Below, piece by piece: positions 1 through 64,000 of a stretch of 64,000 nucleotides of DNA. A program made the translations under genes and the position numbers. The notes beneath the pieces were generated by a model. That model was not told the origin of the DNA. It was given only the letters and a program-made list of their open reading frames with translations, and did no database searches. The DNA lies in IMG/VR virus record IMGVR_UViG_3300050821_002136, positions 44,278 through 108,277 of that record; one strand, 5' to 3'. How positions within the stretch are numbered: position 1 is the stretch's first letter; each line of letters opens with the position of its first letter. Origin of the DNA: a virus.

Positions 1-21
1 GCAGGGCGCTAGCCATAGGGT

Positions 22-50
22 GGGCAGGGTCAAACCTGCCCTACCGATTT
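22..50 (+). terminator. Intrinsic terminator, GTCAAA loop
   Basis: A 7-bp perfect stem, GGGCAGG (22-28) with CCTGCCC (35-41), closes the six-base loop GTCAAA and is followed by GATTTT. It probably ends a transcript entering from the left of the window. The same loop and architecture recur at 632-660, so the gene at 92-622 sits between two sister terminators. Confidence 0.7.
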
Positions 51-91
51 TAGATTCAGATGTACAAACCCAAACAGGAGAAACAACATCA

Positions 92-622
92 ATGAAGTAC
101 CTTAGCTCCATCTTAGCAATTCTCGTTCTTTCCATTGCGGCCTTTTCTCAGGATTACCCAGTAGGCCCGAACGTAGGCAAGGCAACCACGCCGTACGCAA
201 CCACCAACTTCTCGGCCACATTCGACGGCCCAGTGACTGCAATGTTGCCAACGAGGAATGGCGAGAACACCAGCACCGATTACAAGTACGTTTCTCAGAA
301 CGGCAAAGTTGCAGAAGCAGTCACGGTTCGCTTTATTGACCATGACATTGCTGTGGACTATACGTCCTCCGACTTCTACGCCAACGACGACCGCACGGGC
401 GGCACGGTAGACACGGCTAACACCAGTCATGATTCGTGGAATGGTGCGCCGTTCACTTATACGTACCGTACCTTTACGCTCGATGGTGTGATACTGACCA
501 AGCGTACTCGTTACATCATCGTGAATGCTCGTGAGGCCATCTTCATTCAGCAAATCACGGCTGTTGGATATGAAGATCGGCCGGAATGGCTGGACTTCGA
601 GTACTCGTTACGCATCAAGTGA
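92..622 (+). CDS. Exported protein of unknown function
   Basis: This encodes 176 aa. The ATG at 92 is chosen over an upstream in-frame ATG at 20 because AGGAG (76-80) lies in front of it and because the protein then begins with a textbook signal peptide: MKY, a hydrophobic stretch LSSILAILVLSIAAF, and a probable cleavage after SQ. The mature part is rich in Thr, Tyr and Asp and looks like an all-beta periplasmic or secreted domain. I recognise no family. It is a monocistronic unit between two near-identical intrinsic terminators, so it may have its own regulation. A lipoprotein is unlikely because there is no lipobox Cys. Confidence 0.75.
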   Translation: MKYLSSILAILVLSIAAFSQDYPVGPNVGKATTPYATTNFSATFDGPVTAMLPTRNGENTSTDYKYVSQNGKVAEAVTVRFIDHDIAVDYTSSDFYANDDRTGGTVDTANTSHDSWNGAPFTYTYRTFTLDGVILTKRTRYIIVNAREAIFIQQITAVGYEDRPEWLDFEYSLRIK

Positions 623-631
623 ACGAACAAT

Positions 632-660
632 GGGGAGGGTCAAACCTCCCCTCTATTTTT
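632..660 (+). terminator. Intrinsic terminator, GTCAAA loop
   Basis: The stem GGGGAGG (632-638) pairs perfectly with CCTCCCC (645-651) around loop GTCAAA and is followed by TCTATTTTT. This is a strong factor-independent terminator for the gene ending at 622. It is a sister of the terminator at 22-50: the stem differs by a compensated base pair and the loop is identical. Confidence 0.85.
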
Positions 661-678
661 CTGTTAAGGAGGAAAATA

Positions 679-855
679 ATGGAAGAACATGTCAAAAACA
701 TTCTGGCTTTAGCCTGGGCCTCGTTCGATACGCCGCTCTGGCACGCTCGTAAAGAGATGCAAGAATACCTTGAGAAACATTTTGAGCTAAAGAAAGTAGC
801 CACAGCTGCCGACGCTGCGGAAGGTTGGAACGGGCGCATGCCTAAGTACTTCTAA
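679..855 (+). CDS. Small hypothetical protein
   Basis: This encodes 58 aa from ATG 679, preceded by a strong AAGGAGG at 667-673. The start sits just after the terminator at 632-660, so a promoter probably lies in the terminator/leader region, although I cannot point to -35 and -10 boxes. The protein is amphipathic and helical with two Trp residues near its start (LAWASFDTPLWHARKEM). No family is recognised. It is the first gene of a tightly packed plus-strand operon. Confidence 0.65.
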   Translation: MEEHVKNILALAWASFDTPLWHARKEMQEYLEKHFELKKVATAADAAEGWNGRMPKYF

Positions 856-863
856 GGAGAACC

Positions 864-1694
864 ATGGAGCCCATTGTAATCGTAGGAGAAGCCGTAGCAG
901 GCCGAGAAGCCAAGCTAGCCGCTCTGCGTAAACGCATACGAGCCTTGGCCAATGACATAGAGATAAACACCTTCGACTTGGCTGAGGCTTTTTTTCAAGC
1001 TCAGGAATCCCATTGCTATGTTGAGTGGGGCTTCGAATCTCTCGGTGAGTACGCGTCGTTGGAGCTAGGCATCAAGCATAGGAAGGCGCAGTACCTCGCT
1101 CGAATAGTTCGTGTCTGCCGTGCCTGTGGAGTAGCTAGGAAGGACTACGAGCCTGTAGGTGTATCCAAGCTTCGCGTCATTACAGGGTTGGACCCTGAAA
1201 GCTCCTTCTTCAACACAGAGACAAAGACCAACGAGCCCATGGTTGAGCATATCGTGCGCCTTATTGCTGAAGCTCCTGAACTAACCACAGTTGAAGTAGA
1301 GGACGAAGTGCAGCGGCTGATGGGCAACGTGGGCGAGAATGCCATGGTGACTAAGAGCTACCGAGTCACCAAGAGTGCCTATGAGAACACCGTGCAACGT
1401 TGCTTCGAGTCAGTACGGAAGCGACTAGGCAGCAAAGGCCGGGACGGCACAGGTGCAGCCGTGGAGTATACGGACGGCAATTGCTTGGAAGCTGTCTGCG
1501 CCGAGTACAATAGTGATCCAAGAAATTTCATGGAAGAGCTGGACGAAAGCAAAGAACAAATCGAAGTACCGGAGGAACCAAATGCACACATTAGAGATGT
1601 CACCGGAGCACCCGTTCATGTGGCTAGCGAGGAAGCAGCACAAGACTCACTTCCGAGAACGCACGTCCCGTTCATCGTACCTACCGAAGACTAA
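864..1694 (+). CDS. Hypothetical, possible DNA-binding protein
   Basis: This encodes 276 aa from ATG 864 with AAGGAGAACC directly upstream. The N-terminal ~100 residues are helical and include a segment (WGFESLGEYASLELGIKHRK) that reads like the helix-turn-helix-type modules found in phage and plasmid proteins that sense or bind DNA. The middle has an acidic stretch (TTVEVEDEVQRLM) and the C-terminus is acidic and probably disordered. The family assignment is uncertain and I would not name it. The last 113 bases overlap the next gene, which has its own ribosome-binding site. Confidence 0.7.
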   Translation: MEPIVIVGEAVAGREAKLAALRKRIRALANDIEINTFDLAEAFFQAQESHCYVEWGFESLGEYASLELGIKHRKAQYLARIVRVCRACGVARKDYEPVGVSKLRVITGLDPESSFFNTETKTNEPMVEHIVRLIAEAPELTTVEVEDEVQRLMGNVGENAMVTKSYRVTKSAYENTVQRCFESVRKRLGSKGRDGTGAAVEYTDGNCLEAVCAEYNSDPRNFMEELDESKEQIEVPEEPNAHIRDVTGAPVHVASEEAAQDSLPRTHVPFIVPTED

Positions 1695-1968
1695 TACCCT
1701 GGGTCTCTATGATGGAAGCGCAGAAGCCCGGGCTATCGTGAACAACGCTATGCAAGAAGTGGAAGCAAGAGAAGTGCTTGCTGCTTGTATACTTTTGCAT
1801 GTCCTGCACTATCTAAAAGGTATGGACACTGTGGAAGGCTCTTTTACTGCTGAGTTCTTTGAGGGTACTGATCCTTTCAAAGAGGAAGAAAAGGACTTTG
1901 AAGACTCCGTGGAAAAGAACAAAGAATTACTGGAGAAACTCTCTGATGAGTCTACGTCTGGAAGTTGA
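1582..1968 (+). CDS. Hypothetical acidic protein
   Basis: This encodes 128 aa. The ATG at 1582 is preceded by GGAGG (1571-1575), which decides the start over the long upstream extension in the same frame (that part is a shadow of the previous gene). The middle carries a hydrophobic helix (EVLAACILLHVLHYLKGM), and the C-terminal third is strongly charged (DPFKEEEKDFEDSVEKNKE) and probably coiled. No family is recognised. It overlaps both neighbours (113 and 23 bases), which implies translational coupling. Confidence 0.6.
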   Translation: MHTLEMSPEHPFMWLARKQHKTHFRERTSRSSYLPKTNTLGLYDGSAEARAIVNNAMQEVEAREVLAACILLHVLHYLKGMDTVEGSFTAEFFEGTDPFKEEEKDFEDSVEKNKELLEKLSDESTSGS

Positions 1969-2260
1969 GGAGTACCGTGCGCTCTGGATGAGCGTCCTTG
2001 AACGTGACGGATGGAGATGCCGTAATCCCAGGTGTGGTATGAGAAATAATCTTCATGTGCACCATGTAATTTATAGAAGTGAATTAGGGCCGGACGAAAG
2101 CTGGAACCTAGTCACTCTGTGCAGCGATTGTCATGATGCTGTACACAACTACAAGCTCTTCATCGGTGTTGGTCCTGACTGCACGATAGGGGTTGGTGGT
2201 GGGGCTGACGGACGTTTGATCTTCACAGGAGGCTATCTTGCTAATTATTCTGGCACATAA
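1946..2260 (+). CDS. HNH endonuclease
   Basis: This encodes 104 aa with the start ATG at 1946 and GGAGAA at about 1932. A compact HNH (beta-beta-alpha-metal) domain fills residues 25-67: Cys25 and Cys30 form the first zinc pair, His39-His40 the catalytic HH, Asn54 the structural Asn, and Cys59-x2-Cys62-His63-x3-His67 the second zinc/metal set. Such small phage HNH proteins are either free-standing homing nucleases or nickases that assist DNA packaging. Its position in the early block, far from head genes, favours the former. It overlaps the genes on both sides. Confidence 0.85.
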   Translation: MSLRLEVEEYRALWMSVLERDGWRCRNPRCGMRNNLHVHHVIYRSELGPDESWNLVTLCSDCHDAVHNYKLFIGVGPDCTIGVGGGADGRLIFTGGYLANYSGT

Positions 2261-2435
2261 CACAACTGGGACCAAAGAGGACGGCACCTCAGACTACAAT
2301 GTAGAAGCCAGAGTTAACGAGCGAGTGATTGCCAAGATGGTCGTCAAAGGCCACATCAGAAACGCAGGCGCGGCAGTACTGCTCAGGAAAATAGCCGACA
2401 CTTGGGAGAACGGAGCAGGTTATCGCGCTCCTTAA
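2238..2435 (+). CDS. Small hypothetical protein (TTG start)
   Basis: This encodes 65 aa. The start is TTG at 2238, supported by a strong AGGAGG at 2228-2233; no better ATG exists. It overlaps the end of the HNH gene by 23 bases. The sequence looks like a small alpha/beta fold (EARVNERVIAKMVVKGHIRN). No family is recognised. Confidence 0.6.
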   Translation: MLIILAHNTTGTKEDGTSDYNVEARVNERVIAKMVVKGHIRNAGAAVLLRKIADTWENGAGYRAP

Positions 2436-2449
2436 GAAAAGAGAAAATA

Positions 2450-3223
2450 ATGAGAACACTTAATATGCTTCTGATTGCGCTGGCACTATGTTGTACACCC
2501 GCGCTCGCTAATAACTGTAAGGGCAACGACGCACGAGACCACGCCACGACCGAAGGCAAGGGAGACGACCACGGCAAGGGGGACGACAATTGCAAGACAC
2601 ATGAGCCCGAACGTCCCGAAAGACCCGAGCGTCCCGAACCTCCCAAACACATACGGCCCACTCCTCCCCCAGTCAACGTAACAAGCACTAATACGAACAC
2701 CAACACCGCGACATCTTCATCCAGCAGCACAGCGTCTGCTAATGGCAACGGCAACAACTCGAATAACACCACGGTAGAAGCCCCCAAGATTCCCGTGTCG
2801 TCCGCTATTACTCCTCCCATCATGCCTACCGTGCCTTGCTTCAAGGGTTTCGGTGGCAGTGCTCAGACCATGGCCTTCGGCGCATCCTTCGGTGGTGGTA
2901 AGATCGACAAGGGCTGCAACGCTAGAGAGCTGGCACGATCCTTCTCAGGACCACAGACGGTTGCATCATGTAAGATTCTGTTGGCAACCAAGGAAGCAAA
3001 GGCCGCAGGGATCACCATGGAAGACTGTCTTCCTCCTCTGGTACTTACTCCTGTAGCTGAACCTATCACCCCGGTAGTTGCTCCTATTCCCGTCACCGTG
3101 AACATTGTGTTGCCGAACGGTGACTTTCTTGAAAGTAAGCGAACGGTGACACCGAGTGTTACAAAGAAGGCTGTACAACGTCACAGACACATGACACCTA
3201 GCTGCCAGAACGTCGTGCAGTAG
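2450..3223 (+). CDS. Exported proline/threonine-rich protein
   Basis: This encodes 257 aa from ATG 2450. The N-terminus is a signal peptide (MRTLNMLLIALALCCTPALA). It is followed by a His/Asp/Lys-rich stretch, a Pro-Glu-Arg repeat (PERPERPERPEPP), and a low-complexity linker of Thr/Asn, then Ser, then Asn/Gly. The C-terminal part has four spaced cysteines in a glycine-rich module (CFKGFGGSAQTMAFG, then C-N-A-R, then SCKILLATKEAKAAG) of a type seen in several unrelated phages. The protein is probably exported to the periplasm with a natively disordered linker. Function is unknown. Its bias toward Pro/Thr/Asn differs sharply from its neighbours. Confidence 0.7.
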   Translation: MRTLNMLLIALALCCTPALANNCKGNDARDHATTEGKGDDHGKGDDNCKTHEPERPERPERPEPPKHIRPTPPPVNVTSTNTNTNTATSSSSSTASANGNGNNSNNTTVEAPKIPVSSAITPPIMPTVPCFKGFGGSAQTMAFGASFGGGKIDKGCNARELARSFSGPQTVASCKILLATKEAKAAGITMEDCLPPLVLTPVAEPITPVVAPIPVTVNIVLPNGDFLESKRTVTPSVTKKAVQRHRHMTPSCQNVVQ

Positions 3224-3245
3224 GTTTGCAAAGGAGAAAAATAAC

Positions 3246-3476
3246 ATGAACAGAATTTCACCGAGCACTACCAGAAAACCTAATGGTAAAGTGAAAGACC
3301 TTAAGAACGGTTCCATAGTAAGATGGGGTGGTGGTTTTTACGTTGTCCTTCTTTACATGGCCAACGCTTCACAAATCGGAGCAGTTTCTCTGCAAGACGG
3401 TGGCTATCTGACCCCAGATACTGTCGTGGAAATTGTGCCTGCGGGAGATGTACTCACACTCACAGTCGGTGAATAG
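3246..3476 (+). CDS. Small hypothetical beta-rich protein
   Basis: This encodes 76 aa from ATG 3246, with AAGGAG about 10 bases upstream. The protein alternates short hydrophobic strands and glycines (NGSIVRWGGGFYVVLLYM), suggesting a small beta barrel. No family is recognised. It sits between two exported proteins. Confidence 0.6.
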   Translation: MNRISPSTTRKPNGKVKDLKNGSIVRWGGGFYVVLLYMANASQIGAVSLQDGGYLTPDTVVEIVPAGDVLTLTVGE

Positions 3477-3486
3477 GAGAATTGAC

Positions 3487-4074
3487 ATGTTGAAATGGAC
3501 TCTGGTACTTTGCTTAGCCTTCCTCCTTGGCATTACAGCAAGTGCCAGGGTCCGTCCGCGAGGGCACAAAAATTTTCCGGCGACACACGATTCAGTGCAT
3601 TTGGAAAATGAAGTTGCGAATTCCATGGGGGCCTACAGGTATTTTACTCAGGCCCAAGTGGACACAGATGTGATTAACCGGCACCTTTCTGCCATTCATG
3701 AGTGCACAGTGTACGTAGTCGCACCAAAGCTGTCGATTGAACGCAGATATGCACTGCCTGCCACAACTGCTTTTCTGTACGAGCTGTCCAAGGAGTACTA
3801 CGAAGTATTCAAGCAGCCACTGATGGTAGACAGTGCAATTAGACCCGCTACAGTGCAACGCGGCTTGCACATGCGCAATGCTGCCCCTGCGTACGGAGAG
3901 AACGCAAGTAGCCATGAACGCGGCACTACTGTGGATCTCTCCCGCAAGATGAGCAAGACTGAGTACAAGTGGCTGATAGTAAAACTGCTGTACTACAGAG
4001 CGATAGGGAGAATCCTGGTGATCGAAGAACGACATTGCTTTCACATTTTCGTCATAGGAGACCTGTCGCAATGA
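3487..4074 (+). CDS. Exported DUF5715/LAS-like peptidase
   Basis: This encodes 195 aa from ATG 3487 (AGGAGAATTGAC upstream). A signal peptide (residues 1-20) is followed by a domain with the hallmarks of LAS/M15-type zinc peptidases, which cut D-Ala- or L-Ala-D-Glu-containing peptidoglycan stem peptides. These are Ser141-x-His143-x2-Gly146-x3-Asp150 and a C-terminal Glu180/Glu181 with His183 and His186. The overall pattern recalls DUF5715, a family I associate with environmental Gram-negatives including Acidobacteriota. It could act as a periplasmic endopeptidase supporting lysis alongside the lysozyme at 15682. The catalytic identity is inferred. The stop overlaps the next start (ATGA). Confidence 0.65.
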   Translation: MLKWTLVLCLAFLLGITASARVRPRGHKNFPATHDSVHLENEVANSMGAYRYFTQAQVDTDVINRHLSAIHECTVYVVAPKLSIERRYALPATTAFLYELSKEYYEVFKQPLMVDSAIRPATVQRGLHMRNAAPAYGENASSHERGTTVDLSRKMSKTEYKWLIVKLLYYRAIGRILVIEERHCFHIFVIGDLSQ

Positions 4075-4658
4075 CAGACTTTTGGACTACAGACAAGCGT
4101 TTGCGTAAGGCCCTAGACGACATTCATCGTCAACTGGTGTGTCACTGTGGTTGCTATAGACATCACGGACTCGATTGGATGCCAGAAGGTTCTGGTGAAG
4201 GACTAGCTGAGGCTATGGGAATTCTGCGGGACCTGTTAGACGAAGGCACAGGTACCACCTGCAAAACTACTAAGGGGTATCCTAGATGCACCTCAGGGCC
4301 TCTACGACACAAGTACATTCATCGCATCGTAGCAGCAGCTCTTATCGGCCGAGAGCTGGAACGCTCCGAGGAAGTCCACCACAAAGATGGGGACAGACGC
4401 AATTTCAACTGGGACAATCTGCTCGTGCTAGGCCAGAAAGATCATGGCTGGGTCTCAGCTAAGCAAGCATGGTACATGAAGGAAATAGACGTTAAGCTGA
4501 AGACTGAATGGGAAGACTTCATGAAGTCTGAGGAGAAGCGTTTCGACGCTGAAGTACGGGCCTGCAAAGCTGATGGCCGTGCATACGGAGTAGAAGACGG
4601 AACAATGAAAGAAAGATTCGAAGGAGGACGCCTTGGAATTCCCAGCACTAGCACGTAA
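4071..4658 (+). CDS. HNH homing endonuclease
   Basis: This encodes 195 aa from ATG 4071, overlapping the previous stop by four bases. A central HNH_3-like domain is visible: YIHRIVAAALIGRELE, then a catalytic VHHKDGDRRNFNWDNL with the HH pair and downstream Asn, then a distal His. This arrangement is typical of free-standing phage homing endonucleases. An extra Cys/His cluster (CHCGCYRHH) near residue 25-35 may bind a metal. The C-terminus is helical and charged. Confidence 0.8.
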   Translation: MTDFWTTDKRLRKALDDIHRQLVCHCGCYRHHGLDWMPEGSGEGLAEAMGILRDLLDEGTGTTCKTTKGYPRCTSGPLRHKYIHRIVAAALIGRELERSEEVHHKDGDRRNFNWDNLLVLGQKDHGWVSAKQAWYMKEIDVKLKTEWEDFMKSEEKRFDAEVRACKADGRAYGVEDGTMKERFEGGRLGIPSTST

Positions 4659-5403
4659 TATGTACGGCATGACCAAGCAGGAAGCTCTACTCAACGGTAT
4701 ATGCGTAAGATGCAAACTGCCGCCAACCTTCTACAGCATGGCAGGCCGCGCAGAGTACCCGATCACCGGCCTATGTGAACCATGCTTTGACCTTGTCACA
4801 GAAGCATTTGACCTTGTCACAGAAGCAGAAGAAGAGCCCATGGAAATTAAACAGAGCATCCCTATGACGGACGCTGAATACGACTTTGAAACCATAGCCA
4901 GCAGCCAAGCATACAAAGACGCAGAGAGGCTAGGACTCGAAGTGGTTCTGCCCCAGGACAATCAGCTGCAGATCGACATTGACGACGAGGCGTCCTACCA
5001 AGTATACTTAGGAAACCTTAAGCGCTACAAGCTGCACTTCGCAGACAACCCAGTCATCGGTGAAGAGATCCATCCCTCGAAAAGCAACGTGTTTGAAAAG
5101 AAGCACATCACGGTAACCTTGGCAGAGCCTATAATTTCTAAGGGAGGATGGCATCGTGATAACGAAAAACGTATTCTTCTCCAAGTTCTGCTAGGGTCAG
5201 ACCCCGTGCGTGAGATGCTGAGCTACATCAGACTGATTAACGATGACGAGCATCCTACGCTGTTCATGGAGAAACCTGCGCAGAAGCTGCTTGAGACGCC
5301 TCCTGATCACCTTATGCTAGGGCCGGGAGACTACGTAAAACCAAATAACGAAGACACCTGGATCAAAAAGCAAGCGACAGAAGAAGATGGAGCATACTTA
5401 TGA
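4633..5403 (+). CDS. Hypothetical zinc-ribbon protein (TTG start)
   Basis: This encodes 256 aa. TTG at 4633 follows a perfect AAGGAGG (4621-4627); the first downstream ATG (4660) has no comparable signal. Residues 24-55 hold two CxxC-type pairs (CVRC and CEPC) that should form a zinc ribbon. Immediately after it lies an exact in-frame tandem duplication of seven residues (FDLVTEA twice). The rest is an acidic alpha/beta domain with no recognised family. It overlaps the HNH gene upstream by 26 bases and the next gene by ATGA. Confidence 0.65.
   Translation: MEFPALARNMYGMTKQEALLNGICVRCKLPPTFYSMAGRAEYPITGLCEPCFDLVTEAFDLVTEAEEEPMEIKQSIPMTDAEYDFETIASSQAYKDAERLGLEVVLPQDNQLQIDIDDEASYQVYLGNLKRYKLHFADNPVIGEEIHPSKSNVFEKKHITVTLAEPIISKGGWHRDNEKRILLQVLLGSDPVREMLSYIRLINDDEHPTLFMEKPAQKLLETPPDHLMLGPGDYVKPNNEDTWIKKQATEEDGAYL
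4786..4827 (+). repeat. Perfect 21-bp tandem duplication
   Basis: Two identical 21-base units (4786-4806 and 4807-4827) encode FDLVTEA twice inside the zinc-ribbon protein. The absence of any divergence implies a recent slippage or duplication event, and keeping it in frame implies the product tolerates it. Confidence 0.95.
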
Positions 5404-5714
5404 GCGACATTCCTAGCATCACCGAAAGCCAAGTAGCACTGATGAAGCTGGTCTGTTTTGACCCGGAGATGTCCGTGTTCTCTCAGACCTCCCCCAAGCC
5501 GTCTGACCCACTGCAAAGCGCTATTGATATGCGACAAGCTGCGGACGACGCGGATCGCTTAGCTTCCCTAGGGTTCCTGAAGAACATCACAGCTGACCAT
5601 CAGGAGCGCATAGATCAAATGGGCGCGAACACAGGACGTATGTGGAGAGTCTTTGAAATTTCGGCAATGGGACGAGCGATGTTCCAAGCTACTACGAGCA
5701 CTACGGTTCACTAA
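5400..5714 (+). CDS. Hypothetical, possible winged-helix protein
   Basis: This encodes 104 aa from ATG 5400 overlapping the previous stop (ATGA). The spacing of helices (ITESQVALMKLVCF, then AADDADRLASLGFLKNI, then WRVFEISAMGRAMF) resembles a small winged helix, with leucine-rich helix 1 and a beta wing near the C-terminus. That is inference from pattern only. No family is recognised. Confidence 0.6.
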   Translation: MSDIPSITESQVALMKLVCFDPEMSVFSQTSPKPSDPLQSAIDMRQAADDADRLASLGFLKNITADHQERIDQMGANTGRMWRVFEISAMGRAMFQATTSTTVH

Positions 5715-5723
5715 GGAGAAACC

Positions 5724-5966
5724 ATGAAAACAAAAGCCATCATTGAAGGTTTACAAGTCCTTCTTCCATTCTACAACGACCAAGACGGGTTCCATAACGG
5801 AGCTGAACATGATACCTTCTATGCTTACGCTACAGACACTGAGCTGCCAGAAGCAGCGGTAAAATGGTTGATAGAATTGGGATGGTTTCAACCGGATGTT
5901 GAGTATGAAGACGACTTCTTGCCAGAACATTACGATCCCTCTGAGGGGTGGGTAGCTTACTTATAG
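5724..5966 (+). CDS. Small acidic hypothetical protein
   Basis: This encodes 80 aa from ATG 5724 with AAGGAGAAACC upstream. It is very acidic and rich in aromatic residues (WLIELGWFQPDVEYEDDF), a composition common in phage proteins that mimic DNA or bind host factors. No homologue is recognised. It lies directly before the primase-helicase. Confidence 0.6.
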   Translation: MKTKAIIEGLQVLLPFYNDQDGFHNGAEHDTFYAYATDTELPEAAVKWLIELGWFQPDVEYEDDFLPEHYDPSEGWVAYL

Positions 5967-5977
5967 AAAGGGTAACC

Positions 5978-8026
5978 ATGTCGAAAGCAATTCCCGAGAA
6001 CCTGCGAACCAGCAACGCTCTGAAATTCATAATCGAGCAAGGCTGGAACTGGCAGGGCGATGGCAGCGGTGGACAAATTCAAATAGAGACGTGCCCTTTC
6101 TGCAACAAAAAAGACTTCAAGCTCTATATGGCAGTCGGAGACCCAAGAGAGACCAGTAGAGATGGCCTTTGGTTCTGTCACCACGGTTCCTGCGCTAAGA
6201 CTGGGAACCTCCGTACGCTGGCCGAACATGTAGGCGTACGCATAGCCGGTGTGGACTCGCGCAAGGAGTGGGCCGGGAGTGGGGACAGCAAGCCGGACAC
6301 TCTGCCTGATGTTGAGCTGTGCCATGCAACCCTACTAGGTGACGCGGAAGCTATGGATTATTTGTTGAACGTCAGAGGCTTCTCAAAGGAGATCATTGAA
6401 AAACAAAAGCTTGGACTCAAAGAGAAAGTCTGGTTCCGTGAAGCGGGGGAATCGAAAGCCCTGGTCATACCCTATCTCGTTGGCGGAAATGTTGTCTTCG
6501 CAAAATTCAGAACGCTTCCTCCGAAACCAAAAGACTTTGTCACACCTTCTGGCTGGGAAGCTCCTCTCTATAATGGAGAAATTCTCCAAGAAGGACTCAA
6601 CGAAGTCATCTTCGTAGAGGGCGAAGCAGACGCCATAAGTATGATGTCTAATGGTGTAGAGAATGTTGTGGGCGTACCTGGGGCCAATGTTAAGAAGGCC
6701 GCATGGATCGACACTCTGGACAAGATCGCACCTAAGAAGATCTACATCCTCTACGACAACGACAAAGTAGGCAAGAAGGCCGCGCAGGAAATCGCATCAC
6801 GCATCGGCATAGACAAGTGCCTGAAGCTGGTGCTTCCGCCATTCAGCGTAACGCTAGAAGGCGTAACCCGAGACGGCAAGGACATCAATGAGTGGTTCCG
6901 CTACGGTGGGGGAACCTTAGAGGTGTTCAACAAACTGAAGGAGTCCGCAGTCCTGTTCGATGTGACTGGTGTGACCTCTTCAGTGGATGCCTTGACGCAG
7001 CTCGAAGACGAATTGAATGGCAAGGTTGATCTGGCCCCTAAGTACGTATTCCAATGGCCGGAACTCAACAAGCTGATCGGAATGGAAGACGGTGATGTGC
7101 TCGATATCGTTGCGCCGGAGAAGGTAGGGAAGACGACCTTCGGCCTCAACATACTTGACCACATGGTCGCCGCATACGGTGAGGACGGCCTGCTTGTGTG
7201 CCTTGAGATGACTCAGGCTAGACTGGCACGCAAGTGGGTTGCCCTCGTGACTGGCTTCGAAGACACTCTGACTGAACCTGGGACAGAGGAATCGAAGCTT
7301 AAGTTAGCTGAGCTGAAGGGGTGCGTAGTAAAGGCACGCTCGATTCAACAGAGTCGTGGCGCAGACCTGTACTTCGCATACCCTCAGCTTGTGAAGGAGC
7401 CAGAAGATGTTTACAAACTTGTCCGAGACTGCATTCGTCGTTACGGTGTCAAATGGGTCATGTTTGATAATCTGCAAAGATTGTGCGATGATACACTCAA
7501 AAACCAAGGCCACCGTACAGTGCAGCTTTCTCAAATCTCCAAAAACTTCGCAAAACTTGCCAAGGACTACCGTATCAAACTTATTCGCATCCTTCAGCCC
7601 AAACGAATAATGCCCGGGGCAACCATCAGCACCAACGACGTAGACGGAAGCTCACAGATTGCTAAGGACTGCGATGGCATGATAACGTTGTGGCGCAGTG
7701 TAGTAGGAGAGATGAAGAAGTCTGAATGGGAGACCCAACAACAAGGCTTCGAAGAAAGCAATGAATCCTTCGAGCCTGTCATGAAGGTCACCGTGGGGCT
7801 CTCTCGCTATTCAGCTGGAGGCTCTACTAAGCTCTTCTATGATGGAGCCCGATCCCAGGTGCGTTCACTGCCTGAAAGCCAAAAGGCACAGATGAATGCG
7901 AACCGAGACTACAACAAGCTGGTAGCCAATAACATCCCCATGGAAGGTGGAGGTGTTCTGCATGTCGTACCAGAGGAAAACCAAGCCGTAGCCGTCGTTG
8001 CAACAGAGTCAGACATCACAATCTAA
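5978..8026 (+). CDS. Primase-helicase (T7 gp4-like)
   Basis: This encodes 682 aa from ATG 5978. It unwinds the replication fork and probably primes lagging-strand synthesis. The N-terminus has a zinc-binding domain with Cys39-x2-Cys42 and Cys67-x4-Cys72. A TOPRIM fold follows, with EGEAD (214-218) and the metal-binding Asp260-Asn-Asp262. The C-terminal half is a RecA-fold DnaB/gp4 helicase with Walker A APEKVGKTT (379-387, catalytic Lys385) and a Walker B-like hydrophobic strand ending VMFDNLQRL. The usual first Gly of Walker A is Ala here. No DNA polymerase is present in the window, so replication genes must continue elsewhere. The gene is the largest of the plus-strand block. Confidence 0.92.
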   Translation: MSKAIPENLRTSNALKFIIEQGWNWQGDGSGGQIQIETCPFCNKKDFKLYMAVGDPRETSRDGLWFCHHGSCAKTGNLRTLAEHVGVRIAGVDSRKEWAGSGDSKPDTLPDVELCHATLLGDAEAMDYLLNVRGFSKEIIEKQKLGLKEKVWFREAGESKALVIPYLVGGNVVFAKFRTLPPKPKDFVTPSGWEAPLYNGEILQEGLNEVIFVEGEADAISMMSNGVENVVGVPGANVKKAAWIDTLDKIAPKKIYILYDNDKVGKKAAQEIASRIGIDKCLKLVLPPFSVTLEGVTRDGKDINEWFRYGGGTLEVFNKLKESAVLFDVTGVTSSVDALTQLEDELNGKVDLAPKYVFQWPELNKLIGMEDGDVLDIVAPEKVGKTTFGLNILDHMVAAYGEDGLLVCLEMTQARLARKWVALVTGFEDTLTEPGTEESKLKLAELKGCVVKARSIQQSRGADLYFAYPQLVKEPEDVYKLVRDCIRRYGVKWVMFDNLQRLCDDTLKNQGHRTVQLSQISKNFAKLAKDYRIKLIRILQPKRIMPGATISTNDVDGSSQIAKDCDGMITLWRSVVGEMKKSEWETQQQGFEESNESFEPVMKVTVGLSRYSAGGSTKLFYDGARSQVRSLPESQKAQMNANRDYNKLVANNIPMEGGGVLHVVPEENQAVAVVATESDITI

Positions 8027-8034
8027 GGAGGCAT

Positions 8035-8256
8035 ATGCCATTTGTCGAAGAGGTAATTGAGGAGCAGCAACCTATGTGGGGTGAATACCTACCAACCAGC
8101 AGCGCTAAGGGACTGAAAGACAGGAGCCGCAGTTGCGTCAAGGTCAGAGACGTAGGTTGTGTCTTCATCGGTACAGCGCAGGAGTGTCAAGAGTACATCC
8201 GAAACAACGAGTGGCGGTATGAAAAGAAAGACTCACAAAAACTGATAACAGCCTAA
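8035..8256 (+). CDS. Small hypothetical protein
   Basis: This encodes 73 aa from ATG 8035 with a strong AAGGAGG. The C-terminal half (SCVKVRDVGCVFIGTAQECQ) looks like a small beta-alpha fold with three cysteines. No family is recognised. It is the first of three small genes behind the helicase. Confidence 0.6.
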   Translation: MPFVEEVIEEQQPMWGEYLPTSSAKGLKDRSRSCVKVRDVGCVFIGTAQECQEYIRNNEWRYEKKDSQKLITA

Positions 8257-8266
8257 GGAGAAAACA

Positions 8267-8647
8267 ATGAAACCGTTCAATCTGCAAGAAGCACTCGCAG
8301 GCAAGTCCGTGATTACCAGAGATGGTAAAGCAATAAAGCAGGTAGCTTTCTTTCCAGACGCTGAGTCATACCCTGTTCTGGCTTATTCTGAAGGTAAAGA
8401 AGTTGATACGTACACAGCAGCAGGAAGGCGTTTTTTCGGTACATCACCACTAAGCAGTGGCAAGGATCTCTTCATGGGTGCTCCCAAAGTCACGAAGTGG
8501 GTCAACCTCTACCGGAAGTCGAAATACCTGCAAACTTCTAATGCCGACGTAGCGGTTGGTATCTCAACCTTCGATACTGAAGAGGAAGCACGTCGCTCAG
8601 GCGGCGAAAATCGTGTCGGAACATTACAAGTAGAGTGGGAGGAATAA
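8267..8647 (+). CDS. MKPFNLQEALAGK-type phage protein, copy 1
   Basis: This encodes 126 aa from ATG 8267 (AAGGAGAAAACA upstream). It belongs to a phage family recognisable by the N-terminus MKPFNLQEALAGK followed by V-x-TRDG. Members are common in tailed phages and have no known activity. The core is beta-rich and ends with a conserved-looking VEWEE. A paralogue follows directly, its ATG sharing one base with this stop (TAATG). The first 39 coding bases of both copies are identical although the rest has diverged strongly. Confidence 0.75.
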   Translation: MKPFNLQEALAGKSVITRDGKAIKQVAFFPDAESYPVLAYSEGKEVDTYTAAGRRFFGTSPLSSGKDLFMGAPKVTKWVNLYRKSKYLQTSNADVAVGISTFDTEEEARRSGGENRVGTLQVEWEE

Positions 8648-9024
8648 TGAAACCGTTCAATCTGCAAGAAGCACTCGCAGGCAAGCCTGTGGTCACCCGA
8701 GATGGAAGAGAAGTCACAGATGTCACTTACTTCTCTACCTTGCGTAACTCCACTTCTTTCAAACTTCGTGGCGTCCTTGAGGGTTATCTGAGGAAATTCA
8801 ATGACGCCGGTATGTATTTAACCAACAAAAATTTAGATCTCTTCATGGCTTCTACCAAGAAGACTGGGTGGGTAAACATCTACCGAGAGAACATCACTAC
8901 GTGGCCTGCGCTAAAATTACTCCCAGGTGGAGCTGTCATCCACCCCAGCAAAGCTATAGCCGATAAACAGCAAGAGACTGCTAAGGAACGCATCGCTGTT
9001 GTTGAACTCACTTGGGAGGAGTAG
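8647..9024 (+). CDS. MKPFNLQEALAGK-type phage protein, copy 2
   Basis: This encodes 125 aa from ATG 8647, translationally coupled to copy 1. It shares the start MKPFNLQEALAGK and TRDG motif, a central DLFMA-x6-WVNIYR segment and the C-terminal VELTWEE with copy 1. The two arose by tandem duplication. Identity at DNA level is confined to the first ~39 bases, which is odd for a simple old duplication. Confidence 0.75.
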   Translation: MKPFNLQEALAGKPVVTRDGREVTDVTYFSTLRNSTSFKLRGVLEGYLRKFNDAGMYLTNKNLDLFMASTKKTGWVNIYRENITTWPALKLLPGGAVIHPSKAIADKQQETAKERIAVVELTWEE

Positions 9025-9390
9025 ATGCCTTGGCCTATAAAGCACGGACTTGCTTTCCATCCACTCTACCGTGTATGGATGTCCGTAAAGCAAAAGTGCA
9101 CTAACCCAAAAAGCCTTGTTTATAAAGACTACGGTGGGCGCGGCATTAAAATGCACAAACCTTGGGAAAGAGACGTACGTCGGTTTGTGCACTACGTTAT
9201 GGAAAACCTAGGAGAACGCCCTTCAAAACGGCACTCTTTGGATCGTAGAAATAACAATGGTCATTACGTGCCTGGAAACATAAGATGGGCAACATGGGAA
9301 GAACAAGCTAGAAATCGAAGACCCGTTCGTTGCTTGGGAAACTACTCTGATGCAGAGCTACTACAAGAAATAAAGAAACGAGGAATATGA
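9025..9390 (+). CDS. YGGRGI-type HNH/homing-nuclease-like protein
   Basis: This encodes 121 aa. It starts at ATG 9025, immediately after the previous stop, with GGAGGAGT overlapping it. Motifs in order are RVWMSVKQKCTNP, YGGRGI, a basic central part, SLDRRNNNGHY and NIRWATWEEQARNRR. This is the pattern of a widespread small phage family usually found as free-standing mobile genes and often annotated HNH-like. A second member lies on the minus strand at 60224-60613. The conserved Asp/Arg/Asn residues of the LDR-DN-Y-NIRWAT block are intact. Nuclease activity is inferred from the family. Confidence 0.7.
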   Translation: MPWPIKHGLAFHPLYRVWMSVKQKCTNPKSLVYKDYGGRGIKMHKPWERDVRRFVHYVMENLGERPSKRHSLDRRNNNGHYVPGNIRWATWEEQARNRRPVRCLGNYSDAELLQEIKKRGI

Positions 9391-10508
9391 AAAAGGCCAA
9401 TCACCAAGCAAACGTTGTAAGGATTGCGGAAGTATTACCACACTCTAATGCCGACAGCTTGGAAATCATACACATCGGCGCATTCCAAGTAGTGACCAAG
9501 AAGGGCAACTTCAAAACTGGGGATCTCGGTGTCTACATTCAGCCTGACAGCGTCGTACCTCAGACTGAGCCCTTCAAGTTCATTTGGGAAACCTATGTAG
9601 GCTTGGATGGTACTGTGCCTGAGAAACGCAGGCGCATCACCGTAAAGCGTTTGCGAAAGGAGTGGAGCGAAGGATTGCTCATGCCTCTCTCTGACTTCCC
9701 TGAGCTTTCTGTGTTCAATCTACCTGAAGGCGCAGATGTCTCAGAACTCCTGGGCATCACTCACTATGACCCAGACAAAGGCAAGGAACCTGCTGCGGAC
9801 AACGAGACCTTCAAGAAGAAGCGTAGCAAGTACCCAAGGAGTCTCAAGGGATGGTGGTATCTCATCCTGCACAAGCTGGGCATTTACACCAGCGGTGGGC
9901 AGAACCATGGGTTCGACAATGAGGAGGGAACAGACATGCCCGTGTTCGACGTAGATGCGTTCAAGCACTACAAGAACGCATTCGAACGTGAGGAGCTGGT
10001 AGAGGTAACTGAGAAGATCCATGGGAGCAATGCACGCTTCGTGTTCCGAGAGGGACACATGTACGCAGGGTCACGAACTCAGTGGAAAGCTGAGAACGCC
10101 AATTGTATCTGGCGCAATGTGCTCAGGGCTCAGCCATGGATTGAAGCATGGTGCCGTACGCATGAGGGCTATGGGCTCTACGGTGAGGTCACTCCCACCC
10201 AGGGTGAGAATTTTCAATATGGAAGCGCTGAACCTCAGTTCTTCCCATTTGACATTAGGACCCCTGAGGGAACTTGGCTGGAAGAAATAGAAACCGGACC
10301 AGCACAATGGGTACCCGTGCTATACCAAGGTCCGTTCTACTGGGAAGAAATCAGTAAGTTGGTTGACGGACAGACCGCTGTGCCAAATGCTAAGGGCATC
10401 CGAGAAGGCATAGTGATTCGTCCAGTGAAAGAACGGCATGTACGCGGCCTCGGCCGATTAATTCTCAAATGTGTCTCAAATTCGTACCTCGAAAAGGATG
10501 GAAAATAA
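9387..10508 (+). CDS. RNA ligase, DRB0094 (Rnl5) type
   Basis: This encodes 373 aa from ATG 9387 (ATGA overlap). It should join or repair nicked RNA through a covalent enzyme-AMP intermediate. The N-terminal ~140 residues form the OB-like domain typical of DRB0094-type ligases (VVRIAEVLPHSNADSLEI). The nucleotidyltransferase domain follows with motif I KIHGSN (nucleophile Lys210), motif III-like YGLYGEV, motif IV EGIVIRP and a motif V-like lysine in RLILKCVS. No polynucleotide kinase or tRNA gene is visible nearby, so its substrate is unknown; repair of host-cleaved tRNA is the usual hypothesis. Confidence 0.88.
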   Translation: MKKANHQANVVRIAEVLPHSNADSLEIIHIGAFQVVTKKGNFKTGDLGVYIQPDSVVPQTEPFKFIWETYVGLDGTVPEKRRRITVKRLRKEWSEGLLMPLSDFPELSVFNLPEGADVSELLGITHYDPDKGKEPAADNETFKKKRSKYPRSLKGWWYLILHKLGIYTSGGQNHGFDNEEGTDMPVFDVDAFKHYKNAFEREELVEVTEKIHGSNARFVFREGHMYAGSRTQWKAENANCIWRNVLRAQPWIEAWCRTHEGYGLYGEVTPTQGENFQYGSAEPQFFPFDIRTPEGTWLEEIETGPAQWVPVLYQGPFYWEEISKLVDGQTAVPNAKGIREGIVIRPVKERHVRGLGRLILKCVSNSYLEKDGK

Positions 10509-10510
10509 CC

Positions 10511-10813
10511 ATGGCAACAAATACCATACAAACACAGCAGTTGAACCGAGTAGCAGCTACGACATCTGAGGCCATCTTGGAATTCATTCGGCAACGCTTG
10601 GCTGACACAGAAACCAAGGGAGCCTTCACAGCTGACCAGCTCCGCTTCTACGTTACCAACCATGTGAGCGGAGGAGTTTCACCATCCTCGGCTGACCGTG
10701 TACTGCGTATGCTGCGTCAAAAGGGCGCGTTGGATTACGTCGTGCTCAACCGTGGGAAGAGCCTGTACCGTGCTATGCCCATCACTGAAGTCAGGGCCAC
10801 TGTGGTTTCCTAG
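10511..10813 (+). CDS. Winged-helix-like hypothetical protein
   Basis: This encodes 100 aa from ATG 10511, two bases after the ligase stop. Helices ATTSEAILEFIRQRLADTE and TADQLRFYVTNHV and the recognition-like helix SSADRVLRMLRQKGALDYVV followed by a short wing look like a winged helix-turn-helix. It could be a DNA-binding regulator of the early block. No specific family is recognised. Confidence 0.6.
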   Translation: MATNTIQTQQLNRVAATTSEAILEFIRQRLADTETKGAFTADQLRFYVTNHVSGGVSPSSADRVLRMLRQKGALDYVVLNRGKSLYRAMPITEVRATVVS

Positions 10814-10815
10814 CC

Positions 10816-11445
10816 ATGGGATATAAAGACCCAGAAAAGAGGCTCTCGGACGCCAAACGACGGAGCAAACTTAGGTACAAGGAAAAGAAGGACGAAATCT
10901 TGGCCAAAGCCAAAGAAGACTACGCCTCAAACCCTGAGTTTAAAGAGAAGGCCAAACAAAGAGCAGCTAAGTACTACAAAGAGAATCCAGACAAAGTCAA
11001 AGAATCCGCCATGAAAAGCCATGAAAATAACCGAGAGCAAAAGAAGATTGATGCGAGACGCAATCGTCTTTGGAGATTTTTTAGGCTTACTCCAGAGGAC
11101 TACGAAAGTATAAAAAAGTACCAAGAAGAGCACTTCTTGTTTAGGTGTCTTATAGGTAAAGACAAAAAAAGAAATGCCGTTGAACATCGACACAAAGACG
11201 GATTGGTACGAGGTTTAATGGCAGTAATACTGAACAGGGCTTATGGGATAATAGAAAGGCTGTATCCAAATAACACCTCAGAAGTGCTTAGAGCCCTTGC
11301 TGAATTCCATGACAACCCGCCTGCAACGTCAGCCTTGGGGTCTCCTAGGTACGGTATATTGGGAATATCAAGGTCCAAGAAAAAGATGATTTACGGCTCC
11401 CCAGATGGCCCAATCACAGCTCCGAAGAAAGTGAGAACAAAGTGA
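10816..11445 (+). CDS. Degenerate endonuclease VII-like protein
   Basis: This encodes 209 aa from ATG 10816. A long Lys/Glu-rich helical N-terminus precedes VEHRHKDGLVRGLMAVILNR (residues 122-141). This aligns with the canonical recombination endonuclease VII core DHDH-x-TG-x-VRGLL-C-x2-CN. The zinc-binding CxxC pairs are missing: only Cys111 remains, and the second pair is replaced by A-V-I-L. It either uses another way to hold the fold or is a homing nuclease in decay. An intact member lies at 62084-62674. Confidence 0.65.
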   Translation: MGYKDPEKRLSDAKRRSKLRYKEKKDEILAKAKEDYASNPEFKEKAKQRAAKYYKENPDKVKESAMKSHENNREQKKIDARRNRLWRFFRLTPEDYESIKKYQEEHFLFRCLIGKDKKRNAVEHRHKDGLVRGLMAVILNRAYGIIERLYPNNTSEVLRALAEFHDNPPATSALGSPRYGILGISRSKKKMIYGSPDGPITAPKKVRTK

Positions 11446-11846
11446 GCGAAAACAAAGTCGAAGCACAGCTCTACCAGGACACGTTCCTGAATGTCATGGC
11501 ACTTTACACGGCACTCAAGGGCCAGCCATCCCGAGGTGTACGCCGAGCTGAACTCAAGCAAGGTGAGGTGACCCCGGAAGCAATTGACTTCCTCGCGGAC
11601 GTAGAGATCAAAGCTAAGCGCACCCTGTCATCTTACGATTACACAAGGCTCATGAATCTTGCGGGTCTAGACAGATACCAAGAAGCCCCCATAGATCTGC
11701 AGAACGAACTTGGTCAGGTTTTCTTGGAACATTCCCTCAACTATGACGGGGACTACCGAGTACTCTACTACCGTGCCAAGAACGCTCGAATGCAAGACCG
11801 AGAAGAACCACAGCAGTTTCCCGAGGAGACAGAATACAATGACTGA
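11442..11846 (+). CDS. Hypothetical protein (GTG start)
   Basis: This encodes 134 aa from GTG 11442, overlapping the previous TGA (GTGA). It is helical throughout with an acidic C-terminus (DREEPQQFPEETEYND). No family is recognised. The translational coupling suggests co-regulation with the endonuclease VII-like gene. Confidence 0.6.
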   Translation: MSENKVEAQLYQDTFLNVMALYTALKGQPSRGVRRAELKQGEVTPEAIDFLADVEIKAKRTLSSYDYTRLMNLAGLDRYQEAPIDLQNELGQVFLEHSLNYDGDYRVLYYRAKNARMQDREEPQQFPEETEYND

Positions 11847-12417
11847 GGAGATTAACAATGGAAACGATATTCAATCATCCGATAACGTCCGTAGTGCTTC
11901 TAGTGATAGTGCTGACGTTCATTCTGAGAGTTCTAGAGTTGATGAACAAAAGCTTCGACTAGACTCAGCTCTGCCACACCCAGCAGACGTTCCTGCGGAG
12001 GCCGTAACGAGGACTATAGAAGACGCGGACCTGGGGGCATCTAAGCCAGTCCCTGTAGCCAAGCCAGAACCTAAGCACACTGTAGAGCACGCCATTGTCA
12101 AGGCATGCGGACACAGCATTGACCTGAGGCATCCACCTACGCAAGCGAACTGTGAAGATTGCTGGACTGCATTCTTTACACTGGCTGTGGATACTCCGAG
12201 CATCCATAAGATCCTCGTGGAGCAAGGACGGACGGGATTGGAACGTATGGTAGGGAAGAAGTTCGTGAAACACTTTGGCAAGTTCCTCCAAAACCGACTC
12301 AATGCTTTTACTCCTGAGGAAATAGCTAAAGTGGAACCAACCATAGAAGGCAGCATCATGAGCGTCAAGGAGGAAATAAATGCAGTATCCAATCTACAAA
12401 CTTCTCAAGAACGATAA
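11839..12417 (+). CDS. Hypothetical, disordered N-terminus plus Cys-containing domain
   Basis: This encodes 192 aa from ATG 11839 (overlaps the previous gene by 8 bases, with GAGGAG upstream inside it). The first ~70 residues are Ser/Asp/Ala-rich and disordered. A short CGHSIDLRHPPTQANCEDCW module with Cys/His spacing then suggests a zinc site, followed by a helical C-terminal domain. No family is recognised. Confidence 0.6.
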   Translation: MTEEINNGNDIQSSDNVRSASSDSADVHSESSRVDEQKLRLDSALPHPADVPAEAVTRTIEDADLGASKPVPVAKPEPKHTVEHAIVKACGHSIDLRHPPTQANCEDCWTAFFTLAVDTPSIHKILVEQGRTGLERMVGKKFVKHFGKFLQNRLNAFTPEEIAKVEPTIEGSIMSVKEEINAVSNLQTSQER

Positions 12418-12535
12418 CCTGAAACTATGGGACGGTCCTTCGCTCTCTAAGGAGCAAGCGGAGACGCTGTTGAAGCAGAGACAGGCAGAGAACCCTAAGG
12501 CAAAGTTTCTCATCATCAGAATGAAGGAGAGCTAA
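12380..12535 (+). CDS. Small hypothetical protein upstream of RecA
   Basis: This encodes 51 aa. ATG 12380 has a perfect AAGGAGG at 12367-12373. The protein (MQYPIYKLLKNDNLKLWDGP, then a helix with KEQAETLLKQRQ, then KFLIIRMKES) reads as a compact beta-alpha-beta fold. Its TAA shares a base with the recA ATG (TAATG), so it is coupled to RecA translation. It overlaps the upstream gene by 38 bases in another frame. Function is unknown. Confidence 0.65.
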   Translation: MQYPIYKLLKNDNLKLWDGPSLSKEQAETLLKQRQAENPKAKFLIIRMKES

Positions 12536-13623
12536 TGGCGTTTGGAAAAAAGAAAGAGGAGCAGAAGGCTCCTAAGGTGGTGGTCACAGCTCCGACTAGC
12601 GATGTTGAGAAGTTCAAATCATTGTTTGCTGTGTCCAAAGCTCTGGATGCCAAGCATGAGACGAGCAATTCCTTGATGCGCTTGGGGGCCAAGAACATCA
12701 TACGCATCCCTAGCATCAGCACCAAGTTGCCCACTGTGGATTACGACATGCTAGGCTGCGGTGGTGTACCTAGAGGCAGAGTAGTTGAGATCTTCGGACC
12801 TGAATCCTCCGGGAAAACTACATGGTGCTTATGGCTTGCTGCACAGGCTCAGGCTCAGGGTGATGTAGTTGTTTATATTGACGCAGAACATGCACTAGAC
12901 ATAGGCTATGCTCAGCAGCTAGGCGTAAATGTGGACAACGTACTTATTAGCCAGCCCAACAGCGGAGAGCAAGCCTTGCAAGTTGCCGATGCAGTTGTGG
13001 AATCAAAATGTGCAGGACTAATTATCGTGGATTCAGTAGCAGCTCTCGTACCTGAGGCTGAGTTGGCAGGAGACATTGGAGATGCGCATGTTGGCCTACA
13101 AGCCCGTATGATGTCGCAAGCTCTGCGTATACTCACAGCCAAGGCAGACGTAAACAAAGTAACGGTAGTCTTCATCAATCAAATACGCGAGAAGATCGGT
13201 GTCATGTTTGGCAACCCTGAGACAACGACGGGAGGTAGGGCACTGAAGTTTTACTCTAGCATTCGAATTGACATACGCCGTAAGGAAGAGATCAAGCAAG
13301 GGACGGAACTGGTAGGCCACACGATTCGCCTAAAGGCAGTCAAGAATAAAGTGGGCACACCTCTCAGGGAGACCATGATTGACCTGTACTACCCTGGCAC
13401 TAGCTTTACCCCGGGCTTTGATCACATTGGAGACCTGATCACCTTTGCTTCTAAACGGGGCCTGTTCGAGATGTCTGGATCGTGGTATAATCTCAATGGT
13501 GAGAGACTAGCCAACGGCTTAGCGAATCTTAAGGAACGCCTGCGAGAGGACGACGCAATCCTCTTACATCTACGCAAGAAAATCGAGAAGTTATCCGAGG
13601 CAGATACTGAGGTGAAAATATGA
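12535..13623 (+). CDS. recA: RecA/UvsX-type recombinase
   Basis: This encodes 362 aa from ATG 12535. It should form filaments on single-stranded DNA and drive strand exchange for recombination-dependent replication and repair. The Walker A GPESSGKTT (88-96) and the downstream catalytic region DAEHA (116-120) are intact. Walker B (GLIIVDSVAALVPEAE) and the L1/L2 loops (NQIREKIGVMFGNPETT followed by GGRALKFYSS) closely match bacterial RecA, not T4 UvsX. The first ~45 residues differ from RecA, and the long C-terminal RecA domain is shortened. It forms an ATGA overlap with the next gene. Capture from a bacterial host is plausible. Confidence 0.93.
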   Translation: MAFGKKKEEQKAPKVVVTAPTSDVEKFKSLFAVSKALDAKHETSNSLMRLGAKNIIRIPSISTKLPTVDYDMLGCGGVPRGRVVEIFGPESSGKTTWCLWLAAQAQAQGDVVVYIDAEHALDIGYAQQLGVNVDNVLISQPNSGEQALQVADAVVESKCAGLIIVDSVAALVPEAELAGDIGDAHVGLQARMMSQALRILTAKADVNKVTVVFINQIREKIGVMFGNPETTTGGRALKFYSSIRIDIRRKEEIKQGTELVGHTIRLKAVKNKVGTPLRETMIDLYYPGTSFTPGFDHIGDLITFASKRGLFEMSGSWYNLNGERLANGLANLKERLREDDAILLHLRKKIEKLSEADTEVKI

Positions 13624-13883
13624 AAAACATCTACGAAGGTGAGTACGAAGGGTACTCCGACAAAGCCAATGACATAGAGAATAGACTTCGTCCCATCATC
13701 GACCAAATGTTGAATGAATTATGGGACGAGGGATACTCACTGCGGCAGGCTTCTCACCTCATGCAGGAACTCATCTCCATCACAGCAGTTGAGAAGATCA
13801 TACGCAGAAACACAAAAAGGAGAACAGCGCCTTCCATCAAGAAGAATGAACATTTCTATGTTCCCGGGGAGCTAGAGTCGTGA
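13620..13883 (+). CDS. Hypothetical helical protein
   Basis: This encodes 87 aa, ATG 13620 overlapping the recA stop and its end overlapping the next GTG. It is charged and helical (ANDIENRLRPIIDQMLNELW, then SLRQASHLMQELISITAVEKII) with a basic tail. Helices two and three could be a helix-turn-helix (DEGYSLRQASHLMQEL). No family is recognised. Its place between recA and the phosphohydrolase suggests a nucleic-acid-related role. Confidence 0.6.
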   Translation: MKNIYEGEYEGYSDKANDIENRLRPIIDQMLNELWDEGYSLRQASHLMQELISITAVEKIIRRNTKRRTAPSIKKNEHFYVPGELES

Positions 13884-14413
13884 AGCCTATAGGCAGCGCC
13901 ATCAGGACATACACTGGAGTGCTATTTGACTTTGTATGTCCTGAGAAATCTCCTATCAGTATAGAAGATATTTCTCATTCATTAAGTCTTTTATGTAGAT
14001 TCGCTGGGCACTGCAAGAAGTTCTACAGCGTGGCTGAGCACTCCGTACGTGTCAGTGAAATAGTCCCTCCCGAGCACGCCTTATGGGGACTGATGCACGA
14101 TGCTGGAGAAGCCTACTGCGTTGATGTACCTCGGCCGCTCAAGCACATGGCCGGTATGGAGTCATATCGTGCCCATGAAAAGCGTGTAATGGCCGCGATA
14201 TGCGCATGGTTCCACATGGACCCAACTGAGCCCCCTGAGGTGAAGACTGCAGACACCATCATGCTAGTCACTGAGCAACGTGACTTGCTGAAAAACTCTC
14301 ATCCAGACTTTGCCAATATCACACCTCGGTGCGAGGTCATTGAACCGTGGACATCAAGGAAAGCTGAACAGAAGTTCCTTAACAGGTTCTACGAACTAAC
14401 CGAAGAAAAATAA
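13880..14413 (+). CDS. HD-domain phosphohydrolase (deoxynucleotidase-like)
   Basis: This encodes 177 aa from GTG 13880 (GTGA overlap). It is an HD-superfamily metal-dependent phosphohydrolase of the YfbR-like phage type, which removes the phosphate from deoxynucleoside monophosphates. His54 lies in VAEHSVRVSE, the His73-Asp74 pair in LMHDAGEAY, and a distal Asp in KTADTIML completes the site. It fits a nucleotide-salvage role next to replication genes and complements the dNMP kinase at 19668. Substrate preference cannot be read from sequence. Confidence 0.85.
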   Translation: MKPIGSAIRTYTGVLFDFVCPEKSPISIEDISHSLSLLCRFAGHCKKFYSVAEHSVRVSEIVPPEHALWGLMHDAGEAYCVDVPRPLKHMAGMESYRAHEKRVMAAICAWFHMDPTEPPEVKTADTIMLVTEQRDLLKNSHPDFANITPRCEVIEPWTSRKAEQKFLNRFYELTEEK

Positions 14414-14428
14414 ATCCAAGGAGATCCG

Positions 14429-14605
14429 ATGTATGCCGAATACTACGCAGGAAACGCAAGTGAAGACTGGGAACTCTCAATCACCTTCTACCCCACAGAA
14501 GACTGGGCGTACACGGCCTACATCACAGGGCTCCCGGTTTTCTACTGGGACGAAAAAAGACAAGCGTGGGAGCAGCAAGTACGCCCAGAAGTCCCGAGGG
14601 AATAA
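14429..14605 (+). CDS. Small aromatic-rich protein, alternative frame
   Basis: This encodes 58 aa from ATG 14429, positioned five bases after AAGGAGA (the better spaced of two starts in ATGTATG). The product, beginning MYAEYYAGNASEDWELSITF and containing DWAYTAYITGLPVFYW, has the residue pattern of a folded beta-rich protein. The overlapping frame from 14433 is Ser/Thr/Lys low-complexity over the same bases. I consider this frame probably translated. It is easily missed because of its size. Confidence 0.6.
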   Translation: MYAEYYAGNASEDWELSITFYPTEDWAYTAYITGLPVFYWDEKRQAWEQQVRPEVPRE

Positions 14606-14885
14606 ATTCGTAAATTTAGTACGAAAGCCCCAGGGTCCCGTCAACACGTACACGAGTGTGTGCTGCTCTGTACCTGCTACTAAGACTCCATGCATTGCTG
14701 TCAGCAAGAAGGACGCACTGGTACAGGGCTTAGGGAAGTTCCGCTGCTCCGCGTGCAAGAAGAGGTGTAAGGTCACTGTGAGCAAGTTCAAGGCTCCCGA
14801 GTCATTAACGAAGGATGGCTGGAAGCCCAGTGACGAAGTAAAACCCGGAGAAGAAGTGATTGCGGAGGTCAACAGTGCTGGCTAA
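14433..14885 (+). CDS. Zinc-ribbon protein, start uncertain
   Basis: This encodes 150 aa if translation begins at ATG 14433. The well-supported part is residues 70-120, a zinc-ribbon-like module with paired cysteines (VCCSVPATKTPC, then KFRCSACKKRCKVTV) followed by an acidic tail. The first ~58 residues share bases with the 14429 gene and are basic low-complexity. They may therefore be a real disordered tail, or the true start may be internal (a GTG near 14658), though no good ribosome-binding site is seen there. No family name is assigned. Confidence 0.55.
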   Translation: MPNTTQETQVKTGNSQSPSTPQKTGRTRPTSQGSRFSTGTKKDKRGSSKYAQKSRGNKFVNLVRKPQGPVNTYTSVCCSVPATKTPCIAVSKKDALVQGLGKFRCSACKKRCKVTVSKFKAPESLTKDGWKPSDEVKPGEEVIAEVNSAG

Positions 14886-15108
14886 GATCCACCTGAAAAC
14901 TGCCTGCGGTTGTACTAGGGTGTTCTTCCAACCTGTAGACACTGTACCCAGGCAAGTGCATATACCGCTACGTGCCACAGATGTAACCTACCCTTTCGGT
15001 GGCCCTTTAAAATCGGTTTACGACAAACGTGCTTTCTCTGTGGTGGAAGGACTGTGGAAATCTACTCGTCGTATTGAACTATGGTGTGAGGAGATTGTCA
15101 ATGTCTAA
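14875..15108 (+). CDS. Small hypothetical protein (GTG start)
   Basis: This encodes 77 aa. GTG 14875 has GGAGG at 14863-14867 with 7-base spacing. The protein is beta-rich (IHLKTACGCTRVFFQPVDTV, then QVHIPLRATDVTYPFGGP). It resembles small phage proteins of unknown role that carry a Cys-Gly-Cys near the N-terminus. It overlaps the genes on both sides. Confidence 0.6.
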   Translation: MLAKIHLKTACGCTRVFFQPVDTVPRQVHIPLRATDVTYPFGGPLKSVYDKRAFSVVEGLWKSTRRIELWCEEIVNV

Positions 15109-15247
15109 AAATGATAAGGAATATTGGGTAGGAGTACTGTGCATTGTCTTCTCCCTTGTGTTTGCAACGAGCAATTCTTGGCTGGCTTTAAGCTTTGCTG
15201 TTCTGGCTGTTGTAATTCTAGGAAATTTGCTGAGGAGGATTTTGTGA
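15101..15247 (+). CDS. Small membrane protein, two helices
   Basis: This encodes 48 aa from ATG 15101, with GAGGAG about 12 bases upstream. After a charged N-terminus (MSKNDKEYW) come two hydrophobic segments (VGVLCIVFSLVFAT and WLALSFAVLAVVILG) and a basic end (LLRRIL). This topology fits a class II holin or an accessory inner-membrane protein. The T4-type lysozyme lies 435 bases downstream. Confidence 0.6.
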   Translation: MSKNDKEYWVGVLCIVFSLVFATSNSWLALSFAVLAVVILGNLLRRIL

Positions 15248-15639
15248 GAAGGACCGTAGAAAATCTCGTAATATGGCTCAGCATTCTCGTCCTAGCTTTA
15301 TTCCTAGCAGTTGCTTTCATGGTCTCTTTAGGGCATGCCTCGACTACTAAGGCACGACCAAACTCCCTAGGGGCTCCTCAGTTTTTTGACAACCCATACA
15401 CGTACCTCTTCGGACTCCCTATCGAAGGCAAGTACGTGGACGGCAACCTCAACCTCAGAGTGCAGCCCTATGCTACTGCTGAGTTGTTTGATGAGTCAGT
15501 GCTGTTTTGTGGGGACGTGTCCGTAGCGTTCGAAGGCAAGAAGGGTCCGCTCGTGATCACATACCGTACACAGGCAGGACGCATGGTCCAAGGTATTGGA
15601 TGCCATGAACTCCTGAGTGTCTTCGAGGTGAAACCATGA
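15244..15639 (+). CDS. Membrane-anchored/exported hypothetical protein
   Basis: This encodes 131 aa from GTG 15244 (GTGA overlap, GAGGAGG upstream). Residues 8-30 are one hydrophobic helix (VIWLSILVLALFLAVAFMVS) that could be an uncleaved anchor or a signal peptide with the GHASTTKA region as cleavage area. The rest is a beta-rich periplasmic domain with two cysteines (LFCGDVSVAF and GIGCHELL) that could form a disulphide. Function is unknown; a lysis or envelope role is suggested by position. Confidence 0.6.
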   Translation: MRRTVENLVIWLSILVLALFLAVAFMVSLGHASTTKARPNSLGAPQFFDNPYTYLFGLPIEGKYVDGNLNLRVQPYATAELFDESVLFCGDVSVAFEGKKGPLVITYRTQAGRMVQGIGCHELLSVFEVKP

Positions 15640-15681
15640 GCCCGTCCGTGAGAAGGAAAAAAATTTTCGGAGGAGATTCAC

Positions 15682-16122
15682 ATGGCAATTGACAACATCA
15701 TCGACCAACTCAAAAGAGACGAAGGCCTACGCTTAGACGTTTACATGGACACCGTGGGCAAGCGCACCATCGGCTACGGCCACAACCTTGACGCCAACCC
15801 TATACCCGCATTGGTGACTCCTATCAACGAGACTCTAGCGAGTCAAATCCTAGGTGTAGACGTAGAGCGCATCTCTAGATTCCTCGTGTCTCAGCTGCCT
15901 TGGGTAGTAAGCCTAGACGATGCGCGTCTTGGCGTCATGCAGAATATGAGCTTCAACCTGGGAGTCCCGGGACTATTGCAGTTCCACCATGACTTGGCAG
16001 ATACGCAGGCCGGTAACTACGAGCAGGCCGCTGCTGATATGAAAGCATCCAAGTGGTATACTGAAGTTGGAGACCGAGCTGTACGCTTGGTTGAACAAAT
16101 GAGGAGCGGAATATGGCAGTAA
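15682..16122 (+). CDS. Endolysin, T4-type lysozyme (GH24 muramidase)
   Basis: This encodes 146 aa from ATG 15682 with GGAGGAG upstream. It hydrolyses the beta-1,4 bond between N-acetylmuramic acid and N-acetylglucosamine. The catalytic triad of T4 lysozyme is exact: Glu14, Asp23 and Thr29 with the E-x8-D-x5-T spacing, within DEGLRLDVYMDTVGKRTIGYG. The C-terminal NMSFNLGVPGL and GDRAVRLVEQMRSGIW segments match the family. No signal peptide is present, so release needs a holin; the two-helix proteins at 15101 and 16397 are candidates. Its presence on the early strand is unusual. Confidence 0.93.
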   Translation: MAIDNIIDQLKRDEGLRLDVYMDTVGKRTIGYGHNLDANPIPALVTPINETLASQILGVDVERISRFLVSQLPWVVSLDDARLGVMQNMSFNLGVPGLLQFHHDLADTQAGNYEQAAADMKASKWYTEVGDRAVRLVEQMRSGIWQ

Positions 16123-16400
16123 GCACATGGTGGAAGGTAAACAAGTATGCGGTGGAAATCACTCCCGTAGGGGTAGTAAAAGAGACAGAAAAGTTTATCA
16201 CCCTTGCTCCTACAGTGTGGTTTAAAAGAGAAATGCGTGTTGCCAAGTCTAACGAGTATTTCCCTACATTTGCTGCAGCACGTACATATCTTTTGGAACA
16301 CTTTTCTAGGAACATGGAAAGTGCTAGACAGCAAATAACCACTTACAAGAAGTATTGGGACAAAGTCTTCCTGATGGAACCTCCTAAGGATACAAAATGA
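16113..16400 (+). CDS. Hypothetical basic protein
   Basis: This encodes 95 aa from ATG 16113, overlapping the lysozyme by 10 bases with GAGGAGC upstream. It is basic and probably alpha/beta (VEITPVGVVKETEKFITL, later a long helix). No transmembrane segment or known domain is seen. It is translationally coupled to both lysozyme and the next membrane protein. Confidence 0.6.
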   Translation: MAVSTWWKVNKYAVEITPVGVVKETEKFITLAPTVWFKREMRVAKSNEYFPTFAAARTYLLEHFSRNMESARQQITTYKKYWDKVFLMEPPKDTK

Positions 16401-16543
16401 ACTGGGGGAAATTGGCAGCTATGGGAGGCCTTGGATGGGGCTTAGCAACGTCCTTGGGTTACCTTGTCTACGGAGATTGGCGCAAAGCTTTGTACTTTTT
16501 CCTAGGAGCTGCAATTACTGCGGTCGTTATATGGCTGCTGTGA
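16397..16543 (+). CDS. Holin-like two-helix membrane protein
   Basis: This encodes 48 aa from ATG 16397 (ATGA overlap). A glycine-rich first hydrophobic segment (LAAMGGLGWGLATSLGYLVY), a charged turn (GDWRK) and a second segment (ALYFFLGAAITAVVIWLL) give the hairpin topology of small class II holins. It lies two genes behind the lysozyme. Holin assignment is by topology and position only. Confidence 0.55.
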   Translation: MNWGKLAAMGGLGWGLATSLGYLVYGDWRKALYFFLGAAITAVVIWLL

Positions 16544-16556
16544 GAAAGGAAAACCC

Positions 16557-16850
16557 ATGCTAGACGGAGAGAAGATCAATCACGCACTCAAGACGGGTAC
16601 CATGGATGACATGGGCACACGCATGGAGCACCTAACACAGCTCTATGAGCTTTGGAAGACTGGGCTGGATGTCATAGAACGCTTCGATAAGAACAGTCCT
16701 TTCTACGAAGAAAGGAAGCAAGAACTTGAAAGTGCCTTGAAGTTGCTGGCTTATCATTTTGAGAAGGACTACTCAGAAAATTCCTACAGGCAAGCGGTAG
16801 ATACCCTTCCTGCAAACGCAGAGGACTTCAAGGACCCGGAGAAATCATAA
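16557..16850 (+). CDS. Hypothetical helical protein before ClpB-like ATPase
   Basis: This encodes 97 aa from ATG 16557 with AAAGGA upstream. It is entirely helical and charged (HLTQLYELWKTGLDVIERF and later YEERKQELESALKLLAYHF). The stop shares a base with the next ATG (TAATG), so it is tightly coupled to the AAA+ ATPase and may be an adaptor or substrate-delivery partner. That role is speculation. Confidence 0.6.
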   Translation: MLDGEKINHALKTGTMDDMGTRMEHLTQLYELWKTGLDVIERFDKNSPFYEERKQELESALKLLAYHFEKDYSENSYRQAVDTLPANAEDFKDPEKS

Positions 16851-17872
16851 TGAGCACAGCTGGAACGCAGCGCAAACTCGACATCACGCAGAGCAGCAAG
16901 CTTTATGCACAACTAGCCAAGGACTTCTCAGCTAAGATCGTAGGCCAAGAGGAAGCTACTCAGGCCCTTCTGAATATTGTTGAGTCCCACCAAGCAGGCT
17001 TCTCGGATGCCAGCCACCCCGCTGGCGTAGCTCTGTTCCTCGGTCCAACAGGCACTGGCAAGACGCTAGTGGCTGAGACCCTGGCCGCATCCTTACTTGG
17101 TAGCAAGCTCGCCTGCCTGCGTATTGACTGCGCTGAGTACCAGCACGGACATGAGATCGCCAAATTAGTGGGATCTCCCCCGGGATACTTGGGCCATCGT
17201 GAGACGCACCCGCTGCTGACACAGGAAGCACTTAACCAGTGGCACACGGACAAGATGAAGCTTTCCATTCTTCTCTTCGACGAGATCGAGAAGGCCAGTG
17301 ATACGCTCTGGGCTTTGCTACTAGGCATCCTCGATAATGCTACGGTGACCTTAGGAGACAACCGCAAGGTTAACTTTAGCAATGTGATCATTGTCATGAC
17401 AAGCAACCTCGGCGCACGTAAGATGTCTAGTCGTGACATAGGATTCATGGACCCATCCGAAGAGACTGACAACGCTCGCATGGAGACGCAGGCCAGGAGC
17501 GCAGCAAAGAGCAAGTTCTCACCTGAGTTCATGAATCGTTTGCAGTCCATAGTGGTCTTCAAGACTTTGTCCGAGGAGCAAATTGAGAACATCCTTGAAC
17601 TTGAATTGAAGGCGCTAGAGTATCGCTTGTTCATGGTCAGCAAACCGTTCTTCACCATAGCCGTATCACCTAAAGCCAAACGTACGTTGCTGGCTGAGGG
17701 CTACGACAAGGCCTACGGTGCGCGGTATCTCAAACGCACTATCGAGAGACGCATACAGCAGCCGCTGGCAAGACTAGCAGCCAGTGGGCAAGTAGCAGAG
17801 CACGACAAAATCATCATTGATGACCTCGGAGACAAGAGCTTCGAGTTCTACGTACAGGGGAGAAACTTATGA
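16850..17872 (+). CDS. ClpB/ClpA-like AAA+ ATPase, single D2 module
   Basis: This encodes 340 aa from ATG 16850. It contains one AAA+ module resembling the second (D2) domain of ClpA/ClpB unfoldases. Motifs are VGQEEAT (31-37), Walker A GPTGTGKT (65-72), the substrate-gripping pore loop GSPPGYLG (108-115), Walker B LLFDEIEKA (141-149), sensor 1 TSN (184-186) and a C-terminal D2 small domain with YGARYLKRTIERRIQ (sensor 2 Arg). The N-domain, D1 and M-domain of full ClpB are absent, as is the IGF/IGL loop that docks ClpP. Expected action is protein remodelling or disaggregation. Such a stand-alone unfoldase is uncommon in phages and complements the phage GroES-like protein. Confidence 0.88.
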   Translation: MSTAGTQRKLDITQSSKLYAQLAKDFSAKIVGQEEATQALLNIVESHQAGFSDASHPAGVALFLGPTGTGKTLVAETLAASLLGSKLACLRIDCAEYQHGHEIAKLVGSPPGYLGHRETHPLLTQEALNQWHTDKMKLSILLFDEIEKASDTLWALLLGILDNATVTLGDNRKVNFSNVIIVMTSNLGARKMSSRDIGFMDPSEETDNARMETQARSAAKSKFSPEFMNRLQSIVVFKTLSEEQIENILELELKALEYRLFMVSKPFFTIAVSPKAKRTLLAEGYDKAYGARYLKRTIERRIQQPLARLAASGQVAEHDKIIIDDLGDKSFEFYVQGRNL

Positions 17873-18090
17873 CCAAAAAGAAAATTCTAGGGTACATCGT
17901 GTACAGCAGGTTTGGCGTTAAGATGCTGGGAGAGTTTAATGTTCTTTGGTTAGACGCCTCGGCTACTCTGTTTAAGAGCAGAGGGAGTGCAAAGGCCGCT
18001 ATAAAGCGTTCCGAGAAGTACGCAGCATCACGGTTCTACGGCACAGATGGACCGTGGTTCAACAACGAGATCATGCCAGTCACAAACTAG
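17869..18090 (+). CDS. Small basic hypothetical protein
   Basis: This encodes 73 aa from ATG 17869, overlapping the ATPase stop (ATGA). It is basic, with alternating hydrophobic strands (KKKILGYIVYSRFGVKML) and a helix (SAKAAIKRSEKYAASRF). It is the last gene of the plus-strand block and ends just before the bidirectional terminator. Confidence 0.65.
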   Translation: MTKKKILGYIVYSRFGVKMLGEFNVLWLDASATLFKSRGSAKAAIKRSEKYAASRFYGTDGPWFNNEIMPVTN

Positions 18091-18099
18091 GCACAAAAA

Positions 18100-18152
18100 A
18101 ATAGCCCCAAGCATTCACTCAGGATCTTCTCTGGGTGGTGCTTGGGGCTATT
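18100..18152. terminator. Bidirectional intrinsic terminator at convergence point
   Basis: A 14-bp perfect stem, AATAGCCCCAAGCA (18100-18113) with TGCTTGGGGCTATT (18139-18152), is extended inward by CACTCAG/CTGGGTG. It is preceded by AAAAAAA (18095-18101) and followed by a T-rich stretch on the plus strand. It therefore works in both directions and separates the two convergent transcription blocks. Confidence 0.93.
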
Positions 18153-18165
18153 CGTGTTTCTGGGG

Positions 18166-18885
18166 TTAGATCTTGTGTCCTACGTACGCTCCGGCCGCAA
18201 ACGCTGCGGCTGTCTTCATGCCGCCGAGGAACTTCTGCCACTTCGAACGCACGGCCAATTTCTTGAATCCGGCAATGTCGGCCTGGGCCTTTGTATTCAA
18301 TAGCTTGCATTGATTTAGATCATTAGAAAGGCTGAGATTGGTGCCGTTTAAGAGGGAAACCATGGATTTCTCATCAGCAAGATCGGCCGAGGCCTTGTCA
18401 AATCCTACCTTAGCTTCCACAGTAGCCTGTGCCTGGGGCACGCTGAGCGATACTTGTCCCCCCGGGGTAGCCGTGGCCTGCCCGAAGGCTGGGTTCTTGC
18501 TGTAGGCCGTCGTTACCGCTCTGGCAACCGTCTCAGCTGTGGCGTCTGGAAGCAATCCTGCCTGGACCTCCTTGGGAAGGGGCTCAGCATTCCTGTGGGC
18601 TATCTGAGCCTCCAAGGAAGCAATCTGAGTGGCCTGCGCGGCACGCTCTGCGTCATGTGCGCTCAGCTGATCCATGAAGACCTTGCGGTCCTGATTGTAC
18701 TGAGCATCCTTGACTTCCTGACGTGCAAGCTGAGCATCAAACGCTTTGACTCCGAGGTATCCACCGAAGCCCATGAGAACCAAGAGAAGAACTAGGGTCC
18801 CCACTAGCGCATAGGAAAAGCTAAGGTGCCTATGCGCGAGTACTGAGACCTCGCTCTGTACTGCTGTGGTAACACTGTCTGCCAT
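18166..18885 (-). CDS. Membrane-anchored coiled-coil protein, i-spanin-like
   Basis: This encodes 239 aa from ATG 18885 (AAGGAGACTC upstream). One transmembrane helix at about residues 24-45 (YALVGTLVLLLVLMGFGGYL) is followed by a long periplasmic-type coiled coil with heptads (residues 50-95 and 155-205) separated by a Pro/Gln-rich hinge. A small hydrophobic patch (AAAFAAGAYVG) lies at the end. The N-terminal anchor plus coiled-coil architecture resembles inner-membrane spanins (Rz) though it is longer than usual. No o-spanin lipoprotein is evident. It is the last gene of the minus-strand block. Confidence 0.6.
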   Translation of the reverse strand: MADSVTTAVQSEVSVLAHRHLSFSYALVGTLVLLLVLMGFGGYLGVKAFDAQLARQEVKDAQYNQDRKVFMDQLSAHDAERAAQATQIASLEAQIAHRNAEPLPKEVQAGLLPDATAETVARAVTTAYSKNPAFGQATATPGGQVSLSVPQAQATVEAKVGFDKASADLADEKSMVSLLNGTNLSLSNDLNQCKLLNTKAQADIAGFKKLAVRSKWQKFLGGMKTAAAFAAGAYVGHKI

Positions 18886-18894
18886 GAGTCTCCT

Positions 18895-19587
18895 TTATTC
18901 TACAAGTTTTGGTACATACGTACGCGCTGCATCGAGGTGCTGAGCATCGAAGTTTAGAGAAAACCCAATGGCACTTGTATCTCCGTTGTCCTCTTCAGCA
19001 GAATACGTGACCAAGCCTACAATTTCCCCTTTGGTATTGAATATGGCTGAGCCACTATCGCCATGGTCTACTTTCAGAGAATAGCAAGCCTCTCCAGCTG
19101 CCACGTCCAATTCGCTGTAGTCGTCACACTCAAGCACTTTACCGTAACGAGGAATGGCTGGGTACTCTCCTCGGATGTCTCCATAGATGGTGACGGTCTC
19201 TCCAACCATTGCGGCTTTGGTCTTCACTGTTTCGATGTGAGTGAACGGAGACCCGTAAAACAAGTAGATCACATGATCTCGGTTGTCAGTTGCGGAAGCT
19301 ATGAGGATGTGCTTCTCTGTAGAGAGATCAAAGGATACCAACGTTCCTTCTCCAGATTCGTTACAATGTTCGGCCGTAAGAAAAGCGTTCGGCCCAATTG
19401 CTGTGCTTGTACAATCTCCTAGTTTCTTTCCCTTCTCATCAAAGAAGGTTACCATGTGGGAAGTACGTTGCTCTGTTGTGGGGGCTGAGTGTTTGTGAGT
19501 CTTGAAGTGAGGAACCTCGTGAGGTCCAAGGAGGAACAACGAGAGAAGTCCCACGGAAAGAAAATAGTAGAAGTCTAAGCGAGTCAT
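18895..19587 (-). CDS. Exported trypsin/V8-like serine protease
   Basis: This encodes 230 aa from ATG 19587. A signal anchor (residues 5-20) precedes a chymotrypsin-fold peptidase. His74 sits in FLTAEHC, the candidate Asp104 in DNRDHVIYLF, and the nucleophile Ser178 in the classic GDSGS motif (176-180), with a downstream IVGLVTYS strand. Cys59/Cys75 and Cys154/Cys168 are positioned to form disulphides, consistent with export. Secreted serine proteases of this type are uncommon in phages. It could attack host surface proteins during release or process a virion component. The lysis-like location beside the spanin-like gene favours the former. The catalytic role is family-based; the target is unknown. 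Confidence 0.85.
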   Translation of the reverse strand: MTRLDFYYFLSVGLLSLFLLGPHEVPHFKTHKHSAPTTEQRTSHMVTFFDEKGKKLGDCTSTAIGPNAFLTAEHCNESGEGTLVSFDLSTEKHILIASATDNRDHVIYLFYGSPFTHIETVKTKAAMVGETVTIYGDIRGEYPAIPRYGKVLECDDYSELDVAAGEACYSLKVDHGDSGSAIFNTKGEIVGLVTYSAEEDNGDTSAIGFSLNFDAQHLDAARTYVPKLVE

Positions 19588-19667
19588 TTATTGGTGCTCC
19601 GAGTGAAATTTTACCGCCGAGGAGTTCCCAGCACTACTCCAGGAATACTACAGCGGCTGTCTTAGGA
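19588..19667. other. Short intergenic gap
   Basis: Eighty bases between the serine protease start and the dNMP kinase stop. I see no convincing gene or strong hairpin. It probably holds the protease leader, and its ribosome-binding sequence is weak. Confidence 0.5.
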
Positions 19668-20366
19668 TTAAGCCAAAGCTGGGCGCTGCGTCGGAACCAT
19701 TGAGAGCACCATGTCAAAGACAAAGAGCACCTCGTTCCGAAAGTCTTCAAGACTGCCAGTGTTTTTGATCACTGCTACCCACTGGTCGTCTGGTACATTT
19801 GCTAAGGCCTCCTCAGAAATATGTGCATTAGGAGACTTAATACTGGGCCTATCGACGCGGACTGCTTCGCCAAATTTCTGAGCCCACCTAAGCTCATTAG
19901 GAAAACGACAGTCTGAAATAAGCGCAACGGTCGGCTGATCCTTAGCAATCTGAGCTTCTACTTTTTTCACCCAGTAGTCCTCGTCCTCTTGACGCCTGAA
20001 GACACCCCAAAACTGCAAAAAAGTCCTCGACTTGCCAAGGGAACAATCGGGATCTTCTACGGTTTCATCTACGTCCCACTGCACCCACTCGGGGAGGGCC
20101 ACGATAGTTCCATCAGTGTGAGCAAAGCCTGCATCAGGATAACGCAGACCGTCTGAGAACAAATTTCTCATTCCCCCGGACTTCAAAGCAAGTTCGGTTA
20201 CCTCGGCCTTGAGGGCTTTGGCAAAACTATAGTGCTTGATGTCGTAGAGGACTGAGGGGTCATCAGCCATGATGGGGGTACCATGGCGATGCTTAATGAT
20301 TGTTTGGCAAGCTTCATCCTTACCTGACCTTGCGCGATGTCCAAAGGCCAACACTATCGCTGGCAT
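19668..20366 (-). CDS. Deoxynucleoside monophosphate kinase-like protein
   Basis: This encodes 232 aa from ATG 20366, which shares its A with the stop of the upstream small gene (TGATG); a TTG three bases earlier is possible. The fold is a P-loop NMP kinase as in T4 gp1-type enzymes. The Walker A-like loop is GHRARSGKDEA with Lys16, a lid region is rich in Arg and Asp, and SDCRFPNELRW is the typical late motif binding the monophosphate. It would convert dNMPs to dNDPs for phage DNA synthesis. It is late-strand encoded, away from the other nucleotide gene at 13880. Confidence 0.85.
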   Translation of the reverse strand: MPAIVLAFGHRARSGKDEACQTIIKHRHGTPIMADDPSVLYDIKHYSFAKALKAEVTELALKSGGMRNLFSDGLRYPDAGFAHTDGTIVALPEWVQWDVDETVEDPDCSLGKSRTFLQFWGVFRRQEDEDYWVKKVEAQIAKDQPTVALISDCRFPNELRWAQKFGEAVRVDRPSIKSPNAHISEEALANVPDDQWVAVIKNTGSLEDFRNEVLFVFDMVLSMVPTQRPALA

Positions 20367-20539
20367 CAATGAGCCTTCTTTGGTGTCGTGGCCTTGCTTA
20401 GTTTGGCCTGAGCCTCTTCCAGGGACAGATCATAATTCCCGTCGCGGAATAAAGTTACACCAGGAATAACAACTTCACCCAGGCCATAGCTATAAGCCCT
20501 ATCGCTCTGGGTACGGATTACATACTGAGTCGGTTCCAT
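20366..20539 (-). CDS. Small hypothetical protein
   Basis: This encodes 57 aa from ATG 20539 to TGA 20366, just downstream of the phosphoesterase gene. The protein starts MEPTQYVIRTQSDRAYSYG and continues as a short beta-hairpin (GEVVIPGVTLFRDGNY) plus one helix (SLEEAQAKLSKA). It is coupled to the dNMP kinase through a TGATG overlap. No family is recognised. Confidence 0.6.
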   Translation of the reverse strand: MEPTQYVIRTQSDRAYSYGLGEVVIPGVTLFRDGNYDLSLEEAQAKLSKATTPKKAH

Positions 20540-20542
20540 TTC

Positions 20543-22150
20543 TTAGGCTCTCCATTTTGATGCGTAGATTGTAATTATTGATCTCATACCGTTCGGGTAC
20601 GTGACCGTATGACTGTGCGACCAACTCGAAGGTCCGGCGTTGTACGACCAGCGCAATTGTGTGCTGGTACCACAGACGTAAAGGCCGTTCCAAATGCCTG
20701 CCGAATGTGTGTGTGCCGTGTTTGCCCTGCGTCCGATCTTGTTCAAGTTCTGTGGTGTGCCGCGTGCTCCGTTGGGGCCAAGGTGTCCGTGGATTCCACA
20801 TTCTATCTTTTTGTTACAGATGGTATACGACTCATCGGTCCTCAAGAACTGGATCTCCTTAGACAGGCCATACTTCTGCAAAGACCACTCTAGCAAGTGA
20901 AAGCGTTCATTGCCTTCCACCATACCTTTGTAAACGGCCAATTGAGCCTCTAAGAAAAACATAGCGTTCTGTGGGTCATTGCGATAGTCGTGTTCTCTCA
21001 GCCAGCGCATGATCCAATTGTCATGGTTGGAATCCACAACAATGGTTTTGCACCATGGACGACTATAAGCTTTCACTTTATCCATAGTTTGATGAAGTTC
21101 TTCTTCAACTTTGCTCAGGCCTCTGAGGTACACTTTGAACTTCTCATGTGCATCTCCCGCCGTATGGTGGTTCGTGCTGGCCCCTTCCATCACATCGTGC
21201 AGGAACTGTGTCTTAGGCTTTAGGTAATCCAACATCTCCTGAGAGAGCTTCTCTACCACAGGGTCAATGATCGTTGCGTGGAGATCTCCCCAGGTCACCG
21301 ATTCAACTTTGTTGCCCGTAGTGATCTTGCCATTCTCAGCGATGACATCCAGGTCCTGCAGCTGACAAGCAGTGCCTGCCGCGCCGACTTGACGTACCCA
21401 CCAGTTGCCGTCTGCATTGACTTCCACAACCAAGCAGGAATAACTGTGATGATGCTCAGCTTTCAGTCCGGCTTTCTTTTGAATATAGTTCTGAAGCGTG
21501 ACAGCTCCCGTCGTGTAGTTCAGTTTGGTGCCTTCCCCTTGCATAGTCGCAATGGAGCGCATGGCCAACTTGGCGTGAGGGAAGATAGAGGACTTCCTGT
21601 GCGTGTACGTTTCCAGACCCGAGAGAGGATCGTCAGCCGTGGGCAGCACATTCATTTCTCCACACCAGACTAAGCCTTCCCCAAGTTCTACTCGGGTGTC
21701 GCAAATGTAGGGCTCTACGGCCGGATCAAACCACAGTTCTTTCTCACGGATCTTCTTCGTCCCTCGCTTTACTGCCAGTTCACCGAAGGCGTTCTGATTG
21801 TAAGAAAAAGTCCCCACGAGTATTTCAGCTTCGTAGTGCTTAGCCAGGGCCAGGAGGTTATTCCAGAACGCCTTATTGACAAATGTATTGTTCTGAGCCG
21901 AGGTGAGGATGTAGCGTTTGATTTTGTGCTTCGTCGGGAGTTTGGCTGGGGCTTCTACAATACCCTTCACAGACCCAGAGGCTATGGGCTTCTTAATGCC
22001 ACCCATCTTTTCAATGTGATCATGCACAGTGCCACGCGCTAGTCCCATCTCCCGGGCAATAGCCGTGACACTCCCGCCAGTTTGCTTATAGAGTTCCGCG
22101 ATTCGTTCTCTCTGCAGTTCTCCGTGCTGTTTGCGTGCTTGAGTTTCCAT
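20543..22150 (-). CDS. HTH plus calcineurin-like metallophosphoesterase
   Basis: This encodes 535 aa from ATG 22150 with GGAGAGGAG upstream. Residues 12-50 form a helix-turn-helix (IAELYKQTGGSVTAIAREMG followed by ARGTVHDHIEK). The rest carries dispersed metallophosphoesterase motifs: GDLH (288-291), NHD (375-377, within VVVDSNHDNWI), HGHLG and a late AHTHSAG. The arrangement of a large DNA-associated phosphoesterase recalls the T5 A1/host-DNA-degradation type proteins, and nuclease activity on host DNA or packaging intermediates is possible. This link is inference. It overlaps a GIY-YIG nuclease gene by one base, a common place for homing endonucleases next to conserved genes. Confidence 0.7.
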   Translation of the reverse strand: METQARKQHGELQRERIAELYKQTGGSVTAIAREMGLARGTVHDHIEKMGGIKKPIASGSVKGIVEAPAKLPTKHKIKRYILTSAQNNTFVNKAFWNNLLALAKHYEAEILVGTFSYNQNAFGELAVKRGTKKIREKELWFDPAVEPYICDTRVELGEGLVWCGEMNVLPTADDPLSGLETYTHRKSSIFPHAKLAMRSIATMQGEGTKLNYTTGAVTLQNYIQKKAGLKAEHHHSYSCLVVEVNADGNWWVRQVGAAGTACQLQDLDVIAENGKITTGNKVESVTWGDLHATIIDPVVEKLSQEMLDYLKPKTQFLHDVMEGASTNHHTAGDAHEKFKVYLRGLSKVEEELHQTMDKVKAYSRPWCKTIVVDSNHDNWIMRWLREHDYRNDPQNAMFFLEAQLAVYKGMVEGNERFHLLEWSLQKYGLSKEIQFLRTDESYTICNKKIECGIHGHLGPNGARGTPQNLNKIGRRANTAHTHSAGIWNGLYVCGTSTQLRWSYNAGPSSWSHSHTVTYPNGMRSIITIYASKWRA

Positions 22151-22833
22151 TAGCTCCTCTCCTTGGAACGTTTCAATTGTTCACGCAAAGTGGCCGCTGT
22201 ACATAATCTTAGCCTAGTCTCTTCGGATATGCGTGGCCGGTTTTTAGCAGCTTCCCTAAGACTTCGTTTGTGTTTGTCTGATAGAGGCTTACCTATTTTG
22301 GCTTCTCTCATTTTCTTTAAAGTCTCTTCTGCAAAACCGTGTCCCATATTGGATGCGCTGATCTTTTTACGTGTGATCTTTGAAACCTTATGCCCCTTAA
22401 GAGAAATGCTCAGCTTACGACAAGCCTCTTCGGACTTCTTTTTACCTAAATGGGCCTCTGAGTTTTTGCGTTTAGCTTCCTCAGAATGCTTTTTTCCTAG
22501 CATTCCATGGACGCGTCCTAAAGCAAAAGAAGCTCTTGTAGAGTCACTCATCTTCTTTCTGGTATTTTCAGAGAAACCCGCTGGACCTTCTCCTCCGTCA
22601 GTGAGGTTCCTCAAACATCCTGTGCCCAGGTCTTTTCTTCCGTAAAAAGCAATCCACCACTTTTCCATTTCAAACGCTTTTTCTTCAGACTCCCAATTCT
22701 GTACTAAAATCCTCGCTCTGTCTTTTGGTCTGTGTACTCCATGACCTTCGCTGATAAATGCCCGATCTCCTTTGCCTTTTCCTACGTAATAGGGTAGGGC
22801 ATTTTCCCTGAACCATAAATAAGTATAAAACAT
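22150..22833 (-). CDS. GIY-YIG homing endonuclease with NUMOD3 repeats
   Basis: This encodes 227 aa from ATG 22833 (GGAGCTAAAACTCT upstream). The N-terminal GIY-YIG nuclease domain shows FYTYLWF (YxY as GIY), YYVGKGKGDRAF (YIG-like with the catalytic Arg), and a conserved Glu in the EMEKWWIAFYGRKD helix. The C-terminal half is a string of NUMOD3-type DNA-binding repeats (GKKHSEEAKRKNSEAHLGK and similar, at least five). It is a free-standing mobile gene, inserted between the coiled-coil membrane protein and the phosphoesterase. A related copy lies at 23947-24495. Confidence 0.9.
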   Translation of the reverse strand: MFYTYLWFRENALPYYVGKGKGDRAFISEGHGVHRPKDRARILVQNWESEEKAFEMEKWWIAFYGRKDLGTGCLRNLTDGGEGPAGFSENTRKKMSDSTRASFALGRVHGMLGKKHSEEAKRKNSEAHLGKKKSEEACRKLSISLKGHKVSKITRKKISASNMGHGFAEETLKKMREAKIGKPLSDKHKRSLREAAKNRPRISEETRLRLCTAATLREQLKRSKERS

Positions 22834-22887
22834 AGAGTTTTAGCTCCTGTATAAAATGCTACCACAGTTCAAAGGATAAGGCAAGGT

Positions 22888-23223
22888 CTATTTTCTAGAA
22901 CGAGATCGAGGTTGTGGCAGAGAAGCAGCTCTTAAATACCCAGTCTGCTCTCGCAAATCAAGGCGCACTCCCTCTAAAGTCTCACATACTTTTCCTAACA
23001 GATCCACTTGGGTTTTACTATGGTCTTCAATGTGCACTAGATGGTTTTCGCGTTGCATTACGAGTTCTGCCTGGGTAGAATTGATGGCTTCCTTGAGAGA
23101 GGCCCATTCTTTCTTTGCTTTCTTAAATGGCCACACAATCAATCCTCCTAGCCCAGTGAGGGCCAAGCCGATAAGGGCCTTGGATACGAAGTGCCACAAC
23201 ACTGGTACGTCTTGTGCTTGCAT
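22888..23223 (-). CDS. Single-helix membrane protein with coiled coil
   Basis: This encodes 111 aa from ATG 23223 (GGAGAACCA upstream). A transmembrane helix (KALIGLALTGLGGLIVWPF, about residues 14-33) follows a short periplasmic N-terminus. Then come a charged coiled coil and a strongly basic tail (QPRSRSRK). Holins with one helix and a basic cytoplasmic tail have this layout, as do i-spanin-like proteins. It lies directly behind a tail-protein gene. Holin function is a guess from topology. Confidence 0.55.
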   Translation of the reverse strand: MQAQDVPVLWHFVSKALIGLALTGLGGLIVWPFKKAKKEWASLKEAINSTQAELVMQRENHLVHIEDHSKTQVDLLGKVCETLEGVRLDLREQTGYLRAASLPQPRSRSRK

Positions 23224-23232
23224 TGGTTCTCC

Positions 23233-23877
23233 TTAGTTTGCGTAGTATGGTACTTTTACTTGCGTGCCTGCAACATTGACGATTAGGTAGCCAGCAACCG
23301 TGGCGGGAGGTGTTATGCCACCGACAGAAGCCGTGGCGCTGACCGTGCCACCAAAGCCCACTTGAGCAGCTGCTACGGTGGGTGCGGCAACGGTCAGTAC
23401 GATGTCCCCCAAAGTCAATTTGGCCGAGGCATTATTTCCTACTCCATTGCCCATTGTAAAAGACGCTGCACCTATGCTCGATATGTTGCCGTCTACTGGG
23501 GAACCAAATTGTATAGGTGCTCGTTGGACTGATTGAAGTCCTCCCCCACCAATACGCCATTGGGAACCACTACTGATATCGAAGACAAGAAAATTACCAC
23601 CCGAAGGAATAACCGTAGCGGTGGCAACTGTCCCATCTCCAAGAGTAGAGTCGTTAGTTCCTTTCATCGCAAATAGATTTGTGAGACTTGAACCGTTGAT
23701 GGTCAATGCGCCAGTCGTAGGATTCCCTACAACATTTCCTAGTGGCCCAGCACCGATAGCTGCATCTAAGATCTCAAAGTTGTTGCCTGAGGTAAGGCTC
23801 ATGTTGTTGAGCGCTAGTTTGAGGTTAGGAGTGACAGGTTGGTCACCTCCTGGGTAGAGCGTGATTGGGTTTGCCAT
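23233..23877 (-). CDS. Tail protein with shared N- and C-terminal caps (paralogue A)
   Basis: This encodes 214 aa from ATG 23877. The N-terminus (ITLYPGGDQPVTPNLKLAL, then SGNNFEILDAAIG) and the C-terminus (APTVAAAQVGFG, then GYLIVNVAGTQVKVPYYAN) are nearly the same as in the gene at 55198-56214. The N-terminus alone is shared with 24503-26494. The central part is glycine-rich beta structure. Such beta-rich repeats are typical of phage adhesins, with the N-terminal cap joining the virion. This is the shortest of the three. Receptor-binding function is inferred. Confidence 0.7.
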   Translation of the reverse strand: MANPITLYPGGDQPVTPNLKLALNNMSLTSGNNFEILDAAIGAGPLGNVVGNPTTGALTINGSSLTNLFAMKGTNDSTLGDGTVATATVIPSGGNFLVFDISSGSQWRIGGGGLQSVQRAPIQFGSPVDGNISSIGAASFTMGNGVGNNASAKLTLGDIVLTVAAPTVAAAQVGFGGTVSATASVGGITPPATVAGYLIVNVAGTQVKVPYYAN

Positions 23878-23881
23878 ATTT

Positions 23882-23932
23882 TTACCTATTTCCTACGACG
23901 ATGTCTGCTGCGGTGGTAAGTGTGCTTGACAT
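23882..23932 (-). pseudogene. Remnant of a tail-protein 3' end
   Basis: This is a 16-codon reading frame (ATG 23932 with AGGAGCAAT upstream, stop 23884-23882). Its product ends LTTAADIVVGNR, echoing the C-terminus of the neighbouring tail protein at 24503 (FNYVVIGNR). It lies immediately behind the GIY-YIG gene. I read it as the leftover 3' tip of a duplicated tail gene, although a translated leader peptide is possible. Confidence 0.4.
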
Positions 23933-23946
23933 ATTGCTCCTAGTTC

Positions 23947-24495
23947 CTAACAAGCATCTCTTCGTGCTTGGCTCCAAGGTTTCCCCTTATTTGCCACACG
24001 TAGTCTACGTCTTGTTTCTTCAGAAACTTTGCGGCCTAAATTTGCTTCACTTAATCTACGTCGGACTTCCGCTGAAACTTTGTGACCCAGAGCAGAAGTA
24101 TTACCCATCTTAGCTGCACTCTGCTTGCGATGATAATCTTCGGTGGGGACCCAATTTTTTCTGGTGCTGGGTTTTCCTAGTTTTGCAGCACTCATCTTTT
24201 GTCGAGTAGACGCAGAGAATACTTGCCCAGCAGGGCCATCACCGCCTTCTGTTAGGTTGCGAAGTATGCCCGTGCCCAAATCTTTGCGGCCATAGTACCA
24301 AATCAACGCAGTCTCTGTCTCAAACGCATCTGTTTCAGATTCTGCTAAGTAAATCACTATGCGCTCTTTAACAGGTGCTGAGTGCTTCCTTGTCCCAGTC
24401 CAGTGAGTTCTAAAGGCCCTTCTTCCAAGTCCCTTGCCGACGTAGTAAGGGGTTCCGTCTTCTCTCAGCCACATGTATGTGTAAAAAGTAGGCAT
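23947..24495 (-). CDS. GIY-YIG homing endonuclease, second copy
   Basis: This encodes 182 aa. ATG 24495 is chosen because AAGGAG lies seven bases upstream; an in-frame start ten codons earlier overlaps the tail gene. The GIY-YIG domain (FYTYMWLRED, YYVGKGLGRRAF, FETETALIWYYGRKDLGTG) is followed by NUMOD3-like repeats (GHKVSAEVRRRLSEANLGRK, KVSEETRRRLRVANKGK). It is clearly related to the copy at 22150 yet divergent, so the two probably arrived separately. It is wedged between two tail-protein genes next to a 3' gene remnant. Confidence 0.88.
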   Translation of the reverse strand: MPTFYTYMWLREDGTPYYVGKGLGRRAFRTHWTGTRKHSAPVKERIVIYLAESETDAFETETALIWYYGRKDLGTGILRNLTEGGDGPAGQVFSASTRQKMSAAKLGKPSTRKNWVPTEDYHRKQSAAKMGNTSALGHKVSAEVRRRLSEANLGRKVSEETRRRLRVANKGKPWSQARRDAC

Positions 24496-24502
24496 AAGCT
24501 CC

Positions 24503-26494
24503 TTAACGGTTTCCGATAACCACATAATTAAATGTTACGTCCCCTGCTAGGGCCGTCTGGATGTTTACTGTCCAGCCTGTCCACGCCCCAGCACCTCCCG
24601 AGTACGTTACCCAGTACCCCACAGGAACACCGAGAGCAAGGGGATCACTCGTAGGTGTGATGACAATAACGGGTTGACCTGTGCCTGTATAATTAGCTGC
24701 AAAGGTCACCGCTTTGGTAGTGCCTCCAGCAGTAACCGTAGCCTGTCCTGCAAAGTCTGCACCTGATAGGCTGACACGGTTAAAGCTTAGGTTACCTGTG
24801 GTGTTCCCAGCAGTCCCGTTGCCTAACGCCAAGGAACCAGCGCCTAGCCGAGAGAACGCAATGTCTGTATTAGACACAACGTTGAGTGCGAAGCCGAGAA
24901 CGACGGAATTACTTATTATCTGTAAGCCGAACCCAGGTGCACCGGAAATGGCTTGCCAGATAGCTGTACCACCCGTAGCGCATAGTACGCCATTGTTGCC
25001 TCCAGCACCGTAGAATCCACTATTAATCGCGTTGCCCACGGCAAACGTACAATTACTGGCACTACCTGTGATAGTGGCCTTGAATCCCGGAGAAGACATG
25101 TAAGCAAGCCCGGTACTGCCGGTGTGCACAAACGCCAGCGTGCTTGCACCGTTCGCACCTGCAGTAAGTGACGAACCGATGGTCCAAGTATCCTGAGCTG
25201 ATGCCGCACCCGTCCAATAGTTAGCGGCAAATTGATGCGTAGGACTTGCGTTCGTTGTAAGAGCAGTCGCAATGGTCGTGTTGGCCCAAAGCCAAGCAAT
25301 TGCCGAGGTCTGATTGAACGTAGATGTGAACCCAGCATTGGCTAATGTTAGGTTTCCCGAGGCATTGCCGATCTGATTCCAAAGCACGGTACCTGTTGGA
25401 ATGTCGGCCGTTACTAAGGCTCTAAACGTGGGAGCCGTGGCCCCACCTGAGGTTGGCCCAGCAAATACAGTGTTAGCTGTTTGGGTACTCAAAGAGAACG
25501 TTAGTGCTGGGGTAGTCGTAACTGTCGCTACCGATGTCGTGAATAGTGGGCTAAGGTTCCCTGCGCTGAAGGACGTGACTGTGCCTGCCTGCGGCGTGAT
25601 CCATGCAACCTGCGTACCCGTGGAACTGAGCACCATCCCGCTAGTCCCTAGAGATCCTGTGTGATCTTGTATTCCCGCAAGGGGAAGATTTAGGTTACCT
25701 GTGGCATCAATGCTAACGGCAAGCACACTGCCGTTCGTATACCATCGTGAAAGATCACCCGTGTTAGACCCAACAATAGTCAAGGCTATTCCACTAGTAG
25801 AACCGTTGTAGGCTCCACTGGCAGGCTGCATGAATATGCTGGACCCTAAGAATGTAGAGGTGTTGCCTTTAATCTGGACGGAGCCAGTAATGTTCCTTAC
25901 AAACAATCCGTTGTTTACAGAAAGATCTGCTAGGTTCGCGCCCGAACTTAGCTGCAACCCATCGGAGGCTCCTGAGTCTAAAGTAGCAGTATTCCCAGAC
26001 GAGTCCACCATCGACAACTGCACTCCGATGGCATCACCGTACGGCACTGCTGACATACCCCAGCTTGAGCCGGATTGTCCGTTCACATACCAGTTCTGAA
26101 TGTTGCTGCTAGAAGAGTCCCCAGTTACACTAAGGGCTACGCCAAATCCAACTGTAGCCAGAGCCAGCAGACCATTGGTAAAATCTATGACACTACCAGG
26201 GAGACCACCGAATACTCCCGCATTGTTCCCTTGAACGTTTCCAGAAGAACCTCCAGGAGTACTTGTAGCAGCTGTTAAAGAAATGTTGCTTCCTACTACA
26301 GAAAGTGTAACAGACGCACTGTTGACAAAGTTGGGATTGTTGACGACTGAGCCATTGACCATGAGGATACCGACACTACCAAAGGCTGTGTCGAGCAAAA
26401 TAAAGTTCTCGTCAACAACTTCGTTAGTGCCCCACAATCCGAGTCCTAGATTGGGCGTGACTTGGTGGTCCCCGCTTGGATAAATTAGAGCCAT
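24503..26494 (-). CDS. Large tail fibre-like protein (paralogue B)
   Basis: This encodes 663 aa from ATG 26494. It opens with the shared virion-attachment cap (MALIYPSGDHQVTPNLGLGL), then a long Gly/Ser/Thr/Asn-rich beta-structure with many short repeats (VQGNNAGVFGGLPGSVIDF and similar). It ends in a distinct domain (AVTFAANYTGTGQPVIVITP to VTFNYVVIGNR), which resembles tail-fibre tips ending in an aromatic-rich beta sandwich. It is probably a receptor-binding fibre. No intramolecular chaperone motif is recognised. Low-complexity content complicates homology calls. Confidence 0.75.
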   Translation of the reverse strand: MALIYPSGDHQVTPNLGLGLWGTNEVVDENFILLDTAFGSVGILMVNGSVVNNPNFVNSASVTLSVVGSNISLTAATSTPGGSSGNVQGNNAGVFGGLPGSVIDFTNGLLALATVGFGVALSVTGDSSSSNIQNWYVNGQSGSSWGMSAVPYGDAIGVQLSMVDSSGNTATLDSGASDGLQLSSGANLADLSVNNGLFVRNITGSVQIKGNTSTFLGSSIFMQPASGAYNGSTSGIALTIVGSNTGDLSRWYTNGSVLAVSIDATGNLNLPLAGIQDHTGSLGTSGMVLSSTGTQVAWITPQAGTVTSFSAGNLSPLFTTSVATVTTTPALTFSLSTQTANTVFAGPTSGGATAPTFRALVTADIPTGTVLWNQIGNASGNLTLANAGFTSTFNQTSAIAWLWANTTIATALTTNASPTHQFAANYWTGAASAQDTWTIGSSLTAGANGASTLAFVHTGSTGLAYMSSPGFKATITGSASNCTFAVGNAINSGFYGAGGNNGVLCATGGTAIWQAISGAPGFGLQIISNSVVLGFALNVVSNTDIAFSRLGAGSLALGNGTAGNTTGNLSFNRVSLSGADFAGQATVTAGGTTKAVTFAANYTGTGQPVIVITPTSDPLALGVPVGYWVTYSGGAGAWTGWTVNIQTALAGDVTFNYVVIGNR

Positions 26495-26502
26495 GGTCCC
26501 TC

Positions 26503-27039
26503 CTAGGAACGCTGTGCTTGCCGCAATATTTGGCGAAGATGACTTGACATTGTAGAGAAGCTCTCTGCTCCACCTGTTTCTGCTACAGCTTCTCCCTTAT
26601 TATCTGGGGCTACAGGATGCTCGACATTTATGTCTTCAACCAGAGCAGATGCTTCCATAACCCGATTGAATGAGGACTCCTTCTGATGTTGTTCCTCAGA
26701 AAATTCTGCATCTGAAATGGCTTTCTCTAGCCATTCCAATTTTTCTCTCTGGAGTCGCAGAGTCTCATCTAAGGCGTGCTGCTTCTGTTCCGCAGAAACT
26801 CGCTCGGCTACGTCGCGTATACGCTGTGCTTCTGCCTCGTCCTTCTCAGCTTTTTTCTTGCGCTCATGCTCAGCAACTTTGGCTGTGTATTCATCAGTTC
26901 TTGCTTTTCTTTCCATCTCTACTTCAAGCAGCATTTCTTCGCGTTCTTTGGCATGCTTAGCAGCGTTCGCACGACGTTCCTCATCGAGTTTGGCAATTTT
27001 AGCCGCCAACTGGGCTTGCAGTTCTTCAATGCTTGGCAT
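26503..27039 (-). CDS. Coiled-coil protein
   Basis: This encodes 178 aa from ATG 27039. Residues 1-120 are an almost unbroken charged coiled coil (IEELQAQLAAKIAKLDEERR onward, rich in Ala, Glu, Lys, Arg). The C-terminus is a linker plus a small helix (LRQILRQAQRS). The leader contains the GACTCAGGAGATCTCAG motif that recurs upstream of head-cluster genes. A structural or assembly role in the tail cluster is likely by context; no catalytic motif is seen. Confidence 0.65.
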   Translation of the reverse strand: MPSIEELQAQLAAKIAKLDEERRANAAKHAKEREEMLLEVEMERKARTDEYTAKVAEHERKKKAEKDEAEAQRIRDVAERVSAEQKQHALDETLRLQREKLEWLEKAISDAEFSEEQHQKESSFNRVMEASALVEDINVEHPVAPDNKGEAVAETGGAESFSTMSSHLRQILRQAQRS

Positions 27040-27068
27040 ATTCTGAGATCTCCTGAGTCAAATGTGTA

Positions 27069-27086
27069 GGGCTCTTGGGAGAGCCC
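27069..27086 (-). terminator. Hairpin, probable intrinsic terminator
   Basis: GGGCTCT (27069-27075) pairs perfectly with AGAGCCC (27080-27086) around TGGG. On the minus strand it follows the gene at 27097 and precedes the leader of 26503. The T-tract after it is short (ACACATTT), so termination may be partial. Confidence 0.6.
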
Positions 27087-27096
27087 ATGGGTATTA

Positions 27097-27699
27097 CTAA
27101 GCGTACGACGCGATGTTGTTCTGCGCCATGACATACCACGCACCTTGCCAAGCCATGAGTTCGATGCTCGAACCCCGGAAAGAGGCAAAGTTGACTGTGG
27201 TGACCGCAGCTGTTCCGGGGCGAAGAGTTCCGCCCGTGAATGTGATCGTGTGGGCCGCGTTGGTATTGGTCGTGACCTTGATTACGATTCCATCATCTGT
27301 GGTGACGGTCGGAGCGGCTATTGTCATAGCATCGACACCAGCAGTCGTGACCATGTATGTTCCCGGTGTGTGTGCAGGGATGGCATCTGCTCCACCCGAG
27401 AGCAGAACAATTGGAGCGAGTTTAAGAGAGGTAGCTGTGATCACTCCGGTCCCAGTAGCTGAAAGCACGCCACCCGTTCCGATAGTTAGAGCCGAGGTGT
27501 TAGTGCCCGAGGTGATCGCACCGAAAGCAGGCGCACCTCCTCCTAAGAGATCCACTCCAGCACTGTCAATTACGTGGAAAGTGTCATTGTCAGAACGGTA
27601 GAACATACGCGCCTGATTTGCTGGAGGGTTAGCAGGCGTTGCTGGCTGACCGAAAAAGTCGGTGACAGAGGTCTTACTAAACACTGATACTTGTGACAT
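27097..27699 (-). CDS. Beta-rich virion protein, tail or head decoration
   Basis: This encodes 200 aa from ATG 27699 (AAGGAGTTAACACG upstream). It begins FSKTSVTDFFGQPATPANPP with RMFYRSDNDTFHVIDSAG, a short module reminiscent of tail-fibre or head-fibre N-termini. It continues as Thr/Ala/Gly-rich beta structure and ends in an aromatic strand (SSIELMAWQGAWYVMAQNN) that resembles the common phage C-terminal tip fold. Structural function is inferred; the family is not named. Confidence 0.65.
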   Translation of the reverse strand: MSQVSVFSKTSVTDFFGQPATPANPPANQARMFYRSDNDTFHVIDSAGVDLLGGGAPAFGAITSGTNTSALTIGTGGVLSATGTGVITATSLKLAPIVLLSGGADAIPAHTPGTYMVTTAGVDAMTIAAPTVTTDDGIVIKVTTNTNAAHTITFTGGTLRPGTAAVTTVNFASFRGSSIELMAWQGAWYVMAQNNIASYA

Positions 27700-27720
27700 C
27701 GTGTTAACTCCTTAAACTAC

Positions 27721-28422
27721 TTATGCTGCCAATTTTGCTACGATTGTTCCTGCTCCGGTTACGCCGGTTGTGTTGAACCTATAAAAGCGTGCGTCTAGTG
27801 TCCCTATGCTTACTTGTCCACCCGTCACCACGCCTCCGGTCACGCTGACAACTGTAGCTACGTCTGCGTATTCGCTGTCTAGATCAATGTTAGCAGATTG
27901 CAAAGTGACCACAGCCGTAGTAGGAATGGTTGGGAAACTAACAACTGCACTTAGAGTTTTGCCTTGGTTTAGAGTTGCAGTGTTGAATGAAACAGCTACA
28001 GGTACTGAAGCACTTGCGACCAATACCTCGGCAACTTCAGGTTGAGGTACAGCAAATTGTCCACCATCGGCAGCTGCAGCGCTGTTTCCAGCGCCCAGGA
28101 AACTAAACGTATAAATCCCACTGTCAGGATTCATAGCGGCGGAAACTGCGGTGAGAGCAGCGTTAGTAACGTTGTAAGCTCCGGCAGCATTAGCGCTTCC
28201 GACTATGGTGATCAGAGGTTTGGATAGCGCACTCACAATGGGCACATTGCCGGATAGAATTTGAACCGTGACATTTGAAGTTGTGCCGTTACCTGAGTCT
28301 GACAAAACATTTCCTAGGGTCGGTGAAGTTTTGTCGTTGAATTTTCCCCACAGATACGTCAAGTAACCGCTCATGAGTACAGAGGGCATAGGTTTAAACG
28401 GCGTCTTTAAATATGCTGACAT
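27721..28422 (-). CDS. Hypothetical structural protein
   Basis: This encodes 233 aa from ATG 28422 with AAGGAATT upstream. It is rich in Val, Thr, Ala and Ser, indicating a beta-sandwich virion protein; the C-terminal part (VTLQSANIDLDSEYADVATV) reads like an accessory tail or decoration protein. No catalytic motif is present. It lies immediately after the giant internal protein in the late operon. Confidence 0.6.
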   Translation of the reverse strand: MSAYLKTPFKPMPSVLMSGYLTYLWGKFNDKTSPTLGNVLSDSGNGTTSNVTVQILSGNVPIVSALSKPLITIVGSANAAGAYNVTNAALTAVSAAMNPDSGIYTFSFLGAGNSAAAADGGQFAVPQPEVAEVLVASASVPVAVSFNTATLNQGKTLSAVVSFPTIPTTAVVTLQSANIDLDSEYADVATVVSVTGGVVTGGQVSIGTLDARFYRFNTTGVTGAGTIVAKLAA

Positions 28423-28436
28423 TTTTAATTCCTTCC

Positions 28437-28487
28437 GATGCTTTTAGCATCTCCTTCAGGTTGGCGAGGGCCGTGATCAGTGGCCCT
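28437..28487 (-). terminator. Double hairpin between late genes
   Basis: AGGGCC (28467-28472) pairs with GGCCCT (28482-28487), and GATGCT (28437-28442) pairs with AGCATC (28446-28451). Both lie in the 69-base gap between the giant polyvalent gene and the next gene. The first could terminate or attenuate; the second overlaps the leader and may limit ribosome access. Confidence 0.5.
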
Positions 28488-28491
28488 TGGT

Positions 28492-31400
28492 TTATCTTGC
28501 TTTACCTAGCGGTGTTATTTTGATCTTGTACCGCTTACTGGCATTGTCCCAGGTAGCATCCCCGTCGCGCACCAACGATTGCCATACGTTCTCGGCTTTG
28601 ATGGACACTTGGTTATCGGAATAGAGTGTTCGTACACCCTTGCTTCTGGCGTAGTCTATAGCCTGCTTGTACATTTCTGTACCATGGCCTTTGCTACGGA
28701 ATGCGGGGTTGAGTTGAGAGGTACTGATCTCCATCGCATCCTTGCCTAGTTCAGGCACAGGCGTCATGGACATCTGCCCAGCTTTCTCCCCGTCCACCTT
28801 AACTGACAAGATGGTTTTCTGAGGACGTTCGCTGAGCGGTGTGACCTTTACGCTGGGAGACTCTTCAGTCTGTGTCCTGAATTGGTCTGGGTTGAATTCA
28901 GTGGTCTCATCTTCTGCTGGCTCGACTCCGCTGAAGAGGTTGCCTGTTTTTGCGGCTGGGATGGTGCCTTTGCCGCGTGCTGCTTCGACACGTTTAAAAG
29001 CCCTCCGAGCACTGTCTTCAGAAGTAGGGCTAGCTCCGCTGGTGTCTTTTGGTTTTGGCTTTGGCTCGACTTCTTTTGCGAGTCGTTCGACAAGTTTTCC
29101 ATGGTCTATTCCCATATCCTTTAGAAGATTTATTGTGTCAGGGTCGTGCTGTATGATGTCCGAGAAATCCTCAGAGTACCTGCGCATTTCGTACGGGTCC
29201 TCAGAAGCTTCTACACCCTTTTCGGTGAGCGTCTTGATGAACGCCCAGACTGCGGCTTGCGCTTCGGCCGGTTCCCATCCAAGCTCCTCAGCCGCTGCCC
29301 TAGTCATTACTGAGATAGGGTGGTAGCTGTGTGCGCTCTGAATATCCCCAGCTTTCATGTCAGAAAAGAGGGCCATCCATCCATCGTTGGTCACTCGATT
29401 AAGAACGCCTTTGAGGTTGTCAGCAAAGCTTGGCACTTTGAAAGCGCTGTTCTTGCTGATGTCCGGCCACATGGGCTCTCCTGCGAGAGCTTTCATAGCG
29501 TTGGGTACCTTGGCACCGGGAAGAGTGAATCCTCCCTTGTCCGAAGGTTGCCTTAGCAATTTCTCCAGAGCTGCGCCTTCAGGGCGTCCCTTGTCTACGT
29601 AGTTGGTCCAGACTCTCAAGGCCTCACGCATGTTCATAGCGACTGATTGCTGGGGTGAGCCAGAAGCCAGAAGCCCTACGAACTTGTCCCTGTCTCCTGG
29701 CTGATCAAAGTACTCAGGAGATTCCTTAGCCATTGCATCGAATGCTTGGCCGCTGCGTTGGTACCACTTGCGTTCTCCTGCGCCCTTCTTAGCTGCATCT
29801 ACGAACTCTTGGACTTCTGGGATCTTCTCCATGTTGTCCATGAATCTTTTAGTGCTAGCTTCGGACTTAGTGACGCCTTCGCGCTCCTCGGGAGTGAGGT
29901 GCTTCTCAGCAGTCTCCCCCAGGTTTACTTCCTTAGCAGGAGCTGCAGCAGTCGCTGGAGCCCCACCAGAAACAGTGGGGTTGCCGAACTCATCCGTAGG
30001 TGAGCCCTTAGCGTTCTTGATAGGTGCGATGTCACGAATGGCTTTCTCAAGGGCTTCAGGAGTGGCATTACCGTACGCGATGTTGCGCACCTGATCCATG
30101 CTCTTTGGGTCAGCTACTTCTACGTAGACTTGACCAGTCCTCATCTGTGGAGACATCTTTTGCAAGTGCTCCAGCTGCTCAGTAGTTATACCATCCTTCG
30201 GTATAGACATGTTGAACGAACGATCCCCATACGCTCCATAGGAACGCATGCGGATAGCGCCTTGCTCATTAATAAAGCGCTCACGAGGTGGGTTCGCATC
30301 CGTAGTTTTACCTCCAAGCATTTGATCATGGATGTTGCCGCCTGTTTGTGCAACTCCACGACCGTCTGCAAGAATGAACGCAGTGTGAGCGGGATCTCCG
30401 TCCGACTCTCCGTACTTCTTGATCAGCTCGTCGCCTGTAGGCAACTTAGTGGCCCTACCTGGGGCTCCTCCACCTTGGCCTTTCTTAGCAAGTTCCTCTT
30501 GTACCTTGGCACGTTCTTCTGCGTCCATGGTTTTTTGGTTTCCTGTAAGGTCGGTCTTCTCAGGAACATCAGCGCCACGACGGGCCATCTCTACGTCGGA
30601 CTCAGGTTCTCCTGGGGTATACACTCCTTCAGGTTGAGTTTCTTTGAAAGGCACTGCGAAAGGTTCTCCATCGACAATGGAATAATAGGGCTGTTCCTTA
30701 GCCTTGTCTCCTGTGATCAATCCTTTATTGTCCGAGGGATCAATCTTGCCGCTTTCTAAGTGATGCAAACCCTCCTGCGTTAGAATAGACTCTTGGCCGT
30801 GCTTCTTGCCAAGTTCGGCAGCGTCTTCGGGTGTTATGTCTGGGACGAAGTAAGAGTGTTCGGTTTTACCCTCAACATCTTTATTCACTCCACCGACTGC
30901 TTTAGGATTATAGCCTTTGTCTTTTAAGTCCTGTAGCAGCTCGTGATTTCTCTGTATGTTCTCAGCGTCTGATAGACGTTCATTGCCGGGATTCTCAGCC
31001 GTCAATACAGCGAAGGGTTTTTTATCACCTTTGATGTGATCAAAGACTTCCTTGGGCTTCACTGCGTCTCGTTCCATTGCGAAGTCAGGAAGTACTCCGG
31101 CTTTTTGGTCTGCAAATTGTCCAGCAGTCTTGCCGCCACGTACACCTTCGTTGTTAAAGAACCAAGAAGTCTGCCCACGAGTTTCTGTGGTCATAGCAGG
31201 GCGAGCTACTGGGTCCATCATTTGCATGTGGGCGTTCCAAGCGCTCTCTTCTCCAGACTCGCTAAAGTCATGGCCTTGAGCAACGTGTCCAAACAAATCA
31301 TGTATGGCTCTAAACATTGTATTGTAGGTTTCTCCAGTTTTTGGATCAACCTCAGCCAACGGGTGTCCTTCTTGCAGAGGATTTCCTCCTCGGAACACAC

Positions 31401-34044
31401 CCAGATGCTTGTTGTTTTTCACGTCGTCAAAGAGCTGCTTCTCAGCAGGCTTATCGCCTTTAGTGAAGCCATACGGATCTTCATCTGTAGGTTCAATCTT
31501 GATTCCCAATGTCTTGGTGGCGTAATCCCACTGCTTATTGATGTCCTTCTTCAGTGCATCATAGCTTGCTTTGACCGCAGGATCGTTAGGATCGTGTTTC
31601 ATTTTGTCAAATGCATCAGCTATGTCTGCCGCTCGTTTGTCTGTGCCTTTTATTTTCTCTGGCTGTACAGGATGAAGACTTTCGGCCTTGTTGTAATCGT
31701 CTGCAGCCTTAGCCATATCCACAGGCTTCTTAGCTGCCTCCTTGAGACGCTGAGCTTCCAGAACCTGCTCAGAAAGTGTGCCTTCAGGCTTGTTGGCCTT
31801 AGCTTGCGCCATGAAGTCCGTGTCTTTCTCAGCGCCTTCTTTGGTGCCCACGGTCTCTGCCTCAGATGTTCCTCCGGCTACGCTCTTAGGCCCACCTTCG
31901 TGCTCCTGCATAATTGCACGGGAGCGCTGAGCTTTAGACAGAGCATTACGCTCAGCTTCAGACCAGATAGTAGTGTCCTTCTTCCTGAACTCATCAGACA
32001 GCCTAGAAATGTTGTCAATGTCTTCCTTAGGCATCTTTGAAAGCACATCATTCACGAAGTCATCACGCTCAACACGGTGACGATTGTCGTCGCGCTTTGC
32101 AAAGTCATATTCTGATTCGTCTACGCCATACTTCTTGCCCAGACGAGCCAGTTCTTGGTCCGTGTGATCCTTGAGAACTTCTTCTACCTTGGATACATCC
32201 TCAGGAGATCCTTCTACATCTTCATGCTTTGGAAGTGCTTCCTCGAACTTCTTAGGGACAACCTTAGCTTCTTCAGGTGTGTAGACCTTCTCACGCGTGC
32301 CAGCACCCTTTAGATCCAGATCTTCTGGAGCAATAAGCGGTGCCTCTTGAATATTGGTAGTAGCTTTGCCAAGCGGTGCCTTTTCTGCAGGTCCAGGTGG
32401 TTTCAATGCAACGGGCTTCGCTTTGCCCTGTAATCCTTCTTCAATCTTCTGCTGCAGATCGGATTCGGTGTCAACAATCTTTCCACCCTCAGCCTTGAGT
32501 GCACTTATTCTTCCAGGCTTAGCAGGCTTCACAGGGGGCAGGATATCGCCCTTAGGAGCAGCTGGAGCGGCTGGGACCTCCGGCGCACCTTCGGTTAACT
32601 GGTAACGCTCAGGAAGGGCTGGGAGCTGCGGAGTAACGCCTTGACGCACTGTGCCCCCAGGCATCTGCATCCTGGTGTTCATTGGAGGAACCTCAGGCCT
32701 TGCTGTGGGTTCCTGCGGGAATGTCTCGGGCTGTACTTGGCCGGGAGTCTTAACGTTCTGCTCTACAGGCTTAGGCTGCTCTATGCCTACTTTGCCTTCT
32801 AGGTCAGACATCAGCTTCTCTTGACGAGTTTTCAACTCGGCGTCCGTAGGAGGAACAGCAGGTGCTTCCGGCGCGGGTGCAGGCGCAGCTTGCGCTGGGG
32901 CCTTTACTTTGGCCCTAATGGCTTCCTGAGCAGCGTCACGATGAAAGTGTGCTTCAGCTTGTGCTGCCTGCGCTTTGTCAAACGCTTTGATTGTGGCTTC
33001 TGGGGCTGGTACTCCCTGCTCTTCTGATCTTGCGTACACAGCACGGGCCTTGCGTGCGGCTTCAAATGCTTTGTCTGCTTTCTTGGTCTCACCTTCTAAT
33101 TTTTCAAGGTTAATTGCATCTTCTTCCATACCAGCAAAGCGTATTGGGTCAACAGTCGAGCTATCAATGCCAAGCTTTTCCAATACACGACCGATTTTAG
33201 AGGCCACGTAAATAGAGTTCATGCCGTGACCTGCAGCAGCTCCGATTAGAGTGCCAGTCACTTCTGGGTTGTCTAAAGCTTTGGCTGCGATTTTCCCAGC
33301 TCCACGTAGGCCTGCATTTACAACTGCACTTGTTGCGGGAAAAGGCTTCGCGCCTGCCTCAGCAGCTCCGGGGAGTGATCCTCCCGGCATAGCTTCCTCA
33401 GCAATTGGGCCTGCAAGACCATAGCCTGCGGCCTCTGTCAGGGCTCCAGAGTAGTCGCCTTTACCGAAGCGCTCTCCAAGTCCTACGGCCAGGGGTCCAA
33501 CAAAAGGAACACTGGAAACAACATTCCCAAGAGATTCGTAATTTCTATTTCTACGGAGTTGGTCGTCAACGCTTTCTGTTCCGAACTTATCCGTTTTTGG
33601 ACCGGCAGCACGTATTTTTGCTTCATTGGCGCGTGCCTCATCACTGATGTGTTGAGAAGCGGCCGTACTTGGATCAACCAGAAGTCTCTTGGTTGCTAAG
33701 TCTACTCGTCCTAGCAATCCTGACTCTGATTTCTTCTCTTCATCGGTTTTTGGCTCATCTGCAAAGGCGTGATAAGTCTGCTTTGCTATGTTTGGTAGAG
33801 CTACTCCTAGACGGCCTAAAGCACTGCCCACTCCCGGCCCTTCATAGGCTTTATTTGCTACATCCAGAGCACCTTCTGTTTCTCCTCCAGTGGGTTGTTT
33901 AGTAACATGAGCCAAGTATGCCGCCTGATCATCTGGATGCGCGGCCTTGAAGTCAGGGTCAGTGGATGAAAGGTAATGGATCTGATCAGCTGGTGTAGCT
34001 GAAAGAAATCCCTGATCCGACTGCAGTTCTTCTGATGTAGGCAT
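28492..34044 (-). CDS. Giant polyvalent internal virion protein (1850 aa) with C-terminal GNAT
   Basis: This encodes 1850 aa from ATG 34044. It is mosaic, like the polyvalent proteins that phages and plasmids inject with their DNA. In order: a helical, Ala-rich N-terminus; a Pro-rich linker (~380-540); and a domain with FRAIHDLFGHVAQG (~910-930, histidines suggesting a metal site). A DUF3293-like segment (PFAVLTAENPGNERLSDAEN, ~1015) follows, then a module with FILADGRGVAQTGG and NEQGAIRMRSYG (~1220-1300). A domain shared with other phage polyvalent proteins lies at about 1390-1600. The GNAT acetyltransferase at ~1735-1850 has a P-loop-like RSKGHGTEMYK. Several enzyme modules in one protein suggest takeover of the host cell. 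Domain names other than GNAT are tentative. Confidence 0.8.
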   Translation of the reverse strand: MPTSEELQSDQGFLSATPADQIHYLSSTDPDFKAAHPDDQAAYLAHVTKQPTGGETEGALDVANKAYEGPGVGSALGRLGVALPNIAKQTYHAFADEPKTDEEKKSESGLLGRVDLATKRLLVDPSTAASQHISDEARANEAKIRAAGPKTDKFGTESVDDQLRRNRNYESLGNVVSSVPFVGPLAVGLGERFGKGDYSGALTEAAGYGLAGPIAEEAMPGGSLPGAAEAGAKPFPATSAVVNAGLRGAGKIAAKALDNPEVTGTLIGAAAGHGMNSIYVASKIGRVLEKLGIDSSTVDPIRFAGMEEDAINLEKLEGETKKADKAFEAARKARAVYARSEEQGVPAPEATIKAFDKAQAAQAEAHFHRDAAQEAIRAKVKAPAQAAPAPAPEAPAVPPTDAELKTRQEKLMSDLEGKVGIEQPKPVEQNVKTPGQVQPETFPQEPTARPEVPPMNTRMQMPGGTVRQGVTPQLPALPERYQLTEGAPEVPAAPAAPKGDILPPVKPAKPGRISALKAEGGKIVDTESDLQQKIEEGLQGKAKPVALKPPGPAEKAPLGKATTNIQEAPLIAPEDLDLKGAGTREKVYTPEEAKVVPKKFEEALPKHEDVEGSPEDVSKVEEVLKDHTDQELARLGKKYGVDESEYDFAKRDDNRHRVERDDFVNDVLSKMPKEDIDNISRLSDEFRKKDTTIWSEAERNALSKAQRSRAIMQEHEGGPKSVAGGTSEAETVGTKEGAEKDTDFMAQAKANKPEGTLSEQVLEAQRLKEAAKKPVDMAKAADDYNKAESLHPVQPEKIKGTDKRAADIADAFDKMKHDPNDPAVKASYDALKKDINKQWDYATKTLGIKIEPTDEDPYGFTKGDKPAEKQLFDDVKNNKHLGVFRGGNPLQEGHPLAEVDPKTGETYNTMFRAIHDLFGHVAQGHDFSESGEESAWNAHMQMMDPVARPAMTTETRGQTSWFFNNEGVRGGKTAGQFADQKAGVLPDFAMERDAVKPKEVFDHIKGDKKPFAVLTAENPGNERLSDAENIQRNHELLQDLKDKGYNPKAVGGVNKDVEGKTEHSYFVPDITPEDAAELGKKHGQESILTQEGLHHLESGKIDPSDNKGLITGDKAKEQPYYSIVDGEPFAVPFKETQPEGVYTPGEPESDVEMARRGADVPEKTDLTGNQKTMDAEERAKVQEELAKKGQGGGAPGRATKLPTGDELIKKYGESDGDPAHTAFILADGRGVAQTGGNIHDQMLGGKTTDANPPRERFINEQGAIRMRSYGAYGDRSFNMSIPKDGITTEQLEHLQKMSPQMRTGQVYVEVADPKSMDQVRNIAYGNATPEALEKAIRDIAPIKNAKGSPTDEFGNPTVSGGAPATAAAPAKEVNLGETAEKHLTPEEREGVTKSEASTKRFMDNMEKIPEVQEFVDAAKKGAGERKWYQRSGQAFDAMAKESPEYFDQPGDRDKFVGLLASGSPQQSVAMNMREALRVWTNYVDKGRPEGAALEKLLRQPSDKGGFTLPGAKVPNAMKALAGEPMWPDISKNSAFKVPSFADNLKGVLNRVTNDGWMALFSDMKAGDIQSAHSYHPISVMTRAAAEELGWEPAEAQAAVWAFIKTLTEKGVEASEDPYEMRRYSEDFSDIIQHDPDTINLLKDMGIDHGKLVERLAKEVEPKPKPKDTSGASPTSEDSARRAFKRVEAARGKGTIPAAKTGNLFSGVEPAEDETTEFNPDQFRTQTEESPSVKVTPLSERPQKTILSVKVDGEKAGQMSMTPVPELGKDAMEISTSQLNPAFRSKGHGTEMYKQAIDYARSKGVRTLYSDNQVSIKAENVWQSLVRDGDATWDNASKRYKIKITPLGKAR

Positions 34045-34058
34045 TCTTGGCTCCTATG

Positions 34059-36779
34059 TTATCTTAGTTTGGTCTCTTGTTTCTTTTTCCAGTCCGCAAA
34101 CCCACTTGTTGTAGCTGCTGGGGCAGTTGCGGCAGGTGTTTGTGGTTTAGACGGTTCTGGCTTTGGTGAGGCACCACCACCTTCAGGCTTCTGTACAGGT
34201 TGCTGTGCCCCTTGACGTACAGTGTCATCAATGCTCTTAGTGTTAGAGGTATGCTCAGCATTAAAGGACTTCCCTAGTTTGTCTAGGAACTTGCCAACCT
34301 CTTCTTTGTACTCGGTCGGAATCTCACCGGCCATCCACTTGTCGGCGTGAGCAGACGCCCAGCGACCAAGACTTCCCTCGGCAGGCAAGAATCTATCCAG
34401 CTCCTGCTTATTGATACGCTTCACACCTTCCGCAGATGTAGTAGTCAAAGTCGTAATGACCGGAACAACGTTGGCTGCAAACTGAGATGTGTCTGAATCT
34501 GCCAGAGCATCTTTGGCCAGTTGTATCTGGTTAATGACCTTATCGTAGCGAGCGTTCTCTGTGTTTTGAAGTTCGTCCGCTTTGAGACCTCTCTGATTTG
34601 CATCAGCATTCTGCTGCACCAACAAAGCTCGTGTGGTGGCAAGGTCGCTACCAAACTTAGTCTTCTGTTCAGCGTATGGCAATGCTGCTATAGCCTTAGC
34701 GTTGGTGTCTGCTGTCTCAAGAGCAATCCTTGCTGTTTCACGGTTTGCTGGTGTATCTTCCATGTTGTGCGCGTGGACATAGTCAGCAACCCGTTTCTGG
34801 CGCTCATTCATTTTAGCATTCGACGCATCAAAACTGGCTTTAGCAAAGGCTTCCTCAGGGTTATACTTCTTTCCTGTGTCTGGGTTGATTTGCTTCTGCA
34901 ACTCATTCATGGCCTGTTGAAGCGGGGCCTTACCTGCGCCCGTAGAAAGTTGAAGAGCTTCCGCATCTGTGTAAGGTTTCTGTGTGTCTGGGTTGATCTG
35001 CGGTCCTCCATCAGGTCCACCACGCATAGCGTGCATATACACCTGTTCGGACGGGGTCTTAGCACCTGCTACTCGTGTTTGTGCTTTCTCCAACTCTTCT
35101 TTGGTAGCTTCTCCTATCTGAGTACGAGCACGGTCTTCTTGCGCTCGCTTGTTCAGTTCGGTGCCGGGGATAAGGGACATAGTAGCAGGAGCTACGATGT
35201 TTCCTGCAATGTTTCCTGCCTTAGCCAGTCCGTGCTCTATTTTCCCCAATACGCCGGGATGATTGGCTTCAGAACCATAAGGATTCATCTTGTCAAAATG
35301 CTGTGCAGCAAGTGTCAAACTAGCGGCCTCCTCACGTCCTTCAGGGGTACCTTTATCGAGTGCAGCCTGTATACGCGTCTGGTAGTCTTGACGTTTCGAC
35401 AACAGTTCTTGATGCGCCGTATCTGCTGTAGGTGCGAGCGGTGTTGGTAGAGCAGGCTCTTCTCCTTGTCCTGCCTTGAGCATACGTTCATTGATCTTCG
35501 ACATGCCCAAGCCAACAAGGTCACCCTTTCTCATGGCTTCTTCTTGGTCTTTCTTAACTACGGCCATTTTAGCATCTTCGGCATTACCGACAGGATAGCC
35601 TGCGGCTGGATCACCCGCGTTTACAATTTTGTTACCTGACTGCGGTGCATTAGGGTGATCCGTAGTTCCACTATCCACTGGGGTTTCTATGGAGGGCAGA
35701 GGTTTCATCTTTGAAGAAAAAGGAGAAGCTGTACCAAGAGGCGCTTTGGTAGATGCTAGGGATATCACAGGGCTGGCTTGGCCATCCTCAGATGGACGCA
35801 TAGGACCACCACCGTTAAACTTTATTTCTGGTTCTGGTTCTGCGTCAGCGTTGCTTATGTCCGTGTGCTGTTTACCCAACGGAGCATTCTCTATGCTCAT
35901 CTTTGCTCCCTGTAATTTGTAATCAGGGGGAGCATGCTCAGTGTCCAGCATTGGTTTGATGTTTTTAGGGTTAGAAATAACTCGTCCACCGAAATCTACA
36001 GGTGCCCCGTGTTCTTGGTTTGCCTCAGCTTCGGCTTGACGATATGCTTCAGCTTTTTCTGGGTCGAGAACATGTTCTCCTTTGTCAAGGTTTGCTACTT
36101 GGTCCTCCGGCACAGTGCCTCCCTCTTGGTAGGACGGTAACCTGCCGAGGGCTGTAGGTACTGGCATCTTAGGTCCGACTGCCCCTACTCCTTCAGGTGT
36201 GCTTGGATTAATTTCGTTACCCTGAGGGTCTAGTCTCTTTTCTCCTGGACGGTTTCCGTATTCACCATAAGGGTGCAGCTTATCTACACCAGCAGGAGAG
36301 AATGGTCTCATTTGTGTTGCTGGGTCTCGCGGATTTTCTCCTTGGGCTTTCAGGTCGTCAACAAGTTGCATCTTATTGCCAATGGCCTGCACTTCTTCAT
36401 TGGGAGATGTCGTAGGAAACTTAGTTCCTTCGTTGTAGATCTCATGTGCACGATCAGCTATACGTCCTAATGCTGTAGGAGGAGCATTGCCTAGTGCTGC
36501 CGACTTATATGCGTGGGTCTCTTCGGGATTTAGTACGCGTTCTCCCTGGTCAACCTTAGCAACTTGGTCCTTAGGAACATCCCCACCTTCGGCATAGGAG
36601 GGCATGGCCCCTAGGTTTGAGCCTCCAATTACCTTAGGAGATGCTTGTCCCAATAGGGACGCTGGGTGAGAAACATCCAACATGGGGTCGTCTTGTTGGT
36701 TCAGAGTTTGAAAAGGCAGAGGTTTAACCTGAGGCTTCTCCTTCTTTACGTCTTCTAGTTGTGAACCGATTCCTGGCAT
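34059..36779 (-). CDS. Internal virion protein-like, repeat-containing
   Basis: This encodes 906 aa from ATG 36779 (AAGGAGAAAAC upstream). The N-terminal half contains two copies of a GG-x-VP-x-DQVA-x-x-D-x-GE-x-VL-x-PE motif (YAEGGDVPKDQVAKVDQGER and YQEGGTVPEDQVANLDKGEH). This is a form often seen in phage internal or tape-measure-like proteins. The C-terminal half is helical and coiled (AAQHFDKMNPYGSEANHPGV onward) and ends in a disordered Pro/Lys tail. With its neighbours it forms a set of three ejection-type proteins before the giant polyvalent protein. Confidence 0.7.
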   Translation of the reverse strand: MPGIGSQLEDVKKEKPQVKPLPFQTLNQQDDPMLDVSHPASLLGQASPKVIGGSNLGAMPSYAEGGDVPKDQVAKVDQGERVLNPEETHAYKSAALGNAPPTALGRIADRAHEIYNEGTKFPTTSPNEEVQAIGNKMQLVDDLKAQGENPRDPATQMRPFSPAGVDKLHPYGEYGNRPGEKRLDPQGNEINPSTPEGVGAVGPKMPVPTALGRLPSYQEGGTVPEDQVANLDKGEHVLDPEKAEAYRQAEAEANQEHGAPVDFGGRVISNPKNIKPMLDTEHAPPDYKLQGAKMSIENAPLGKQHTDISNADAEPEPEIKFNGGGPMRPSEDGQASPVISLASTKAPLGTASPFSSKMKPLPSIETPVDSGTTDHPNAPQSGNKIVNAGDPAAGYPVGNAEDAKMAVVKKDQEEAMRKGDLVGLGMSKINERMLKAGQGEEPALPTPLAPTADTAHQELLSKRQDYQTRIQAALDKGTPEGREEAASLTLAAQHFDKMNPYGSEANHPGVLGKIEHGLAKAGNIAGNIVAPATMSLIPGTELNKRAQEDRARTQIGEATKEELEKAQTRVAGAKTPSEQVYMHAMRGGPDGGPQINPDTQKPYTDAEALQLSTGAGKAPLQQAMNELQKQINPDTGKKYNPEEAFAKASFDASNAKMNERQKRVADYVHAHNMEDTPANRETARIALETADTNAKAIAALPYAEQKTKFGSDLATTRALLVQQNADANQRGLKADELQNTENARYDKVINQIQLAKDALADSDTSQFAANVVPVITTLTTTSAEGVKRINKQELDRFLPAEGSLGRWASAHADKWMAGEIPTEYKEEVGKFLDKLGKSFNAEHTSNTKSIDDTVRQGAQQPVQKPEGGGASPKPEPSKPQTPAATAPAATTSGFADWKKKQETKLR

Positions 36780-36789
36780 GTTTTCTCCT

Positions 36790-37404
36790 TTATGACGACT
36801 TAAAGCCTTTATAGGCAGTTGCTATGTCTGCTCCAGTTTTAGCTAGTCCTTCTGCGTTCTGAAGCCAGCCGGACTTGCTTGCATTGGTAGCTGCATTGAT
36901 GTCGCCTGAGACTTGTCCCATGGCATCGAGCTGGCCTTTGAGATTCTCTCCGTACAGACCGGCTTCTCCTGCTAGTCCTTGCTGGTTCAATTGCTTTGCG
37001 CCCATCACATCCTGAGCAGCTACGCCTTCAGATACTCCGGCTCCAGCCTTCATACGATCCCTGGCCATTTGCTGTTCTGACTTAACTATGCCTGCAGCGT
37101 TGCCTGTGGAAGCAGCTGTGCGCTCTAGGTCGCCCTGGGCAGCGCCTTCTCCAGCTCCTATGCCTGCTCCAGCGCTTGTGAGTAGCTCGTTGATGTTTGT
37201 TGGATCATAGAGATGCTCAGCAGTCGCCTCTCTTCGGTATGTGGGATCTAAGAACGAGCGCTCACTGGTCGCAGCCGTTCCAAGGCCTGCACCTACGTTA
37301 GCTGCCGTGCCTGCGGCTGTTTTGGCTGCACCTTCTTCGGCACGCAGGAACATTCCAAGTGCTGGTTGAATAAATACCTTGAACATTAAGCTATAAATCG
37401 TCAT
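36790..37404 (-). CDS. Small internal virion protein-like
   Basis: This encodes 204 aa. The start ATG 37404 is preferred over one 12 codons upstream because GGAGACAAGCA lies just before it and ATGA overlaps the GNAT stop. A short amphipathic N-terminal helix (SLMFKVFIQPALGMFLRAEE) is followed by an Ala/Gly-rich, low-complexity helical body. This is typical of podovirus internal-core proteins (T7 gp14-like position and size). Pore-forming ability on ejection is possible but inferred. Confidence 0.65.
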   Translation of the reverse strand: MTIYSLMFKVFIQPALGMFLRAEEGAAKTAAGTAANVGAGLGTAATSERSFLDPTYRREATAEHLYDPTNINELLTSAGAGIGAGEGAAQGDLERTAASTGNAAGIVKSEQQMARDRMKAGAGVSEGVAAQDVMGAKQLNQQGLAGEAGLYGENLKGQLDAMGQVSGDINAATNASKSGWLQNAEGLAKTGADIATAYKGFKSS

Positions 37405-37808
37405 TGCTTGTCTCCTGCGTGCTTTGTGTACACTGCCCAATCTGGGCGGATCTTGGTAAACTGTAAATCTTTGAGTCGTCTTCCGAATCTCTCATAGCCA
37501 GGAGGCACGCAGCAAAGCACGCTGTCGTATCCGAGACTGGCTGCTGCTTCGTTGGCTTCTTTGTCAAGAGCCTTGATGGTTAACCATTTGGACTCTGCAT
37601 CGGCCCAAGAAGTCTTGTCCATCCAAAGATGACACTCCAGAGCGTGTTGCATTCCATATGCCGCCCTGACGCTCCCATCTACTTCCAGGACCTTGGTCAC
37701 CGGGAATCTCCCAAGGTTGGGCAGACGATAGTCTATGCCGTTTGCTTCGTGAATTCTTTGTATTGCCAAGAGGTCACTTGGGAGGTAGCTACGAATTTCT
37801 GCGCCCAT
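37401..37808 (-). CDS. GNAT-family acetyltransferase-like
   Basis: This encodes 135 aa, its ATG sharing a base with the preceding stop (TAATG). The fold looks like a GNAT: SYLPSDLLAIQRIHEANG (motif C/D), VLEVDGSVRAAYGMQ, and SVLCCVPPGYERFGRRLKDL-x2-TKIRPDW at motif B. The canonical Q/RxxGxG/A acetyl-CoA loop is not evident, so it may be a degenerate acyl-CoA binder. GNAT-like genes often sit between tail and internal-virion genes in podoviruses, as here. Confidence 0.65.
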   Translation of the reverse strand: MGAEIRSYLPSDLLAIQRIHEANGIDYRLPNLGRFPVTKVLEVDGSVRAAYGMQHALECHLWMDKTSWADAESKWLTIKALDKEANEAAASLGYDSVLCCVPPGYERFGRRLKDLQFTKIRPDWAVYTKHAGDKQ

Positions 37809-38428
37809 TACGCTAGACTCCGTTTCGGCCCCGGGGCAGGACGATTGAGCACAGTCCCTAGACCGCGCCCTCCCTGCTGAGGAGACGCTGTGCCGGAACC
37901 TGTGGAGGTAAGCAAAGAAGCAGCTGTGGTCCCAGTCAGGACGATCTGTGTCGGGTTTGCTAATCCTCCCAGCACGGTAGGTTTCTGGGGGTCACTACCA
38001 TGGTACTGAGGGTACGCTCTGTGGTAATAGATTTGAGGTGTCACACCATCACTTTGTATTGATGGAAGGTGCAAGAATAACGAGCGACTACTCCCCGCGT
38101 CCACAACGTGAGGGTTTGAAAAATTGGGATCTGTACTGATCTCGTGTATGTATTGCACACCTTTTTGCAATTCTGAGTTGTGTGTCAGAGTAAGGTGTAG
38201 GAGTTCGTTGGACACTTTTATAACGTTGCCGGTTTGCGTGCCAGCTACCTGAATAGAGTCTATAGGGGCTGGAGGAGGAAGTTTTCCTACCGCAGATGCG
38301 CCTACGTTCAGTGCAAGACTGTTTACAGCGTCTATGATGCGTTTTAGGAGGGAGCCATGATTGAAATCTTTCTGCGCTATGGTAGAGAGTTCTTGTCCAC
38401 CTTCTAGCACTGCGTTTTTACTCTGCAT
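37808..38428 (-). CDS. Hypothetical virion-associated protein
   Basis: This encodes 206 aa. ATG 38428 is chosen over one 14 codons upstream because GGGAGCTTCTTA precedes it. An N-terminal helical part (IDAVNSLALNVGASAVGKLP) leads to a beta domain with VHEISTDPNFS-like features of fibronectin-type modules (YIHEISTDPNF, then YYHRAYPQYHGSDPQKPTVL). It ends in a Gly/Pro/Arg tail. It is probably a tail component. The stop overlaps the GNAT start. Confidence 0.6.
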   Translation of the reverse strand: MQSKNAVLEGGQELSTIAQKDFNHGSLLKRIIDAVNSLALNVGASAVGKLPPPAPIDSIQVAGTQTGNVIKVSNELLHLTLTHNSELQKGVQYIHEISTDPNFSNPHVVDAGSSRSLFLHLPSIQSDGVTPQIYYHRAYPQYHGSDPQKPTVLGGLANPTQIVLTGTTAASLLTSTGSGTASPQQGGRGLGTVLNRPAPGPKRSLA

Positions 38429-38453
38429 TAAGAAGCTCCCTTCTAAAGTTTGA

Positions 38454-38474
38454 GGAGGTGTGCTTAGCACCTCC
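38454..38474 (-). terminator. Hairpin after the tail hub gene
   Basis: GGAGGTG (38454-38460) pairs perfectly with CACCTCC (38468-38474) around TGCTTAG, in the gap between the 1657-aa hub gene and the next gene. On the minus strand it is followed by TCAAACTTTAG, so it may be a partial terminator. Confidence 0.6.
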
Positions 38475-38482
38475 CCTGGGTT

Positions 38483-41400
38483 TTACACTATGCCAGCGTT
38501 GCCGCCGCCAGTCGGAGAAATAGAAGACCAAGCGTCTTGCTTTCCCGTGAGCAGTATTTTATGCAGTTCGAACCATGAACCCACCGCATTAGTACTGACT
38601 TCAATGAATGCTCGGTTTCCTTTCACATTAATGCTCCGCATGTAGTCGTCTTGAACTGGGTTGTTCAAGTTGATTCCAATGGGCACAGTATAGGGATACC
38701 GCGCATCCAAGGTGTTGGGGTACATCTTTGTGAGCAATGCCCCATTGCCTTCGGCCGTCAATTGCAGCACTGTGTAGCGCTTTTGGTGCATGCCAAAGAT
38801 CGGCATTGTGACAGACTTGGCTGCGTTCACAAATCCGTACGTAGTGTACAGACTGTAGATTGCAACTCCGTCATCGCTTCTTTGCATAGGATCGAGTTGG
38901 TAGATCTTGGAACTATCTATCCCATTGCAAATGAAAAGAGGGACATCATTCAAGTTCTGCCTTGTAACGAAGCCCATATACGGTGTTGGAATCTGCCAAA
39001 TAGACCACTTCCTACGCATGTCGGGACTGGCTAACGTGCCGAACATCGTGGCGTGTACTTGTATTGCGCTCATCAACTCCTCGAAGGACCCTAGAGCCTC
39101 ATAGTTCAACATTAGGATTACGTTGGGAGTAGTAGGCTTTGGGTTGAACGGTGCGTGGGGCAACCATTGTACTGTCTTAGTAGCTTGACCAGTGACTGGG
39201 TCGGTGCCAGTGGGCAATGGAACAGCGCAGAGAATCCTGCGATTTATGATGTCATTTCTCAGAACGATGGTATTCCCAGCGTCCCAGTTTATGGCATTGT
39301 ATAGCTGTTCGATTTCCAAACTAAAGAGCTTAGGCTGGCCTCCGTCCGTCGCCCAGATGCCATTACGGCAAGCCATGATGGCCCACTCCTCACCTGTGTC
39401 ATAGGAAGCGATGCCTATGGCTCCTACACGATTGCTGACCTCATTTATGGACCAGCCTCCAGGTTCAGAGTTTGGATTGTCCTTAGTTATGTACAGACTG
39501 CTTGTTTTAGTCAAGTAGAGACTGTCTCGTAAAATGAAAGCCCCTGTGCATGTCTGTGCGTTTTGAATGGATGTGTCTAGGATTCCTCCGTCACCAGATG
39601 TGTCAATGGACTCTGGCTTGCCTATGTAGGACCCGTAGACCTGTGCTCTAATAAACGGAAACTTTGTGGGAAATACTTCTATTCTGTCTACTAGAACGTC
39701 TGCGCCTATGCCCATGTTTATCACACGGAGACGCAATACCAATGTAGCTGGCAAAGACTTCAGGTTTGCGAACGGAGCTATCAGTAGGGTTCCGCTGAAC
39801 ACTGAACTAATCGTAGTCATACTAGTCAAGGGGACTGAGAATGATCCGTATGTGTTCCCGAAAATGCCGCCGCTCAAGTCCACAAGGTCAATCACCAGTG
39901 TTCCTAATCTAATGCCCGAAAGGCACGCGCACGCTACACGTACAGAGTAAAGCGTATTAGGCCTGATGATTTGGACTTTATATGGGTCTTGAAAAGCGGT
40001 CTGAGTGATTGTTCCCATGACTGGCTGAATGCTGCCGGTCGTGTTGGAAATGTACAACGCTTGTCCCGTTACAGGGCTAGTAAGCAGTGTAATTTCATTG
40101 TTCGTAGCATGGATTCCCCAACCAAGCGGGAGAATTGTGCCAGTAGGGTTCGGTAGGTACCCACCATCAAAGCTAAGGTTGTTAAAGTTGTCTACCTTAT
40201 TCAACATCATGCCATAGAACATGCGGCTTGAGTACGCAACTGACCAAGCGGGACTTCCTAGCTCTATAAGATTGAACAAGTTTCTTCCTTGAATGTCAAT
40301 CTCTGTAGAATTCAAAAGTACTGCGTCGGTAAAGCTAAAAGCTGCTGTAGTGTCTATGTTGTTTCTGATGATGGTAGACGTGTATGTGGTAGTTACCGTT
40401 CCAATCGTAATGACGACGGGATTCTCTATCACATAAAAGTTCGCTCCAGGCACTCCATTTTGTCCTGCCTCAGTAATCGCTATGCCTCGCGCAACTACAT
40501 CAGGTGGGCCTATGGGAATGCTAGAAACGTTAAGCAGGTTTGCGTTCGATGAGACAGTGAACGTGATAGGAGGGGAAGCTGGTGTCCAATTACCGCTCTC
40601 TGTAATGAAGAAAACGATAGCCTGACGAGTGCCTGCTCCGATAGGTACAATGGAGCTGCCTTGGGAGCCTCCAATTATAGCGACGTTCCCACCGCTGCCA
40701 TTTCCGAAAATTACGTTCGTAGTCGTCCCTTGGAATTTTTCCCCAGGATCAAACGTAAACTCCGTTCCAAACTCTGTAGCTTGTCCTTGGGTCTCCACCG
40801 TTTGCCCAGGTAAAATTCCTGGAGGTGCAGCAATGCCCGTAACTGTGAAAAACGAGCCTGAAACTGTAGCAATCACGAACGTGCCATTAAACACTGCATT
40901 ATTCGTGCAGTTAATGATTGTCACAATGTTGCCAACAGTAGGAGGTGTGGTAGTAGTGCCTGCAAAATTCCAGCCGTACGTAGCTGTGTTCGTGGAATAG
41001 TTAAAGCCTGTGCTGGTGATGTTATAAGCTCCACCGTTCAAGGCTTCGACAATCGTCCATGTATTGTTCCACCCTGAAGGTGTCACTCCCGTGATCGTTA
41101 TGGGAGAACCAGCAGTTAAGCCGGGGATAGGTGTGCTAGTTGTCAGTGTGGCTAAAGTTTGTCGGTACTGAGATCCCACAATGCCAACACCAGGATAGTG
41201 CCCAGTAGTGGTAAATGTGAACGTGAAGAATGCTAGGGTCTCTGAGGTACCAGGGTAAAACCCTTGCCCCATACTAGTAACTTGCCAAATTCCGTTGAAA
41301 TTAAATCCGCCTTGCACAGCTCCAGTGATTTCTACAAATACCGCATTGCCTGAGGCCATAGCTGCCGCAAGGTTGGCATCCGTAGGATTGGGGTCTGAGT

Positions 41401-43456
41401 GTACGCTGTAGTACACGGTGACGTTATTTCCAGGAGTTTGGCTTCCCGGTGCAGAGCTTAGCAAAAATCCTAAACCTGCAGGAGTTGGGTGAGTAGACGA
41501 ATACGGAGGAAATTGCGTTATAGATACGATCCCATAGCTGAAGGAAGGAGTAGCTGTTCCTGTTATGGGTGTGCTGACCACGTCTGGGTGTTGGAATGCT
41601 GCTTCGAATTGCGTAGGGGTCAAACCAGAACTCAACACGATAACCGCTTGTCCGTTCAAATACGCTATGCTCGGAATGTTGAGTACATAAACAGCGTCTG
41701 CGGAAGGTTGAGGGCCTGTGTATTGGAAGGTGATCACGTTGCTGGTGATAGCAAAGCTAGTCAGCTGTATGATTCCTCCTACCGAGCCTATTGCAGCTTG
41801 GAAGGCCGGAGGTGCTCCAGGACCTACTTGGGTTACAGGGTAGAAGTTTCCATCTGTGTCCAAAAGCCTGGGGCGATCTGTGCCGATAGTCAAATCAGAG
41901 AACATCAAGAATTCCTTGTTGTTCATTGTTTCACCGTGGGCAAAGGTGTCAGGAAGAAGTCCCGTCAACGCTAAAGACAACACCCCAGGAGTATTGGTTA
42001 CGTCTTCTTTCCACAAGTTTCCGTTTTCATCCAAAGCCAGGGTCTGAAGGAACAGATTATTCTGCTCATAGCTTCCTATGTAGTTGAAGTTTGCCAAGGC
42101 TGGAGTGATATACGTAATCACATCTAGGTCACCAATGAAAGTTGTACCTGTACCTAGAGCTTCTATTTGCACCCCAAACAACGTGCTGTTGACGTTGGCC
42201 GCAGACCACAGACTTCCCCAGAGATCCATAGGACCACCGAGAGAATACACAGTTCCAGGGGTAGTAGTAAGTTGCACTATTTTAGGAGTGCCTACTGGGA
42301 CTCCTGCCTGAAGGAGCTGTAGTGATGCCGAGGTAGTTGTGCTGGAATACGCTAAGAAGCTGACCCCAAAGCCTGAGATTCCCGAAGTCAATGCTAAGGA
42401 AAATGAGAAAGCTTGGTCAAGCAATACTCCGCTTGTGGTAGAAGTAGCGTAGTATACAGTGACCACCAACGAATTGGCTGAAAATGTACCATTGGCACCT
42501 GAGCCAACAGCTCCCGCAGTTACTGTTACTCCAAAATTTGGTCCGTTCACTAATGCGGGAGTTAAGACAGTTCCCCATTGGTACGTGGAACTTCCCTTAA
42601 TGTACGTGGTCATAGTGCTGGTGACTGGAAAGGACAACGTCGTGCTTATAGGAGACCCGCTACTCGTTAGTCCTAAGATCACATTGCCAGTGCCTGAGCC
42701 AGAATACTGGGCTGCTAAGGAAATAGAGATGCCCTTTACTATGACATTCGAAGGAATGTTGAGGTTAATAGCGCTGGTCTGAATATTGTCGGGATGAGGA
42801 GCATTAAAGAACGAACTTGAAAAAACCGTAGCTACTGATGCTCCCGTTGCTGTGATGTTCCCAGGAGTAGTCCAAGGAGTTCCTGTTCCAGAATTAACAG
42901 CAGATCCAGGTATTACTGAGACAACACTAGGTACTCCCGTAGCTACTGAGGCATACCCCGTGCTGCTGAAGATGTTGTTGGGAGAATTCCAAGACGGACC
43001 TGTGGCAAGGCTTCCTATGTTTGGTCCTACAAAGATTCCAGAGAGGGACACGGCATTTCCAAAGATCCCTGAGACGATTGTTATGTCTGAGCCTATGACA
43101 TTGGCCGTGAATGTCGTCGGAGTAACACTCAGTACAAACACTGTTTGTCCGTTCAGGAAGCTGAGGCCGTCTGTAAACCCACTGAGTATAAATTCCTCAT
43201 TAACCGTGGGAGTGATCCCAGTGTAAGTAAACACTGCTAGTCCGTAATGCAAAGAAAAGCCTGTGATGATCAGGGTAGAGGTAAAGGAGTACACACTTGT
43301 TAAACCGGGTCTCGTAAAAACTGCTCCTACGGCATAGTCTACGTCCCAATTCCGTGGACTCGCACCTTCTGGTAAGTCCTTAGGGTCTGCAAACGTAATA
43401 AGCCCACCCATGTTGGATAGGTCTGCGCTGCCCAAAGCTTGTAGATTGTGACCCAA
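38483..43456 (-). CDS. Large tail hub/stabilisation protein (1657 aa)
   Basis: This encodes 1657 aa from ATG 43456. The N-terminal ~55 residues (FADPKDLPEGASPRNWDVDY, AVFTRPGL) carry the DLPxGxSP-x-DVDY-x-RPGL pattern seen at the start of P22 gp10/T7 gp12-type tail-hub proteins. The body is a very long run of beta-rich, Thr/Gly-rich modules. Near the C-terminus (~1300-1600) IGIASYDTGEEWAIMACRNG and similar blades suggest a propeller. The family assignment is inferred from pattern, size and neighbours. At about twice the usual hub length it has a large insertion of repeats, perhaps adhesive. Confidence 0.65.
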   Translation of the reverse strand: MGHNLQALGSADLSNMGGLITFADPKDLPEGASPRNWDVDYAVGAVFTRPGLTSVYSFTSTLIITGFSLHYGLAVFTYTGITPTVNEEFILSGFTDGLSFLNGQTVFVLSVTPTTFTANVIGSDITIVSGIFGNAVSLSGIFVGPNIGSLATGPSWNSPNNIFSSTGYASVATGVPSVVSVIPGSAVNSGTGTPWTTPGNITATGASVATVFSSSFFNAPHPDNIQTSAINLNIPSNVIVKGISISLAAQYSGSGTGNVILGLTSSGSPISTTLSFPVTSTMTTYIKGSSTYQWGTVLTPALVNGPNFGVTVTAGAVGSGANGTFSANSLVVTVYYATSTTSGVLLDQAFSFSLALTSGISGFGVSFLAYSSTTTSASLQLLQAGVPVGTPKIVQLTTTPGTVYSLGGPMDLWGSLWSAANVNSTLFGVQIEALGTGTTFIGDLDVITYITPALANFNYIGSYEQNNLFLQTLALDENGNLWKEDVTNTPGVLSLALTGLLPDTFAHGETMNNKEFLMFSDLTIGTDRPRLLDTDGNFYPVTQVGPGAPPAFQAAIGSVGGIIQLTSFAITSNVITFQYTGPQPSADAVYVLNIPSIAYLNGQAVIVLSSGLTPTQFEAAFQHPDVVSTPITGTATPSFSYGIVSITQFPPYSSTHPTPAGLGFLLSSAPGSQTPGNNVTVYYSVHSDPNPTDANLAAAMASGNAVFVEITGAVQGGFNFNGIWQVTSMGQGFYPGTSETLAFFTFTFTTTGHYPGVGIVGSQYRQTLATLTTSTPIPGLTAGSPITITGVTPSGWNNTWTIVEALNGGAYNITSTGFNYSTNTATYGWNFAGTTTTPPTVGNIVTIINCTNNAVFNGTFVIATVSGSFFTVTGIAAPPGILPGQTVETQGQATEFGTEFTFDPGEKFQGTTTNVIFGNGSGGNVAIIGGSQGSSIVPIGAGTRQAIVFFITESGNWTPASPPITFTVSSNANLLNVSSIPIGPPDVVARGIAITEAGQNGVPGANFYVIENPVVITIGTVTTTYTSTIIRNNIDTTAAFSFTDAVLLNSTEIDIQGRNLFNLIELGSPAWSVAYSSRMFYGMMLNKVDNFNNLSFDGGYLPNPTGTILPLGWGIHATNNEITLLTSPVTGQALYISNTTGSIQPVMGTITQTAFQDPYKVQIIRPNTLYSVRVACACLSGIRLGTLVIDLVDLSGGIFGNTYGSFSVPLTSMTTISSVFSGTLLIAPFANLKSLPATLVLRLRVINMGIGADVLVDRIEVFPTKFPFIRAQVYGSYIGKPESIDTSGDGGILDTSIQNAQTCTGAFILRDSLYLTKTSSLYITKDNPNSEPGGWSINEVSNRVGAIGIASYDTGEEWAIMACRNGIWATDGGQPKLFSLEIEQLYNAINWDAGNTIVLRNDIINRRILCAVPLPTGTDPVTGQATKTVQWLPHAPFNPKPTTPNVILMLNYEALGSFEELMSAIQVHATMFGTLASPDMRRKWSIWQIPTPYMGFVTRQNLNDVPLFICNGIDSSKIYQLDPMQRSDDGVAIYSLYTTYGFVNAAKSVTMPIFGMHQKRYTVLQLTAEGNGALLTKMYPNTLDARYPYTVPIGINLNNPVQDDYMRSINVKGNRAFIEVSTNAVGSWFELHKILLTGKQDAWSSISPTGGGNAGIV

Positions 43457-43484
43457 AGTTGTACCCTCTCATTCTTCTTAGCTT

Positions 43485-43865
43485 TTACCCGTGTGAATCT
43501 ACGCTGCCCGAGCTGACTACTATTGATGTGCCTGAGAAATCCGTGAGCACCGTTAGTTGTCCTGTGATGCCCCACGGGCCGTTAACAATTCCAGTAACGA
43601 CGCCATCAATCACGGCTTCGTCCACTGCTTGGTAGGCTTTGCCTGCGTCTGTAGTACGGCCGTAGTACGGTGGGATAGGTTGATGGTCCCTGGTACGAAG
43701 GTCTCCAGACTGCACAGTGACAACGTCTCCCAAAGGTGTAGTGAAGGTTACTGTTTCCTTCACGCTAGGAGATGTACCGGAGATTGATGTGCACGATCCG
43801 TGCACAGTAACTTGGTCATACAACTGTACTAGACCGCCGTTCATATTTACTGCTGCGTTGCTCAT
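43485..43865 (-). CDS. Small beta-rich virion protein
   Basis: This encodes 126 aa from ATG 43865 (GGAGAAAAC upstream). It is beta-rich, with short strands (VTFTTPLGDVVTVQSGDLR, then WGITGQLTVLTDFSGTSIVV). It may be a decoration or adaptor protein of the tail. No motif beyond general composition is recognised. Confidence 0.6.
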   Translation of the reverse strand: MSNAAVNMNGGLVQLYDQVTVHGSCTSISGTSPSVKETVTFTTPLGDVVTVQSGDLRTRDHQPIPPYYGRTTDAGKAYQAVDEAVIDGVVTGIVNGPWGITGQLTVLTDFSGTSIVVSSGSVDSHG

Positions 43866-43887
43866 TGTTTTCTCCTAGGTGTCCGTG

Positions 43888-45864
43888 TTATTTCTCGTAG
43901 CCACCAAAATTAGCGACCCACTGCGTAGACGTAACAGCATCAGGGGTGCATACCACTCTGATTACGGTCCCTGCTGCGATTGGAATAGGCTCGGGGAACG
44001 TGATCGTGTCGTGCTCAACCTGCGGTCCCACGTAGTTCATGGTTATGAGCTTGGTTCCAGCAGGTGACTCAAGGCTTACGAAGCCAATATTTATTGGGTT
44101 AGTTGCAGTGCCTCCTGTTGGTGCGGCCGTCAGCCGAGGCGTGATGTTCAGGTACTCAACGTAAAACGTCTTCGCTGCGGTTACCGTGTAGGTCAATACT
44201 ACCTGATCCGCAGTGACGGCAGTCGAAGTCAGAGTGCTTGTCTTCATGACGTTCGTCTTGCCTGTGGATTGACCCAGGGAGACTGATCCTATGGTCGAGG
44301 AAGACGCTGCGGCTGCTGGGTCATTGATTACGTGCCCGATGACGTTGGTACCTGCAGGCAGAGCATTTGTGATTGCTGTGACCGCAGTTAATGTTCCGCT
44401 GTCCACTACTGTGTGGAGATTCGTGCCTGTTGGTTGTACGACTGTGACGTTGCCTGTGATCGTCGTTGAAGCAAGCGACACAACCCATGGTGACGTTCCT
44501 TGATTGACAGTGCCTATAACCTTCGTAGTCTCAGCTGACAATGTAGCATTAGTGACTGAGGTAGCATCGGTGATGACATGGCCAATGACTGCGGCCGAGG
44601 CGTCGTTTATGACATGTTGAGGAGCAGTGAAGCTGATTGCTCCGCTAATGGGCTGGGTAACTCCTGATCCGTCCACTCTCAATGCACCCGCGAGGGTAAG
44701 TGAAAAAGGAGAAGTCTGAGCAGTCGTGTATGCAGGAGCGGCCGTAGTGACCGCACCCATTACCAGCCCTCCCTTTTCACCAGACGTGGTAGAACCTTGT
44801 GCAACCTGTAACGAGGATACAGTGGCATCCAAAGCTAGGCCGTTTGTGGTTCCTATGTTCGCTGTGACTGTGCCTGAGACAACCCAAGGTGAAGTGGACT
44901 GAGTGACAGCCACTGTTCCCGTAATGGTCGTTGAAGACAATGAAACAACCCAAGGGGAAGTTCCCTGATTAGCAGTGACAGTGCCACTGACAGGCTGAAC
45001 GGCCTGGAAAAAAGTACCAGTGACAGCTACCGAACCAGTGACAACAGTTGTTGAGCCGGAATCGGTTATAACATGTCCAATTACGTTGCTTCCTGCGTTA
45101 AGGCCGACGTTCCATGTGCCACTCTGGGCTGCGGAGACTGCTCCTACTATGACCCAAGGAGAAGTTGATTGGGTGACTGCCACAGTGCCTGTGATAGTTG
45201 TAGATGCTAGCGTGACAGGTACAGTATTGGTTATGAATGCGTTGACACCGATGACTGTAACTGCACCTGGGGAAGTTCCGTAATTCGACGGAGACCCGAG
45301 GGTCACCCCAGCCCATTCCGTGATGTCATTAGACGCAACTACCGATCCCACATTGACACGCAATGCGCCTGTCAAGTCTGTAGACAGGAAAACCTGATTA
45401 CCTTCGATGAGAGTTGGGGCTACTGCTGATGCGACAGCAGGAAGCACACCTATGTTGTTTCCAAGCGGTGCTGCACTGTTTGTGAACAGACTTCCCGTAA
45501 CAGGAACGGTTCCGCTAGCTTCAGGGAATACGATACGAACAGGTTGCGCTAATTGCAGAGGAGAAGTAGAGACCGCATCTCCGCTGTCATATACCAAGAC
45601 TAGGTCAAACCTCTGTGGTATTCCTGGTTCTGGTGGGTTGTCAAATGTTATGGTGACATTTCCATTAGCATCAACTGTTGCCGTAATGATAGCACCTAGG
45701 GTGTTAGCTATAAAAGCCGACGAAGGAATGACGCCTAGAGGCAAAAATGGAATAGAACCGCTGTCTCCTATTTGGTACACGCTGGAAAGGGAAAGAACAA
45801 AGACGGTAGAAGATCCATCACCCTGCAAGTTGATAACAATAGGAACTAATTGTTGTAGAGCCAT
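43888..45864 (-). CDS. Repeat-rich tail fibre-like protein
   Basis: This encodes 658 aa. ATG 45864 follows GGAGGTCAGATAA, one base after the previous stop, and is preferred to an upstream in-frame ATG. The N-terminus (LQQLVPIVINLQGDG) is a short attachment domain. The body has recurrent modules TITGTVAVTQSTSPWVV (three or more), TVTANQGTSPWVV and NVIGHVITDSG/AVIGHVITDAT/NVIGHVINDPA, forming a beta-helix or triple-stranded fibre. A C-terminal domain (KTFYVEYLNITPRLTAAPTG to WVANFGGYEK) is globular. Probable side fibre; target unknown. Confidence 0.7.
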   Translation of the reverse strand: MALQQLVPIVINLQGDGSSTVFVLSLSSVYQIGDSGSIPFLPLGVIPSSAFIANTLGAIITATVDANGNVTITFDNPPEPGIPQRFDLVLVYDSGDAVSTSPLQLAQPVRIVFPEASGTVPVTGSLFTNSAAPLGNNIGVLPAVASAVAPTLIEGNQVFLSTDLTGALRVNVGSVVASNDITEWAGVTLGSPSNYGTSPGAVTVIGVNAFITNTVPVTLASTTITGTVAVTQSTSPWVIVGAVSAAQSGTWNVGLNAGSNVIGHVITDSGSTTVVTGSVAVTGTFFQAVQPVSGTVTANQGTSPWVVSLSSTTITGTVAVTQSTSPWVVSGTVTANIGTTNGLALDATVSSLQVAQGSTTSGEKGGLVMGAVTTAAPAYTTAQTSPFSLTLAGALRVDGSGVTQPISGAISFTAPQHVINDASAAVIGHVITDATSVTNATLSAETTKVIGTVNQGTSPWVVSLASTTITGNVTVVQPTGTNLHTVVDSGTLTAVTAITNALPAGTNVIGHVINDPAAAASSSTIGSVSLGQSTGKTNVMKTSTLTSTAVTADQVVLTYTVTAAKTFYVEYLNITPRLTAAPTGGTATNPINIGFVSLESPAGTKLITMNYVGPQVEHDTITFPEPIPIAAGTVIRVVCTPDAVTSTQWVANFGGYEK

Positions 45865-45865
45865 T

Positions 45866-48106
45866 TTATCTGACCTCCGACCAAGAGAGAACACCGAGAG
45901 ATGGGGCCGTACCACCTACACCAGTGACACACAAAGTCCACGTATCTTCGGCCGCGTTACCAGCAAAGTTCAATGTGAACGCTTTTTCCGGTGCAATATT
46001 AATACCTCCTGTACCAGATTTAGAGGAACCTGCCCCGCCGCCAGCGTATCCCGAGGCTATGACTATGCCTCCTGTGCACCCCGTAGCTGCTATATCAAAG
46101 TTTACTCCAGAGTTGGCATCCACTGAATTGAACGAGGGTGATCCTGTAAGGGTGCCGTTATAAACAAGCTCCCAATACACAGGATTAGCCCCTGTGACGA
46201 AAACTTCTGTGGTCTCCAACTGGATAAAGGTGCGATTAGTGATGGAATTGAAAGTGACCTTAGGTTGAAGAGAAACCAGAGGCGTGCGCGTCCCCGAAGC
46301 AGCCGTTATAGAAGTACCCTTGTTTCCTGTAGTAAATTTGTACGGAAAGGGAAATTCCACGCTACCTTCTGACATGATAGACATGCAGATTTGCTTCATT
46401 GTTGTAGTGGTAGCAGCGATGCCTGTGTTGGTAATTTCCGCACGACATGGTAGATTGGCAGTGTTCGTGTAGGGAGAAGTAGAATTGTTGGAGTTCACTA
46501 TTTCGTGCACAACAACAAGAGAGTCATCCACGAACAGAGACCAACGTACTCTTCCTACTCCGAGCCACTGCATATCCATGGCGAAAATCTGGGTCTTTGA
46601 CCAGTCGATGGTGATGCCGGAAGGACCCGTGCCATTCATGGGGTCTTTATTCCAGTTTGCTTGCAATATGGAAGTTGTGACGGGACTGCCAGAGGCTGAA
46701 GAGCGTTGATTTACGCTCACCCCAAGCGTACCATCCATCTCGAAGTAGACACCATCGTTAGCATCAAAGTAGCCAATACGACTGCGGACATTCGTCTTCT
46801 GCGCTCCCAAAAACCCTGTCATGATGATGAGTGCCGATTTGCCAGGACAATATCTGAAGTAGGACTTTGTCTGGTTGATTGCCGACGCACCAGAGGCTGT
46901 TCCTCCCGTAGAAAGAGTAATCGAGGATTCATTAGCCGTTTTAGTGACAGTACCAGTACCAACTAAAGACGTATTGAACAGCAACGGTTGGGTGTCGTAT
47001 TGAAACTGAGCTGCAAATGCCGTGAACGGTTGAGAGGTACGGGCGCGATTAAATGCATCGCTCGCTTCTCCACCGAAACCTACCTGCAGATTTCCAAATG
47101 CATCGGTTGCTATGTCCGTATAGAGGGACGGATTGATGAAACTCTTTCCCGTAAGCACAGCTCGGGTAATGCCAGCGGCATCCGTAGTTGCAACCACGGT
47201 GTCCAAAGACTTCGTTGTCTGAACAGCGGGGAGAGAAGACAGGAGCGTCTGCAAACGGAAAATCCCTTGGTTCCCGGTTCCGTTCGTGTACACAAGGCGG
47301 AAGAATCGGGCATGGACACCAGCCACGACCACCACGGGCAGGCTGGCTAGAAGAATAGCCCTGATAACATAGTCCCAACTTGTGCCGTCAGTGCTGAACT
47401 GAAGTTGCAATCCGTTAGGAGCGCTGCCCTGATCAGAGAATGCCTCAACCGAAATCTTAGTAACGGCAGTGGCAGTCAGGTCTACAGCTGTTCCCGTAAA
47501 AACTGCGTTTGCAGACAAAAGGGATGTCGTAGAATTTGCACTATTAACCACGTCAGCTTGTCCTATGACTGTGGTAGTTCCTCCGACAAGTAGATGGCCA
47601 GTGTTATCTACCGCGATATCATACTGATTGCCGTCCAGACCTTTACCAGATACGAGTACAGGATTAAGACCAGTTGCAGTGTGCCCCTCAGGAAACAGTC
47701 CTTGTACCAAGGGGTCCCCAGGGACATATTCGTTCAACACGGAGTCGTAAATAAGCAGTTCCCCGTTGTGGCCGGGAGGTGCAGCTGCAACAGGTATGCC
47801 TTGTATAGACGTGGCGTTAGAAGACCCACCAGCTGCCACAGTAATATCTACAATTCCTCCAGGCTCAGCAGTTATGGCTATGGAACCGTCGGTAGATACG
47901 AGGCCTGTGTTTGGAGAAAAACTTTGACCGCTTGCTGAGGATGGTATAGGATCAAAGGGCCTACGAAGAGGTTCCTCTTGTTGGTTATTAAGAAACCAGT
48001 AGACATCAGAATACGACAGGCCCAAACGGTTAGCTATATCAATTGGTCCAGAGCCTACCTTGAATGCTGCAAGGATTTCGGCTTGTTGCGTTGGAGTTAA
48101 GGCCAT
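45866..48106 (-). CDS. HTH-containing tail protein
   Basis: This encodes 746 aa from ATG 48106. Residues 1-45 form a helix-turn-helix (AEILAAFKVGSGPIDIANRL followed by GLSYSDVYWFLNNQ), unexpected in a virion protein. Then comes a low-complexity linker, Thr/Gly/Ser-rich beta modules (TGTAVDLTATAVTKISVEAF), and a domain of about 150 residues (MTGFLGAQKTNVRSRIGYFD to EFPFPYKFTTGNKG) of a kind found in other tail-protein C-termini. It ends with an aromatic-rich fold. The HTH could bind phage DNA or be a fold re-used for attachment. The stop precedes the next ATG by one base. Confidence 0.7.
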   Translation of the reverse strand: MALTPTQQAEILAAFKVGSGPIDIANRLGLSYSDVYWFLNNQQEEPLRRPFDPIPSSASGQSFSPNTGLVSTDGSIAITAEPGGIVDITVAAGGSSNATSIQGIPVAAAPPGHNGELLIYDSVLNEYVPGDPLVQGLFPEGHTATGLNPVLVSGKGLDGNQYDIAVDNTGHLLVGGTTTVIGQADVVNSANSTTSLLSANAVFTGTAVDLTATAVTKISVEAFSDQGSAPNGLQLQFSTDGTSWDYVIRAILLASLPVVVVAGVHARFFRLVYTNGTGNQGIFRLQTLLSSLPAVQTTKSLDTVVATTDAAGITRAVLTGKSFINPSLYTDIATDAFGNLQVGFGGEASDAFNRARTSQPFTAFAAQFQYDTQPLLFNTSLVGTGTVTKTANESSITLSTGGTASGASAINQTKSYFRYCPGKSALIIMTGFLGAQKTNVRSRIGYFDANDGVYFEMDGTLGVSVNQRSSASGSPVTTSILQANWNKDPMNGTGPSGITIDWSKTQIFAMDMQWLGVGRVRWSLFVDDSLVVVHEIVNSNNSTSPYTNTANLPCRAEITNTGIAATTTTMKQICMSIMSEGSVEFPFPYKFTTGNKGTSITAASGTRTPLVSLQPKVTFNSITNRTFIQLETTEVFVTGANPVYWELVYNGTLTGSPSFNSVDANSGVNFDIAATGCTGGIVIASGYAGGGAGSSKSGTGGINIAPEKAFTLNFAGNAAEDTWTLCVTGVGGTAPSLGVLSWSEVR

Positions 48107-48127
48107 TTGGGGCTCCTTAAAATGTGT

Positions 48128-48165
48128 GGGCCAATTTCCATGGCCCTTCCTATCGGCAGGATAGG
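48128..48165 (-). terminator. Two consecutive hairpins between tail genes
   Basis: GGGCCA (48128-48133) pairs with TGGCCC (48141-48146), and CCTATC (48149-48154) pairs with GATAGG (48160-48165). They fill the gap between the 88-aa gene and the HTH tail gene. On the minus strand they are followed by CACACATTTTAAGGAG, so the first can terminate weakly upstream of the next ribosome-binding site. Confidence 0.6.
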
Positions 48166-48173
48166 TACTTATC

Positions 48174-48440
48174 TTAGCCTTGCTCTGTACTGCCTGCGGC
48201 CCTGCACTGCACAGGGCTTACTTGGAAGATCGGACCCGGGGAAACCTCCCCAGCATTGCCGTTAACTTCCACTTGGCAGGTTACGAGATCACCTGACCCA
48301 CCAAAGTATGTAGACGCAGTGTTATACCCCGGAGGTGCTGGGGCAATAGCAATGACTTTACATTTCACATTAACAAATGTACCTACGGTAAAGTCCTTGC
48401 TGAAGATGTCTTTCTCAATTGTATTAACTGCTACTGACAT
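48174..48440 (-). CDS. Small hypothetical virion-cluster protein
   Basis: This encodes 88 aa from ATG 48440 (AAGGAGAACC upstream). Strands VGTFVNVKCKVIAIAPAPPG and DLVTCQVEVNGNAGEV suggest a small beta-barrel. Its VNVKCKVIAI resembles VTVRCKIKAIQ in the gene at 58172, so the two may be distant paralogues. Function is unknown. Confidence 0.6.
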   Translation of the reverse strand: MSVAVNTIEKDIFSKDFTVGTFVNVKCKVIAIAPAPPGYNTASTYFGGSGDLVTCQVEVNGNAGEVSPGPIFQVSPVQCRAAGSTEQG

Positions 48441-48449
48441 GGGTTCTCC

Positions 48450-49499
48450 TTAGCCTAGCACAGTCGTTCTATTCCAAGTTGCCTCGAACAGCACAAGGTC
48501 AGAAAGTACCTGTACAGGCATGATCTGACTAGCTGTCAGCTCCACTCCTGCTGGAGTGAAGATCTGCAGCGCGTCATTAACTGGACTATAGTGGTACTGG
48601 TACCCACCGACAAGTAGAGGAACAACAACGTCTTCTCCGAAGACCTCACAACGCAAGAAGCCGTTGAAATCTACCGTACGCTGGTCTGCAAACAACATCA
48701 GTCCCATAGGAATACCTCCTACAGTGTAACCACCGGGGGAGAAGGTAACGATTCCCCAAGCTTTGATAGTTTTCCCCGTGATATCCGGGAAACACAATTC
48801 AGACAGGGTAATCGTAGAGGCTGTCGAGGATGTTGTGGCAGCTGCTGCGGGTGAAGTGGCAGTGTTGCCAGTTGTTCCCGAGAAAGTGACCGCTCCATTC
48901 AAAGCGAGCAAGCGTCCTGTAACGTTCGCATTGTCATTTACCGTGATAGAGGTATTAGCGATAGTGTCGCCCTTCACTACAGCAGTGGTACCATACGTAG
49001 ACGAAGAGCCAACCAGCCAAATGACGTTTCTCGCCAGTGCTCCACCTGTAAGAAGAACAGTAGATCCGTTGTTAAGGGTCAATGTGCTTCCAATTTGGAA
49101 GATAAACTGAGCATTAGGATTGCCCTGAGCGTTCAAGGTTACCGTTCCTCCCACTGACAAGTCCAAAGAAGTAGCAGCTTTGTAAACTCCGGGAGTAAAT
49201 GTCTGTCCAGCAAGGTTTCCTACGATGGGAACACCACCGGGGAGAGCTTGGTAGAAGTTATAAGCAGCAGTGGCGTCAGTCTGTGCTTGCTGTGATGCAC
49301 TGTCAGGTCCGTGGATTGTAAACGGCGCTGCCACTGTGGATGGCGGAAAGTTGGTAACAGCGGACACGGCTGTTGGGTAAATACCAACGTTTCCACCGAC
49401 AACTGATGTTCCAGTTCCGGCTTGTCCTGTTACTGCGGTTGCGGCTAAGACTTCAAAATTTGCCGCTGTTGCTAGTTCTTGATCAATGGGTATTGCCAT
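48450..49499 (-). CDS. Virion-cluster protein with ice-binding-like (DUF3494) domain
   Basis: This encodes 349 aa from ATG 49499. Residues ~14-210 match the DUF3494/ice-binding-protein beta-helix: FEVLAATAVT (15-24), GGNVGIYP (35-42), AAYNFYQALPGG, AGQTFTPGVY (97-106), FIFQIGSTLTLNNGS (132-146), ALARNVIWLVGSSSTYGTTA (154-173) and ANVTGRLLALNGAVT (191-205). In bacteria this domain binds ice or acts as an adhesin scaffold. A C-terminal domain of ~110 residues (CFPDITGKTIKAWGIV to VLFEATWNRT) looks like a phage structural module. There is no signal peptide, which fits a virion component, not a secreted protein. Its position in the tail cluster suggests a tail or side-fibre protein. Ice binding is not proven. 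Confidence 0.8.
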   Translation of the reverse strand: MAIPIDQELATAANFEVLAATAVTGQAGTGTSVVGGNVGIYPTAVSAVTNFPPSTVAAPFTIHGPDSASQQAQTDATAAYNFYQALPGGVPIVGNLAGQTFTPGVYKAATSLDLSVGGTVTLNAQGNPNAQFIFQIGSTLTLNNGSTVLLTGGALARNVIWLVGSSSTYGTTAVVKGDTIANTSITVNDNANVTGRLLALNGAVTFSGTTGNTATSPAAAATTSSTASTITLSELCFPDITGKTIKAWGIVTFSPGGYTVGGIPMGLMLFADQRTVDFNGFLRCEVFGEDVVVPLLVGGYQYHYSPVNDALQIFTPAGVELTASQIMPVQVLSDLVLFEATWNRTTVLG

Positions 49500-49543
49500 A
49501 AAAATTTCTCATTTCCCCGTCAAAACGGATACAATTAGTTTTG

Positions 49544-49831
49544 CTACAATGCCGACACTAAGGTGCCGTCAAACTTTTTAAACTTCCTACGAGTGTTCGC
49601 CTTAAAGCCCATGCTGAGCCTTTCTCGTTCGGCAGCAGTCGTTACTCGTATCTGCCCTGCTTGTCCAACTCTGCGTTTCTTGAACTCTGCTGCATTTATA
49701 TTGCTCAGAGTTTCTCGGTATATGTTGCGAAATGACAACACCTGATAATTGCTTCGCAAGTAGTGCCATTGAGCAAACACAAGTTTTTGTTGGCGTTTGT
49801 TTAGTAGTTTTTTCTCCTCTTCCTGAGTCAT
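49544..49831 (-). CDS. Small basic hypothetical protein
   Basis: This encodes 95 aa from ATG 49831 (its A is shared with the upstream TAA; a longer in-frame form is a shadow of the glycosyltransferase gene). It is Lys/Arg/Gln-rich and helical (KLLNKRQQKLVFAQWHYLRS) with a basic C-terminus (KANTRRKFKKFDGTL). It resembles nucleic-acid-binding tails. No family is recognised. Confidence 0.6.
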   Translation of the reverse strand: MTQEEEKKLLNKRQQKLVFAQWHYLRSNYQVLSFRNIYRETLSNINAAEFKKRRVGQAGQIRVTTAAERERLSMGFKANTRRKFKKFDGTLVSAL

Positions 49832-50553
49832 TACAAACCTTCCTTGAATACTTTGTGAAATTCTCTCAGAATCACGTCTGTACCCGTGGCGTGGAAGCCT
49901 GACCAATTAAGATAGATGCACGCTGCAAAGTAGTTTTCTACAGGTCTCCTTACGGGTGGTGAGGGCCTGATCGGTGCCCTTAAGGGACGCCTTGGAGGAG
50001 GTGGTTTTTCTCCCAGATGCAGAAAGTACCTAGGATCACTAGTCAAAAATATGTTTTGATAGTGAAGCACACTAGATACCCATGCCTCATCGTTACCGTG
50101 CTCATGACTGTGCAGGGCTCCTGCTCGTCCTGGTAAAGGCGCGTTTATGATCAACTCCATAGCACGCCTGCTGAGTACGTAAAAGAATCCCCAAGGTGTT
50201 TTTATTTCGCCAACTTTACAGCCGGGGTCTTGCCAGCCCGAAAAGTCTGCTCGATGGAATCCTGCGTACCACTGACTGGGCTTGCAAATGACATCGTCGT
50301 CTACTTTTGCGGCATAGTCATAGCCGTTTTCATACGCCCACCTCATTACTGCTTGAACCTTCTCGGGCAACTCTAGATAAGCGTCTCCGCAATCCAAGAA
50401 CACTTCATCTGGTAAGGGGTCACGGGTGGCACCTCTTCCTCGGAAGAACCTTAAGTCTACCTCAGCAGGAACCAAAGGTGCCCATGTGCTACGTATGGCG
50501 TCTGAAAACTCTTCCCGGCTGTGGCAATTGATAACTGCTAATAGCACTTTCAC
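49831..50553 (-). CDS. GT31-like glycosyltransferase, copy 1
   Basis: This encodes 240 aa from ATG 50553. The opening MKVLLAVINCHSREEF, the RSTW (21-24) and the metal/nucleotide-sugar motif DDD (85-87 in AAKVDDDVICKPSQWY) fit GT-A-fold beta-1,3-galactosyl/N-acetylglucosaminyltransferases (GT31-like). A distal HEHGNDEAWV supplies the acidic catalytic region. A Pro/Arg-rich insertion (GEKPPPPRRPLRAPIRPSPP) at ~185-205 is unusual. It is paralogous to the gene at 52475-53149. It belongs to a four-gene glycosylation island in the tail cluster. Acceptor and donor cannot be read from sequence. Confidence 0.75.
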   Translation of the reverse strand: MKVLLAVINCHSREEFSDAIRSTWAPLVPAEVDLRFFRGRGATRDPLPDEVFLDCGDAYLELPEKVQAVMRWAYENGYDYAAKVDDDVICKPSQWYAGFHRADFSGWQDPGCKVGEIKTPWGFFYVLSRRAMELIINAPLPGRAGALHSHEHGNDEAWVSSVLHYQNIFLTSDPRYFLHLGEKPPPPRRPLRAPIRPSPPVRRPVENYFAACIYLNWSGFHATGTDVILREFHKVFKEGL

Positions 50554-51613
50554 GTCCTGGTCTCCTGAGGGCTCTGCGTTCTACGGGTAGATTCTTGGCC
50601 ATTTCCTCGTTGTATTTTTTGTACTCCTCCAAGAGGTTTGCATCCTCCTTTAAGATTGTACGGTATTTAAATTCAAACAAAGACTTAATGTCCCAATCAC
50701 GATCATATCCATGCACGATTGAGAACACTTTGCCCTTAGGTTTGTCTACACACTCTATTCCTTGTAGAGGGTGGGATAGAGACTCTATCCTTAGACGACG
50801 GTTCTTCCCCCAAATAGGGTTGAACACAATCATGGAGTTGGTTATCTCTGGCACAGTACCTGCATGCAGTGTGCATGTGTTTATGTCCAACACAGGATGA
50901 GTGTCTCTCATGTAAGGCCAACACGGTACACGCCAGGGGCTCCAACAAGGGTGCAAACAAGCTGCAAAGCCTTCAGACCACCTAGGAATGCGCAATACAT
51001 CTTTTAGCATACTGTGCATCACATAGTTAATCCAAATTTGACAGGGAGGGTGTCCCCCTGTGTACGTTTTACAACCGAGGTGGACTTGGTGAAAAACCTC
51101 AGTCATAGACTCTGCTTCTCCTGCCCAGGTACCTCCATTGATTACTTCACAGTCCTTTATTTCTTGATACTTCTTTGCTCCCAAAATGCTAATAGCCCAC
51201 AATTGGTTAGTTTCTTCTTGCTCTATGGTAACGCACTCGGTTGATCCTATGAGCTTAGCATTACCTATACTATTCTCCATCCAATCGCTGGGGTTACTTT
51301 GTAGAATCAAGTCCTTAACGTCAAGCCAAAATATGTACCTGAATTCTTTGTAGTGATCCCTTAGGTATTCCCAACACACCCTCATGCGAGCGTGAAAAAA
51401 AGGCTCTTTAGGAGTAGGCAAATCTATTAGTTCAAAACCGTGTAAAAGAAGTGCAGACCTAGTTGTTGGATGAATACCCCACACTAGCATAACTTTCCTG
51501 CCGGTAAATCCAGCACGCTTTATGCTCTCTAGGTAAGATTCTACGCCTCCCGGTCGGCTGCGTTCCCACTGACTTCCTAAAACACCTAAAACCAAATCAT
51601 GCGTCTTGTCCAC
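50489..51613 (-). CDS. Putative glycosyltransferase, GT-A-like
   Basis: This encodes 374 aa if started at GTG 51613 (AAGAAGACTCA upstream); an ATG ten codons earlier is possible. The core has VMLVWGIHPTTRSALLLHGF, then a DxxD-type motif in YIFWLDVKDLILQSNP (Asp98, Asp101) and CEVINGGTWAGEAESM, a layout of nucleotide-sugar-dependent transferases. The C-terminal ~80 residues are helical and charged. Its 3' end overlaps the start of the GT31-like gene by 65 bases. Donor and acceptor are unknown. It lies between the epimerase and the first GT31-like gene. Confidence 0.65.
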   Translation of the reverse strand: MDKTHDLVLGVLGSQWERSRPGGVESYLESIKRAGFTGRKVMLVWGIHPTTRSALLLHGFELIDLPTPKEPFFHARMRVCWEYLRDHYKEFRYIFWLDVKDLILQSNPSDWMENSIGNAKLIGSTECVTIEQEETNQLWAISILGAKKYQEIKDCEVINGGTWAGEAESMTEVFHQVHLGCKTYTGGHPPCQIWINYVMHSMLKDVLRIPRWSEGFAACLHPCWSPWRVPCWPYMRDTHPVLDINTCTLHAGTVPEITNSMIVFNPIWGKNRRLRIESLSHPLQGIECVDKPKGKVFSIVHGYDRDWDIKSLFEFKYRTILKEDANLLEEYKKYNEEMAKNLPVERRALRRPGRESAISSYQLPQPGRVFRRHT

Positions 51614-52478
51614 TGAGTCTTCTTTCTGGCAATAAAGAGTCATACAGCTTCCAGCCCTCGTACTGCGGTGTAAAGCTCAACTCTTTCAACTTTGTCACAT
51701 CCATGTAAAACGAAGCTACAGGCACCTTTTTCTGAAATTCAGTTGGCTCCTTGTAAGTGATGTTCCCTGAGGAGTTCATACGATATTTGGCATGCTCTAA
51801 AATCTCTTTGTAGTACCAAGTCTTTCCACAACCGATGTTGTAGATCTCATTGACTGCTCCTTTGCACATCACGGTCTCTACGGCTCGCACGCAATCCTCA
51901 ACATGCATGAAATCTCGGTAAAACCGACCGTCTCCGAACAACTCTACGTCTTTGCCCTCGGCCAACAAGTTGATCGAATGCTGTAGGACGTTCTTCTTGG
52001 GAGAAACCTTGGTGTCCCCAGGCCCTACGATGTTAGCAAATCTAAGAACTCTATAGTTAAGCCCGAAGGTCTCACAGTAAGAAATAAGGAGCTGTTCCGC
52101 GCAGCGTTTGGTGATGATGTAGAATCCCTTAGGATCACATGGGGCGTCTTCGGAAACCGGGAGGTCCTTTTGGTTCCCATAAACTGACCACGAACTGATG
52201 AGGTTGAACACGCCCTTCTTCCCAGTTCTTTCTTGATACCTTTTCCAGTTCTCCAAAACTTTTACAAGCAGGCTCAAGTTTGTGTCAATGTCAAGGTGAG
52301 GGTTGTCGAATACGCTGTAGTTGTGAACAGTGCTTATTAAATGAAGCACGTCTGGGCTATAGACTTCGTAGTCCAGGCGCTCGTTGATGCTTGAGATGTT
52401 TCCTATGGCATGATGATAGTACGCAAGCACATACGCGCTGCCCACAAAACCGTGCCCTCCCAAAATAGTTAAGCTCAC
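51597..52478 (-). CDS. NAD-dependent sugar epimerase/dehydratase (extended SDR)
   Basis: This encodes 293 aa from ATG 52478. The Rossmann GGHGFVG (7-13), the active-site Ser95/Ser96 in NLISSWSVYG, and the Tyr120-x3-Lys124 pair (YIITK) identify an extended short-chain dehydrogenase such as UDP-glucose 4-epimerase or dTDP-sugar reductase. RFANIVGPGDTKVSPKKNVL and FYRDFMHVEDCVRAVETVM fit sugar-nucleotide binding. It would make the activated sugar used by the adjacent transferases. Exact substrate unknown. Both stop and start overlap neighbours. Confidence 0.88.
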   Translation of the reverse strand: MSLTILGGHGFVGSAYVLAYYHHAIGNISSINERLDYEVYSPDVLHLISTVHNYSVFDNPHLDIDTNLSLLVKVLENWKRYQERTGKKGVFNLISSWSVYGNQKDLPVSEDAPCDPKGFYIITKRCAEQLLISYCETFGLNYRVLRFANIVGPGDTKVSPKKNVLQHSINLLAEGKDVELFGDGRFYRDFMHVEDCVRAVETVMCKGAVNEIYNIGCGKTWYYKEILEHAKYRMNSSGNITYKEPTEFQKKVPVASFYMDVTKLKELSFTPQYEGWKLYDSLLPERRLSGQDA

Positions 52479-53149
52479 CTGAGTCTCCTAAACGTTCTCT
52501 TCTCTGCAGAGTTTTGGGCCTTGTAGGCTTTGTACTTTCTGTTCTTCTGGTCTGCCCATGTCTCAACCATCATTTCCGGCCGATATCCTTTGAAGTACCA
52601 TGCTCGGACGCTGGACAAATGAAAGGTGATAGTGTGGTCGTCCATCACATCCCCAGGACAGAATTTGAATCTTGGGTCTGCGTGGAGTTCTATGCCCTTC
52701 CCTAGAAGTATACGAGCAATATGTACGTCTTCCTCAAACCCCGGGGCTCCCCCAGCATCTACTACGTACTGCATGGCTTTTCTAGAGAGGATATAGCCAG
52801 CTCCTCCTGAGGCGAAGAAGGAATTGGCTCCTCCGACCCAATCGTAGGCTTCGAAACCACTCGCTAGGAGTAGCCTAGGGCGTACCAGGGTGTCCAGGTC
52901 GCACTTGAAGACGAATTCGTAGCCCTGTTCCAATGCCCATGCGTAGAGGGCAACGGTTTTATTCGTGAGGCTATCAAATCCGTCTTCAACCTTGAGAAAT
53001 ACTTCATCGTGCGCTAAGTTGACCTCAGGGTTACCAAGGAAAAACCTGAGGTCAACCTCAGGGGGAATGTCCTTCCCCCACGTAGACTGGATCACCTCCT
53101 CGTACTGCTTAAGAGAATGGCAACTAGGTACGGCTATTAAGACTTTCAT
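52475..53149 (-). CDS. GT31-like glycosyltransferase, copy 2
   Basis: This encodes 224 aa from ATG 53149. It is a paralogue of 49831-50553 (MKVLIAVPSCHSLKQYEEVI, then STWGKDIPPEVDLRFFLGN). The D-x-D-type motif is DLD (84-86 in FKCDLDTLVRPRLLL), and GGAGYILSRKAMQYVVDAGG with ED in APGFEEDVHIARI fits the GT31 acceptor half. The C-terminus is basic (AEKRTFRRLR). The proline-rich insertion of copy 1 is absent here. With copy 1 and the third transferase it could elongate a glycan on virion or host surface. Confidence 0.75.
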   Translation of the reverse strand: MKVLIAVPSCHSLKQYEEVIQSTWGKDIPPEVDLRFFLGNPEVNLAHDEVFLKVEDGFDSLTNKTVALYAWALEQGYEFVFKCDLDTLVRPRLLLASGFEAYDWVGGANSFFASGGAGYILSRKAMQYVVDAGGAPGFEEDVHIARILLGKGIELHADPRFKFCPGDVMDDHTITFHLSSVRAWYFKGYRPEMMVETWADQKNRKYKAYKAQNSAEKRTFRRLR

Positions 53150-53334
53150 TTTTCGTCTTCTTTATTGCAATTTCTAGCGTGATAGTCGTCGGCCACAGCT
53201 CTTCCTACGACCCACCCCTGCAACGCTGTAGCCATGGCCACGTACTGTCCAGTCAACAACCCTTTGAGGGCCAAGACGAAGCTGGTGATTGTAAAAAATG
53301 CTGCGAATGCTGTGGATCTACTGAGCCATTTCAT
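53146..53334 (-). CDS. Small membrane protein
   Basis: This encodes 62 aa from ATG 53334. Two hydrophobic segments (AAFFTITSFVLALKGLLTG and YVAMATALQGWVVGRAVA) and a charged tail (NCNKEDEK) give a hairpin topology. A holin, or an anchor for the adjacent glycosylation enzymes, is possible. It overlaps the GT31-like gene by 4 bases. Confidence 0.55.
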   Translation of the reverse strand: MKWLSRSTAFAAFFTITSFVLALKGLLTGQYVAMATALQGWVVGRAVADDYHARNCNKEDEK

Positions 53335-53343
53335 GGTTTCCTC

Positions 53344-54738
53344 TTAAGGGGTAGCGTTTTCAAGGTAATTGTATTCAAATGTCCCTTTTACTAATGACGC
53401 TACGCCGTCTGATATGGATACGGCATGAGATGCTCCACGCGATGCATTAGCAGGAAGATCCGAATCCGTAGTTCCTCCACCTCCTCCTGCGTTATTATTC
53501 AACCACCAAACCAAATCACAATTAGCAACAGGAAGATGGGTGTTAGAAGAGCAAACGGAGACACCATTGATGAACAAAGTTGCAACGCCGTTATCGAGAA
53601 TGATCTCAAACTGATATCTTTGTGCGGTAACGATAGGTACCCCGGAATCTACCGACGTAACTACGCCTGCCAGAGAAGTGAACAAAAACCAATTCCCTGG
53701 GGATATATTGGCAACTTTGTGGACACCAATGCAGCATGAATCAAGTGTACGAGGGTCTACTGTACCACTCCCAAGGGAGTTAGAGAAACCTACAATGTAG
53801 TCACCAGCAGCCGTGTTAGCATTTTGGTCATAGTTAACAGTACCTTTACAAACGGTCCTTCTACCTGGAAAAGCAAAAGTCCTGTTTCCATAATAAATTC
53901 TACCCGTAGAAGTTGACCCGATAGTCAATGCGTCTAATATGGCTAAGTGGTGAGTAGGATCAGACGAGAATGCTTGCCATAAAACGAAACTTGCTTTGTC
54001 AGGTTGCGGAATAGTGTCAGAAGCAATTGTCACATTACCAGAACCATCTTGTACAATGGTTACGTTGTCTCCATTTGCCAAATTAAGCAATGTTTGGCTT
54101 CCATTGAGAATTCCGTTGGTCTTAAGAGTAATGCCTGGACTTGAGTTTATTGTTACTCCACCAACTCCGTCATCTACAATTGTTATGGCCGTTCCGTTTT
54201 TCAAGTTCAGAAGTGCTTGGCTTCCATTGGCAATTCCATTGGTCTTCAAAACCAAACTGGGAGGAGGAGCAGGAGCTGTTGCACTTATGGTGACATTTCC
54301 AAAGTTATCTGGAGTCAGTATAACGTTAGGTCCTTGTTGTAAATTGAACAACATCTGGTTGAACAAGGGAGATCCGTTAACTTCGAGAAGCAAGGTAGTA
54401 CCTAAGGTAGACCCTACGTTTCCTATGGATTGATCAATGTAGAACTGTTGAAGTTTTCCGCCAAAGAAGATGGCCACGGTGTACAACCCAGGAAGGACAT
54501 AAAAATCGTAGTGACCGAAGCCGTCTGTAATGACTGGCTGAGCAAGTGTAGTAAATCCCGCATCCGAGTACACCTGGACCTGTGGGTTAGGTGTGAATGG
54601 GACAGGGAGTGTCCTAGGAGGCGTCATCGGAGGAGTCACATTTGCAGGTTGATTTAGCACGTATACTTGTGCTCCAGATACAGCTTGGCCGCTCACAAGT
54701 TTCACCCAGCCATCTGACCTATAAAAATTCAATGCCAT
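53344..54738 (-). CDS. Tail protein with LKTNG/DG repeats
   Basis: This encodes 464 aa from ATG 54738 (AAGGAGAAGTC upstream). Its N-terminal domain (FYRSDGWVKLVSGQAVSGAQ to GFGHYDFYVLPGLYTVAIFF) is shared with the next gene (54749-55189). Residues ~115-235 hold three tandem repeats: LEVNGSPLFNQMLFNLQQG, LKTNGIANGSQALLNLKNG and LKTNGILNGSQTLLNLANG, each ending in D-x-GNVTI-type strands. The C-terminal domain (WQAFSSDPTHHLAILDALTI onward) contains several Cys and a Gly-rich loop. It is probably a tail spike or side fibre. Confidence 0.75.
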   Translation of the reverse strand: MALNFYRSDGWVKLVSGQAVSGAQVYVLNQPANVTPPMTPPRTLPVPFTPNPQVQVYSDAGFTTLAQPVITDGFGHYDFYVLPGLYTVAIFFGGKLQQFYIDQSIGNVGSTLGTTLLLEVNGSPLFNQMLFNLQQGPNVILTPDNFGNVTISATAPAPPPSLVLKTNGIANGSQALLNLKNGTAITIVDDGVGGVTINSSPGITLKTNGILNGSQTLLNLANGDNVTIVQDGSGNVTIASDTIPQPDKASFVLWQAFSSDPTHHLAILDALTIGSTSTGRIYYGNRTFAFPGRRTVCKGTVNYDQNANTAAGDYIVGFSNSLGSGTVDPRTLDSCCIGVHKVANISPGNWFLFTSLAGVVTSVDSGVPIVTAQRYQFEIILDNGVATLFINGVSVCSSNTHLPVANCDLVWWLNNNAGGGGGTTDSDLPANASRGASHAVSISDGVASLVKGTFEYNYLENATP

Positions 54739-54748
54739 GACTTCTCCT

Positions 54749-55189
54749 TTACCAAGTAGCTATGCCTACGCGCTTCCATGTATTAGGTGCTATGCAGATG
54801 TAGATGAAATTGGAATCCCAAGTCACGGTTCCAGCATCGCCTGTGTCGCTTGAAGTCGATGGGGCATCACTAGGCACGATCAGAGCCTCACCAGTAGCTC
54901 CCATAGGGATTTGGTCTGCATAGAGCTGCTGAAGTTTTCCTTGGTTAACAACTACGATGGTATAGGGAATTCCCGAGGCTGCATAGAAGTCATAGTGCCC
55001 AAAGCCGTCTGTGCTTATAGGTTGTGTTATTGGGAACATTCCTGCTGGATCAGAGAATACCGTAGCTAATGGGATAGGCGGGAGAAAAGTCGCATCGGCA
55101 GGTTGTAGACACACGTAAATCTGAGCCCCAGCTATGGCTTGGCCTAGGACGCTTTTGACCCATCCATCACTTCTAAAAAATGTAGCCAT
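54749..55189 (-). CDS. Short tail protein sharing an N-terminal module
   Basis: This encodes 146 aa from ATG 55189 (GGAGAACG upstream). It is closely related to the first ~110 residues of the 53344 gene (FFRSDGWVKSVLGQAIAGAQ, then STDGFGHYDFYAASG, then LQQLYADQIP). It ends in a different short domain (TVTWDSNFIYICIAPNTWKR) typical of phage tail-fibre tips. A modular duplication has produced two proteins with a common virion-binding start and different ends. Confidence 0.7.
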   Translation of the reverse strand: MATFFRSDGWVKSVLGQAIAGAQIYVCLQPADATFLPPIPLATVFSDPAGMFPITQPISTDGFGHYDFYAASGIPYTIVVVNQGKLQQLYADQIPMGATGEALIVPSDAPSTSSDTGDAGTVTWDSNFIYICIAPNTWKRVGIATW

Positions 55190-55197
55190 GCGTTCTC

Positions 55198-56214
55198 CTA
55201 TGAATTGTAGTACGGTACCTTCACGGCTGTGCCTGCGACATTTATGATGAGATACCCAACAGGTGTCGCAGGAGGAGCCGAGGCCCCACCAGCCGCTCCA
55301 ACTGTTGCTGATGTCGTCGATCCTAGGCCCACCTGAGCAACTGCTACGGTGGGTGCTGCTGTAGACAATGTCGTGTTGCCGAGTTTCAAAGAACCAGAAA
55401 TGTCACCAGCAGTTCCATTGCCCAGTAACAATACTCCCGCGCTAGGATTTTGAAATGCCACTTGAGCGACGTTACCGACTCCGTCTCCTGATATAAACCC
55501 TAAGTATTGAATGGCTGTGGTATCTTTGTTAATATTGTTTACCCACATGCTCAGACGGGAAACATTTCCATTTATGTCATTGTTGTCGGTACTTGAGTTC
55601 CACCTAAAAACTTCATTAAGATTAGTAGTGCCTGCGGCACACGCAAAAAGGGCCACTGTACAATTGTGATTAGTAGGCGTCCACGCCGTTCCAATTTGTG
55701 TCCACAGCTGAGACCCGACAGCGTAAGTACTGCTATCATATCCCTCGAAAGAAAGATATCCAAGTTGACCACCTTGGGGAACCCCAAGTGGAGTGGTCTG
55801 TGTGCCGCCCGACCGATTTAAAGAGACTGTGGGTGCTCTAAAATTTGTATTAGAGTGCGTAAACACCTCAATGCCTTGGGCAAAGTTGTTGTGAATTTCT
55901 AGCTCTGCCGCCCCTCCCGAACGGGCTGTCAGCATCAAACCTCCACCGCTTATGGGATTACCGAGCGGCGTTCCTATGGCTAGTGTCGGACCTGTACCCG
56001 AGTTGGTGTTGTCAAGAATCAATTCTTCTGTTGTCCCTGCTACCGTCTGGGTTGCGGTTGGATTAGAAGAAATGAATGGGCCTGGAGTACTACCAATGGC
56101 TGCATCTATAATCTCAAAGTTATTCCCCGTTGTGAGGCTCATATTTTTAAGAGCCAACTTGAGATTAGGAGTGACGGGATCGTCCCCTCCTGGGTAAAGT
56201 GTAATCGGTGCCAT
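55198..56214 (-). CDS. Tail protein with shared N- and C-terminal caps (paralogue C)
   Basis: This encodes 338 aa from ATG 56214. Its start (ITLYPGGDDPVTPNLKLAL, SLTTGNNFEIIDAAIG) and end (APTVAVAQVGLGSTTSATVG, GYLIINVAGTAVKVPYYNS) are nearly those of the gene at 23233. The middle is a different, larger, Thr/Gly/Asn-rich segment. The conserved caps on two widely separated genes imply modular swapping of the central part. Probable receptor-binding or decoration protein. Confidence 0.75.
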   Translation of the reverse strand: MAPITLYPGGDDPVTPNLKLALKNMSLTTGNNFEIIDAAIGSTPGPFISSNPTATQTVAGTTEELILDNTNSGTGPTLAIGTPLGNPISGGGLMLTARSGGAAELEIHNNFAQGIEVFTHSNTNFRAPTVSLNRSGGTQTTPLGVPQGGQLGYLSFEGYDSSTYAVGSQLWTQIGTAWTPTNHNCTVALFACAAGTTNLNEVFRWNSSTDNNDINGNVSRLSMWVNNINKDTTAIQYLGFISGDGVGNVAQVAFQNPSAGVLLLGNGTAGDISGSLKLGNTTLSTAAPTVAVAQVGLGSTTSATVGAAGGASAPPATPVGYLIINVAGTAVKVPYYNS

Positions 56215-56223
56215 GTGTTCTCC

Positions 56224-57078
56224 TTATTGCCATCCAAGGAACCAGTTGTTGGTGTCTGTGTTCCCGTAGCTTCCGTAGGGTTGTCTAGTGTACGTTATGC
56301 TTTGTGCTCGTCTTGTTGTAGCATTCTTGAGCTGGAACATCTGATTATTTGCTTCCGTGATGAGATCGGGTAACCCAGGGGACCCCAGCATGCGGGCGTA
56401 CATCACCGCAACTTTGTACGCTACGGCATCGGTGCAGTCAATGATCGGCACGAAGGTAGATGTGAAGTCCAATGTAGGACTGAAAAATGTTGGGAGAGAC
56501 CCGTAGTGTCGCAATCTGATGTCTCTGGTCTGTGTGCTGCCCACCATGTTCAGGTTGTAGTTTCTCCACTCCCAATCAACTAACGTGGGTTGCTGAGGAC
56601 GAGATGGTAGACCGAATTGCGACTGTGTCATTGGCGTGAAGCTGTTGTTGGTGCCGTTCTGCCTCTCCCACACGCGCTCCAGGTACAGCATATTGCTAGG
56701 GAGGGCCAGGAGAGAGTTGATAGTCTGTCCATCGAAGTATCCGCCCTGGGAAACAAACACCTGAGTAGCGGGATCTGGATTACCTAGGCCGTTAGCGCCG
56801 TTAATTGGGGTCAATCCAAAGATGTTCACATTGTCAAAAATAAGGGCTGGGTCTCCAACGTTGCGAAGCTCTCTATAGAGGGCTCGGATAGCTGAGTTCA
56901 AGAACGGCAGTGTAAATGGGGAGACCGCAGGATTATCTGTGATGATCTGTCCCTCTCCCGGGGTTCCTGTAAGCCCTGCTTGGGTATCGTTCACGAGACT
57001 TCTTACGAGATCCATGATGACGGAAAAGGAGGTATCAGTGCCTGACGTTGGGTTCAGATTAATGGTAGGTGACGACAT
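56224..57078 (-). CDS. Head-tail adaptor/connector-like protein
   Basis: This encodes 284 aa from ATG 57078 (AGGAGAGTTTC upstream). An N-terminal helical part (SVIMDLVRSLVNDTQAGLTG and FLNSAIRALYRELRNVGDP) and a beta domain with WEWRNYNLNMVGS and IRLRHYGSLPTFFSPTLDF suggest a connector (gp4/gp11-type adaptor or a completion protein). A C-terminal helical region (AVAYKVAVMYARMLGSPGLP) supports this. Family assignment is tentative. It lies between the head cluster and the tail cluster. Confidence 0.6.
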   Translation of the reverse strand: MSSPTINLNPTSGTDTSFSVIMDLVRSLVNDTQAGLTGTPGEGQIITDNPAVSPFTLPFLNSAIRALYRELRNVGDPALIFDNVNIFGLTPINGANGLGNPDPATQVFVSQGGYFDGQTINSLLALPSNMLYLERVWERQNGTNNSFTPMTQSQFGLPSRPQQPTLVDWEWRNYNLNMVGSTQTRDIRLRHYGSLPTFFSPTLDFTSTFVPIIDCTDAVAYKVAVMYARMLGSPGLPDLITEANNQMFQLKNATTRRAQSITYTRQPYGSYGNTDTNNWFLGWQ

Positions 57079-57260
57079 GAAACTCTCCTATAAACACGAA
57101 TAGGCCCCTACGCTGTTCACGTAGGGACCTTAGATATTACATGCCACCCTCAAAGTCTCAGCTTTTCACTGGGACTCAGGACCAATTACACGGCGGACCT
57201 TTTGGATGGCAAGATTGTGGTGCTGAAATTTGCGTGGGCTCTGAGTTAGCCCACGACTTT
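57079..57260. other. Intergenic spacer with three hairpins
   Basis: 182 bases without a gene divide the head cluster from the connector and tail genes. CGTGGGCT (57233-57240) pairs perfectly with AGCCCACG (57248-57255), just behind the gene ending at 57261. AGTCTCAG (57154-57161) pairs with CTGGGACT (57169-57176, one mismatch). CCCTACG (57106-57112) pairs with CGTAGGG (57120-57126), extended by AGG/CCT. One or more can act as terminators, and a promoter for the tail genes may lie between them; I cannot identify it with certainty. Confidence 0.6.
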
Positions 57261-58142
57261 TTAGACTACGTCTAGATCGTCTTCGGTAGGAATGCTTGTT
57301 TTGGGTTGAACCTTAACAACTTCCTTAATAGGTGCGCCTGGGACTTTGGGGGCAAATTGTTCATCCCCAGTAGCCTCGTATGCCTGTGCTCTGGTTCTTA
57401 CTCCAGCAGACACCGTGCGCTTCCAATCTAGGACGCAGATTGCACCTTCTTCTGTGCGATGGAAAGCGATACCTGCCTTGACACGTTCTCCGCATGAAGG
57501 GCAATCCATGGGGCGGCTGCGCTTACCATGCCAGCTCGTCTCGATGCCGAAGTAATCAGCTGCGGTATGTGCTTCCGGCCCGAGGTTCTCAAGCAAACTC
57601 TTAGGATCAGAAGTTTCCAGCGCTTTCATCTTCTCCAACACTTTGTTGAAGTAGGTTTCCATACGTCGAACTGCTGCCTTCACCTCGTCTTCATGGGGTG
57701 GGTTGTTGATGGACCAAAAAACTCCCTTGGCTCCCAGGTTGTTGCCGATGTTGCTAGGCTTTGCAATGACTGCATCCTGATCCAGGGTTAGGTTGTCTGG
57801 ATTAATCATATCCATGACCACTCTGCGCGTGTCCATGAGGTTCGTAGACAATTCGTCAGAGTCTACGCTGCCCTGAGGAGCTAGCAACGGGCTAGGGAGC
57901 CTCGCCGCCGTCGCGTACTCTTCCCCACGCTTACGGCCCGGGATGTGTACGTTGGCAAAGAGGGGTGGACGGAACACGTCAAAAGCCTGCTCAGAGACGT
58001 TGTACAGATAAACCCAATAATCAGGCTTACGGCCGTACAGATAATCCTGCAAGCTAAAATTGAAGGACCTGTTGTTGGCCTTCGTCATGCTCTCACTAAG
58101 GTGCGCGTTGTGAGTTGGTGCTGTTGCGTTTACTTCGGGCAT
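57261..58142 (-). CDS. Head-cluster protein with zinc ribbon
   Basis: This encodes 293 aa from ATG 58142 (AAGGAGATAAATA upstream). Residues ~35-200 are homologous to the gene at 60635 (shared DMINPDNL/DLISPDNL, GAKGVFWSINNPP/SVKGVFYSLHNPP and HTAADYFGIETSWHG/HAAANYFKVTTPWHP). Copy-specific is a CxxC zinc motif (CPSCGERVKAG) near residue 215 and a disordered acidic tail. Function is unknown. Its head location and paralogy suggest a structural or scaffold-related role. Confidence 0.65.
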   Translation of the reverse strand: MPEVNATAPTHNAHLSESMTKANNRSFNFSLQDYLYGRKPDYWVYLYNVSEQAFDVFRPPLFANVHIPGRKRGEEYATAARLPSPLLAPQGSVDSDELSTNLMDTRRVVMDMINPDNLTLDQDAVIAKPSNIGNNLGAKGVFWSINNPPHEDEVKAAVRRMETYFNKVLEKMKALETSDPKSLLENLGPEAHTAADYFGIETSWHGKRSRPMDCPSCGERVKAGIAFHRTEEGAICVLDWKRTVSAGVRTRAQAYEATGDEQFAPKVPGAPIKEVVKVQPKTSIPTEDDLDVV

Positions 58143-58171
58143 TATTTATCTCCTTGAGTCGTTCTGAGTTC

Positions 58172-58432
58172 CTAGCTTCTTCCGCTAGTGTGTTTCCAAG
58201 CTTCTTCGTCATACTTGATAGGCTCTGGGTCATCTTCAGAGGAAGGTCCCAACTTTTCTACCTGCTTCGCATTCAGAGACAGTCCTGTGCGGCTGTCTAA
58301 AGGGTACATTGGAGTTTCGGTCTCTAGGTTAAGGTTGCAGTACTCTTCAGAGATCTGAATTGCTTTGATCTTACAGCGTACAGTCACCATGTTTCCGACT
58401 TCCAATAGTCTTCCATTCTTATCATGTGGCAT
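58172..58432 (-). CDS. Small hypothetical protein
   Basis: This encodes 86 aa from ATG 58432. The first half (VGNMVTVRCKIKAIQISEEY) is beta-rich and the second acidic and disordered. It is similar in its first strands to the 88-aa gene at 48174. It sits between head-associated genes and has no recognised family. Confidence 0.6.
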   Translation of the reverse strand: MPHDKNGRLLEVGNMVTVRCKIKAIQISEEYCNLNLETETPMYPLDSRTGLSLNAKQVEKLGPSSEDDPEPIKYDEEAWKHTSGRS

Positions 58433-58436
58433 TGTG

Positions 58437-59204
58437 TTATTTCCTGAGCTTTCTGCGTAGGAATTGCTGAGTGAGGTTTGAGTCTTCTGCTTGTGTACTC
58501 ATGCCTTTTCCTAGAACCTGTGCATTTGCCACCATGGTGTTGATATGACGCTGCATCTGCTCCATCTTTCGGTCAATGATGCTTGTACGACATCCCTGAC
58601 GAGCGTAAGACACTGGGCCTTTGAAAGCCAGCTTAGAGTCGCGCATGACATCCTCTATCATATCGCAATCTGCTTTGTCTTCTACTTCCTTCAGGCCTTT
58701 CATCGCGGCCATGGTTTTTTCGTAGGAAATGTCTTTCGCTTCCAGGATAATGGGGACCACCGTATCAAGTACGAAAGAGTTTAAAGGCATAGCCTCTATT
58801 TTCATTTTCCCTTGAACCATGGAGCGATAGCACATGTTGTACAACATCACGTACTTTCCAGAGTACGGGTACTCTCCTAAGATTTGCAGGTTGGTCTCTT
58901 CATCCAGGTTGCCCACATAGTACGACTCAGGAGTCCCAAAGTGTATTGCTGGGTGCCATTGTAGTAAACACCAACTTGGGGTCCCTCCCCCGATTAGAAG
59001 GTCGCGGTACCCATGAAAAGAAGGTTGACCATCTACGTTCCAAGATCCGCCTGCTCTGTACAGGCCTTCAGGTTGTCCCCCTTGGCCCCACACGCACCGA
59101 AAATTAGGTTCGTCATAGATGTTCACTCCACCAATCTCTGTGAGTCGTTCTTGGAACCATGCCGGACACTCATAAAGTTCGTACGAGTCTGTTGGGTTCG
59201 GCAT
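58437..59204 (-). CDS. Head-cluster hypothetical protein
   Basis: This encodes 255 aa from ATG 59204, overlapping the upstream stop by one base. The N-terminal ~120 residues are aromatic-rich (YECPAWFQERLTEIGGVNIY, WSLL-like LLQWHPAIHFG). The C-terminus is helical with many Met/Lys (DRKMEQMQRHINTMVANAQV). No family is recognised. The head location and Trp/Tyr-rich start resemble phage structural or packaging-accessory proteins. Confidence 0.6.
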   Translation of the reverse strand: MPNPTDSYELYECPAWFQERLTEIGGVNIYDEPNFRCVWGQGGQPEGLYRAGGSWNVDGQPSFHGYRDLLIGGGTPSWCLLQWHPAIHFGTPESYYVGNLDEETNLQILGEYPYSGKYVMLYNMCYRSMVQGKMKIEAMPLNSFVLDTVVPIILEAKDISYEKTMAAMKGLKEVEDKADCDMIEDVMRDSKLAFKGPVSYARQGCRTSIIDRKMEQMQRHINTMVANAQVLGKGMSTQAEDSNLTQQFLRRKLRK

Positions 59205-59500
59205 TATTTTACCCCGTCAGCTTGGGTATCCTGCGCGGCCTTCTCAGCCTCTTCCTTCATCCTGGCACGAGCTTCTTCCAATTGGAGTTTCTTAGCCGCT
59301 ACGTAGATGTCGATCTCTTCTCTGTCTTTGAAGCCAAACTTAACTTCTAAGATGTAGTTGATCAAAAGAGCCGCTGTGTCTGCCATGCCCATAAGCTCTG
59401 AATCGTTGGCCGATAGCTTATTGATCATGCGCTGAGCTTCACGTCGTGTTAAGGGACCATCCCAATACTTAGCGTAGGGCTGATCAACGAGGCTAGACAT
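59204..59500 (-). CDS. Small helical head-cluster protein
   Basis: This encodes 98 aa from ATG 59500, overlapping the upstream gene by 8 bases. Helices GPLTRREAQRMINKLSANDS and a C-terminal coiled coil (AAKKLQLEEARARMKEEAEK) suggest an assembly or scaffold-type role. No family is recognised. Confidence 0.6.
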   Translation of the reverse strand: MSSLVDQPYAKYWDGPLTRREAQRMINKLSANDSELMGMADTAALLINYILEVKFGFKDREEIDIYVAAKKLQLEEARARMKEEAEKAAQDTQADGVK

Positions 59501-60227
59501 TGGTCACCTCTTCCACTCGGCGTTCCACTGTGCGTACATCCTGCACACGAACAATACGTATGCCTTGCTCAGTCTTGTCGTAGTTGATCCCAAGGGATTC
59601 GCAGATTGCCTCGGCCTTCTTGTCAAAGCTGTCAGGCATTTTTTCTGAGCCGTAATCTCCGTAGATGACCTTGTCTCCAGGGTTCACTATTTCTGTCATG
59701 GGGGTTTTCACGCCGCTGACGACGACCCATTGCCCTGCCAGCAATACGATGCCAACATTGGAGTGCTGACGGTACTTGCTCGTGCTGATAAGTCCTGTCT
59801 TGGTGTTCCTAGAAGACCCGTCTTCCATTAGCTCCACATCAGGGTCGTCTGATATGACCATGACTAGTATGCGATCCATAAGAGTCTGCATAGGCATAAA
59901 TTCGGGCTCTGGAAACTTCTTAGGTGCTTCTTTTTTTACTTCTGGAGCTTTGTATTCTCTAGACAGGTAGTTCTTGCGGCTGTCTGTGATTGAAAAGCCC
60001 ACATCCAGGGTTTCCTGAAGTGCTACCGGGGTCAAGTCCGGGAGGTGCTGTCCGTCAACCCTTAGTGCCGCGTACGCGTCGTATTCGTGTTGGGATAGTC
60101 CGTACTTTTCTTCGACTTCCTCTACGGTCATATAGATGAAATCATTTTCAAATTCTGTGATGCTAGTTGCTCCACCGAACTGGGCCGAAGCCGCACCCCT
60201 AGCGAGGACATCTCCCCCGTTGTTCAT
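59493..60227 (-). CDS. GroES-like co-chaperonin with N-terminal extension
   Basis: This encodes 244 aa. ATG 60227 follows a leader with CTCAGGAGACTCAGCA, preferred over a longer frame that overlaps the HNH-like gene. Residues ~112-235 form a Cpn10 fold: LMDRILVMVI, a mobile-loop region (RNTKTGLISTSKYRQHSNVG), and PGDKVIYGDYG, ending in GIRIVRVQDVRTV. GroES has about 97 residues; here the same core carries a ~110-residue N-terminal extension of unknown fold, rich in Ala, Gly and acidic residues. By analogy with T4 gp31 it would work with host GroEL to fold the capsid protein encoded a few genes upstream in the same operon. Assignment is from motif pattern. Confidence 0.75.
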   Translation of the reverse strand: MNNGGDVLARGAASAQFGGATSITEFENDFIYMTVEEVEEKYGLSQHEYDAYAALRVDGQHLPDLTPVALQETLDVGFSITDSRKNYLSREYKAPEVKKEAPKKFPEPEFMPMQTLMDRILVMVISDDPDVELMEDGSSRNTKTGLISTSKYRQHSNVGIVLLAGQWVVVSGVKTPMTEIVNPGDKVIYGDYGSEKMPDSFDKKAEAICESLGINYDKTEQGIRIVRVQDVRTVERRVEEVTNV

Positions 60228-60613
60228 TGCTGAGTCTCCTGAGTAAAGAATCTTCCAGTCTTTGTATTTCTTGACGCCGATGAAGAGGCTGGTCTGGAGT
60301 TCAGTCTCTGCTCCTTCTTGGTGGCCCACCTAACATTGTTTAGCCTGTAATGGTCTGAGTTGTCCATACGGTCTAAAGAATGGTCTTTAGATGGTTTTGT
60401 TCCTATTTTTTCTACTAAAGCTTTGACGCTAGGTATGAGAAACTTTATGCCTCTTCCTCCCCAATCCTCAAATCTGGAATTGTTGGGGTTGTTGCATCTC
60501 TGCTTAGCATTATGAAAAGCTTTGTACTCCGCAGTGTGACGCAAACCATGCCTAAAATTTCCGTTAGTATCGCCAGGGTGAGAAGCATAGCTATTTCCCA
60601 CAACAAATGTCAT
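60224..60613 (-). CDS. YGGRGI-type HNH/homing-nuclease-like protein, copy 2
   Basis: This encodes 129 aa from ATG 60613 (GACTCAGGAGACTCAGCA leader). Motifs are EYKAFHNAKQRCNNP, WGGRGI (a variant of YGGRGI), SLDRMDNSDHY and NVRWATKKEQRLNS, as in the protein at 9025. The C-terminus after NSRP is a Ser/Thr/Gln-rich tail. A 20-bp exact repeat covering leader and ATG lies at both ends of the gene (60225-60244 and 60611-60630), indicating how it became inserted in front of the GroES-like gene. Mobile nuclease role is inferred. Confidence 0.7.
   Translation of the reverse strand: MTFVVGNSYASHPGDTNGNFRHGLRHTAEYKAFHNAKQRCNNPNNSRFEDWGGRGIKFLIPSVKALVEKIGTKPSKDHSLDRMDNSDHYRLNNVRWATKKEQRLNSRPASSSASRNTKTGRFFTQETQQ
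60225..60244 (-). repeat. 20-bp direct repeat, left copy (leader and ATG of GroES-like gene)
   Basis: The sequence on the plus strand is cattgctgagtctcctgagt, identical to 60611-60630. Read on the minus strand it is the ribosome-binding leader and start codon of the GroES-like gene. The two copies begin 386 bases apart and bracket the HNH-like gene. Confidence 0.9.
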
Positions 60614-60630
60614 TGCTGAGTCTCCTGAGT
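60611..60630 (-). repeat. 20-bp direct repeat, right copy (leader and ATG of HNH-like gene)
   Basis: Identical to 60225-60244. On the minus strand it supplies the SD and start codon of the HNH-like gene. Bases outside the repeats are not alike, so only this segment was duplicated or retained. Confidence 0.9.
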
Positions 60631-60634
60631 CGTT

Positions 60635-61423
60635 CTAGTTCAATACTGGGTGCCACGGGGTGGTTACTTTGAAGTAGTTGGCTGCTGCATGGTGCTCTGG
60701 GGTGATGTACTCCTTAACGTTCTCTACTTGTAAACGAGCAATTGCTGTTTCCATAGAGCACTCATACTTAACCATGTAGTCTTTTACTCTGACTGTGGAA
60801 ATGGTATTAGCCTCTTGGAGGACCGCTGCCTGCTCCAGGAGGTCTGTGTATCGCTTCTTCATGAGCGTCACTGCTGCTAGCACTTCGGATACCAAGGGAG
60901 GATTATGCAGAGAATAGAACACCCCTTTGACAGATAGGTCCCTTCCGTTACTTAGAGACTTATTGTAGAGGTTGTCGGGGCTGATCAGGTCCTTAACAAA
61001 CTTCTCACCATTCATAAAAGTTGTGGTGATGGTATATATGTCCGAGCCTTGCTGAGGCAGCTTCATGAGATTAGGAAAGCTCGTGTACAACGAGTATCTT
61101 TTCTTGGTGGTGTTGGCAGGAATTCTCACCTGTCTTAGAATTGGGTGATCTACGACATGCTCCATGCGGCTGGCGTTGTATACCCAAACACGATAAGTGG
61201 GTTGGAAATCTGGGCATAACGAATCAAAGTCTAATGTGGTTATAGGAAAGGCCATGGCCCTGCCCACAGGAGAGTTGTAGTTTGTGATCTCGGCATTTGC
61301 TACGAGGGGAGCATGAAGTGTGCGCTTCAAATCAAACGGCCCCATGCCATTCGTAGGAGGGCCAACATGATACCACATCCAAAATTCATGCCACAACGTA
61401 CGTAGGTGCGTGAAAATTTTCAT
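60635..61423 (-). CDS. Head-cluster protein, paralogue of 57261
   Basis: This encodes 262 aa if started at ATG 61423 (leader GACTCAGGATGACTCAG); ATGs at 61432 and 61447 are in frame. It shares SPDNL, VKGVFYSLHNPP and HAAANYFKVTTPWH segments with 57261-58142 but lacks its zinc motif. The N-terminus is Trp/His-rich (TLWHEFWMWYHVGPP), an unusual aromatic start. It is an early gene of the head cluster. Function is unknown. Confidence 0.65.
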   Translation of the reverse strand: MKIFTHLRTLWHEFWMWYHVGPPTNGMGPFDLKRTLHAPLVANAEITNYNSPVGRAMAFPITTLDFDSLCPDFQPTYRVWVYNASRMEHVVDHPILRQVRIPANTTKKRYSLYTSFPNLMKLPQQGSDIYTITTTFMNGEKFVKDLISPDNLYNKSLSNGRDLSVKGVFYSLHNPPLVSEVLAAVTLMKKRYTDLLEQAAVLQEANTISTVRVKDYMVKYECSMETAIARLQVENVKEYITPEHHAAANYFKVTTPWHPVLN

Positions 61424-61447
61424 CTGAGTCATCCTGAGTCTCGCCAT

Positions 61448-61810
61448 CTAGGCGGATTGCTTTGTCACACATTCATCTAGCGTCTTGCCGTAAGGAACTG
61501 CCACCGGGACAATTGAGACCTTGACGTTGCTTGCTGTGAAGCTTCTGAAGAGGCTGTGTGCATCTACGGCGTCTGCATTTACAAACAGGGTGTCTCCATC
61601 TTTTATCGTCAGTGCCTTTATGTTGTTTACCTGGGAGGAAAGCTCTGCCCACATCTCAACCAGACTGCGTTGTTCCTTGTTCACGTTGCGTATGTAGATC
61701 TCTCCGTCTTCCTGGAGCTGCCTGAGAAATTGTTCCAGGACTGCCAAGTTTATGCTGCCGCCGTTCATGTCGAGGGTGTATTTCCCTGCTACTGTGTAAT
61801 CAAATGGCAT
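61448..61810 (-). CDS. Hypothetical head-cluster protein
   Basis: This encodes 120 aa from ATG 61810, overlapping the Tad1-like gene by 11 bases. An alpha/beta pattern (INLAVLEQFLRQLQEDGEIY, SLVEMWAELSSQVNNIKALT, VKVSIVPVAVPYG) suggests a small folded domain. No family is recognised. Confidence 0.6.
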   Translation of the reverse strand: MPFDYTVAGKYTLDMNGGSINLAVLEQFLRQLQEDGEIYIRNVNKEQRSLVEMWAELSSQVNNIKALTIKDGDTLFVNADAVDAHSLFRSFTASNVKVSIVPVAVPYGKTLDECVTKQSA

Positions 61811-62087
61811 TGGTGCCTTCTACGTTGCGCTTCTCACGGTCCAGCTTGCGCTTTACCAGCCAAAGCAACGCTTCGTCCAGCTTGGTAATGACCATGGCAT
61901 TCTCACGGCAAGGAAATTGCTTGTTGAGTCCTTCGATCTTCTCCTTGGCCCATTCAATGACATCGTCAATCTGCCCACCGTTCACTCCGAATTCTTTAAT
62001 GGGGCCGCTCTGCGTTGTAAAGGTTACTGTGGAGGTCTCTCCGTGTACCTGAGGCCATCCTTCTTCTGCGATGTAAAAGTGATTCAT
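61800..62087 (-). CDS. Tad1-like small protein (candidate cyclic-nucleotide/gcADPR sponge)
   Basis: This encodes 95 aa from ATG 62087 (GACTCAGGAGAACTCAGA leader, ATGA overlap with endonuclease VII). After a beta strand (GETSTVTFTTQSGPIKEFGV) and a helix (QIDDVIEWAKEKIEGLNKQF) comes the block FPCRENAMVITKLDEALLWL followed by VKRKLDREKRNVEGT. This pattern (CREN, ITKL-x-EAL-x-WL, R-x3-R) is that of a widespread small phage family I associate with Tad1/Acb2-type anti-defence proteins that soak up gcADPR or cyclic nucleotides from Thoeris and CBASS. That link is from memory of the motif and is not proven here. It lies two genes behind the capsid gene. Confidence 0.6.
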   Translation of the reverse strand: MNHFYIAEEGWPQVHGETSTVTFTTQSGPIKEFGVNGGQIDDVIEWAKEKIEGLNKQFPCRENAMVITKLDEALLWLVKRKLDREKRNVEGTNAI

Positions 62088-62674
62088 TCTGAGTTCTCCT
62101 GAGTCTTAAGTGTGTACTTCTTTTCGTAACTTTTGAGGTACCTGAGTGCTCTCTTGGTCCAGCTGCCTTCCACCGAGGTGTTCCTTAGGTAGATCTCGGC
62201 ATAGTCGTTAGGGAAGTCCCTAAGGAGGGCTTCGAGAGGGGCTAGCCTACGATTACAAGGACCACACAGTACGCCACGATTGCATTTTCCACAGGTTCTT
62301 GGTTTTCCGTCGCAGCATGCGTGGTCGTGATCTATGTGCATCCTTCGGCCTGCATCTCCGTCTGTGCTTTCACAGATAGCACAATGCCCACCTTGCTCTT
62401 CGAGCTTTGCTGAGTACTGCTCGGGAGTCCAGTGGTACTTTCCAGTGCTAGCTGAGCGTATGACTTTCTCTCTAAACTCTGGATTCTCATCGTACGATTT
62501 CTTGAAGTTCTCTTGTTGCTTAACGGCAATCTTTGGGTTGCTGTGATAAAGCTTCTTTGCCCTGTCAGCGTTGTACTTCTTAAACGCCTCGGGGTTTTCT
62601 TTCTGTTGCTTCTTCCTCCAAGCTTTTGCTCGGATATTGCTTTCTTGCTTTTGCTGTTCTGTTAACGTCCTCAT
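62084..62674 (-). CDS. Recombination endonuclease VII
   Basis: This encodes 196 aa from ATG 62674 (GGAGATAAA upstream; longer in-frame forms lack a signal). A Lys/Asn-rich helical N-terminus precedes the canonical core: CAIC (98-101) for the first zinc pair, catalytic DHDH (115-118 in MHIDHDHACC), and CGPCNRRLAPLEALL for the second CxxC and helix. An insertion with extra cysteines (ACCDGKPRTCGKCNRGVLC) sits between the pairs. T4-type endonuclease VII resolves branched DNA during packaging. A free-standing homing role is also common for this family. The intact zinc pairs contrast with the protein at 10816. Confidence 0.85.
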   Translation of the reverse strand: MRTLTEQQKQESNIRAKAWRKKQQKENPEAFKKYNADRAKKLYHSNPKIAVKQQENFKKSYDENPEFREKVIRSASTGKYHWTPEQYSAKLEEQGGHCAICESTDGDAGRRMHIDHDHACCDGKPRTCGKCNRGVLCGPCNRRLAPLEALLRDFPNDYAEIYLRNTSVEGSWTKRALRYLKSYEKKYTLKTQENSE

Positions 62675-62693
62675 TTTATCTCCTCGAAAGACA

Positions 62694-62726
62694 GAGTAGG
62701 GAAATGTTCGAGGCATTTCCCCACTC
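62694..62726 (-). terminator. Terminator after the capsid gene
   Basis: A 13-bp hairpin with one mismatch, GAGTAGGGAAATG (62694-62706) with CATTTCCCCACTC (62714-62726), closes TTCGAGG. On the minus strand it follows the capsid stop (62794) by 67 bases, and the transcript continues TGTCTTTCG, so it ends or reduces the capsid message before the lower-expressed genes. Confidence 0.75.
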
Positions 62727-62793
62727 CTAAATGTACCACAGCCGTCGCCGTGACACAAGACTTTAAAATACCATCTAAGTGCTTTAGAATCAA

Positions 62794-64000
62794 TTAGATA
62801 GTAGGAACCGCTGCGTTCTGGATGTACAGGCCAGCTCGCGGAGCTGCGTTCGCCAAATTGCGTGTTGTTACACTCATCAGAGTGGGTCAGTCATTTCTGC
62901 TGACCTCTCATGGTTTCGTTTCCCATGAGAGCAGACTATTGCATCACCTTTCGGTGTTCTCTCGCTTAGTCGTTCAGCGTGCTTTCGCTTCGCCCTCGTT
63001 GGCATTTCAGCGTTCGAGTCAATCAGAGAGAATTTTACTTGCTCCAATTTCTAAAAGCAAGTGTTGTAGGCAAACATGTGCGAGGTCAAATAACTCGCGG
63101 TACCAGTTGTAGAACTGATGTCGGGCACGGGAGCGACCACGTTGCCTCCACCGAAGTCATACAACTCAAGGGGGCTCAATTCCCCGATGTACCAGTTATC
63201 GAGCACAAGCAAATCCATTCGGTTATTGATTGCCGTCCAAGATTTGTGATATTTTCTCCCGCCGAATGTGTCGGAAAAATATTTCTTGGCCATGTCCATG
63301 GTCTTGTCGCCCTTCAACTCCTGAGCGTTCACGATCTGGACATTGTACTGGAGGTTCGACTGAGCGAAAGCCTGCTCAGGGGGACCGTACCAGATCCCGG
63401 ACTTGATGCTGTCTGCATCAGGACCGAGCGCACGGCCGAGCAGAACCTCTGCACGCTGTGCGATGCCCGGGGTGATGGCCGCGCCAGCCAAGTTAATGGT
63501 CGGAGTAGACAAGCGTCCAGGGTACGTTGCGCGGTTCAATCCCGCGATGGTGCCGGAGTTCGAGTTCACATCCCAAGCCTTGATACCAAGGATGGATGCG
63601 CCCGTTCCGTAGGTTGCGCCAGCGACCACGATGTAGTCAGTGATGACCACGTCGGTAGGCAACGAGGTGCTGAAGAACAGAGTGTTGCTAGGACCATCAA
63701 CATACGAGATGGTGGCCGAAGATGTGCCACCAACGCGCTTCACGCCGCCCGTGCTGAAAAACGAAACGACTTGCTGATCCGAGAACGCCACTGCAACGTT
63801 CATACCCACGATGCTTGCGACCTGTGCGCCGGTTCCACCTGTTAGGGTGACCACAGCGGTAGCAGGAATCTGGTCGATCATGCCAGAGCCGTCAGAGTTG
63901 ATGAGCCCTTCGATGCCCTGCATTGCGGCGTCGAGAGAGTTCTTCATTTCCTGAGCTTTGACTGCGAACAGCCCCTTCTGCTTGCTGTCGGTGGAAGCCT
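62794..64000 (-). CDS. Major capsid-like protein, interrupted by a group I intron (5' end outside window)
   Basis: This is a partial gene; the frame stays open to the window edge at 64000. Exon 1 is 64000-63055 and exon 2 is 62860-62794. Read straight through, the frame stops at TAG 63053-63051, just inside the intron. Splicing joins the codons to give FAYNTCFNLANAAPRAGLYI and a TAA stop at 62796-62794, a C-terminus typical of phage capsid proteins (NLANAAPRAG, IQNAAVPTI). Upstream, WYGPPEQAFAQSNLQYNVQI and RKYHKSWTAINNRMDLLVLD fit the HK97-type capsid fold by general pattern. It is probably the most abundant late product. Identity is inferred from context and motif. Confidence 0.75.
62861..63054 (-). 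ncRNA. ORF-less group I intron (194 nt) in the capsid gene
   Basis: Minus-strand reading, 5' end at 63054 and 3' end at 62861. Exon 1 ends CTTGCTT and pairs with the internal guide GAGCAAG(T) (63044-63037), with U.G at the splice site (P1). The preceding AAATTG (63050-63045) pairs with the first bases of exon 2, CAATTT (P10). The last intron base is G. GACTA in CTGAACGACTAAGC (R) pairs with TAGTC in GCAATAGTC (S), making P7. CACC GAAA GGTG (62956-62945) is P8 with a GNRA loop. CTCTCATGG/CCATGAGAG (62931-62923 with 62913-62905) is a long P9-type helix, and GGTCAG/CTGACC and CACTC/GAGTG add P9 extensions. It contains no reading frame and splicing restores the capsid frame. Confidence 0.92.

Follow-up and report, generated by a model that had tools for sequence, protein, structure and literature searches.

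We found that the gene at 48450-49499 encodes a 349-aa protein in which an N-terminal DUF3494 (PF11999) domain, of the ice-binding-protein type, is joined to a phage-specific C-terminal domain (CTD), and that the same fusion recurs in other virus contigs. The protein is very probably a virion component. The reading that we favor, with somewhat better than even confidence, is that of a T4 Hoc-like accessory protein on the virion. The window referred to below is the whole 64,000-nucleotide stretch analyzed, and features are numbered within it.

A DUF3494 domain fused to a phage-specific domain

45866-48106, minus strand: virion structural protein, 746 aa (phrog_1645, E=7e-97), with homologues among structural proteins from cyanophages and Puniceispirillum phage HMO-2011
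48174-48440, minus strand: 88-aa ORF directly downstream of the two-domain gene; similar small genes, identified by eye, lie downstream in contigs L004, L006, L007, and L022
48450-49499, minus strand: ORF with an ATG start, the two-domain protein gene (349 aa), conserved in six other virus contigs
48453-48830, minus strand: phage-specific CTD, residues 224-349, the proposed virion anchor
48870-49451, minus strand: DUF3494/PF11999 domain, residues 17-210 (Pfam E=6.1e-46; Foldseek to 6EIO, 1.2 A)
48879-49172, minus strand: span with five predicted B-face strands (residues 110-115, 138-143, 165-170, 183-188, and 202-207), from alignment to AnpIBP and EfcIBP
49248-49301, minus strand: long helix (residues 67-84) belonging to the DUF3494 fold, from the AlphaFold2 model
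49831-53149, minus strand: two PF01762-like galactosyltransferases, a PF01370 epimerase, and another transferase-like gene, upstream of the two-domain gene in the structural region
54749-55189: tail protein (tail protein PHROG)

The sole Pfam match of the 349-aa protein was PF11999 (Ice_binding), at 157.1 bits against a cut-off of 28.7 and covering positions 1-206 of the 208-position profile. When the complete 108,277-bp virus record was searched in all six frames, this gene was the single PF11999 match (E=5.4e-48). There was no PHROG match for the protein. When its sequence was searched against the PDB at E<=1, 25 of the 26 matches were antifreeze, ice-binding, or DUF3494-type chains, and the exception had E=0.09. 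The initial annotation had placed the domain in DUF3494 on the basis of short motifs; each one quoted is present in the ORF, and the full-length profile match above the curated cut-off bears out the assignment.

An AlphaFold2 model, built from 37 aligned rows comprising the window and the fetched loci only, had a mean pLDDT of 89.2, with values of about 95-98 across most of the DUF3494 part. In a Foldseek comparison with the PDB at E<=0.001, all 31 matches were DUF3494 ice-binding proteins, the best being 6EIO (EfcIBP), aligned over 211 columns with 44% identity in the structural alignment. From the profile match and the model, residues 17-210 are a complete DUF3494 domain, predicted to form a discontinuous beta-solenoid against which a long helix packs. 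The earlier expectation of an ice-binding-protein fold is thus supported by a helix packed on the solenoid and by structural matches to DUF3494 alone. A pectate-lyase-type spike was rejected as an alternative, since the significant HMM and Foldseek matches were all to DUF3494.

The CTD had no Pfam or PHROG match. Scans detected it in eight other virus contigs, either fused or by itself, which upholds the earlier view of the C-terminal half as a separate phage-type domain, and it was absent from 80 cellular DUF3494 loci; on this distribution the CTD is a phage-specific domain. A model of the CTD (pLDDT 80.8) matched no PDB or viral structure at E<=0.001. The best viral match was borderline (E=1.4e-3), to an uncharacterized protein (100 aa) from Haloarcula californiae tailed virus 1, and the attempt to assign the CTD to a known fold failed.

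Conservation and genomic neighborhood

Proteins combining DUF3494 and the CTD were also found in virus contigs L003, L004, L005, L006, L007, and L008, with the same architecture at 52-58% identity; L003 and L005 are identical over the two-domain gene, and the L008 copy is cut at the contig end. Because codon positions 1, 2, and 3 are ~60, 70, and 35% identical between the window frame and its relatives, the reading frame is, by this measure, under purifying selection. The N-terminus lacks a hydrophobic signal, as the initial annotation had observed, and the relatives begin at the same place, likewise without a signal peptide. With no N-terminal signal and with a fused domain, the protein does not have the form of a stand-alone, exported protein that a secreted viral auxiliary antifreeze would take.

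Contigs carrying the fused form also have, ahead of the two-domain gene, a stand-alone gene for the CTD (125-140 aa), while the 64-kb window holds the fused form only. In L009 and L022, only the stand-alone form was found, and the 100-kb L022 record, which may be a fragment, had no PF11999 match. Because the CTD occurs alone in these two contigs and the L022 record lacks PF11999, DUF3494 has the look of an optional part added to a phage protein that is older. The simplest history suggested by these sequences is that DUF3494 was joined to a duplicate of that protein. When one fusion was compared with two, a single clade of fused CTDs was not rejected (p-AU 0.44).

Gene order around the two-domain gene is similar in the relatives, so that 48450-49499 combines phage-specific sequence with conserved synteny with structural genes. 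This conservation and synteny in other virus contigs rule out a lone cargo gene. The virion structural protein and the tail protein listed above agree with the structural-gene neighborhood described initially. Galactosyltransferase- and epimerase-like genes also lie upstream in several related contigs, clearly in L003, L009, and L022; those in the window could modify virion or host glycans. In a 675-aa protein at 43888-45915 (minus strand), units like TITGTVAVTQSTSPWVV recur; the protein matched neither Pfam nor PHROGs and looks like a repetitive fiber.

The terminase, at record positions 9717-11384, had matches that were ~25% identical, and by this gene the catalogued genomes include no close relative of the window phage. 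In contrast, the T5 A1-type DNA transfer protein of the same genome (20543-22150, minus strand; phrog_1745, E=2e-172) is matched in 1,125 phage records and is 52% identical to a Rhodobacter phage RcRudolph protein. Homing-type endonucleases are present at 60224-60613 and 62084-62758 (minus strand; HNH and endonuclease VII by PHROG), and L025 carries another at 1211-1741 that appears GIY-YIG-like by eye. The protein at 59493-60329 (minus strand) gave a weak match to a phage GroES co-chaperonin (E=0.004).

DUF3494 domains in other virion-type proteins

The initial annotation named no described phage with this arrangement, but a one-off is not supported: the arrangement recurs in the related phage group, and DUF3494 itself turns up again in many further virion-type proteins. 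A single motif scan of IMG/VR with a DUF3494 alignment, in contigs classed as viral by IMG/VR, gave 75 loci, several of which share contigs or are near-copies. The resulting set comprised 79 distinct viral ORFs, including L002 and the window; 75 were scanned with Pfam and PHROGs, and all 75 matched PF11999. Among these 75 were PHROG matches to tail sheath, tail fiber, minor tail, baseplate wedge, and head families, of which the sheath matches alone were checked as lying mainly outside DUF3494, while the others could involve the DUF3494 part. In L089, L097, and L099 the sheath match is largely C-terminal to the DUF3494 domains; therefore, by sequence, DUF3494 in these contigs either lies within the N-terminal part of a contractile tail sheath or precedes it. 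L097 and L099 also have a second DUF3494 stretch.

Genes adjoining the viral DUF3494 ORFs matched baseplate wedge, head decoration, tail, and major head families, and several contigs each hold 3-5 PF11999 places. L002 (9335-13814; record G008) belongs to a 141.9-kb virus record with five such places, three of them in two adjacent probable tail proteins directly after a gene that looks baseplate-J-like. Secretion-like N-termini were detected in 5 of 79 viral versus 53 of 81 cellular ORFs (Fisher p=6e-16), as counted by a crude hydrophobicity rule on mechanical start sites in ORFs that are not fully independent.

When 67 phage and 74 cellular DUF3494 domains were placed on one tree, the phage label required 7 changes, at least 3 of them forced by starred branches, compared with 47 expected on shuffling. 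The window domain fell within an all-phage clade of 17 rows (SH-aLRT 99), whose domains are carried by proteins that differ in length and in the position of DUF3494. Because of the low number of changes and the all-phage clade, it appears that phages have DUF3494 lineages of their own, which they move from one protein to another. These phages are uncultured and apparently mostly from soil, as judged from the organisms of the cellular relatives and from some IMG/VR dataset numbers that we take to be soil; six of the dataset ids, looked for in papers, turned up in none.

The predicted ice-binding face

In characterized DUF3494 proteins ice is bound by the B-face, which has been published for AnpIBP (PMC7277481). 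The B-face strands of the window protein were mapped by alignment to AnpIBP rather than from coordinates. Seventeen of the 20 predicted outward residues are T, S, A, or G, with one charge, and EfcIBP likewise has 17 of 20. The AnpIBP residues S153 and T156, which have been mutated, align with S165 and T168, both kept in the window protein. Across the phage domains, the T/S/A/G fraction was 0.85 on the B-face versus 0.50 in the rest of the domain. However, phage and cellular B-faces did not differ in this fraction (0.853 versus 0.866, p=0.80), and decoding ice binding from the B-face was rejected as an approach. Ordinary soil Streptomyces and further Actinomycetota are found among the closest cellular relatives, and in soils around the world PF11999 is one of the abundant Pfams (PMC11237643). 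The window sequence, as read from this alignment, permits ice binding and does not demonstrate it.

Proposed role and alternatives

We favor a Hoc-like accessory protein because the same fusion recurs, the CTD occurs alone, and DUF3494 is found repeatedly inside virion-type proteins. The CTD, probably a virion anchor by analogy, would dock on the phage particle, at head or tail, and hold up the N-terminal beta-solenoid as a surface-adhesion module. The repetitive Thr/Ser/Ala/Gly face of the solenoid could then make weak multivalent contacts with an ordered surface, either ice or a polysaccharide/EPS matrix, and such contacts might keep virions near their hosts or intact through freezing. Provided that the protein is a virion component, an adhesive role is likely. 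More broadly, DUF3494 may be a second promiscuous virion display domain comparable to Ig-like domains, acquired several times from bacteria and circulating among unrelated tailed phages, even in contractile sheaths, with affinity for ice or other ordered surfaces; we regard this as an even proposition.

A narrower form of the favored reading is that the displayed domain binds ice and is kept for retention at the ice-water interface or for freeze-thaw survival. The ice-binding nature of the closest solved relative, the EfcIBP-like composition of the B-face, and the two kept residues speak for it; however, the phage face is no more T/S/A/G-rich than that of cellular proteins, and both the ordinary soil relatives and the abundance of the family in soils weigh against it. 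Ice is thus a candidate for the selected ligand, but a doubtful one, and we hold the ice-binding form as a whole to be equally tentative. The solenoid might instead be a passive, stiff block that has no ligand and serves to stabilize or extend the particle surface. The many virion-type contexts of DUF3494, sheath included, are as expected of such a generic module, but the T/S/A/G-rich face is kept relative to the rest of the domain (which fold constraint alone could explain) and the presence of DUF3494 is optional among close relatives; we consider a mere spacer unlikely.

Viral PF11999 genes have also been explained as auxiliary genes whose products shield the infected host from freezing, a proposal made for three Arctic vOTUs (PMC11515562). 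The window protein, with no signal peptide, a fused phage-specific domain, and a position among structural genes, argues against this, as do the 74 of 79 viral relatives without a secretion-like start. The published host-cryoprotective reading does not fit the present viral set, and for this gene we find it improbable. Finally, DUF3494 genes are common in soil bacteria, and a bacterial gene on a mis-assembled or mis-binned contig would be a trivial explanation. It is refuted by the same fused gene in the same order on independent contigs of different datasets, and the absence of the CTD from cellular loci and the purifying selection on the frame also run counter to it, leaving a negligible chance of an artifact.

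If the favored reading is true, a major soil and cryosphere protein family would have a second life as a virion module. Among open-licence papers (preprints not covered), we came across none that describes DUF3494 as part of phage virion proteins, and tblastn with six queries (EfcIBP, four viral domains, and the window protein at full length) did not find DUF3494 in 50,697 catalogued phage genomes; with the same tool, the window domain matched 37 plasmids as a positive control. Viral ice-binding "auxiliary genes" of this type would be particle parts rather than host helpers. A concrete mechanism would be available for phage retention or freeze-thaw survival, and virion ice binding would become testable.

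Comparison with known systems

The closest parallel for the N-terminal part is provided by DUF3494 proteins such as EfcIBP (6EIO), which resemble it in the whole domain, the fold, the long helix, and the B-face composition. In contrast, the characterized members are cellular and often secreted or surface-attached, whereas the phage protein lacks a signal and has a phage-specific domain as its fusion partner. The putative ice-binding-like adhesive domain pAdhesive_15 (PF20597) gave a weak match in 1 of 75 viral DUF3494 ORFs, while the window protein matches PF11999 only. The Arctic vOTU genes (PMC11515562) belong to the same Pfam family and also lie on viral contigs, but they were read as host cryoprotection, whereas the present set is linked to virion-type proteins. 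That study named S-SKS1 as a source of homologues; we obtained no PF11999 match in S-SKS1, in a search in which control genomes gave no match either. In a catalogue of eCIS receptor-binding proteins, ice-binding occurs in a reference only (PMC12923769).

T4 Hoc has a conserved C-terminal anchor and variable displayed domains (PMC10385173; Fraser et al. 2006, cited there). C-terminal homology to Hoc did not emerge from the structure searches of the CTD at E<=0.001, which are not a direct comparison with Hoc, and the resemblance is one of design only, with capsid binding by the CTD putative. Unlike the Ig fold of Hoc, the displayed part of the window protein is a DUF3494 beta-solenoid. The design that the protein is proposed to share with Hoc and phage Ig-like domains is a C-terminal anchor with a variable N-terminal display, patchy in occurrence and spread among virion proteins.
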